In this document: positions 1 to 35,350 of the stretch, in pieces
How the letters are laid out: each line of letters begins with the position of its first letter
Numbering within the stretch: position 1 is the first letter of the stretch
Notes under the pieces: model-generated
Told to the model about the DNA's origin: nothing
What the model saw: only the letters and a program-made list of their open reading frames with translations
Databases searched by the model: none
Translations under genes and position numbers: made by a program
Source: Bacteroidota bacterium
Lineage (GTDB): Bacteria; Bacteroidota; Bacteroidia; Sphingobacteriales; Sphingobacteriaceae
DNA length: 35,350 nucleotides
Reading direction: 5' to 3'
Assembly: GCA_016868395.1 (NCBI GenBank)
Contig: VGGW01000005.1
Coordinates: 1-35,350 of the forward strand

Positions 1-2
1 AT

Positions 3-95
3 CTCGTATCCCCTTTATGTGATAGTGATTGGATGGATACAAAATATCACCATGCCGAAAATGCATGGTTCATTTTTGAATTAAAAAAGAAATAA
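3..95 (+). CDS. C-terminal end of an upstream gene, product unknown (partial)
   Basis: The third reading frame is open from the left edge and ends with TAA at 93-95, one base before the next ATG. It gives about 30 residues with a plausible protein composition (CDSDWMDTKYHHAENAW near the middle, a lysine-rich end FELKKK). The tight spacing suggests it is the preceding gene of the same operon. The fragment is too short to assign to a family. Frame 1 is also open to 84 but looks less protein-like. Confidence 0.5.
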   Translation, partial: LVSPLCDSDWMDTKYHHAENAWFIFELKKK

Positions 96-96
96 T

Positions 97-1923
97 ATGT
101 CAAGAATTGCCGGGATACATTCCTCAAGGGTAGGATCTCATAACTGTGTGAGCATGTTGAAGTCAGTAAAAACTGATGAAAACTGGAATGTAAATATTGA
201 AGAGAACAAGATTTGTGTGTTAGGGTCAGTGGCCAAAAAAAATGATAATTTTTCTGCAGCTGGTGTCAGCATAGTTATTGACGGTATAGTGTATAACCAT
301 TCTATCATAGACAAAGAAAATGCGATTGGGTCCCCTATATTCAAATTGTACCGGAAGTATGGATTTGAGGGCGCAGTCCAAAGACTGAATGGGGATTTTG
401 CAATCGCTCTTTATGATTCTAACGATCAAACACTTTGGATAGCACGTGATCGGGTTGGTGTAAAACCGATATACTATTCAGCTAAGAACGGCGAACTTGC
501 TTTTGCCTCACGTCCAAAATCATTGTTACAATTAGACTGGATCACAAGCGAACCAAATTCGCGATTTGTTGGCCGGTTTGCAGGCGGCCATTATCGGTAT
601 ATTGACAATGATCCACATGAATCACCTTATGAAGAAATTGCTCAGCTTCCGACCGCCCACATACTTCGTTACAAAAATAACGAAGTTAAAATCTCGGCAT
701 ATTGGAAACTTTCGGAAGAAGAAAACTGGAAGTCTACGGAACTGGAGCTTGCTGAAGAATACAGATCATTACTCTCAGATGCTGTAAACATCAGATTTTC
801 CTCAGCAGATAAGCCAGCATTTACGCTTTCAGGTGGTATGGATTCATCTTCGGTTCTAGCGAGTGTTGTTAAAAAAACAGGAATAAAGCAACACGCATTT
901 TCATCAGTGTATGTTGATAAGACTTATGATGAATCTGATGAAATTGCATCAATGCTTGAATCATCTGTTGAAGAATGGCATCGTGTGGTACTTGATAACA
1001 AGCCAGATGTCTTCGCAAACGTCAGAAAAATGATAGATGCTAATGATGAGCCCGTTGCCACAGCGACCTGGTTATCTCACTTCCTACTGTGTGAAGAAGT
1101 AAAAAACCAGGGATTTGGAAGTCTCTTCGGCGGCTTAGGCGGTGATGAGTTAAATGCCGGGGAATATGAGTATTTCTTTTTTCACTTTGCTGATCTCATC
1201 AAGAATGGCAAGAGTGACATTTTTTTGAAGGAAGTTGAAAAATGGTCAGAATATCATGATCATCCAGTTTTTAAAAAGAACCTTAGTGTTGCGAAGGAAA
1301 GTGTAGAACGCATGGCACATCTTAACCATCCAGGTCTATGTCTGCCAGATCTTAAACGCATGCATAAGTATGCTGCGACGGTAAATAGTGACTTTTTCGA
1401 TTTTTCAAGATTTGAACCGCAGATGGTTCATCCGTTTACATCCTATTTAAAGAATCGTACCTATCAGGACATATTTTATGAGACTGCTCCATGCTGCCTC
1501 AGAGCTGAAGACAGGCAGACACTTGCTTTTGGCCTAGACAATTTCGTTCCATTCTTTGATCATCGGTTATTGGAGTTTATGTTCAGAGTGCCAGGTGATC
1601 TGAAAATCAGGGACGGTGTAACAAAAATCCTACTACGCGAGGCAATGGATGGAGTTTTGCCTTACGAAACAAGGGGACGGATTAAAAAAACGGGTTGGAA
1701 CGCACCTGCACATATGTGGTTTTCAGGAAAAGGGCTGGAAGAATTGAAAGATATGGTTCATTCGCAACAATTCAGGCAGCGCGGTATTTACAACATAGAT
1801 GAAGTAGACAAGATAATTGTAGAGCACGCGGAAATTGTTGAAACGGGAGTAGTGAAGGAGAATCATATGATGTTTTTGTGGCAGATGGTCAATCTTGAAT
1901 TGTGGATGCAAAGTATCCAGTGA
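97..1923 (+). CDS. Asparagine-synthase-like amidotransferase, glutaminase nucleophile missing
   Basis: This 608-residue protein has the AsnB layout: an N-terminal Ntn-glutaminase-like half (about 1-200) and a C-terminal ATP-pyrophosphatase/synthetase half. The synthetase half keeps the PP-loop SGGMDSS (about residue 245), a GGLGGDELNAG segment (about 345) and the VPFFDHRLLEF segment (about 483). The glutaminase half keeps RLNGDFAIALYD and ARDRVGVKPIYY. However, the protein begins MSRIAG instead of the family's MCGIAG, so the catalytic Cys2 is absent and glutamine hydrolysis is unlikely. Homologues in O-antigen loci, such as WbpS of Pseudomonas aeruginosa O6, are thought to amidate uronic acids. 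By context this one may amidate a glycan uronate using free ammonia or a separate glutaminase; that is inference. It begins 2 bases after the upstream stop and ends 14 bases before the next start. Confidence 0.8.
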   Translation: MSRIAGIHSSRVGSHNCVSMLKSVKTDENWNVNIEENKICVLGSVAKKNDNFSAAGVSIVIDGIVYNHSIIDKENAIGSPIFKLYRKYGFEGAVQRLNGDFAIALYDSNDQTLWIARDRVGVKPIYYSAKNGELAFASRPKSLLQLDWITSEPNSRFVGRFAGGHYRYIDNDPHESPYEEIAQLPTAHILRYKNNEVKISAYWKLSEEENWKSTELELAEEYRSLLSDAVNIRFSSADKPAFTLSGGMDSSSVLASVVKKTGIKQHAFSSVYVDKTYDESDEIASMLESSVEEWHRVVLDNKPDVFANVRKMIDANDEPVATATWLSHFLLCEEVKNQGFGSLFGGLGGDELNAGEYEYFFFHFADLIKNGKSDIFLKEVEKWSEYHDHPVFKKNLSVAKESVERMAHLNHPGLCLPDLKRMHKYAATVNSDFFDFSRFEPQMVHPFTSYLKNRTYQDIFYETAPCCLRAEDRQTLAFGLDNFVPFFDHRLLEFMFRVPGDLKIRDGVTKILLREAMDGVLPYETRGRIKKTGWNAPAHMWFSGKGLEELKDMVHSQQFRQRGIYNIDEVDKIIVEHAEIVETGVVKENHMMFLWQMVNLELWMQSIQ

Positions 1924-1937
1924 GTTTAAGATAAACA

Positions 1938-3848
1938 GTGGATATCAAGAAAACGTTAATGGTAATAACAAAGAAATATGAAAGTTTCGGAACCTTAAGT
2001 ACAAAGACTTACGGAAGGAAATTATTAGGAAATTTTCGACAGAATATTGGTAGAGTAATTGATAATCACCGGTCGGCTGATTATACGTCAGTACTTACAA
2101 CTAGTGATATTTTACCTTATATTGCTATTTCACCAAACATCACAACTTATAACAGTTTATATAGCAGATATCTTTCAGTGATAGATGTTGATGAACTTGC
2201 AAAAGTTATCAATGAGTTCATACTTGGTTTTGAAAAGCAAACGGGTTTCTGGCAAGTTAAATTAATCAAGTCTTATTTTTTTGCCTTCCTTATGGATGAC
2301 TGGTGTGAACGCGTGGAACATGCCTTTAAAATTTTCGAAAGCGAAAAGGGAAGATTGTTTTATGTTGGTCAGCGAACCGAGTCGGATTACAAGATATACA
2401 ATGGTATTAGTCATTCGTTCTATCCTAATACATCCGTGGAAAGATTATACTCTTTTTCTGATGACATAATTAGTCGTTTGGGACATGTCTTGAATAAAAT
2501 AAAGAAGGCACGGGAGTTAGAACTTAACAGGTTTCTAAACGGATTTTCTGAAGAAACTACACTACCGACTTTATGTGGAGGCAAGAAAATAATTGTTATT
2601 GGAATATTGGAGGGTCGACGTATTGCCCGGATTGCGGAACTTCATCGTGAGCTGACTTTGCGCGGTTACGAAGTTGTACTATTTTCGGCGCTTCACAAAA
2701 GAGAGACGCTGGTTGAAACTAAGAAATTCCCTGAGTTGTTGTCCTCATTCGTACTAGACAATTCCTTAATAACAAAAGCTGAGGCAACTAAGGTTTTGAA
2801 TCAAAGTAAATCGGAGTTACTTAAACTTTGTAAATTGTTCAGAAACTCTGGAGAGCTAAAAAGTTATACCTATAGAGGAGTGCCTCTTCTTGATATTTGT
2901 TGGGAAGACCTGGAGAATGTAATTTTGATGCGGGGAATGCAAGTTGCAATTAATACCAGCTGTATTCAGAAGTTTATGAAATATTACCCGGTTGCCGGTT
3001 TTATTGGAATGGACAACAGCGTCGCGACCTCTGTATGGATAAATGAATGTAATCAAAAGGACATTCCTACTTTCTTCCATTATTACAACGCCGCGTTGTC
3101 ACCTATTGTTTATAAATTGCTTTTAGAATCGTTCCAGCCAAAAGTCTGGCTTCTCGGAGGTGAAAGGCAAATGGAGTTTTTCAAGAGCTTAAATCCTAAG
3201 GGAAATTATCAGGTAACAGGCGACATATTCGCTGATACAATTGTGAAAGGTGATAAAGATGTAATACGAAAAGTAATTAAAGATAAAATCAATATAAGAG
3301 GAGAGGAAAAGGTCGTTGTTCTGGTATCATCATATATTGTCGCAGATTTCACTATCGAACGAAAGAAAATGTTGTTTCAAAGTGTCGCTTTATCCGCAGC
3401 TCAATTGGATATGCAATTAGTGGTTAAAGCCCATCCGAACGAGAATCTGGAAACTTTACTGTCTGAAATGGACTCGTGGGATGTTAAGGCACCCATTTTT
3501 CAAACGGAAAGCATTCGGGACGTATTTATTGCGGCAGATGTGGTTTGTATGTATTTTAGCGAAGCGGCTCAACAAGCAATGTTAGTGGGTGTACCCGTTA
3601 TTTCATTAATCCCCGAGGAAATGGTGGATGATTTTGATAAACACTGGAACTACTATTCGTCAGGCGCTGTTGAATACGTTCCACTAGGCTCCTCGCCATT
3701 AAACGCAATAAAAGGTATCGTGTTCGATGAGTTGATCCGCGCAAAGTTATTAACTAAAGCTTCCGACTATACAATAGGAGTACTCGGAAAGAATGATGGT
3801 AACAATGCCAGCCGCTTTGCAGAAAAGGTTCACACATTCATCAACTAA
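1938..3848 (+). CDS. Large putative GT-B-type glycosyltransferase, substrate unknown
   Basis: This 636-residue soluble protein is not confidently recognised. Its C-terminal third looks like the nucleotide-sugar half of a GT-B enzyme of the capsule/CDP-glycerol-transferase style. A strand-rich stretch VVVLVSSYIVADF (about 455) is followed by LVVKAHPNENLETL (about 495), then IRDVFIAADVVCMYFSEAA and AMLVGVPVISLIPEE (about 530-560). The middle, from about residue 215 (KKIIVIGILEGRRIARIAEL), looks like the first Rossmann half. The first 200 residues match nothing I know. Translation probably begins at GTG 1938; an ATG at 1959 is the alternative. It sits between the asparagine-synthase-like gene and the ABC transporter, so a role in the same glycan is likely. 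A polysaccharide-modifying transferase is the main alternative. Confidence 0.55.
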   Translation: MDIKKTLMVITKKYESFGTLSTKTYGRKLLGNFRQNIGRVIDNHRSADYTSVLTTSDILPYIAISPNITTYNSLYSRYLSVIDVDELAKVINEFILGFEKQTGFWQVKLIKSYFFAFLMDDWCERVEHAFKIFESEKGRLFYVGQRTESDYKIYNGISHSFYPNTSVERLYSFSDDIISRLGHVLNKIKKARELELNRFLNGFSEETTLPTLCGGKKIIVIGILEGRRIARIAELHRELTLRGYEVVLFSALHKRETLVETKKFPELLSSFVLDNSLITKAEATKVLNQSKSELLKLCKLFRNSGELKSYTYRGVPLLDICWEDLENVILMRGMQVAINTSCIQKFMKYYPVAGFIGMDNSVATSVWINECNQKDIPTFFHYYNAALSPIVYKLLLESFQPKVWLLGGERQMEFFKSLNPKGNYQVTGDIFADTIVKGDKDVIRKVIKDKINIRGEEKVVVLVSSYIVADFTIERKKMLFQSVALSAAQLDMQLVVKAHPNENLETLLSEMDSWDVKAPIFQTESIRDVFIAADVVCMYFSEAAQQAMLVGVPVISLIPEEMVDDFDKHWNYYSSGAVEYVPLGSSPLNAIKGIVFDELIRAKLLTKASDYTIGVLGKNDGNNASRFAEKVHTFIN

Positions 3849-3933
3849 TGTATATACAGTCACAATACAGCTTAGTATACTGTAATGGTATTCTTAAGAA
3901 AATGCCAACCAGCATAATTGTAAGGATTAGACC

Positions 3934-5685
3934 GTGAGTTTAGTTATTAAGCTAGCAAACTTACTCACCACCAGACATAAACAAGGTATTCTGGTTTTAC
4001 TTGTGCTTATGGTGGTTGGAATGTTGTTCGAGACTATGAGCATTGGATTGATAATACCCGTGTTCACAATCCTGTCAAAAAGTGAAGTGGAAATCGCTAA
4101 CTCCTACATAGGTCCGTTTGTGAAGTACCTTGGTAACCCACCTGTTGAAAAACTCATTGTCATTGTTATGGTGATAATGGTGTTAGCCTACATGGTGAAA
4201 AATATTTATCTGGGCTTCCTAACCTGGGCACAGGTTAAATTTGCTAACTCCGTTCAGGTTTATTTATCACAAAAGCTTTTTTCGGTTTATTTATATCAAC
4301 CGTACATTTTTCACCTGCAGCGAAATTCAGCTCAACTTGTAAGAAATGTTTTAGGGGAAGTCAGTCAGATACAGGCCGCAGTAACCCAACTAATGACGCT
4401 TTTTACTGAATTGGGCATCATACTGGGTATTTCGGTACTGCTAGTCGCCACGGAACCAGTTGGCTCGATATCGATTTTCGTCTTTTTAGGGAGTGTTTCA
4501 TGGTTGTCCAACAAGCTGACAAAATATAAGATAGTTCAATGGGGTGCAGAACGTTTGCATTATGACGGTCAGACCAATCAACATTTGATGCAAGGATTAT
4601 CAGGTGTGAAAGATGTTAAGATATATGGTAGAGAAGAAGCGTTTCTTAAAATATTCTATAGATATCAAACAAATCGTGCTAAACTTAACCGGAGATATTC
4701 AGTGATTGCTACAATACCCAAGCTATGGCTAGAATTGTTGGCCATTATCGGGCTTGCTGCATTGGTTATAATAATGTTAGCACAAGGTAAACCAGTATCG
4801 AATATACTACCTACGCTAAGTTTATTTGCTGTAGCTTCTTTCAAGTTAATGCCATCGATGAATAAGATCCTAAATGCTATCCAGGGTCTTAATTTTACAA
4901 GAGCCTCGATTGAGATGGTTTCATCTGAATTGTCTTACACCTTTGATCATAGAGAAGAAATACTTGATACAAGTAAAGCACTAAAGGATAGTATTTCGAT
5001 TGACAAGATTACTTTTTACTACCCGGGAACTGTGAAACCAGCTCTTGAGAATGTATCCGTGAAGGTAAAAGTTAATCAGTCGGTAGGAATCGTAGGGAGT
5101 TCCGGATCCGGGAAGAGTACATTGGTTGATATATTGTTAGGGATACTTTCACCCTCAGCAGGGAGAATATTGGTAGACAATGAGAATATTTTCGTTTCAG
5201 TTACTAAAACACGGGAATGGCAAAATCAAATAGGATATGTGCCTCAGACTATTTACCTGACTGATGATACATTGCGAAATAACATCGCATTTGGAATAGA
5301 AGTCAAAAACATTGATGATGACGCCATCGATAGAGCATTAAAAGCTGCTCAGTTAGATGAGTTCGTCGATAGTCTTCCCGAAGGGCTAAAAACAATGGTT
5401 GGAGAACGGGGTGTTCGGCTGTCTGGAGGGCAGCGGCAACGTATAGGCATTGCCAGAGCGCTGTATCACAATCCACCCGTTCTTGTATTGGATGAGGCTA
5501 CAAGTGCTTTAGATCAAATCACCGAGCAGGGTGTAATGAATTCAGTTAAGCTTTTAAAAGGAAAAACAGTTATCATTGTGGCGCACAGATATTCAACAAT
5601 TGAGCATTGTGACTGGATCATAAAGTTAAGCCACGGCAAACTGGTATCGCAAGGACCTGCAACTGAAATACTTCATAAACAATAA
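3934..5685 (+). CDS. ABC exporter/flippase, PglK/MsbA-like (fused TMD-NBD)
   Basis: This 583-residue half-transporter has about six membrane segments in residues 1-330 and one nucleotide-binding domain. The domain carries Walker A GSSGSGKST (about 388), a Q-loop at IGYVPQTIYL, signature RLSGGQRQRIGIARAL (about 495), Walker B VLVLDEATSALD (about 517) and an H-loop in IIVAHRYST. The length and the N-terminal pattern (GMLFETMSIGLIIPVFTIL) resemble PglK/WlaB of Campylobacter, which flips lipid-linked oligosaccharide. The gene probably works as a homodimer moving the undecaprenyl-linked repeat unit, since no Wzx gene is in the window. MsbA-like lipid export or peptide export are alternatives. The start is GTG 3934, because no suitable ATG precedes the first membrane segment. 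The 85-base gap upstream is one of the larger gaps in this half of the cluster and may hold a promoter, but I see no clear element. Confidence 0.85.
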   Translation: MSLVIKLANLLTTRHKQGILVLLVLMVVGMLFETMSIGLIIPVFTILSKSEVEIANSYIGPFVKYLGNPPVEKLIVIVMVIMVLAYMVKNIYLGFLTWAQVKFANSVQVYLSQKLFSVYLYQPYIFHLQRNSAQLVRNVLGEVSQIQAAVTQLMTLFTELGIILGISVLLVATEPVGSISIFVFLGSVSWLSNKLTKYKIVQWGAERLHYDGQTNQHLMQGLSGVKDVKIYGREEAFLKIFYRYQTNRAKLNRRYSVIATIPKLWLELLAIIGLAALVIIMLAQGKPVSNILPTLSLFAVASFKLMPSMNKILNAIQGLNFTRASIEMVSSELSYTFDHREEILDTSKALKDSISIDKITFYYPGTVKPALENVSVKVKVNQSVGIVGSSGSGKSTLVDILLGILSPSAGRILVDNENIFVSVTKTREWQNQIGYVPQTIYLTDDTLRNNIAFGIEVKNIDDDAIDRALKAAQLDEFVDSLPEGLKTMVGERGVRLSGGQRQRIGIARALYHNPPVLVLDEATSALDQITEQGVMNSVKLLKGKTVIIVAHRYSTIEHCDWIIKLSHGKLVSQGPATEILHKQ

Positions 5686-5709
5686 GAAATTAAATTTAAA
5701 TTTTTGCTA

Positions 5710-6456
5710 ATGCTAAACAGTCTTTTAAACAAAATTGGCTATCAAAAAAAGCCCCTGCCAGCCTTAGAGGCTGAATTTAAGAACCGCGTCATCGAAGAGG
5801 AATTTTGGAATATCTATAACCAATGCCGTGAGTATACGATGACATCTCCTGAGCGAATGTATTCCTTGTATAAAGCTGTTAAATACGTTGTTCAAGCAAA
5901 ATTAGAAGGTGATTTCGTAGAATGCGGGGTATGGAAAGGTGGGAGCGCCATGGTGATAGCTTATACTTTAAAAGCGCTAAGGTTAACAGATAGAGACATT
6001 TTTTTGTATGACACATTTGAAGGAATGTCCGAGCCTACTGAACACGATATGAAAAACTCTACAGTAGACGGCAACCATGTAAGGAAGTATTGGGAGGAGC
6101 AGCAAAAAGGTGGTATAAATGAATGGTGTTACTCATCATTAGATGAAGTTCGGAGCAATTTGGAGCGCACAGGATACCCAATGAGTCAAATACATACAGT
6201 TAAAGGAAAAGTTGAGGATTCCATTCCTAATACCATCCCTAAAAAAATAAGTCTTTTGCGACTAGATACTGACTGGTATGAGTCGACCAAACATGAATTA
6301 ATGTATCTTTACCCAATTTTAACCGATAAAGGCGTTTTAATAATTGATGATTATGGCTCATGGGCGGGAGCCAAAAAGGCTGTAGATGAGTTCTTTGCAG
6401 ATACCCCGATATTATTGAACAGGGTCGATACAACAGGACGTATAGGGGTTAAATAA
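5710..6456 (+). CDS. TylF/MycF-family SAM-dependent O-methyltransferase
   Basis: This 248-residue protein has the TylF/MycF (macrocin-O-methyltransferase) hallmarks. The SAM site is GDFVECGVWKGGSA, followed by the acidic strand IFLYDTFEGMS. The divalent-metal and sugar-site region is LRLDTDWYESTKHEL (about 185) and VLIIDDYGSWAGAKKAVDEFF (about 211). TylF enzymes methylate sugar hydroxyls using Mg2+, so this one probably O-methylates a sugar of the repeat unit. I chose ATG 5710; TTG at 5704 is a possible start two codons earlier. It follows the ABC gene by 24 bases and precedes a second methyltransferase, so a pair of successive methylations is plausible. Confidence 0.85.
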   Translation: MLNSLLNKIGYQKKPLPALEAEFKNRVIEEEFWNIYNQCREYTMTSPERMYSLYKAVKYVVQAKLEGDFVECGVWKGGSAMVIAYTLKALRLTDRDIFLYDTFEGMSEPTEHDMKNSTVDGNHVRKYWEEQQKGGINEWCYSSLDEVRSNLERTGYPMSQIHTVKGKVEDSIPNTIPKKISLLRLDTDWYESTKHELMYLYPILTDKGVLIIDDYGSWAGAKKAVDEFFADTPILLNRVDTTGRIGVK

Positions 6457-6493
6457 AACGATGAATTAGATAGTAGAACAAAAATATAAGAAT

Positions 6494-7240
6494 ATGGCAA
6501 CAAGTTTATTTATACAGGTAAAGCAAAAAATTAAGGATTTCATTCATGAAAGCCTGATGTCTGAGGATTTTGACCACGCAGTTAAAAAGCTAAAGGAAAC
6601 TGAAGCTGAGCACAACAAAAAATATGGCACACAATTCCATGTTCCATTCCAGTTTGTAGGTCGCAGGCACTTTAGTACCATTGGCCCGAGCCAGGTGATG
6701 AAGGAAATTACAAAGTTGTTTGAGCTAATTAAAAGTGAGAATCCAAAAGTAGTACTTGAGATAGGAACTGATAAAGGTGGTACATTGTATTTATGGTGTC
6801 AGGCCGCAGCTGAAGACGCTACAATTGTTTCAATTGATCTGTCAAGCAGACGAAGATATTCTCCCAGACGCCGCGATTTATATGCAAAATTTGTTAAGAG
6901 CGTTCACCAAAAACTTCATTTCCTGCCATTTAGTTCACACGAACAGTCTACTGTTGATAAAGCCTGCGCTTTGTTTGGAAATAAGAAGATTGACTATTTA
7001 TTTATTGATGGCGATCATACTTATGAAGGAGTAAAGCAGGATTATATCATGTTTTCACCGCTAGTAAAAACTGGGGGACTTATCGCGTTTCATGACATCA
7101 AGACAGTAAGACCTGATTGTGGAGTACGTGAGGTTTGGGAAGAAGTTACCAAAGATATGGTAAAAGAAAATTATTGGGAATATGCGGAAAATGACTATGG
7201 ACCATTGGGTGCTGGAATTGGTGTAATTAGGAAGGTCTAA
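6494..7240 (+). CDS. Class I SAM-dependent methyltransferase (CmcI/Methyltransf_24-like)
   Basis: This 248-residue protein contains a class I methyltransferase core: SAM motif VVLEIGTDKGGTLYLW (about 88), an acidic post-beta2 residue in IVSIDLSSRR (about 112), and the metal-type strand KIDYLFIDGDHTYEGVKQD (about 165) with GGLIAFHDI after it. The IDGDHTYEGV pattern is typical of the CmcI / cephalosporin-hydroxylase-like and Methyltransf_24 groups often found in glycan loci. The N-terminal 80 residues are charged and helical and do not match anything I know. The acceptor is presumably a glycan hydroxyl, by context only. It lies 37 bases after the TylF-like gene. Confidence 0.75.
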   Translation: MATSLFIQVKQKIKDFIHESLMSEDFDHAVKKLKETEAEHNKKYGTQFHVPFQFVGRRHFSTIGPSQVMKEITKLFELIKSENPKVVLEIGTDKGGTLYLWCQAAAEDATIVSIDLSSRRRYSPRRRDLYAKFVKSVHQKLHFLPFSSHEQSTVDKACALFGNKKIDYLFIDGDHTYEGVKQDYIMFSPLVKTGGLIAFHDIKTVRPDCGVREVWEEVTKDMVKENYWEYAENDYGPLGAGIGVIRKV

Positions 7241-7263
7241 ATAGTTAAAAGAGCTCTATTAGT

Positions 7264-8325
7264 ATGGCAGTTTTATTAATTTACAAGGAGAACCCTCAGG
7301 ATCCTTGTCTACAGGCAATGAAGAGGTGGATTTGTAGATTATCCAGGAAGTCGATCTATTTCCGATTCAGACATAGTGAACGGGGTAGGTTTGAAACAAA
7401 AGAGGTTAACCCAAGGCTGCTAAAAATACTTAAAAATCGGGAGGTCACTTGTATTATGGACTGGCTTGGCTTATTTAACCGAGCCGAAGTTGAACTGCTT
7501 AAAGCAAAGGGTATTGTGTATTTTCGTTATCTAAACGGTTTTACATCTCTCCATTGTGGTCATATTCCAGATCAGAAGGAATTTTTTGATCTGCTACGGC
7601 TTACGGATTTTTATATGGTTCCCGAAAAAAATCATATTCCGATTTTGAAGGACGAGAAAATTAATGCTGTACACTCTCCTTTCTTCGCCGATCCGCACAT
7701 TTATAAGCCTTTAAAGTTAAGGGCAGATCTCTACGATTTCTTTTTTGTAGGAGCTGTCAATTCGCATTGGGCTAGAAATAGGCAGGAGTTTTTAGAAAAG
7801 CTGGCAGAACATTACCGTACCGTAATCGTGGCCGGTCCTGACGCTAAGATTGCCAAAGCACATTGCCTTCCGCAAATAACTTTTGAGCCCTTAGTTAATT
7901 TATTGCAAAATCAAAGTAAAATAGTTTGCGGTAGTGATTACCTGCCCAGCGTGGAGCCATATAATAGTCGAATTAAAGATGCTTTCATAGAATATGATTT
8001 AAACTATACTATACGGGCGCGGACCTATACAGTTCTAGCATCCGCCCGACCATATTTAGTTGAAAGTCATAATGATATTAATGAAGCATTTGAGAGCGGA
8101 AAAGAAATATTGACATGGGGAAGTTATGACGAATTATTGGAAGTTGCTTCAAGGGTAATAGCTGACAAAAGGTACCTACAGAATGTCGGAGACGCCGGTT
8201 ATAACGCCTTTTTGTCAAAACATACTATTTTTCATCGACTACAGGAATTCGAATCACTATCGGGACTTGCGCTATTTCCTGATCTTAAAAAATATATTTC
8301 ATGGACAAATCAAAAGCACCGCTGA
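7264..8325 (+). CDS. Putative glycosyltransferase (CgeB / Glyco_trans_1_2-like)
   Basis: The 353-residue product lacks a clear Rossmann signature at the start. Its C-terminal half resembles Glyco_trans_1_2/CgeB-type GT-B enzymes: IRARTYTVLASARPYLVES followed by EAFESGKEILTWGSYDELL (about 250-290), where a conserved acidic residue usually contacts the nucleotide sugar. The middle has a strand YDFFFVGAVNSHWARNRQEF, typical of the domain junction in this group. Cytoplasmic; it would add one sugar of the repeat unit. Its last 25 bases overlap the next gene, which suggests coupled translation of two consecutive transferases. Confidence 0.6.
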   Translation: MAVLLIYKENPQDPCLQAMKRWICRLSRKSIYFRFRHSERGRFETKEVNPRLLKILKNREVTCIMDWLGLFNRAEVELLKAKGIVYFRYLNGFTSLHCGHIPDQKEFFDLLRLTDFYMVPEKNHIPILKDEKINAVHSPFFADPHIYKPLKLRADLYDFFFVGAVNSHWARNRQEFLEKLAEHYRTVIVAGPDAKIAKAHCLPQITFEPLVNLLQNQSKIVCGSDYLPSVEPYNSRIKDAFIEYDLNYTIRARTYTVLASARPYLVESHNDINEAFESGKEILTWGSYDELLEVASRVIADKRYLQNVGDAGYNAFLSKHTIFHRLQEFESLSGLALFPDLKKYISWTNQKHR

Positions 8326-9278
8326 TAACGATTGGTGTTGTTAGCTGCAACAGATTTTATTATTTACGCGCGTTATTGGAGTCGGCAAAATTATGTGTTA
8401 CTTATCCTAATGTGCAGTGGATAGTAGTAGATAACGCATCTATCGAGCCGGGTTTAGTAGATTATCTGAAAGCTCAGACTTTTATCGATTCGCTTATATT
8501 AAGAGAAGAGCGTTCTCCTAAATCCGAACATCCCGAAGCGCTTAATATTATCACCGAACAGGCAAAAGGAGAGTATATTATTATCTTATCTGATGATGTA
8601 CAGTTTATAAGGAAGAATTGGGAGTGGGATATAATAAACATCCTAAATAAGTATCAGGAGATAACTTCTGTTTCTCTTTCTGCCCTTAGGAAAGTTACCT
8701 TGGAGCGTTATTTTAAAGGAATCACATACGAGCGGTTTAAGCACATCGCTTACGATATTAAGCATCGGCGAGTGGTCAGAGCTCAGAGGTCGTTCAAAAC
8801 GGATAAGGGCGTAATTTTCAGATCTTTTGGATATATGCGTGAGCCTATCGACGGAGTTGGAATGTTGATCGCATCACGTACAGCCTTATGGAAAAAACTT
8901 GGCCCATGGAAAACGAATGCAGCAAGCAGTGATAGTATCGATTCCAGTGCCGGGGGAGAAGCCGACATGCTTAAAAGAGCTATTGGATATAAGGTGAAAG
9001 GGCATATGGTTACACCCATTGAGCCAGTGATCGCCACAATTGTAACTGATAGCGAAGGCTTAAACGCAAGGGTTAGAAACAATACACGGTTTGGCAAATA
9101 TTTGCCTCCGCACGGTGATCTATACTATGAAATTAATGATAAATTGGAAACGTATACTGATTTTCCATTTTCCTTTGAATCAGTAGTGGCTCCTGTTAAA
9201 TTTGAACTGCCTTTAGATGAGGCAGGGAATCTTATTAAAGGTTCTGTGAACTTTACAATTGCAAACGAAATAGAATAA
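8301..9278 (+). CDS. Family 2 (GT-A) glycosyltransferase
   Basis: This 325-residue protein opens with the GT2 fold: LITIGVVSCNRFYYLRALLES, WIVVDNASIEPG (about 45) and a DxD-like site in GEYIIILSDDVQFIRKNW (about 90). The C-terminal half has an acceptor-side GGEADMLKRAIGYKVKGHM segment as in many GT2 enzymes. No membrane segment is evident. Donor and acceptor cannot be told. Start ATG 8301 lies inside the preceding gene (25-base overlap), and moving the start downstream would remove the first beta strand. Confidence 0.8.
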   Translation: MDKSKAPLITIGVVSCNRFYYLRALLESAKLCVTYPNVQWIVVDNASIEPGLVDYLKAQTFIDSLILREERSPKSEHPEALNIITEQAKGEYIIILSDDVQFIRKNWEWDIINILNKYQEITSVSLSALRKVTLERYFKGITYERFKHIAYDIKHRRVVRAQRSFKTDKGVIFRSFGYMREPIDGVGMLIASRTALWKKLGPWKTNAASSDSIDSSAGGEADMLKRAIGYKVKGHMVTPIEPVIATIVTDSEGLNARVRNNTRFGKYLPPHGDLYYEINDKLETYTDFPFSFESVVAPVKFELPLDEAGNLIKGSVNFTIANEIE

Positions 9279-9296
9279 GATGCCTTATAATATATT

Positions 9297-10328
9297 ATGA
9301 TAAACTTCGACAATAAAATTTTTCTCATAACTGGGGGGACAGGATCTTTTGGGAATGCTGTTTTGAAGCGATTAATAGCCTCTGACTGCAAAGAGATCAG
9401 GATTTTTAGCCGTGATGAGAAAAAGCAAGATGATCAGCGTAAATTGTATTCAAATAGTAAAATTAAGTTTTACATCGGGGATGTACGTGACTACCAAAGT
9501 GTTTTAAACGCGGTTCGGGGGGTTGATTACATTTTTAATGCCGCTGCTTTAAAGCAGGTTCCTTCCTGTGAATTTCATCCGATGGAAGCTGTTAAAACGA
9601 ATGTACTAGGAACCGATAATGTACTTGAAGCTGCAATCCAAAGTGGCGTCAAGAAAGTAGTTTGTTTGAGTACTGATAAAGCGGTATATCCTATCAACGC
9701 AATGGGCATCTCCAAAGCAATGATGGAAAAAATAGTTGTTGCTAAGTCCAGAAGCTTAGATGCTCAACGCACCGTAGTGTGTGGAACAAGATATGGCAAC
9801 GTGATGGCATCAAGGGGATCTGTAATTCCTTTATTTGTGGACCAAATTCTTGAAGGTGTGCCCATTACGATAACAGATGCGGAAATGACTCGTTTCATGA
9901 TGACGCTTGAAGACGCTGTAGATTTAGTACTTTATGCCTTTGAATATGGGAACAATGGCGATTTTTTTGTTCAGAAAGCACCTTCCGCTACGATTAAAGT
10001 TCTTGCGACCGCGGTAACGAGGTTGTTGGGGCGGCCGAGTCACCCTATACACGTCATTGGGACCCGGCACGGGGAAAAATTATACGAGAGTTTATTAACC
10101 CGTGAAGAGAAGGCTTCAGCAGAGGATTTGGGGGATTATTTTAGAATTCCACCTGACCTTCGTGATTTAAATTACGAGAAATATATAGAGGAGGGTGAAG
10201 AGAAAATCACCGTAAGTGAAGATTACAATTCACACAACACAGAAAGGCTTGACGTTGACGGCATGGAAAAACTGTTGTTAAAATTGGATTTTATCCAGAA
10301 AGTACTAAAAAGGGCATCTGTTAGTTAA
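9297..10328 (+). CDS. fnlA: UDP-GlcNAc 4,6-dehydratase/5-epimerase (FnlA/CapE/WbjB)
   Basis: First enzyme of UDP-N-acetyl-L-fucosamine synthesis: converts UDP-GlcNAc to a UDP-4-keto-6-deoxy sugar with C5 epimerisation. The 343-residue length matches the family. The NADP site is ITGGTGSFGNAVLKRL (about 9-24). The catalytic region is CLSTDKAVYPINAMGISK (about 122-139), where Met replaces the usual SDR tyrosine, as in CapE and related dehydratases. RYGNVMASRGSVIPLF (about 163) is also diagnostic. The next two genes, 6 bases away and then overlapping, encode the other two steps of the pathway. Confidence 0.93.
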   Translation: MINFDNKIFLITGGTGSFGNAVLKRLIASDCKEIRIFSRDEKKQDDQRKLYSNSKIKFYIGDVRDYQSVLNAVRGVDYIFNAAALKQVPSCEFHPMEAVKTNVLGTDNVLEAAIQSGVKKVVCLSTDKAVYPINAMGISKAMMEKIVVAKSRSLDAQRTVVCGTRYGNVMASRGSVIPLFVDQILEGVPITITDAEMTRFMMTLEDAVDLVLYAFEYGNNGDFFVQKAPSATIKVLATAVTRLLGRPSHPIHVIGTRHGEKLYESLLTREEKASAEDLGDYFRIPPDLRDLNYEKYIEEGEEKITVSEDYNSHNTERLDVDGMEKLLLKLDFIQKVLKRASVS

Positions 10329-10334
10329 TATGTC

Positions 10335-11450
10335 ATGAAGTTGCTTATTACAGGCATAAATGGATTTATCGGGAAGAATGTGTTTACTTATTTTTCAGAA
10401 AATAAGGATATCGATCTGCTCACCTATTCTCATAATCAAACCGATGAGGTGCTGGCAAGTCTTCTGCTTTCCTGCGATTTTATCATTCATCTTGCCGGAG
10501 TTAACAGGCCGGAATCAACGGAAGAATTTAAAACCGGGAATGTGGATCTTACCAACAAGTTATGCCGTATACTCTCAGAAAACAAATTAAGTATTCCCGT
10601 TATTTTTGCTTCTTCTACTCAAGCCTTGCAGAACAATGTATATGGTGAGAGTAAACAGGCAGCAGAATACGCTCTGTTAGATTATTCTGCCAAGCAATCA
10701 GCGCCTATTTTTATTTTTAGATTGCCAAATGTATTTGGGAAATGGGCAAAACCTAATTATAACTCAGCAGTAGCGACATTTTGTCACAATATTGTAAATG
10801 ACCTGCCAATTCAAATAAATGATGGATCTGCTAGTGTAACATTAACCTATATTGACGATGTGATTCTGCAGTTTGAAGCGATAGTCCAGGGTGATTATTC
10901 TGCAATGCCGTTTGTTCCTGTTAAAAACCAGTATAAGATTACGGTTTCTGAGCTCGCAGACAAAATTATTTCATTCAAATCCGAAAGAGCAAACTTAATG
11001 ATCTCCAAAGTAGGTACTGGTCTTGATAGGGCATTATATGCAACCTACATCAGTTATTTAAAGCCCGATCAATTTTCCTACAAGCTTACTAAACATACAG
11101 ATAATCGTGGAAGCTTTGTTGAGATGCTGAAAACTACAAATTCTGGACAATTTTCTTTTTTTACGGCATATCCGGGCATTACGAGAGGAGGGCACTTCCA
11201 CCATACAAAAACAGAGAAATTTTTGGTAGTGCACGGCAAGGCACTCTTTAAGTTTAGGAATGTAATTACCAACGAATATTTTGAGCTAGAGACTAATTCC
11301 GAAACACCGGAGGTAGTAGATACAATTCCCGGATGGATACACGATATAACTAATTGCGGTGCCGAAATAATGATTGTGATGCTGTGGGCTAATGAAGTTT
11401 TTAATCCTCTCTATCCAGATACTTACAATAGAAGCCTAAAAAATGAATAA
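10335..11450 (+). CDS. fnlB: UDP-2-acetamido-2,6-dideoxy-hexos-4-ulose reductase (FnlB/CapF/WbjC)
   Basis: Second FucNAc-pathway enzyme. It is a two-domain protein of 371 residues, the usual CapF length. The N-terminal SDR domain has ITGINGFIGKNVFTYF (about 5-20) and an active-site VYGESKQAAEY (about 99-109). The C-terminal cupin has GITRGGHFHHTKTEKFLVVHG (about 278), with the histidines that bind zinc in CapF, and PGWIHDITNCG near the end. In CapF the SDR domain performs the C4 reduction and the cupin a C3 epimerisation. Its stop overlaps the start of the next gene by 8 bases, so the pathway genes are translationally coupled. Confidence 0.92.
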   Translation: MKLLITGINGFIGKNVFTYFSENKDIDLLTYSHNQTDEVLASLLLSCDFIIHLAGVNRPESTEEFKTGNVDLTNKLCRILSENKLSIPVIFASSTQALQNNVYGESKQAAEYALLDYSAKQSAPIFIFRLPNVFGKWAKPNYNSAVATFCHNIVNDLPIQINDGSASVTLTYIDDVILQFEAIVQGDYSAMPFVPVKNQYKITVSELADKIISFKSERANLMISKVGTGLDRALYATYISYLKPDQFSYKLTKHTDNRGSFVEMLKTTNSGQFSFFTAYPGITRGGHFHHTKTEKFLVVHGKALFKFRNVITNEYFELETNSETPEVVDTIPGWIHDITNCGAEIMIVMLWANEVFNPLYPDTYNRSLKNE

Positions 11451-12570
11451 ATTAAAAGTTGCTGTTGTGGTCGGCACCCGCCCTGAAATAATTCGACTGT
11501 CACGGGTAATAGCAAAAATTGACGAATTTTGTGATTTGGTACTAATTCACACAGGTCAAAATTATGATTTTGAGCTGAATGAGATTTTTTTTAGTCAATT
11601 GGCTATTCCTACGCCTCATCACTTTTTAAATGCAGCTGCATCAAATGCTGCGCAAACTATAGGTCAAATTATCATTTCGGTTGATGAGGTGCTGCAAAAT
11701 GTGCAGCCAGATGCTATTGTGATATTAGGGGATACAAATAGTGCTTTATCTGCTATAGCTGCAAAGAGAAGGAAAATACCCATTTTCCATATGGAAGCAG
11801 GAAACCGTTGCTTTGATCAGCGTGTTCCGGAAGAGATAAATCGTCGCATTGTTGACCATATATCCGACATAAACCTAACTTATAGCAGTATAGCCAGAGA
11901 ATATCTACTAAGGGAAGGAATTCCTCCGGATATGATTATTAAAACTGGTAGTCCGATGTTAGAAGTATTAAATTTCTATCAGACTAGTATAAATGAGTCA
12001 ATGGTACTTGGAGATCTTGGCCTAAAGCCCAATGGTTATTTCGTTATCAGTGCACATCGGGAAGAAAACATTGATTCGGAGATAAATTTTAAAAAGCTTA
12101 CTAATTTACTTAACGCCCTTGCTGAAAAATATAAATTGCCAATTATTGTTTCTGCACATCCTAGAACAGCCAAGAAATTTTCGAATAATGATGTGAAATT
12201 TAATAGCTTGATACAGCTATTAAAGCCTTTGGGCTTTCCCGATTATATAAAGCTCCAGGTAAATTCAAAAGCGGTTTTATCAGATAGTGGCACGATTACA
12301 GAAGAGTCATCGATTTTAAATTTTCCAGCTATTAATTTACGTGAGGCTCATGAGAGGCCAGAAGGGATGGAGGAAGCGTTTGTGATGATGACCGGTTTGA
12401 ATCAAGATATTGTTTTTAGCGCTTTGGATATGCTGGAACAACAGGGACGCGGAGTTACTCGGACATTGCATACTGTAGATGACTATTCCTCGTCTAATGT
12501 TTCTGACAAGGTCGTTCGAATTATTCATAGCTACACGCATTACGTTAACCGAAAGGTTTGGAACAAATAA
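11443..12570 (+). CDS. fnlC: UDP-N-acetylglucosamine 2-epimerase family, UDP-L-FucNAc-forming (FnlC/CapG/WbjD)
   Basis: Third enzyme of the UDP-L-FucNAc pathway, a non-hydrolysing 2-epimerase of the WecB fold (375 residues). It shows VVVGTRPEIIRLSRVI at the start, LIHTGQNYDFELNEIFF (about 33), AIVILGDTNSALSAI (about 90), HMEAGNRCFDQRVPEEINRR (about 116), KTGSPMLEVL, and VISAHREENID (about 202). The C-terminal half has VLSDSGTITEESSIL (about 279). WecB itself is possible from sequence alone, but adjacency to fnlA-fnlB makes FnlC much the better call. Confidence 0.92.
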   Translation: MNKLKVAVVVGTRPEIIRLSRVIAKIDEFCDLVLIHTGQNYDFELNEIFFSQLAIPTPHHFLNAAASNAAQTIGQIIISVDEVLQNVQPDAIVILGDTNSALSAIAAKRRKIPIFHMEAGNRCFDQRVPEEINRRIVDHISDINLTYSSIAREYLLREGIPPDMIIKTGSPMLEVLNFYQTSINESMVLGDLGLKPNGYFVISAHREENIDSEINFKKLTNLLNALAEKYKLPIIVSAHPRTAKKFSNNDVKFNSLIQLLKPLGFPDYIKLQVNSKAVLSDSGTITEESSILNFPAINLREAHERPEGMEEAFVMMTGLNQDIVFSALDMLEQQGRGVTRTLHTVDDYSSSNVSDKVVRIIHSYTHYVNRKVWNK

Positions 12571-12589
12571 ATCTTAGTGATACTTATTC

Positions 12590-13255
12590 ATGAAACTTAC
12601 ATCAAGGCAATTAAATAAAGAATTAGGCAAAAAATCTTACCGACGTTTTCTGCTGAACGATAAATTGACAGATATCTTTAAAGACTTTCAAGTTACCAGG
12701 GTTGTCGATCTCGGTGGGTCCAATGTAGAAGGAAAAAAATATTTTAAATATCCCAAACACAAAGCCAAGGAATGGATCACAATTAATATCAGCGAAGAAG
12801 CTCTGCCGGATGTAATTGGATCTATCTATGAAACAGGGCTTGAAAACGCCAGCGTAGATGCGGTAGTATGTACAGAAGTGTTTGAACATTTGGCAGATCC
12901 TTTTGCTGCAATTGCGGAAATAAAAAGAATCCTAAAACCTGGGGGGATTTTTATAGGATCAACGCCATTTTTATTTAAAGTTCATGGCGACCCAGATGAC
13001 TATTTCAGATATACAGAGAGCGCCTTGCGAAACGTAATTTTAAAGGATTTTTCAAAAGTAGAATTATTCTCAATGGGCGGGGGATTGGGAACTGTTGGAA
13101 TGCTAATTACTCAGGTTACCAATGACATGAAATATCGTCTCATTAGATATGCTTTTATTTTCTTATCCCGTATGATGATTTTGACAGATTATAAAATGGG
13201 ACATGAGCGTAAAGCCGACCTGACAACGGGTTATATTTGGAGATGCGAATTATAA
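12590..13255 (+). CDS. Class I SAM-dependent methyltransferase (Methyltransf_11-like)
   Basis: A 221-residue methyltransferase-fold protein. Motif I is VVDLGGSNVEGKKYF (about 37), motif II INISEEALPDVIGSI, and motif IV/V VDAVVCTEVFEHLADP with EIKRILKPGGIFIGSTPF (about 88-127). The HGDPDDYFRYTESAL stretch after this core is typical of small-molecule methyltransferases in glycan loci. Its acceptor is unknown. Motif I has GG-S where many enzymes have GxG-xG, so the SAM site may be slightly altered. It sits 19 bases after fnlC. Confidence 0.75.
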   Translation: MKLTSRQLNKELGKKSYRRFLLNDKLTDIFKDFQVTRVVDLGGSNVEGKKYFKYPKHKAKEWITINISEEALPDVIGSIYETGLENASVDAVVCTEVFEHLADPFAAIAEIKRILKPGGIFIGSTPFLFKVHGDPDDYFRYTESALRNVILKDFSKVELFSMGGGLGTVGMLITQVTNDMKYRLIRYAFIFLSRMMILTDYKMGHERKADLTTGYIWRCEL

Positions 13256-13297
13256 ATTGATTTGTCTTGAAAAAAGTCCTGAACCAAATATAAAGAC

Positions 13298-13846
13298 ATG
13301 AATAAACTGATAGAAGCTGATCTTTACCGCTATTGTAGAAATACCGGGTTTAATGCTTTTATAACTGGATTGAGATCTCCTGGATTTCATTATATGTACT
13401 TTTTTAGAAAAGCTGTAGCTTGTAACAGAAAGTCACTTATTGGTTTGTTCTACAGGTTCTTCGTAAGAAGATACATGTTTAAGTATGGTTTTCAGATACC
13501 TATATCCACATCGATCGGACCTGGGTTTTACATAGGTCATTTTGGAACAATTGTGATAAATGAAAATGCAAAAATTGGCAAAAATTGCAATGTCGCGCAC
13601 GGTGTGACAATTGGTCAAGCTAACAGAGGTAAGATGCGGGGCTGTCCGGTGATCGGTGACAAAGTATGGATAGGAACGGGTGCAGTTATTGTTGGTCGAG
13701 TCAGCATTAAATCTAATGTCTTGATTGCTCCCAATTCGTTTGTGAATTTTAATGTTCCTGATAATTCAGTTGTATTAGGAAATCCCGGTAAAATCATTTC
13801 CAAAGCGAATGCAACCGAAGGTTATATTAATTCTATCCTAAATTAA
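13298..13846 (+). CDS. Serine-acetyltransferase-like left-handed beta-helix O-acetyltransferase
   Basis: A 182-residue hexapeptide-repeat acyltransferase. The first 65 residues are basic and helical, shorter than the N-terminal domain of CysE. Imperfect hexapeptide turns follow from about 68 (ISTSIGPGFYIGHFGTIVIN, ENAKIGKNCNVAHGVTIG, PVIGDKVWIGTGAVIVGRV) to VVLGNPGKIISK. The His in IGHFGTIVIN aligns with the catalytic His of CysE (DHATGIVIGE). Such short CysE-like proteins in polysaccharide loci usually O-acetylate the glycan from acetyl-CoA rather than make O-acetylserine. Start ATG 13298 is 42 bases after the previous stop. Confidence 0.8.
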   Translation: MNKLIEADLYRYCRNTGFNAFITGLRSPGFHYMYFFRKAVACNRKSLIGLFYRFFVRRYMFKYGFQIPISTSIGPGFYIGHFGTIVINENAKIGKNCNVAHGVTIGQANRGKMRGCPVIGDKVWIGTGAVIVGRVSIKSNVLIAPNSFVNFNVPDNSVVLGNPGKIISKANATEGYINSILN

Positions 13847-13857
13847 GGTTTTGCCGC

Positions 13858-15114
13858 ATGATGGTATTTAAGTTTTTATTCTTTTTAATAGGATTGTTGC
13901 GGGGCCTTATCGAAGGATGGAAATATCCGAAATCCGATCAGAGTATAATAAGTTTTTTAAATGAGCCTAGCTTTGGACATAAAATTACGGGACTTGATTA
14001 CCTCGCCAGGCTTTTTCCGAGAGAAAGGATTGTTTTATATGTGCTTGTTAATAGTAAGATAAATAAGTACCTTTTTGATCTGTACAGAGAATATATTTCA
14101 CCGGTTTTTGTATACCCCATATCGGCTAAGTACAATTATTTCCGGATTTGTGCACCAGCTGAAGCGTTGGGTATAAAAAAAGGGATTCAGATGGCCTTCA
14201 TATTCAGGTCGGTGGAATTTTTTATTCCTCATCCTGTAACGCTATACAGAGCAATGAATATGGAATACGAAAAAATGTCTGTATATAAGTTTTCGGATAA
14301 TGAAGTTAAGGTTCCTTACGAAACATTTTATTCTCATGGCTTTTTGCTGGAACACGTCAAACTTAACTCGATCGGGCTGAAAAAAGACGACCTGAGCAGT
14401 GTTCATCGTGCTATAAAAAAGGCCATACCTGAGGCGTCGGACAAGGTAATTAGCTTTATTTTCAGAAATGATGGCAATAAGCATCTTACCTTCCATGACA
14501 AGATTAGAGATAGTGGACCAGTAAAAAACTATCAGGAGGCTATCAATTTTTTGTCGTCTAAAGGCTATGGAATTTTGTTATTTGGAGAATTGGATTTTTA
14601 TGAATTTCATAAGATCAAGAACGTTGTGGAAGCATCCAGATTGGATTGTAATCAGGATTTATTAAACATTTTTTCACTAACCTACTCTTATTTTATAGTA
14701 ACTCAGCATTCTGGTCCAATTCATCTGGCTAATATTGCTTCAGTTCCGGCCGTGATTACAGATTTTCTCCCATTATGGCAAGGTTCATGTGGGAGTAAGG
14801 ATATTTTCGTGCCTAAAAACTTCTATGTAAGAGATGGAATGCGAAGAATCTCCCTTAGAACCATCTTTTCCAAATATAGTGATCTGTTTTTTGGTGCTTA
14901 TGATAAGTACCTGGAATTGGAAGTAGGCCCATCATTACCAGAAGATATCACAGCGGCTGTTGTTGAAATGGAGAATCAACTCGATATAAGCAGTAATTAT
15001 CAGCCAGATCACGAATTGTTGAAAAATTATAGAAGGATGATCCCGGCTAAAAGTCTTCACGCATACAGAAAGAATAGAATTTCAAATCAATTATTAAAGA
15101 AAGAGTTTTCATGA
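13858..15114 (+). CDS. Putative glycosyltransferase, TIGR04372-like
   Basis: A 418-residue protein with one hydrophobic N-terminal segment (FKFLFFLIGLLRGLIEG). The C-terminal part looks like a GT-B nucleotide-sugar domain: VISFIFRNDGNKHLTFHDK, KNYQEAINFLSSKGYGILLFG (about 222) and YFIVTQHSGPIHLANIASVP (about 280) with AVITDFLPLWQGS after it. The order (a response to 'RN-YxxAI', then 'HSGPxHLA', then an F-P-W motif) recalls proteins grouped as TIGR04372 putative glycosyltransferases. That is recall from memory, not a search. There are two consecutive ATGs at the start. It overlaps the next gene by 4 bases (ATGA), so it is co-translated with the epimerase. Confidence 0.5.
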   Translation: MMVFKFLFFLIGLLRGLIEGWKYPKSDQSIISFLNEPSFGHKITGLDYLARLFPRERIVLYVLVNSKINKYLFDLYREYISPVFVYPISAKYNYFRICAPAEALGIKKGIQMAFIFRSVEFFIPHPVTLYRAMNMEYEKMSVYKFSDNEVKVPYETFYSHGFLLEHVKLNSIGLKKDDLSSVHRAIKKAIPEASDKVISFIFRNDGNKHLTFHDKIRDSGPVKNYQEAINFLSSKGYGILLFGELDFYEFHKIKNVVEASRLDCNQDLLNIFSLTYSYFIVTQHSGPIHLANIASVPAVITDFLPLWQGSCGSKDIFVPKNFYVRDGMRRISLRTIFSKYSDLFFGAYDKYLELEVGPSLPEDITAAVVEMENQLDISSNYQPDHELLKNYRRMIPAKSLHAYRKNRISNQLLKKEFS

Positions 15115-16091
15115 AAAGAGCAATTGTTACAGGTGGGCTTGGCTTTATTGGCAGCCATCTCGTTGAGATATTGGTAGAAAGAGGGTACGATGTTATAGTA
15201 ATAGACAACCTTGCAACAGGCAGGTACGAAAATGTTGAAAATGTAAGATCTCAAATACAAGTAATCGAAAATAGCCTCGATTCTCATGAGGTACTAGACA
15301 AAATTTTTCAGAAAGGTGATCTTGTTTTTCATTTGGCGGCGCTTGCCGATATCGTTCCAAGCATAGAAAATCCTGATAAGTATTTTCAAGCGAATGTGGT
15401 AGGAACGTATAACGTAGTAAGAGCGGCAGCAAATTGTAAAATTAAAAAACTTGTCTATGCCGCTTCATCTTCTTGTTATGGAATACCTGACCATTACCCT
15501 ACTTTAGAAACTTCCAGGATAGATCCTAAATATCCCTATGCTTTAACTAAACAACTCGGTGAAAGTATCACCCAGCACTGGTGCGAAGTATATAAGGTAC
15601 CGGTAATATCAACCCGCTTTTTCAATGTATATGGGCCCCGTGCAAGAACCAAGGGTACCTATGGTGCTGTTTTCGGAGTTTTTATTGGCCAATATGTTAA
15701 TAATGCCCCTCTTACCATAGTTGGAGATGGTTCACAAACTCGGGACTTCACATTTGTAACCGATTTGTGTGAAGGTTTAGTTTTAGCAGGAGAATCTGAC
15801 GTAAAAAGTGGTATTTTTAACCTTTCTTCAGGGAAGCCAGTTAGCGTAAAGTATATAGCTGACCTAATAAGTAAAAATCAGGTTCATATTCCGAAGCGAC
15901 CGGGAGAACCGGATATTACTCATGGAGATAATACCAGTTTTAAGAAAACTTTTAATTGGTCACCAAAGGTAACAATCGAAGAAGGTGTTGGTAAATTGAT
16001 GGCTGATACTTCATGGGCCAAAGATGCGCCTGTTTGGACACCAGAATCGATTTCCAAAGCAACGGAGGCTTGGTTTAAATATTTATCATAA
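15111..16091 (+). CDS. NAD-dependent sugar-nucleotide epimerase (GalE/WbpP-type extended SDR)
   Basis: This 326-residue extended SDR has the NAD site VTGGLGFIGSHLVEIL (about 6-21), DNLATGRYENV, an HLAALADIVPSIENP strand, serine motif AASSSCYG, catalytic YPYALTKQ (Tyr about 143, Lys 147) and RFFNVYGPRA. It most resembles 4-epimerases of UDP-Glc/UDP-GlcNAc (Gne/WbpP). Its position just before the heptose-type fusion also leaves room for an HldD-like heptose 6-epimerase, though the family features (PDHYPTLETS) fit a UDP-sugar 4-epimerase better. It overlaps the upstream stop (ATGA), and the downstream ATG is one base after its stop. Confidence 0.75.
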   Translation: MKRAIVTGGLGFIGSHLVEILVERGYDVIVIDNLATGRYENVENVRSQIQVIENSLDSHEVLDKIFQKGDLVFHLAALADIVPSIENPDKYFQANVVGTYNVVRAAANCKIKKLVYAASSSCYGIPDHYPTLETSRIDPKYPYALTKQLGESITQHWCEVYKVPVISTRFFNVYGPRARTKGTYGAVFGVFIGQYVNNAPLTIVGDGSQTRDFTFVTDLCEGLVLAGESDVKSGIFNLSSGKPVSVKYIADLISKNQVHIPKRPGEPDITHGDNTSFKKTFNWSPKVTIEEGVGKLMADTSWAKDAPVWTPESISKATEAWFKYLS

Positions 16092-16092
16092 A

Positions 16093-17592
16093 ATGAATAA
16101 AAAAATAATAGGCGATCTGAATGAAATAAAATCCATACATGGTAATTTGATCTTATGTCATGGTGTTTTTGATCTTTTTCACATTGGGCATTTAAACTAT
16201 ATACAGGAAGCAAAAAAACTCAATCTACCACTTGTAGTGAGTTTAACCGGAGATAAATATGTGAATAAGGGTCCGGGTAGACCGAGATTTAAAGAATTTG
16301 AGCGTGCAAAAATGATTGCTGCACTGGAGGATGTCGATTATGTATATATAAATCAGGAATCTGATGCAATATCACTGATAAAAAAGCTAAAACCAGTATA
16401 TTATTGTAAAGGTAAGGACTATGCAGATAGTACCGAGGATATCACTCAAAAGATAGGTCTTGAAGAGCTGGCAGTTATTGAGGTAGGTGGGGAACTTAAA
16501 ATAATATATACAGACCTTGAAAGCTCTTCAGAACTCATAAACCAAAATATTTCTTCGTTAAATTCAACACAGCTTGAGTTTATATCCAGGGCAAAATCTG
16601 TAACTACAGTAAAAGACGTTATCGGTGTGATGGACAAGCTGTCCAAACTTAAAGTATGCTTAATCGGTGAAATAATTCTTGATAAGTACGTTTTCTGTAA
16701 TCCTGAGAATCTCTCTTCTAAGAGTCCAACAGTATCCTCCAAATATTTGTACGAAGAAACATATTTAGGTGGAGTTTTGGCTGTAGCTCGTAACCTTCAC
16801 GAGCTCGGAGTAGAGGTAGAAGTGTATACATTAACCGGGCCTGATCTTGATGGAACTGACATTCGAGAGAAATTAAATAAGCTTCAGTTTCCTGTACACC
16901 AGTTTGAAACAGCAAGTCCAACCCCAATAAAGACGAGGTATATAAAGCCAGAGAAAAATCAAAGGCTTTTTGAATTATTTAACATTAATACTGAAAAAAC
17001 TTATCTGGAAGATAAATCAGAGCTAATTCAAGCTTTGAGAAATAAAATGTCTTCGTACGAACTTATACTAGCTGCCGATTTTGGTCATGGTTTGTTTAAC
17101 GTGGAAATGCTTGAATTTCTGAAAGAATATTCTAATATAACATTTCTAAATGCACAGACCAATAGCGAGAATTATGGTTTTAATTTGATCACTAAGTTTG
17201 ATAAACTAGCATATTTCAGTATTGATGAGCGGGAAGCGCGATTGGCTCTATCAGATCGTTTCTCGGATATAAATGTTTTAGTTGAAAAGTTTGGCAAAAT
17301 TTATCCTGATAGTGCATTTTCCATTACTCTTGGATCAAGGGGCTCAGTTTACATGAATAAAGAAAACGAAAAAGTATTTTGTCCTGCTTATTTTGATATG
17401 GGTTTGGATGCAACCGGAGCCGGCGATTTATATTTCGCTTTTACCTCGCTTTTAGCCTATTTAAAAACTGATTCAATTACTACTTCATTACTCGGTAATC
17501 TATATGCTGGATTAAAAACCAGGATTCAAGGAAATTCAGAAGTTGTCTCAAAAATTTCATTGATAAAAACTGTTACTTCACTATTTAAATAA
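16093..17592 (+). CDS. Heptose-type nucleotidyltransferase + PfkB kinase fusion (HldE-like, reversed domain order)
   Basis: A 499-residue bifunctional enzyme. Residues 1-150 are an RfaE/HldE C-domain homologue with CHGVFDLFHIGHLNYIQEA (HxGH nucleotidyltransferase motif, about 18) and NKGPGRPRFKEFERAKM. Residues about 180-495 are a PfkB kinase resembling the HldE N-domain: CLIGEIILDKYVFCNPEN, TYLGGVLAVARNLHELGVEV, and the anion-hole/base motif DATGAGDLYFAF (about 438). E. coli HldE has the kinase first and the nucleotidyltransferase second, so the order here is reversed. It should phosphorylate a heptose 7-phosphate at C1 and later activate the heptose 1-phosphate with a nucleotide. The GmhA-like gene at 18610 supports this. 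I start at ATG 16093; an in-frame ATG at 16024 lies inside the previous gene and adds 23 residues that do not fit the fold. Confidence 0.85.
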   Translation: MNKKIIGDLNEIKSIHGNLILCHGVFDLFHIGHLNYIQEAKKLNLPLVVSLTGDKYVNKGPGRPRFKEFERAKMIAALEDVDYVYINQESDAISLIKKLKPVYYCKGKDYADSTEDITQKIGLEELAVIEVGGELKIIYTDLESSSELINQNISSLNSTQLEFISRAKSVTTVKDVIGVMDKLSKLKVCLIGEIILDKYVFCNPENLSSKSPTVSSKYLYEETYLGGVLAVARNLHELGVEVEVYTLTGPDLDGTDIREKLNKLQFPVHQFETASPTPIKTRYIKPEKNQRLFELFNINTEKTYLEDKSELIQALRNKMSSYELILAADFGHGLFNVEMLEFLKEYSNITFLNAQTNSENYGFNLITKFDKLAYFSIDEREARLALSDRFSDINVLVEKFGKIYPDSAFSITLGSRGSVYMNKENEKVFCPAYFDMGLDATGAGDLYFAFTSLLAYLKTDSITTSLLGNLYAGLKTRIQGNSEVVSKISLIKTVTSLFK

Positions 17593-17615
17593 CTCAGGTT
17601 TAATCGGATTTTTAT

Positions 17616-18593
17616 ATGTCGTTATTTTCAAAATTGTTTGGTAAAATAAAGTTAATTGAAGGTGAGTTTAGTGGTAAACGGGTTTCTATCCTTCGTGAGT
17701 TTAAAAAGCCACCATATGGTGGTGGAAACCAATTTATGCTCGCGCTAAAAAAAGGATTTCTGGATTTAGGTACCGAAGTTTATAATAACAAAATAAATTC
17801 TGAAATAGACGCCTACATATTTGATTCAAGTTGGTTAGATAAGGACCTCTTAAAAAAACTACGAAAAGTTAAAGGGGCTAAGATTGCTCATAGAATTGAC
17901 GGTCCAATCCAGTTATATAGGGGAAGCGATAGTACTGCCGATGATGAGATATTTGAGTTAAATAAAGAATTCGCAACAGTAACTATTATCCAGTCTCAGT
18001 ATACACTTACAAAGTTACTAGAGCTAGGTTATCAGCCAATAAATCCAGTAGTTATCTATAACAGTATAAATCCTGATATTTTCTTCTCGAAACCCACCAG
18101 AGAAAAAGGCGATAAAATTCGGGTTGTATCTGCTAGTTGGTCAGACAATCCCAAAAAAGGAGGTAGCGTATACAAGTGGCTAGACGATAATCTTGATTTC
18201 AACAAAGTGGAATATAGTTTTGTCGGTAGAATAAATGAATCACTTAAGAATATTAAATTGATTCCTCCTGTTGATTCTAACAAACTGGCAGAAATACTTC
18301 GTGGTCAGGATATTTATATCACCGCCAGCGAAAATGATCCCTGCTCCAACTCGCTTATTGAAGGCCTGGCATGTGGTCTGCCAGCAATTTACAGGAATTC
18401 AGGTGGGCATCCAGAATTAGTAAAAAAGGCCGGACTACCGTTTAATTGCCAAGAGGAAATACCCGGTCTAATCGAGCAAATAATGGCCGACTATGTAAAC
18501 TATGTAGGCAATATCAATGTAAATTCTATTACTGATATTGCTCATCAATATTTAACGGCAATGTTTCAGGATGGTGAAACCCGCAAAAATTAA
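17616..18593 (+). CDS. Family 4 (GT-B) glycosyltransferase
   Basis: A 325-residue GT4-like enzyme. The N-terminal half holds KPPYGGGNQFMLALKKGFLD (a glycine-rich acceptor loop, about 31) and GAKIAHRIDGPIQLYRG. The C-terminal half holds VVYNSINPDIF, the nucleotide-domain entry RVVSASWSDNPKKGG (about 168) and the donor-binding ENDPCSNSLIEGLACGLPAI (about 239), where EX7E-type glutamates are partly kept. It lies between the heptose kinase/nucleotidyltransferase and the GmhA-like isomerase, so a heptosyltransferase role is reasonable but unproven. It shares the 'YNSI' and donor-site layout with the GT4 at 23244. Confidence 0.8.
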   Translation: MSLFSKLFGKIKLIEGEFSGKRVSILREFKKPPYGGGNQFMLALKKGFLDLGTEVYNNKINSEIDAYIFDSSWLDKDLLKKLRKVKGAKIAHRIDGPIQLYRGSDSTADDEIFELNKEFATVTIIQSQYTLTKLLELGYQPINPVVIYNSINPDIFFSKPTREKGDKIRVVSASWSDNPKKGGSVYKWLDDNLDFNKVEYSFVGRINESLKNIKLIPPVDSNKLAEILRGQDIYITASENDPCSNSLIEGLACGLPAIYRNSGGHPELVKKAGLPFNCQEEIPGLIEQIMADYVNYVGNINVNSITDIAHQYLTAMFQDGETRKN

Positions 18594-18609
18594 TATAATA
18601 TTATAAAAG

Positions 18610-19161
18610 ATGGAACAGATAAAAACTTATATCGACGATCTGAAAAAGACGCTTGACAGCTTGAATATTGTGGATATTCAGCATGTTGCAGATACTTTTC
18701 TCAAAGCAAGGGACAATAACAAGAAAATAATATTTTTCGGTAACGGTGGTAGCGGATCCACTGCTTCCCATTTTGTTTGTGATCTTAATAAAGGATGTTC
18801 GTTTGAAAAGAATAAGAAATTTAGGGCTCTATGTCTGAACGACAATATCGCAACGATTCTTGCTTATGGAAACGATGTCAGCTATAATGTTATTTTCGTT
18901 GAACAATTAAAAAATTTTATGGATCCTGGTGATGTCGTTGTTGGTATTTCGGGAAGTGGGAACTCTAAAAATATCATCGAGGCCATAACGTACGCAAATA
19001 ACAATGGTGGAATAACTGTTGGCTTAACAGGATTTAATGGAGGAAAGCTAAAAGAAATTGCTGAGCTGTCAGTAAATGCAAATATAAATGATATGCAGAT
19101 TTCTGAGGATATTCATGTGATTATTATGCACATCCTTTACAAACTTTTAAGTAATAAATAA
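18610..19161 (+). CDS. gmhA: Sedoheptulose 7-phosphate isomerase (GmhA-like SIS protein)
   Basis: A 183-residue single SIS-domain protein, close to the GmhA length. It carries IIFFGNGGSGSTASHFVCDL (about 41-60), ILAYGNDVSYNVIFVEQL (about 88) and VVGISGSGNSKNIIEAI (about 113). The C-terminal ISEDIHVIIMHILYKLL matches the end of E. coli GmhA (QEVHIKVIHIL), including the catalytic histidine region. It should convert sedoheptulose 7-phosphate to D-glycero-D-manno-heptose 7-phosphate, the substrate of the kinase domain encoded at 16093. The GmhB phosphatase needed between those steps is not in the window. Confidence 0.85.
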   Translation: MEQIKTYIDDLKKTLDSLNIVDIQHVADTFLKARDNNKKIIFFGNGGSGSTASHFVCDLNKGCSFEKNKKFRALCLNDNIATILAYGNDVSYNVIFVEQLKNFMDPGDVVVGISGSGNSKNIIEAITYANNNGGITVGLTGFNGGKLKEIAELSVNANINDMQISEDIHVIIMHILYKLLSNK

Positions 19162-19175
19162 TCTCGGATATAACT

Positions 19176-20150
19176 TTGCAATCTTCTAAGGATAATATCC
19201 ATATTCAATATCGACCAGATGTAGACGGTCTGAGAGCTATTGCTGTTCTGTTGGTTGTTGGGTTCCACGCTTTCCCTGAATTAATCCAAGGTGGCTATAT
19301 CGGAGTCGATATTTTTTTTGTTATCTCCGGGTTTCTTATTACAACAATCATTTCTAAAAACCTCCGGAATGAAACGTTTACAATAAGAGATTTCTACGCT
19401 CGCCGTATCCTTCGAATATTTCCGGCACTTTTACTCATATTGATATTCTGTTGGGTAGCTGGGTGGTTTTTGCTTCTTCCAGATGAATATAGTCGATTAA
19501 GTGTTCAAATCTTGGCAGGGACTGCTTTTTTTTCCAATATTCTTTTTTGGATACAAGGGGGCTATTTCGATCTCGCATCAATATCAAAACCACTACTTCA
19601 CCTCTGGTCTTTGGGAATTGAGGAGCAATTCTATATATTTTATCCGCTATTATTATTCGTAGCCTGGCGCCGATCCTATAATATATTGCGTATTTTGTTT
19701 GTTCTTATCCTAATATCTTTATCCTTAAATCTATATTTTGTAATTTGCAATGAGATAATTGTTAAGATAGGCTCAATCGATTTCATTGTTTCTAACACAT
19801 TTTATTCCCCTTTTACGCGTTTTTGGGAATTAATGGTTGGGGGGGGGGTGTTAGCGTTAAATAATCATCCTAGGATAATTGCTAATAAATTCTCTCAATC
19901 AACTTATCATATTTCGTCCTTTTCAAATGCTCAGTCATTATTGGGAGTTACACTAGTTGTTTCCTTTCTCGCTTTCTATCCTTATAATAATAGCGAAAGC
20001 CAAGCAGGGGCTTGGATGCTTTTACCGGTCATAGGCGCTTATCTATTAATCTCAGCTGGTCCGGATTCATGGTTTAATAAGCAAGTACTATCATCCAGGT
20101 TGTTTGTTTGGTTAGGTAAAATCAGTTACCCATTGTACCTTTGGCACTGA
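19176..20150 (+). pseudogene. Acyltransferase-3 half of a broken OafA-like O-acetyltransferase
   Basis: The 324 codons to the TGA at 20148-20150 encode the membrane half of an OafA/YrhL-type transferase. It shows YRPDVDGLRAIAVLLVVGFH (with the catalytic-type His), GGYIGVDIFFVISGFLI, FYARRILRIFPALL, LHLWSLGIEEQFYIFYPLL and FWELMVGGGVLAL. It stops after SYPLYLWH, exactly where the family has a tryptophan (SYPLYLWHWPLL). So TGG has become TGA, a single-base nonsense change. In the same frame the codons after the stop read PLLSFIFI and continue into the SGNH half with no further stop. The start is TTG 19176, the only start near the conserved RPDVDGLR. It may still be a stable truncated protein lacking the last membrane segment(s). 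A G10 tract sits inside it. Confidence 0.85.
19839..19848 (+). repeat. G10 homopolymer inside the O-acetyltransferase gene
   Basis: Ten consecutive G bases encode Gly-Gly-Gly plus the first base of a Val codon in FWELMVGGGVLAL. The neighbouring sequence is AT-rich and no other G run of this length is in the window. Loss or gain of one base would shift the frame. Such tracts are known slippage sites in phase-variable surface genes of other bacteria; here that role is inference. Confidence 0.9.
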
Positions 20151-21206
20151 CCGCTTCTCTCCTTTATTTTTATAACGGATTCACGTAATGAGTCTTGGCA
20201 ACTCAAGTTCGCGATTGTCATAATTAGTATCCTGTTGGGTTGGATTACTTTTCAATTCCTTGAAGTTCCTTTACGAAAGATAAAGAGTAGCAAAAAGAAA
20301 ATTGTGGCTCTTTGCACAGGTATGGCAATTATAGCTATCATCTCCTTAATTACTATTCGAATGAATGGTATACCGAATCGAACTGATGAAATTTACAACA
20401 CAGGGGTCTTCGTGGAAAAGGCACATATTTCCCCGGATGAAACTGCATCTGCTAATGCAAAGGCATTTAACGGTATACCACATCTGTCTCGTGCAATGAA
20501 TACAAATGATCCTACAATTGCACTGGTTGGCGATAGTCATGCTCAGCATTTGTTCGCTGGGCTGGATGTTCATTATAAATTAACAACTGAAAATCTTTTT
20601 CAATTTGACGCTTGCACTCCTATGAATGTAAATTTGGTGGAAAGTGACAAAATTTTTGACTGCTCACAAAACGCTGAAGAGGTTTTTGGATATATTTCAA
20701 AGTCAAAAACGATACATACAGTCATACTTTCCTGGTATGGACAAATGATGTTCAGTGGTGGAAGATACAATCAGAAGACATATAGGTCGGTAAGATTTAA
20801 AGACAATCCGATTATAAGGAATAATGAAGAAATTTATATTGAAGGTTTAAAGCGTACAATTGAATATTTGGAACAAGCAGGGAAAAAAGTCATTTTGGTT
20901 TTGGACAACCCTGATTTGGGATTCAATCCACTTAATGATCTGAGACCTGTTAGTTTCTTTTATTCGGATTCTGATAAAAAAGGTGTTCTTCCGGTCAGTG
21001 ATTACAAGAAATATACAAGCCTATACAAATCCAGGATCTATATGATGCTGAGGGAGTTTCCAGGCACCAAAGTGTTTGATCCGAGCCAATTTCTTTGTGA
21101 TTCTATATATTGTTATGGCATAAAAGATGGGAAACTACTATATTTCGATCCTGATCATTTAACTTATGATGGAAGTGTGTTTTTAGGCAGAAACTTCCCT
21201 TATTAA
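20151..21206 (+). pseudogene. C-terminal SGNH-hydrolase half of the same broken O-acetyltransferase
   Basis: This reading frame continues directly from the TGA at 20148-20150 without a frame change. It gives a last membrane helix (SILLGWITFQFLEVPLRKI) and an extracytoplasmic SGNH-type domain. That domain has IALVGDSHAQHLFAG (GDSH block I with the nucleophilic serine, about 20517-20561) and FDPDHLTYDGSVFLG near the end (DxxH block V). In intact OafA-like proteins (about 650-680 residues; 676 codons here including the stop) this domain finishes acetyl transfer to the glycan in the periplasm. Re-initiation at a TTG (20235) could give a separate 323-residue protein with one membrane anchor, but no strong start is visible. 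The remaining residues look intact, suggesting the loss is recent. Confidence 0.8.
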
Positions 21207-21239
21207 ATGTAAATATTATTCGATTAGTTAAATGTCCAT

Positions 21240-22166
21240 ATGACTCTTAGAAAATCTTCTTTATCTCTGGGAGTAATTTTGTCTCTTATTATTCTTTTTC
21301 CATGGGAGGCTATTACACCAGGGAGATTCGAAGACCTGGCTTCCTATAGGCTAAATCTGGAGATGGATACTCCACCTGATTTGGCACAGTTTGAATCCCC
21401 TATAATTTTTTTATTCAGGGAGGTGCTTTTTCAGAAGTGGCTCTTCACCGTTTTCGAATCTAGCCAGGACGTTGAACTTACCTTGTTTATAATCGCTTCT
21501 GTAACTATAGTTATTTTCTTTTTCGCATTAAAAAGATTAAAAATTGATTACAGGCTTGCCATATTTTTTCTTAACCCTCTAATAATCGACTTTTTTAATG
21601 CCCAACTCAGGAACTCGCTTGCCTTATCCTTATTTCTACTTGGATATGGGGCAAAGCGAAAGCTGTTCAAGTATTTTTTTATCGTTTTAAGTGTTTCGCT
21701 GCATTTGGGATTACTGATATTGGTTGTAGTATATTTCCTTGCTGTTTTTCTAAAAAACAGAATAAAGAATCGCACTCTCCAGATTATATCACTGACTATG
21801 GCAGCTATACTTTTTGGTTTTGGCGATAAAATATTTTTCTCACTGATTAATGATCGGAGAGCGAATATTTACTCCAGTAGCAACGGGATGTCCGTAATTT
21901 ATTTTTTATGGGCTTGCTGCCTTTTCGCGTGTATCTTCGTTATTAAGAAAAGAGATCAGAAAAGTACCTTGAATATTGATTTTGCCTTTATCGGATCCCT
22001 CCTTATTGTACTTGCATATTTCTCCGGTGCCTATTATGGTCGGTATCTTGCGATGTTCTTTCCATTCATCATTTTGTCCATTGGAACATTTGATTTCAGA
22101 AAGCCAGTTATTTGGGTGATGTCGTTTTATTGTTTTTATACTTTTGTCATGAATTTTGTTTTTTGA
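21240..22166 (+). CDS. EpsG/Wzy-like polysaccharide polymerase (membrane)
   Basis: A 308-residue very hydrophobic protein with roughly eight or nine membrane segments, including VELTLFIIASVTIVIFFFAL, YFFIVLSVSLHLGLLILVV, IIYFLWACCLFACIFVI and FAFIGSLLIVLAYFSG. The stretch FFNAQLRNSLALSLFLLGYG (about 119) matches the EpsG-family pattern in which an Arg precedes a helix of small residues. YYGRYLAMFFPFIILSI near the end gives a second positive periplasmic-loop residue. EpsG/Wzy proteins polymerise undecaprenyl-linked repeat units on the periplasmic side. It is the only polymerase candidate in the window. It is a little shorter than typical (about 350), mainly at the N-terminus. Confidence 0.75.
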   Translation: MTLRKSSLSLGVILSLIILFPWEAITPGRFEDLASYRLNLEMDTPPDLAQFESPIIFLFREVLFQKWLFTVFESSQDVELTLFIIASVTIVIFFFALKRLKIDYRLAIFFLNPLIIDFFNAQLRNSLALSLFLLGYGAKRKLFKYFFIVLSVSLHLGLLILVVVYFLAVFLKNRIKNRTLQIISLTMAAILFGFGDKIFFSLINDRRANIYSSSNGMSVIYFLWACCLFACIFVIKKRDQKSTLNIDFAFIGSLLIVLAYFSGAYYGRYLAMFFPFIILSIGTFDFRKPVIWVMSFYCFYTFVMNFVF

Positions 22167-22168
22167 TA

Positions 22169-23260
22169 ATGACACCTTTAATCAGTGTAATCATGTCTGC
22201 ATATAATGCGGACAAATATCTTTTAGAAAGTGTTGCTAGTATATTAAACCAAGAATACGCTAATTTTGAGTTTATCATTGTAAATGATGGTTCCGTAGAT
22301 AATACTTCGGTTTTATTAAAACAAATTAAAGAATCAGATAGTCGTGTAAGAATTATAGACCAGGAGAACAAGGGCCTTGCATCTTCTCTGAACACAGCAA
22401 TTCAGATTTCCAAAGGCGAATATATAGCTAGAATGGACGCTGATGATATTGCTAATAGTACACGTTTATCTACTCAGTTGGAGTTTTTAAATAGGTTTAA
22501 AGACATTGACATCCTTGGAAGTTATGTTGAGGCTTTTGGAGATTCTAAGGTTCGTGTATGGACATTTCCGGAAACTAAAGAGGATTGCGACGTAGCCCTT
22601 TTGTTTTTAAATCCATTAGCACATCCTGCTGTTATGTTTAGAAGGCGAATCATTGACGATACGGGATTATATGATTTAAGTTTTAATTATGACCAGGACT
22701 ATGAGCTTTGGGCTAGGGCTTCAGCATCCCATGGCATCTCCAATATCAATAAAGTACTTCTGAAATACAGAATTCACGGGAATCAAATGGGCTCGGTTTT
22801 CTCAAAAGGTGAGCGGACCAACTCTCAAAAACGAACACAGTTATTCCTTTTAAATGAGATGGGGTTGACTGTTTCAGATGAGGATATGGAGATTCATTTA
22901 CTTTTAGCCAATGCTTATAGACTTGAGTTTGAATTCGCAGGGAATTACGATATCCTTAAAAAAGTTTCGTTGTGGATAAAAAAAATAACAGAAACAAACC
23001 GAAGAACGAACCGATATAACGACTTGGCATTAAGGAAGCGCTTATATACTCACTACCACGCTCTTTGTTTGTACCTCGCTGACAACGGTTTTGGCGTATA
23101 TAAAGAATATAAAGTGATTGCAAATTACCTTGGGTTTAATGCGATTAATTTGACTTTAATGATTTCCTGCCTGTTTAGATCTGGAAGAAAAGAGCATCTT
23201 GTATTATATAACTTATCCTATAAACTCAAAAATATCATAAGAAATGTGGTTGGTCAGTAA
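22169..23260 (+). CDS. Family 2 (GT-A) glycosyltransferase
   Basis: A classical GT2 of 363 residues: PLISVIMSAYNADKYLLESV, FEFIIVNDGSVDNTSVLL (about 32), the DxD-type metal site RMDADDIAN (about 88), and LNPLAHPAVMFRRRIID (about 148) with YDLSFNYDQDYELWARAS (ED-type base region, about 170). It resembles chain-extending transferases of O-antigen clusters (WbbD/WcaA-like). I chose ATG 22169, two bases after the polymerase stop; an in-frame upstream ATG at 22112 adds a stretch overlapping the polymerase gene. The 17-base overlap with the next gene suggests coupled translation. Confidence 0.88.
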   Translation: MTPLISVIMSAYNADKYLLESVASILNQEYANFEFIIVNDGSVDNTSVLLKQIKESDSRVRIIDQENKGLASSLNTAIQISKGEYIARMDADDIANSTRLSTQLEFLNRFKDIDILGSYVEAFGDSKVRVWTFPETKEDCDVALLFLNPLAHPAVMFRRRIIDDTGLYDLSFNYDQDYELWARASASHGISNINKVLLKYRIHGNQMGSVFSKGERTNSQKRTQLFLLNEMGLTVSDEDMEIHLLLANAYRLEFEFAGNYDILKKVSLWIKKITETNRRTNRYNDLALRKRLYTHYHALCLYLADNGFGVYKEYKVIANYLGFNAINLTLMISCLFRSGRKEHLVLYNLSYKLKNIIRNVVGQ

Positions 23261-24356
23261 CATTAAGATATTCATTAAATATTATCTATTGCGGACCTAT
23301 ATGTCTATAAGAAAAGTTAACGAACTTTATAATCTTCGAAGTATCAGATTTAATTCGTTCTCCAAGCCGGCAAATGTTTTTATTGGATTTCAGAATAACA
23401 AAAATAGCGGTGGAGGTCTAAAGTTGCGGGATTTGAAGGAGTTTGATTCTGCCGATAATACTTATAACGCACTTTATCTTTTAAGCAGTTCACTTCCTGC
23501 CAGCTTTGAGGAAATGATTCAAAAGGCAAAGAAAGCTAATGCAAAAGTTATCTGGAACCAGAATGGGATTGGTTTCCCAGCATGGGCCGGTCCAAGATTC
23601 TCAGAGCTCAACAAATCTTTTAAATACGGTCTTGAACATTCCGATATTGTGCTTTTTCAAAGTGAATTCGCCCTTCAATCAGTCAATGAACTGGTAATGG
23701 ATACCGGTAATCTTAATAAAGTGGTTCTATATAATTCGATAGATACATCGGTATTTAAGCCGGATTTTAAGGAATGTGGTAAGTCACCAAATATCCTGGT
23801 TGCCGGTTCTCATAACGATATCAACCGGGTGGTGATAGCCATTAAAATAGTTGCTTTACTAAGAAAATCTGGTATTGAGTGCCATTTAAAAATTGCCGGC
23901 CGTATAAAGGAATCATCCCTGCCAGAAGTAAGGAATTTGATCAGCGAAAACAAATTAACCGACTACGTAACTTTTCTTGGTGCTTATGGAAGATCTGATG
24001 CACCTGGTATTTTTTCGGGTTCAGATATTTTGCTACATTTGCAACCCTTTGATTCCTGCCCTACAGTGGTAATCGAAGCCATGGCCTCAGGTTTAGTCGT
24101 TGTTGGGCCCGGCAATGGTGCAATACCTGAGCTTTTGGGCAGAGAGTTATCGGTGCAACTAGTTGATAATGCAACTAACTACGATAAATACGACTGGGGC
24201 GAGCCAGAACATTATGCAACAAAAATCATTGATTTACTTCCCATGTTAAATGTATTTAAGCAAAAGGCTCGTGCACGTGCTGTTGAACAATTCGATCTGA
24301 CTAAGTGGATGAAATTTCACCGGGATTTGTTTATTCATGACAAAGTGAATCATTAA
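23244..24356 (+). CDS. Family 4 (GT-B) glycosyltransferase
   Basis: A 370-residue GT4 enzyme. The N-domain has the glycine-rich NKNSGGGLKLRDLKEF (about 51) and KVIWNQNGIGFPAWAGP. The C-domain begins NILVAGSHNDINRVVIAI (about 178) and contains HLKIAGRIKES, LTDYVTFLGAYGRSDAPGIF and donor site DSCPTVVIEAMASGLVVVGP (about 272; EX7E remnant E-A-M-A-S-G). It starts inside the preceding GT2 gene. Donor sugar unknown. Confidence 0.85.
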   Translation: MWLVSNIKIFIKYYLLRTYMSIRKVNELYNLRSIRFNSFSKPANVFIGFQNNKNSGGGLKLRDLKEFDSADNTYNALYLLSSSLPASFEEMIQKAKKANAKVIWNQNGIGFPAWAGPRFSELNKSFKYGLEHSDIVLFQSEFALQSVNELVMDTGNLNKVVLYNSIDTSVFKPDFKECGKSPNILVAGSHNDINRVVIAIKIVALLRKSGIECHLKIAGRIKESSLPEVRNLISENKLTDYVTFLGAYGRSDAPGIFSGSDILLHLQPFDSCPTVVIEAMASGLVVVGPGNGAIPELLGRELSVQLVDNATNYDKYDWGEPEHYATKIIDLLPMLNVFKQKARARAVEQFDLTKWMKFHRDLFIHDKVNH

Positions 24357-24407
24357 ATTTTTGATTTTATAAACTATAATTTGAATACTAGTATCACCCG
24401 AAATTAT

Positions 24408-25517
24408 ATGATAGACACTACTTTGGAAGATTCGGTTGAGGACCGAAAAATATTAGTAACCGGGACTGCTGGATTTATTGGATTCCATCTTGTGTCAGAA
24501 CTTCTAAATCTGAACTACAAAGTTGTTGGTATTGATTCGATTAATTCATATTACGATACTTCTCTAAAACGTGCTCGTCTGGCTGAGCATGGCATTCGCA
24601 TAACTCAAGCTGATCTGGACAGCAGAACTGGAAATGAAGGAATTCCAGCTATACTAAGTTCGATCCACCCAAATTATAAGTTTTATCATGGGGGTATCGA
24701 CGACAGGAATCAGGTAGAACAAATCTTTGCAGCCGAGAATCCGACCATTGTTATTAATCTTGCTGCTCAGCCTGGTGTCAGATATAGCCTGACACACCCT
24801 AGGGACCATATTACATCCAATATTGACGGATTTTTGAATATCCTTGAAGAGTGCAGAAACTACAAAATTAAACATTTGCTTTATGCCAGTAGTTCAAGTA
24901 TATATGGTCTAAATACACAATTACCTTTCAAGACAAGTGATAATGCTGATCATCCGATAAGCCTGTACGGAGCTACTAAAAAAAGCAACGAGCTAATGGC
25001 ACATTGTTATTCGCATTTATTTGATCTCCCAACTACAGGTTTGAGATTTTTTACAGTTTATGGGCTTTGGGGCCGTCCTGATATGGCTTTATATAGTTTT
25101 ACAAAGTCAATTATAGATGGGATTCCAATGGACCTATTTAACAACGGTGATATGATCAGGGATTTTACTTACGTTGATGACATTGTACAGTCGATAGTAC
25201 GATTAATCGATAAAATACCAAATCGCTTATCTGACAAAAATTTACTTAATAGTCCCAACTCAAGTACAGCTCCTTACCGGATTCTCAATATTGGGAATAA
25301 TAAGCCCATCATTTTAAGTGATTTTTTGAAAGTATTAGAGGAAGCTATCGGTCAGGAAGCCATAATCAATTACAAGGAAACACAGCCAGGAGATGTATAC
25401 GCTACTCAGGCAGATATTGATGATCTTATTGATTTGATAGATTATGCACCAACTACATCTGTTAAAGAAGGCGTTTCCTCGTTTGTGAACTGGTATAAAG
25501 AGTATTATAATAATTAG
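24408..25517 (+). CDS. UDP-glucuronate 4-epimerase-like SDR (CapI/LspL family)
   Basis: A 369-residue extended SDR. It has ILVTGTAGFIGFHLVSELL (about 18), VVGIDSINSYYDTSLKRARL, NLAAQPGVRYSLTHPRDHI, ASSSSIYGLNTQLPF (about 163), the active-site pair in SLYGATKKSNELMAH (Tyr about 187, Lys 191), TGLRFFTVYGLWGRPDMALY and MIRDFTYVDDIVQ. These are hallmark segments of CapI-type UDP-glucuronic acid 4-epimerases, which make UDP-galacturonic acid. A UDP-GlcA supplier (UDP-glucose 6-dehydrogenase) is not in the window. I chose ATG 24408; a TTG at 24381 adds nine residues. There is a small internal insertion (about residues 68-90) compared with the shortest family members. Confidence 0.88.
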   Translation: MIDTTLEDSVEDRKILVTGTAGFIGFHLVSELLNLNYKVVGIDSINSYYDTSLKRARLAEHGIRITQADLDSRTGNEGIPAILSSIHPNYKFYHGGIDDRNQVEQIFAAENPTIVINLAAQPGVRYSLTHPRDHITSNIDGFLNILEECRNYKIKHLLYASSSSIYGLNTQLPFKTSDNADHPISLYGATKKSNELMAHCYSHLFDLPTTGLRFFTVYGLWGRPDMALYSFTKSIIDGIPMDLFNNGDMIRDFTYVDDIVQSIVRLIDKIPNRLSDKNLLNSPNSSTAPYRILNIGNNKPIILSDFLKVLEEAIGQEAIINYKETQPGDVYATQADIDDLIDLIDYAPTTSVKEGVSSFVNWYKEYYNN

Positions 25518-25552
25518 ACCCAGTAATTAACAGGATAGAGCATTATTTTTCC

Positions 25553-27697
25553 ATGAGAATAGCTTTTATAATAACTGCATTAGCGAATCAAGGCTCTATC
25601 TCTGTATTTAAAGAGCTCATTAATCAGCTAACTTTACAGGGCATAGCGCTTGATCTTTTTTATTTTGATGAAAAAATTGAGAATAATTTCGATTGCAAAA
25701 AATACAGAATTTCCTTTACATCATCTCTTAAAGATTATAACTACGACGTAGTCCATTCTACTGGCATCAGGCCTGACCTTTATGTTTGGCTTAATAAAAA
25801 GAAATTTCCCAAAAAAACGAAGTTTATAACTACGATCCATAGTTTTATAAGAAAAGATTTCAACAATGAGTATAACTGGTTAGTATCAGCAATAGCCTCA
25901 AACCTATGGTACCGGATAATGTCCGCTCATGATCGAGTAGCGGTTTTGACAAATGATGCAAAATTGTACTATTCAAAGCTTTTAAGTTCGCCTATCCATG
26001 TTGTGAACAATGGAAGAACCTGTATTTCGAATAACGATATAGCATCAGAAGACGAGGTGTTACTGAGGGAAATTGCTTTAAAATACAAGATTTTAGGCAC
26101 ACATGCTAAAATCTCTAAGATCAAAGGGCTAAATCTGGTAATCGATGCCTTGGTGAAACTTACAGATTATGCCTTTGTCGTTATTGGACAGGGTAAGGAA
26201 CTTGATGCATTAAAAGCGCAAGCTTTAAGGCTTGGCGTAAATGACAGGTGCTTTTTTCTTGGTTTCAGAACAAATATTACTCCCTTTTTTCGATTTTATG
26301 ATATCTATGTGATGCCTTCTCTGAGTGAAGGGCTTCCAATGGCATTGATAGAGGCCGTTGCTAATAAGGTGGTTTGTTTATGCTCAGATATTTCAACCTT
26401 CAAAGAGATATTTTCTGAAGATGAGGTTCTGAAGTTTGAACTTGGAGATGTGGATGATTTTATTGAAAAAGTTAGTATGCTTGAAGATAAGAGATTAAAG
26501 GAGCAAATGATTGTCCTTGCACACGAAAAATACTTATCGTCCTACACAGCCGAGGTGATGGCTAGTAATTATTTGAAACTTTACAGGGAAATGTGTGCCA
26601 CAAATGAAAAAGAATTGCCTTATTCTCAAGCAGAATTTATAAGAATGATTCACTTAATTAACAGGAAATACAAGGAAGATACAACAGACAGTATGTTGTT
26701 CACGCCAATTGTGGAGAATATTATATCTAAAGTGGGGTCTGAAAATGTATGTATTTGGGCACAAAGTCCGGGTGCTGATGTAGATCTAGGTTCACGACCT
26801 GCTTTCAAATTACTTGTTGACGCCGCACGAAAAATAAATAGAGGGGATACTATTTTTGTTACATCCACGCCACCTCACTTTGTATTTATGATCCTTATGA
26901 TCAGGTGTTTTAGGAACTTCAAAATAATTTTTCAGGTTCAGGATCTTTACCCGGATATATTGAAGATTCTTGATTGGCGGTTTAAGGTATTGTATTATTT
27001 AACGATTATACCCTCTTATTTTTTTTACAAGTTGGTAGATGTTTTTCTCACAATCAGTGATGAGATTAAAGATCATCTCATTAAGCAATATAATATCTCT
27101 GGAGAAGATATTTTCGTTGAGGAAAATTGGACAGATATTGAATGTGTTAATTTATTTGAAAAGCCCATGGCTAATCGTATTGTTTACATAGGCAATATTG
27201 GTCGTGCCCATGATTACAATTATTTTTTAAAATATATAATGACAGAACCTGTGACAACAGAAGTTGTTATTAAAACCGATAATTCCTCCAAAATAAAACT
27301 TTCCAATTCAGACAAAATCGATGCCAATGGATTAAAGCAGGGCAATTTACCTCCATTCATTAAGTGGAATCATACTAGATATTCTAAAGATGAGTTATCA
27401 GAATTCTTGTCCGGCTTTGATTATTCAATAGTATTTTTGGGGAAGGATTTCGATAAGATTTTATTTCCCTGTAAAATTTATTCCTCTCTGGCGATGTTAA
27501 TGCCGGTCATTTTTTTCGGTCCAAAAGATTCTTTCGTAAATATCTGGCTTGAAAAGTATAATTTAGGCTTCCATTATAAGTCAGTTAAAGAGAATTATAA
27601 AAATCTTGATTTTTACCGCAAAAATATTTATCGGTATAACAAAGAAAACCCTATTGAGAAGAAAATTGAATATATAACGCAGATTATTTTAAAATGA
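25553..27697 (+). CDS. Two-domain glycosyltransferase (GT4-GT4-like fusion)
   Basis: At 714 residues this is twice the normal size. Residues 1-370 form a complete GT4: ITALANQGSISVFKELINQL, KISKIKGLNLVIDAL (about 184), FVVIGQGKELDALKAQ, FRFYDIYVMPSLSEGLPMAL and LIEAVANKVVCLCSD (about 250-280). Residues about 400-714 form a second GT-B unit resembling WbuB-type GT4 enzymes: DTIFVTSTPPHFVFMILMIR (about 440), IIFQVQDLYPDILKI, FLTISDEIKDHLIKQY, IVYIGNIGRAHDYNYFLKY and LFPCKIYSSLAMLMPVIFFG near the end. The linker (about 370-395) is charged and helical. The two halves likely act in consecutive steps. Its stop shares four bases with the next start (ATGA). Confidence 0.82.
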   Translation: MRIAFIITALANQGSISVFKELINQLTLQGIALDLFYFDEKIENNFDCKKYRISFTSSLKDYNYDVVHSTGIRPDLYVWLNKKKFPKKTKFITTIHSFIRKDFNNEYNWLVSAIASNLWYRIMSAHDRVAVLTNDAKLYYSKLLSSPIHVVNNGRTCISNNDIASEDEVLLREIALKYKILGTHAKISKIKGLNLVIDALVKLTDYAFVVIGQGKELDALKAQALRLGVNDRCFFLGFRTNITPFFRFYDIYVMPSLSEGLPMALIEAVANKVVCLCSDISTFKEIFSEDEVLKFELGDVDDFIEKVSMLEDKRLKEQMIVLAHEKYLSSYTAEVMASNYLKLYREMCATNEKELPYSQAEFIRMIHLINRKYKEDTTDSMLFTPIVENIISKVGSENVCIWAQSPGADVDLGSRPAFKLLVDAARKINRGDTIFVTSTPPHFVFMILMIRCFRNFKIIFQVQDLYPDILKILDWRFKVLYYLTIIPSYFFYKLVDVFLTISDEIKDHLIKQYNISGEDIFVEENWTDIECVNLFEKPMANRIVYIGNIGRAHDYNYFLKYIMTEPVTTEVVIKTDNSSKIKLSNSDKIDANGLKQGNLPPFIKWNHTRYSKDELSEFLSGFDYSIVFLGKDFDKILFPCKIYSSLAMLMPVIFFGPKDSFVNIWLEKYNLGFHYKSVKENYKNLDFYRKNIYRYNKENPIEKKIEYITQIILK

Positions 27698-28686
27698 AAA
27701 AAGCTTTAGTTATTGGTGGGTGTGGATTTGTTGGCCGCCACTTGGTTAAGAGACTACTAAGTATGGATTATCAGGTGACCGTTGTTGATAATTTCTTCCC
27801 TGGAAGCGGTTTCATGCCTATTAAAAATTGGCCATCACACGTTGACGTTTCTACTTATAAATCCACTTTAACGTTTCATGAAACAGATTGTAGGGCTTTT
27901 TTTAAAGGCAATGACAAGTATTATGATGATGTTTATCACTTGGCGGCGGTTGTTGGAGGAAGAATGGTGATTGAAAATGACCCCTTAGCAGTGGGGACCG
28001 ACTTATCAATCGATGCTGACTTCTTCTATTGGCTGAGTAAACTCACTAAAAAGCCTGGTAAGGTACATTATTTTTCAAGCAGTGCTTCCTATCCGGTAGT
28101 GCATCAGGGTCCTTCAAATCATAAAATACTTAGTGAGTCGGATATTGACTTTAATAGCGGATATTTGGGGAAGCCCGATTTGACTTATGGATGGAGTAAG
28201 TTGACAGGTGAATATTTGGCAAAAATTTATTATGATATCTATAAATCACCAATTATTTGCTACCGGCCTTTTAGTGGGTACGGTGAAGACCAGGATTTAA
28301 CCTATCCATTTCCGTCGATTGTGAAGAGGTGTATTGAAACGCCTGAAGATCAGGCTATAACAGTCTGGGGTTCCGGCAGACAAAGCCGGGATTTTGTACA
28401 TATAGAAAATTGTGTTGACTTGATATGTGATTATAGTCATTCTATTACAGACGGTTCTGCGATTAATATTTCTACAGGAATTGCGACCAACTTCAACCAG
28501 TTGGCTCAGAAAGTCCTTGATATTCTTGATAAGAAAAATACCATTATAAATTCGTCCGATAAACCTGAAGGAGTTTTCTACAGGGTTGGTTCAACTGAAC
28601 TTCAACATAAGCTTGGCTTTACAAAGCGAACTAGCCTTGATAATGGACTTAAGCTAGCAATTGATTATTTTAGAGGACTCAAATAA
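27694..28686 (+). CDS. NAD-dependent epimerase/dehydratase (extended SDR), substrate unknown
   Basis: A 330-residue extended SDR. It shows VIGGCGFVGRHLVKRLL (about 5-21), YDDVYHLAAVVGGRMVIENDP (about 79), FSSSASYPVVHQG (about 127), catalytic YGWSKLTGEYLAK (about 168) and ICYRPFSGYGEDQDLTYPFP. VVGGRMVIENDP and SGYGEDQ recall GDP-mannose 3,5-epimerase and GDP-fucose synthase-type enzymes more than GalE. A heptose epimerase role, given the heptose genes, is an open alternative. It begins at the ATGA overlap with the double glycosyltransferase and is followed 7 bases later by a small gene. Confidence 0.7.
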   Translation: MKKALVIGGCGFVGRHLVKRLLSMDYQVTVVDNFFPGSGFMPIKNWPSHVDVSTYKSTLTFHETDCRAFFKGNDKYYDDVYHLAAVVGGRMVIENDPLAVGTDLSIDADFFYWLSKLTKKPGKVHYFSSSASYPVVHQGPSNHKILSESDIDFNSGYLGKPDLTYGWSKLTGEYLAKIYYDIYKSPIICYRPFSGYGEDQDLTYPFPSIVKRCIETPEDQAITVWGSGRQSRDFVHIENCVDLICDYSHSITDGSAINISTGIATNFNQLAQKVLDILDKKNTIINSSDKPEGVFYRVGSTELQHKLGFTKRTSLDNGLKLAIDYFRGLK

Positions 28687-28693
28687 TATAATA

Positions 28694-28891
28694 ATGAATT
28701 ATTCATTAAAAGAACTGGTTCAAAAAGTTCAGGATGTTAACACGATGAGTTTTGAAGCTGTTGCGGATAGTATAGGCTACACCAGAGAGTTACTTTTAAA
28801 AAAAATTGGGGATGACGATAACAATGAAACAATTGATTTGTTATTCATGAAACACCCTAATTCACTTCGCGGTATGCGAGATACAAAATAG
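28694..28891 (+). CDS. Small acidic protein of unknown function with an HTH-like segment
   Basis: A 65-residue protein, ATG at 28694, with only 7 bases to the previous stop and 5 to the next start, so it is embedded in the operon. Residues about 18-40 (MSFEAVADSIGYTRELLLKK) have the spacing and hydrophobic pattern of a helix-turn-helix. The middle is acidic (GDDDNNET) and the end basic (RGMRDTK). I recognise no family. The reading frame is open and well spaced, so it is probably real, but a short ORF by chance cannot be ruled out. Confidence 0.5.
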   Translation: MNYSLKELVQKVQDVNTMSFEAVADSIGYTRELLLKKIGDDDNNETIDLLFMKHPNSLRGMRDTK

Positions 28892-28896
28892 TAATA

Positions 28897-29835
28897 GTGG
28901 CATCAGATAGCATCCTATCCATAAAGAATATATTGGTAACGGGATCTTCAGGTTTTGTAGGGCTCAACCTCGGCCCCTATTTAAGTTCAACAACAAAATG
29001 GATCATTACACCATTTGACCGGAATAATATATCTTTTATTGGCGACCAAAATTTTTATGATGCAGATTATGTCGTACATCTTGCCGGGAAAGCTCATGAT
29101 TTAAAGAACGTTTCAAACCCGGATGATTATTACCAAGGTAATACAGAGTTAACTAAAAGGCTATATGATGTTTTTTTAAAATCAAATGCGAAAAAATTCA
29201 TATTTATCAGTTCAGTTAAAGCCAGTGCAGATGTTGTTGAAGGAAAATTAACAGAAAGCGATGTTCCGGCTCCACAAACACATTACGGGAAATCAAAGCT
29301 AATGGCAGAGGAGTACATAAAGAGCCAGCCTTTACCGGATGGAAAGTCTTTTTATATTCTTCGTCCCTGCATGATCCACGGTCCTGGCAACAAAGGAAAT
29401 CTTAATCTACTCTATAAACTAATTTCTAAGGGTATACCTTACCCTCTGGCTGCATTTGAAAATAAGCGCTCATTTTTGAGTGTCGACAATCTTTGTTTTG
29501 TGATCCGGGAATTACTTGAGCGCGATGACATTCCTTCCGGAATTTATAATGTTGCCGATGACGAAGCTTTGTCTACCAATAATCTCATTAAGCTTATAGC
29601 TGATGCATCTGATAGAAGCCCAAAATTATGGAAAATAAATCCTGGATTGATCAGGTCTCTTGCAAAGCTTGGTGATATATTAAAACTTCCTTTAACAACA
29701 GAGCGGCTAAACAAACTAACTGAAAATTATATCGTTGATAATACTAAAATCAGACAGGCCTTGGGTAAGGAATTTCCTGTTCATGCCAGGGCGGGAATTA
29801 TCAAAACGATAAGTTCATTTCAAAATCCCAATTAA
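28897..29835 (+). CDS. UDP-4-keto-6-deoxy sugar reductase, WbpV/WreQ-like SDR
   Basis: A 312-residue SDR. It shows ILVTGSSGFVGLNLGPYL (about 12), YVVHLAGKAHDLKNVSNP (about 54), FISSVKASADVV, catalytic THYGKSKLMAEEYI (about 131) and YILRPCMIHGPGNKGNL. The KAxD/GKAHD region and the adjacent WbpL-like transferase match the WbpV-type reductases, which reduce the WbpM product to UDP-QuiNAc (or its 4-epimer UDP-D-FucNAc). The pairing with the initiating transferase is the main reason for the assignment. Start GTG 28897; no ATG lies before the Rossmann motif. Confidence 0.75.
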   Translation: MASDSILSIKNILVTGSSGFVGLNLGPYLSSTTKWIITPFDRNNISFIGDQNFYDADYVVHLAGKAHDLKNVSNPDDYYQGNTELTKRLYDVFLKSNAKKFIFISSVKASADVVEGKLTESDVPAPQTHYGKSKLMAEEYIKSQPLPDGKSFYILRPCMIHGPGNKGNLNLLYKLISKGIPYPLAAFENKRSFLSVDNLCFVIRELLERDDIPSGIYNVADDEALSTNNLIKLIADASDRSPKLWKINPGLIRSLAKLGDILKLPLTTERLNKLTENYIVDNTKIRQALGKEFPVHARAGIIKTISSFQNPN

Positions 29836-29892
29836 AATAATTTCCCATTCTGAATCTTGTTTAATTCCCCGAATTAATTAACCTTTGCAGCT

Positions 29893-30873
29893 ATGCTGCA
29901 ACTGTTATATCTTCCGGTATTAGCTTTAATACTCCTGTTTTATTTCAGGCTTGCGGTTCAGTTTAAAATAATTGATAAACCGAATCAGCGAAGTTCACAT
30001 TCCCGTATAACCATTCGGGGAGGTGGTATTATTTTCCCAATCGCGATCTTACTTCAAGCCCTATTCAGCGGCTTTCAATACCCCCTTTTTACTTCTGGTC
30101 TTTTACTTATCAGTATTGTCAGCTTTTATGACGATCTGAGACCTTTATCCAACAAGGTCCGGATTTTAGTACATCTGATTGCTGTTTCTTTGCTCTTCAT
30201 GCAGACAGGTTTGTGGACTTACCCGGTCTGGATTGTTATTCCAGTTTATATTCTGGTTATTGGTACTATTAATGCATATAATTTCATGGATGGTATCAAC
30301 GGGATTACTGGTGCATATAGCCTTATTACGATACTAAGCTTATATTTCATTAATGAATCTCATATTTCATTCGCTTTAAGTGAATGGCTGATTGTTGCCG
30401 CTCTATCTTTACTTGTATTCAATTTTTTCAATTTCAGGAAGAAGGCTAAATGCTTTGCCGGAGATGTAGGAAGTGTAAGTATGGCTTTTATCATTATTTT
30501 CTTTCTCTTATTGTTGATTATTCAAAGCGGAGATCTGAAGTATATCGGTCTGCTTTTAATTTATGGACTGGATACAGTGAGTACCCTGATTTTCAGGTTA
30601 ATCCGTAGGGAAAATATCTTTGAAGCCCATCGGAGCCATTTTTACCAATATCTGGTCAACGGCAAGGGCTGGCCTCATTTACAGGTTTCTTCCTTGTACA
30701 TGTTGGTACAGGTGCTCGTTAATGTAGTAATTATTTATTCTGATTGGGATGCATTTACCTTTCTGGTTTTTATTCTGCTTTCCGGACTGGCTTTTGTTGG
30801 GATGAGGTTTGTTGTGGAGGGAAGGGGGCGATTAATGGGGAAGGGATTAGCAAATGAGAAAATTAGCAAATGA
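29893..30873 (+). CDS. Undecaprenyl-phosphate sugar-1-phosphate transferase (WecA/WbpL-like)
   Basis: A 326-residue polytopic enzyme of the MraY/WecA family with about ten membrane helices. It carries the signatures SFYDDLRPLSNKVRILVH (about 76; the DDxxD-type metal site), NAYNFMDGINGITG (about 129), KCFAGDVGSVSMAF (about 182; FxGDxGS) and the loop EAHRSHFYQYL (about 238; HRxHxYQ). It would start repeat-unit assembly by transferring HexNAc-1-phosphate, probably QuiNAc or D-FucNAc as for WbpL, to undecaprenyl phosphate at the inner membrane. It is not a PglC/WbaP-type enzyme. The last few codons (GKGLANEKISK) lie in a short direct repeat, so the extreme C-terminus may not be conserved. Confidence 0.9.
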   Translation: MLQLLYLPVLALILLFYFRLAVQFKIIDKPNQRSSHSRITIRGGGIIFPIAILLQALFSGFQYPLFTSGLLLISIVSFYDDLRPLSNKVRILVHLIAVSLLFMQTGLWTYPVWIVIPVYILVIGTINAYNFMDGINGITGAYSLITILSLYFINESHISFALSEWLIVAALSLLVFNFFNFRKKAKCFAGDVGSVSMAFIIIFFLLLLIIQSGDLKYIGLLLIYGLDTVSTLIFRLIRRENIFEAHRSHFYQYLVNGKGWPHLQVSSLYMLVQVLVNVVIIYSDWDAFTFLVFILLSGLAFVGMRFVVEGRGRLMGKGLANEKISK

Positions 30874-30882
30874 GCAAATGGG
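30846..30882 (+). repeat. Short direct repeat spanning the stop of the WbpL-like gene
   Basis: ATTAGCAAATGAG occurs at 30846-30858 and again at 30862-30874 (period 16). A third partial copy GCAAATGGG follows at 30874-30882. The stop codon TGA (30871-30873) lies in the second copy, so repeat number would change the protein tail. Confidence 0.75.
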
Positions 30883-30996
30883 AAGGGTGGTTCAATTAAC
30901 AATATGAATTCATGCTTGCAGTTCAGCTGATAAGGTGAGGCATTCCAAGCATATTTTGAATGCTATTTTTTCCGCGGAATAATTTATTTTTTATTT

Positions 30997-31086
30997 CTCG
31001 CTAATACGCCAAGACGCGAATGGGTGCCGGCTAGAAAATCACTGGTTTGAGATGATCTATTTTGCGTCCCTGCGTCTCTGCGAGAG
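30997..31086. repeat. Imperfect inverted repeat, GACGC-rich arms
   Basis: The left arm 30997-31020 contains CTCGCTAATACGCC and AAGACGCGAA; the right arm 31061-31086 contains TTTGCGTCCC and TGCGTCTCTGCGAGAG. Read as reverse complement the arms share CTCGC, ACGC and GACGC with matching spacing, around a 40-base loop. This looks like the GACGCAAAG-type palindromic repeat common in Bacteroidota intergenic DNA, recalled from memory. Confidence 0.6.
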
Positions 31087-31184
31087 TTTTTTGTCGTGTC
31101 GGGTCAAGCCCACCATTGATAATGCCTTGTATGGGTACTACGATTCCAGCCACCGAGCTGGGATCTCCTGTTTATTACCACTGT

Positions 31185-31215
31185 TTGTCATCCTGGCGGA
31201 GGCCAGGACCTTCTG
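31185..31215. repeat. Hairpin repeat, GTCATCCTGGCGGAGGCCAGGACC type
   Basis: TCCTGGC (31191-31197) and GCCAGGA (31202-31208) form a perfect 7-base stem with a GGAG loop, preceded by GTCA and followed by CCTT. It looks like a copy of the 'GTCATCCTG ... AGGACCTT' dispersed repeat that I recall in Bacteroidota genomes. It could also be a transcription-stop hairpin, but no T-run follows. Confidence 0.5.
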
Positions 31216-31401
31216 TTATACAAAAGAGGAGTATCTCTGTAAGTACCCCTAATTTCAAACAGTTTTATTTAGAGCATAATCATCTTTACGGACCCAGTTA
31301 CATTTCATTAGATTCAGCCTTGTTTCATTTGGGGTGGAAACAATATTACTGCGCTTTAGTTCGTGAATATTCATTTTACTTCAATATTATTTCTTTTACT
31401 A

Positions 31402-31569
31402 CCCTGTAGTCGGTGTTCTCACCCTACCCCTGCCCTGTAGTCGGTGTTCTCACCCTACCCCTGCCCTGTGGTCGGTGTTGTCACCGTACCCCTGTGGTTG
31501 CCCTGTGGTTGGTGTTATCACCATACCACCTCCCTGTGGGTGCCCTGTGGTCGGTGATCTCACCATACC
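31402..31569. repeat. REP-like array upstream of rayT, five hairpin units
   Basis: Five copies of a 27-base unit start at 31402, 31433, 31464, 31501 and 31543. Each reads CCCTGTRGTCGGTG, a 4-base loop, then CACCNTACC, with small variations, so each can fold through GGTG/CACC. The first three are an exact 31-base tandem period; later spacing widens to 37 and 42. The units are in the same orientation. A reverse-complement unit lies on the other side of the transposase gene. This is the arrangement expected for REP sequences served by a RayT. Confidence 0.88.
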
Positions 31570-31660
31570 ACCTCCCTCCACCATATTCCGAATTCTCAAT
31601 CTTAGCTACCGCTTACTAATTACCCAAAAAAATTATTAGTCACTGGGTATAAGTTTAACC

Positions 31661-32173
31661 ATGAATCACGGAGACATGGAATTCTTCACTGTCACCTGCC
31701 TAAATTGGCAGACCTTACTTGATGAAGACAAACACAAACAGATAATCCTTGACAGCCTTGAATTTTTGGTCAAGGAGGAACGGATATGGCTCTATGCATA
31801 TGTAATTATGCCAAACCATATGCATGTACTTTGGCGCAAGCGTAACGACTGGATTGAAAAAAATGTTCAGCAGAATTTTCTCAAATATACCGCACAACAA
31901 ATTAAGTTCAACTTGCTTGATAACAATCCAAATGTACTGGCTAAATATACGAGTACACAAGGTGACAGGCAGTTTCATTTCTGGGAGCGAAGGGCCTACA
32001 GAGCCAGAATATTAACAAGAGCTGTGGCTGAACACAAAATAGATTATATACATTTCAACCCTGTTAAGGCTGGATATTGTAAACTGCCGGAGGAGTATTT
32101 ATTCTCTTCAGCCCAGTACTACTTTTTGAACCAAGGCAATCCTCTTCTTACTCATTACATGGAGCATCTTTGA
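31661..32173 (+). CDS. rayT: RayT: REP-associated Y1 (IS200/IS605-like HUH) transposase
   Basis: A 170-residue TnpA_REP-type protein. The HUH metal motif is PNHMHVLWRKRNDW (about 51). The C-terminal RayT signature is KIDYIHFNPVKAGYCKLPEEY (about 127), with the likely catalytic tyrosine just before HFNPVKAG and FSSAQYYF after it. It has no IS-type terminal inverted repeats. Instead it is flanked by REP-like hairpins of one family on both sides, five upstream and a complex array downstream in opposite orientation. RayT proteins cut and rejoin single-stranded REP hairpins and are usually domesticated, single-copy genes. Here it sits between two glycan genes and is transcribed with them, although its own promoter cannot be seen. 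Confidence 0.9.
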   Translation: MNHGDMEFFTVTCLNWQTLLDEDKHKQIILDSLEFLVKEERIWLYAYVIMPNHMHVLWRKRNDWIEKNVQQNFLKYTAQQIKFNLLDNNPNVLAKYTSTQGDRQFHFWERRAYRARILTRAVAEHKIDYIHFNPVKAGYCKLPEEYLFSSAQYYFLNQGNPLLTHYMEHL

Positions 32174-32187
32174 GCCTGAGCTGTGAT

Positions 32188-32314
32188 AGGCTGGTACGGT
32201 GTTAGGCTGATACGGTGTTAGGCTGGTACGGTGTTAGACTGGTACGGTGTTGACTGGTACGGTGACAACACCGACCAGAGGGGACACCGACCAGAGGGGA
32301 CACCGCCCGGAGGG
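32188..32314. repeat. Downstream REP-like array with separated, tandemly repeated arms
   Basis: Four 16-base copies of AGGCTGGTACGGTGTT (32188, 32204, 32220, 32236) are followed by one full hairpin centred on 32252-32281 (CTGGTACGGTG, loop ACAA, CACCGACCAG). After it come two 16-base copies of ACACCGACCAGAGGGG type and a shortened third. The left block repeats the reverse complement of the right arm of the upstream units; the right block repeats the reverse complement of their left arm. The whole block can form one nested imperfect hairpin. Confidence 0.85.
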
Positions 32315-32350
32315 ATTTTTTTTTACATTCTAATGATTAATTAAAAATAC

Positions 32351-32358
32351 TATATTTG
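32351..32358 (+). promoter_or_regulatory. Predicted Bacteroidota -7 element (TATATTTG)
   Basis: TATATTTG fits the TAnnTTTG consensus fully and lies 20 bases before the TTG start of the WbpM-like gene. No good TTG-type -33 element is at the usual 17-23 base distance. Bases 32356-32369 form an imperfect palindrome TTGTTGAGCAACAA (6-base arms) overlapping the element, a possible operator or 5' hairpin. Confidence 0.4.
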
Positions 32359-32378
32359 TTGAGCAACAATTAAAGGAT

Positions 32379-34346
32379 TTGTTTAGCCACATCAATATTG
32401 TACCTCGCTGGATCATTTTTTGCCTGGATCTGATTTTTTGTGCAGTTTCCCTGGCTTGTGCCTATTTTCTTAAATTCAATTTCATTTCAGATGAGATCAA
32501 TATAAATGAACTGAGTCGAAATGTTTTCGTATTTGCCGCTGTAAACAGTCTGGTATTCCTGGCTTTGAAGACTTATGCCGGAATTATTCGATACACCAGT
32601 GCTCAGGATACTTTCCGGATCCTCTTCTCGGTGTTCATCAGCAATGGCTTGTTTTTCATCTTTAATTTAATGCTCCTCAGCTTTGATCGGGATCCCTATA
32701 TTTCTAATGTGATTCTGGTGATCAATGGCCTGGGTGGATTTTTAGTGCTGATCACGTATCGCGTGGTGGTCAAATATTTCTTCATGTATCTGAAGAATTT
32801 CAAGGTGGATAAGCGTCGGGTAATTATTTATGGAGCAGGGGAAGCCGGTATTGCCGTCAAAAGGACTCTGGATCATGATCCTAAAATCAATATGGTTCTC
32901 ACTGCTTTTATCGACGATGATGAGCGTAAGTTGGGCAAATCCATCGATGGGATCAAAATCTATCATACCCGTGATTTCAGCACACTCATAGAACAGCAGA
33001 AAATTGACAATCTGATTATTGCCTCTCAAAACATTCCTTACGAAGCCAAGAATATAATCGTAGATATTTGTCTGGAACACGGGATTAAGGTCTTGACCCT
33101 CCCTCCGGTCAGATCCTGGATCAGGGGACAGCTATCTACTAAGCAAATCAAAGACATCAAGATTGAGGATCTGCTGGAACGCGAGCCGATTGAGATACAT
33201 AATGACCTGATTTCTGATCAGATCAAAGGAAAGCGCATTCTGATTACAGGCGCTGCCGGATCCATCGGTTCAGAGATTGTCAGGCAGCTGATCAACTTCA
33301 ATCCGCAATTAATCATTCTAAACGATCAGAGCGAAACTCAGCTTAATGACCTTTGTCTGGAATTTCAGGATGGGCATTTTAAAAATAATTTTCATTGCTT
33401 TATTGGTGATGTGAGAGATTATCAGCGTATGGAATTGCTTTTCCAAACCTTTAAACCTCATTATGTTTACCATGCTGCAGCCTATAAACATGTGCCGCTG
33501 ATGGAACATCATCCCGCAGAAGCGGTTCGAACCAATGTGATGGGCACCAAAATCCTGGCCGACTTTTCTGTCAAGTATGGCGTGCAGAAATTTGTGATGA
33601 TCTCAACGGATAAGGCGGTTAACCCGACCAATGTGATGGGTGCTTCCAAACGTATAGCCGAAATTTATGTACAGTCGCTCTTCAATTCATTTAAATATCA
33701 GGAACCTGGCCTGTACACCAACGGACTCAGTCACCTGAATAAAGATCGTACAGGCGTGAATACCAAATTCATTACCACACGATTCGGCAATGTATTGGGC
33801 TCCAATGGTTCGGTCATTCCTCGCTTTAAAGCACAGATTCAGAAAGGGGGACCGATCACCGTCACTCACCCCGAAATTACCCGCTATTTTATGACCATAC
33901 CTGAGGCCTGCCGTTTGGTATTGGAGGCCGGTTCTATGGGTGAGGGTGGGGAAATCTTCATTTTTGATATGGGTAAGTCGGTAAAGATTATGGAACTGGC
34001 TAAAAAGATGATTCGTTTATCCGGCCTCATACCTAATCAGGATATTTCCATTGAATTTTCGGGACTAAGACCCGGTGAGAAGCTCTACGAGGAACTACTA
34101 AACGACCAGGAAAATACGATGCCTACCCATCATGAGAAGATTATGGTGGCTCAGGTTAGAGAATACCATTTTCATACCATCAATGATCATATTCGAGAAC
34201 TGATTCAACTGAGTTGTGAATACAAAGACCGTCAGGTAGTGATGAAAATGAAGGAGATTGTGCCGGAGTTCAAGAGCAACAATTCAATCTATGAGGTCTT
34301 GGATAATCTCGTGGAAACTCCCTTAAAGGCGATTTCTAAAATTTAA
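32379..34346 (+). CDS. wbpM: Membrane-bound UDP-GlcNAc 4,6-dehydratase, WbpM/CapD family
   Basis: A 655-residue protein with the full WbpM layout. Four N-terminal membrane helices (about 12-32, 47-67, 80-100, 110-130) are followed by a first nucleotide-binding domain (RVIIYGAGEAGIAVKRTL, about 147) and a second SDR domain (KRILITGAAGSIGSEIV, about 287). The catalytic stretch is MISTDKAVNPTNVMGASKR (about 407), with Met in place of the SDR Tyr as in this family. RFGNVLGSNGSVIPRFKAQ follows. It converts UDP-GlcNAc to the UDP-4-keto-6-deoxy sugar that the SDR at 28897 would reduce. Start is TTG 32379, 11 bases after the palindrome. Codon use and base composition look slightly less AT-rich than the cluster upstream of 29890, as if this gene belongs to the chromosome core. 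Confidence 0.92.
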   Translation: MFSHINIVPRWIIFCLDLIFCAVSLACAYFLKFNFISDEININELSRNVFVFAAVNSLVFLALKTYAGIIRYTSAQDTFRILFSVFISNGLFFIFNLMLLSFDRDPYISNVILVINGLGGFLVLITYRVVVKYFFMYLKNFKVDKRRVIIYGAGEAGIAVKRTLDHDPKINMVLTAFIDDDERKLGKSIDGIKIYHTRDFSTLIEQQKIDNLIIASQNIPYEAKNIIVDICLEHGIKVLTLPPVRSWIRGQLSTKQIKDIKIEDLLEREPIEIHNDLISDQIKGKRILITGAAGSIGSEIVRQLINFNPQLIILNDQSETQLNDLCLEFQDGHFKNNFHCFIGDVRDYQRMELLFQTFKPHYVYHAAAYKHVPLMEHHPAEAVRTNVMGTKILADFSVKYGVQKFVMISTDKAVNPTNVMGASKRIAEIYVQSLFNSFKYQEPGLYTNGLSHLNKDRTGVNTKFITTRFGNVLGSNGSVIPRFKAQIQKGGPITVTHPEITRYFMTIPEACRLVLEAGSMGEGGEIFIFDMGKSVKIMELAKKMIRLSGLIPNQDISIEFSGLRPGEKLYEELLNDQENTMPTHHEKIMVAQVREYHFHTINDHIRELIQLSCEYKDRQVVMKMKEIVPEFKSNNSIYEVLDNLVETPLKAISKI

Positions 34347-34399
34347 TTCAAGCCTCGTTTAACTTACTATTCTTGTTCAAAATAATAAACATTATCCTA

Positions 34400-35350
34400 A
34401 TGCCTGATCATAGGTTCTTGATGTTAGGATGGATGCTCTTGGCTGTTGTTTGCTCCGGACCTGTTTTTGCTCAATCGATTCCCCTTGGCTTCCAGCCTTA
34501 TGAAGACTATTACCGTAGAAAACAATTAAATGGAGAGTTGGATTCCACACTTTCCTTTACCGTTCGTCCGATTTCACCTGCTTGGGTACAGAGCAGGCGG
34601 GAAGTGGCATCCGACAGCCTGCTGAATCCGGGAAGAACTATCCTGACAACAGCTTCCGGTAAAAGCAAAATTGTTCTTCTCCCTGCCTTCTGGCAGCAAG
34701 GGTATTATGGGAATCCGACAATAAATCGTAATGACGGACTGATGATTTCGGCGAAAGGATATCAAAGTTTTCTGACTGCGGGTTTTTTTGCGAAGGCCGG
34801 ACCTTTGAGTATTCAGTTTAAACCGGAATATGTTTTTGCCGGGAATGCGAAGTTCAGGGAGTACCGTTCTCATATGGGTTCTGCCGATCTTCCGGTTCGA
34901 TTTGGTGAGAAACCTTACTCGGCATTATCCTGGGGTCAAAGTAGTGTGCGTCTGACTTTCAATCCGGTTTCATTGGGGATCTCTAATGAAAATCTTTGGT
35001 GGGGCCCGGGTATGCAAAATTCTATTCTGATGTCAAATACTGCTCCCGGCTTTAAACATCTGACCCTCAATACGAGTCGGCCGCTGCGTACCCCGATAGG
35101 CTCGATTGAAACGCAGATTATTGCGGCAAGATTGGAAGGTTCGGGCTTTACACCGGGCTTAGCTGAAGACTGGAGGTATTTATCCGGGATGGTGTTTAGC
35201 TATCAGCCGCGCTGGCTTCCGGGCTTGTTTCTCGGATTAACCAGAAGTTTTCAGACGTATCATGAGGATATGGATGATGGTTTTGACGATTATTTGCCAC
35301 TGTTTCAGGCCTTTCAAAAGGTCAAGACGAATGAGGATGCCAAATTAAGA
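34400..35350 (+). CDS. wzi: Wzi-like capsule assembly outer-membrane protein (partial, C-terminus missing)
   Basis: The frame is open from ATG 34400 to the right edge (317 codons) with no stop. It starts with a signal peptide (a basic DHR, a hydrophobic MLGWMLLAVVCS core, VFAQS cleavage region). The mature part has alternating polar/hydrophobic, Gly-rich strands as in an outer-membrane beta-barrel. ISNENLWWGPGMQNSILMSN (about 194) with NTSRPLRTPIGS (about 226) resembles the Caps_assemb_Wzi family. Wzi helps anchor capsular polysaccharide on the outer membrane. It follows the WbpM-like gene by 53 bases. The antisense reading frame at 34574-34873 is a shadow. Confidence 0.75.
   Translation, partial: MPDHRFLMLGWMLLAVVCSGPVFAQSIPLGFQPYEDYYRRKQLNGELDSTLSFTVRPISPAWVQSRREVASDSLLNPGRTILTTASGKSKIVLLPAFWQQGYYGNPTINRNDGLMISAKGYQSFLTAGFFAKAGPLSIQFKPEYVFAGNAKFREYRSHMGSADLPVRFGEKPYSALSWGQSSVRLTFNPVSLGISNENLWWGPGMQNSILMSNTAPGFKHLTLNTSRPLRTPIGSIETQIIAARLEGSGFTPGLAEDWRYLSGMVFSYQPRWLPGLFLGLTRSFQTYHEDMDDGFDDYLPLFQAFQKVKTNEDAKLR

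Follow-up and report, generated by a model that had tools for sequence, protein, structure and literature searches.

In Salmonella, the O-antigen acetyltransferases OafA and OafB combine an AT3 (Acyl_transf_3, PF01757) membrane domain with an SGNH domain (PF19040) in a single protein. The AT3 part is defined by the motifs R-X10-H, RXXR and SXXXY, the last of which is assigned to helix 9 in OafB (PMC9833829), and OafA with Ala in place of E325 retains about 5% activity (PMC7448272). In systems of the PatA/PatB kind, a complete membrane domain is paired with a separate SGNH protein. Members of the family are not always intact in sequenced genomes: in Haemophilus influenzae the surface AT3 gene oafA carries a frameshift in strain Rd and undergoes phase variation in other strains (PMC9558356). 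Here we describe an AT3-SGNH gene that is interrupted, as assembled, by a single in-frame TGA. This codon is most likely either an error, of the assembly or of a single base, or a nonsense mutation that is real, recent and due to chance, and no new biological device; both readings are ordinary.

An interrupted AT3-SGNH gene in a surface-polysaccharide cluster

The gene lies in a contiguous stretch of 35,350 nucleotides (the window) of a Bacteroidota draft genome, G000, which comprises 2.99 Mb in 320 contigs and is 96.75% complete with 3.42% contamination. Its neighbourhood is a surface-polysaccharide gene cluster, with glycosyltransferases around it (Table 1). The frame runs from 19176 to 21206, with the TGA flanked by SYPLYLWH and PLLSFIF, and stays open past that codon until a TAA ending at 21206. 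TTG at 19176 is the sole common start codon upstream of the conserved YRPDVDGLRA, and no ATG is found there. The part upstream of the TGA matches PF01757 (E 1.8e-25) as far as position 286 of the 326 in the profile, and when the whole genome was searched with the same profile the match crossed the TGA and reached position 322. The downstream part matches PF19040 (E 3.8e-33) and, by profile, PDB 6SE1; a Foldseek search against the PDB returned nothing at E ≤ 0.001, the best weak matches being SGNH/PatB-type esterases. Motifs are intact on both sides, namely R-X10-H (R20-H31), RXXR (R77-R80) and SXXXY (S317-Y321) in the AT3 part and GDSH (452-455) and DPDH (658-661) after the TGA. The original prediction, of an in-frame TGA in an OafA-type gene whose frame to 21206 keeps its GDSH and DxxH motifs, was thus borne out.

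With an AT3 domain and its motifs, a fused SGNH domain and a Glu after transmembrane helix 10, the gene has the features of OafA/OafB-type AT3-SGNH proteins apart from a single uninterrupted frame, and as assembled it is an interrupted member of that group. The best explanation of the gene itself is an ordinary, horizontally variable O-acetyltransferase of this type. Judging from the family and from the surrounding glycan genes, its enzyme would probably acetylate a surface glycan, with the AT3 membrane domain carrying acetyl from acetyl-CoA across to the SGNH domain, which would transfer it to the glycan.

Table 1. Features of the interrupted locus and lesioned genes found elsewhere in G000. 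Positions are those of the window unless a contig is named.
Feature	Position	Strand	Basis or lesion
SIS-domain sugar isomerase, upstream neighbour	18610..19161	+	Pfam SIS_2/SIS
AT3 (Acyl_transf_3) part; truncated product 324 aa	19176..20147	+	ORF list, PF01757 match
Run of ten G within AT3 coding part	19839..19848	+	sequence
In-frame TGA, residue 325, inside predicted transmembrane helix 9 (residues 317-334)	20148..20150	+	sequence, alignment, model
Remainder of frame: end of helix 9, helix 10 (341-368), E363, helix 11 (373-395), SGNH	20151..21206	+	PF19040, alignment, model
EpsG-family (polymerase-like) membrane protein, downstream neighbour	21240..22166	+	Pfam EpsG
YifB-family ATPase			internal stop TAG
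MltD-like transglycosylase	L258 (contig 47) 7491		internal TGA, Trp in congener
ComF-like protein			internal stop TAA
4-TMS holin-like protein			internal stop TAG
FabK/nitronate monooxygenase-like protein			internal stop TAG
MsbA-like ABC transporter			frameshift, indel in A run
ECF sigma factor			frameshift

Elsewhere in the window, GC-rich tandem arrays (31402-31577, 31661-32173 and 32183-32314) flank a 170-aa ORF on both sides. This ORF has no Pfam match at 0.001, and we take it to resemble a REP-associated transposase from its IMPNHMHVLW motif. An Rfam scan of the window gave no match.

The residue at the stop and the parts beyond it

Adding to the interrupted frame 24 AT3-SGNH homologues (overall identity 23-38%) taken from other genomes gave an alignment of 25 sequences. 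At the column of the TGA, 16 of the 24 homologues carry Trp, including all five closest (L034, L035, L036, L037 and L041), and the others carry F, Y, Q, N or H. Of the neighbouring positions, L322, H324 and P326 do not vary, and W323 hardly does; judged by the alignment, the truly conserved Trp is this preceding W323 of LWH and not the position of the TGA. Trp would be the best guess for the ancestral residue at a site that is not invariant. The original prediction had spoken of a conserved tryptophan, which holds in that Trp is the majority residue and that of the closest homologues, but not in the sense of an invariant position; that one substitution suffices to create the stop is likewise supported. 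None of the 19 congeneric genomes has the orthologous locus, and homologues in other genomes reach at most about 42% identity over long stretches, making a comparison of the codon with close relatives impossible. Searches of plasmid and viral contigs found distant homologues only.

An AlphaFold2 model of the frame with the TGA read as Trp, built on the 25-sequence alignment (mean pLDDT 82.9, pTM 0.85), places residue 325 in helix 317-334, which bears SXXXY. According to the model, truncation would remove the remainder of helix 9, helix 10, E363, helix 11 and the whole SGNH domain. E363, the counterpart of OafA E325, is invariant across the 25 aligned sequences. If the TGA is real, the protein would terminate within transmembrane helix 9 and the enzyme would be dead.

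These observations bear on the idea, raised in the original prediction, of a functional split, in which an AT3 fragment and an SGNH fragment would cooperate as two proteins in the manner of PatA/PatB. In favour of it, the frame after the stop is open throughout, with an in-frame TTG (20235) and ATG (20322) from which a second protein might start. However, the predicted break falls within a helix of the AT3 fold, not at a domain boundary, and it removes helix 10 together with the Glu whose Ala mutant in OafA retains so little activity (PMC7448272). None of the homologues retrieved is divided at this place, and in contrast to PatA/PatB-like systems the membrane domain ahead of the stop is incomplete, with helices 10 and 11 lying beyond it. 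A cut inside helix 9 combined with the loss of E363 makes a working two-piece enzyme unlikely; a split at a domain boundary was rejected on the model and on what is known of these residues, and we consider a functional split highly improbable.

Lesions across the assembly and the origin of the stop

In a fragmented draft, one in-frame stop is not enough to declare a gene lost or split until the frequency of lesions throughout the assembly has been taken into account. We compared about 1.1 Mb of G000 by tblastn, in both directions, with 1.6 Mb of a congener, G015, whose genome is well assembled, in about 10 contigs. Across 399 G000 genes aligned to G015 (138,083 residues, median identity 73%), five had a clear internal in-frame stop and two were frameshifted, while in the reverse comparison none of 403 G015 genes had a clear lesion (7 vs 0 lesioned genes, Fisher p 0.007, with this one relative as the reference). 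The flagged positions in G000 are L125:16000, L258:7491, L247:13885 and 17802, L249:10326, L116 at about 7950 and L133 at about 2000. Three G000 candidates that were unclear or near presumed 5′ ends (L255:13231, L117:15396 and L133:2267) and one flagged G015 stop in a presumed 5′ extension were left out. The lesioned genes carry one lesion each, with mixed stop types, and are of about average conservation (median identity near 73%). At five stops per 138,083 residues, 0.41 stops are expected in the 11,216 codons of the window, with a probability of 0.33 for at least one; at about one in three, the TGA is not exceptional as a chance event.

The occurrence of similar lesions in unrelated genes raises the probability that the TGA is an error or a chance lesion; the original prediction had named sequencing error or recent nonsense, and both are supported as explanations. 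We put at about even the chance that the draft, a noisy one, is wrong here, through a base or assembly error or through strain mixing. The TGA would then be one of many single-base interruptions across the assembly and most likely absent from the main population of the organism. In line with this, the lesions are single, scattered over conserved and unrelated genes, and of mixed kinds, one of the frameshifts lies in an A run, and the frame and motifs past the TGA are undamaged. The second AT3 gene of G000 (L090, contig 127, 1963-3125, minus strand) is also frameshifted, with two overlapping frames and an apparent one-base indel near 2660. Contig number and contamination point the same way, as do the runs of nine or more G, of which the genome has only seven, five of them no more than about 120 bases from a contig end. 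The run of ten G in the interrupted gene itself, in principle hypermutable, might allow slippage or mark a place where the assembly is unreliable; poly-G phase variation was rejected as the cause of the stop, since the run keeps the reading frame and the TGA is a substitution distinct from it. Against an error, none of the broken genes is certainly essential, so that recent loss of dispensable genes fits equally well; no second lesion came to notice in the window's main ORFs; and AT3 genes are truly broken or phase-variable in some species, as in H. influenzae (PMC9558356), two fused homologues from other genomes being broken as well.

The same facts lend weight to a recent, real nonsense mutation, to which we assign a somewhat less than even chance, and by which the strain or population would make a truncated AT3 protein without helices 10-11 and the SGNH domain and would lose this glycan O-acetylation. 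All the congeners searched lack the gene, which is hence dispensable and variable; genes for surface-glycan acetyltransferases are naturally prone to loss (PMC9558356); and the intact sequence past the TGA implies that any loss is recent. Nevertheless, conserved genes across the assembly carry single lesions in excess, which makes an error as likely. If the TGA is real, one acetyl decoration has probably disappeared from the surface polysaccharide of this strain, as often happens in other bacteria. By itself the observation matters little.

Recoding of the TGA (as selenocysteine or under a code in which TGA is Trp) has in its favour that Trp is expected at the codon. It is contradicted by the decoding apparatus and by stop usage: the genome has no selB above the cut-off, encodes RF2, and has a CCA anticodon in the sole tRNA-Trp among the 25 tRNAs found (an incomplete set), none of which has a UCA anticodon, and TGA terminates 7 of 28 genes in the window. 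TGA is a normal stop in this genome, and recoding was rejected as having virtually no likelihood.

The tRNA-Trp(CCA) of the genus (L147, 1500-1571, and L169, 11859-11930, both on the minus strand) has a U11:A24 pair in the D stem and a G27:U43 wobble topping the anticodon stem. Such features have been linked in E. coli to the reading through of UGA, which the Hirsh mutation G24A of tRNA-Trp promotes there (PMC13092985). Low-level readthrough, in which this tRNA would misread the UGA (next base C), insert Trp and yield a little full-length enzyme, would agree with the Trp of the closest homologues, with A24, the state made by the Hirsh mutation, and with the second Trp-to-TGA interruption, in the MltD-like gene. 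However, G015 has the same tRNA-Trp arms, and among its compared genes there is neither an internal TGA nor any other clear internal stop; the arms are therefore a trait shared in the genus and do not show that readthrough is used. RF2 and the ordinary use of TGA as a terminator also count against it, the other lesions are mostly TAA or TAG at non-Trp codons, and nothing indicates selection for readthrough. We regard low-level readthrough as very improbable, and slightly more so its stronger form, in which programmed or tolerated readthrough by the A24 tRNA-Trp would keep a low level of full-length protein and the stop would act as a dimmer of glycan acetylation.

Comparison with intact and broken members of the family

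Two AT3-SGNH homologues are interrupted in other genomes: that of Sphingomonas lacusdianchii (L082) has a frameshift, and that of E. coli plasmid pHL15EC-2 (L166, 2986-4863) has two in-frame stops in the SGNH part. The plasmid homologue is annotated as two genes and is adjoined by holin and lysozyme-type genes on a phage-like plasmid, to which a second plasmid (L167) is near-identical.

The interrupted gene shares its domain order with Salmonella OafA/OafB, as well as the motifs R-X10-H, RXXR, GG-F/Y-XGV-D, SXXXY, the Glu after helix 10, GDS and DxxH, but its frame is broken by a TGA in helix 9. Like H. influenzae oafA, it is an AT3 glycan acetyltransferase gene that is off in one sequenced genome, with intact copies elsewhere; unlike the phase-variable oafA, its lesion is a nonsense codon, although an in-frame G10 run is present. 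In the Sphingomonas and plasmid homologues, the same family is interrupted at other positions, by lesions independent of the one described here.
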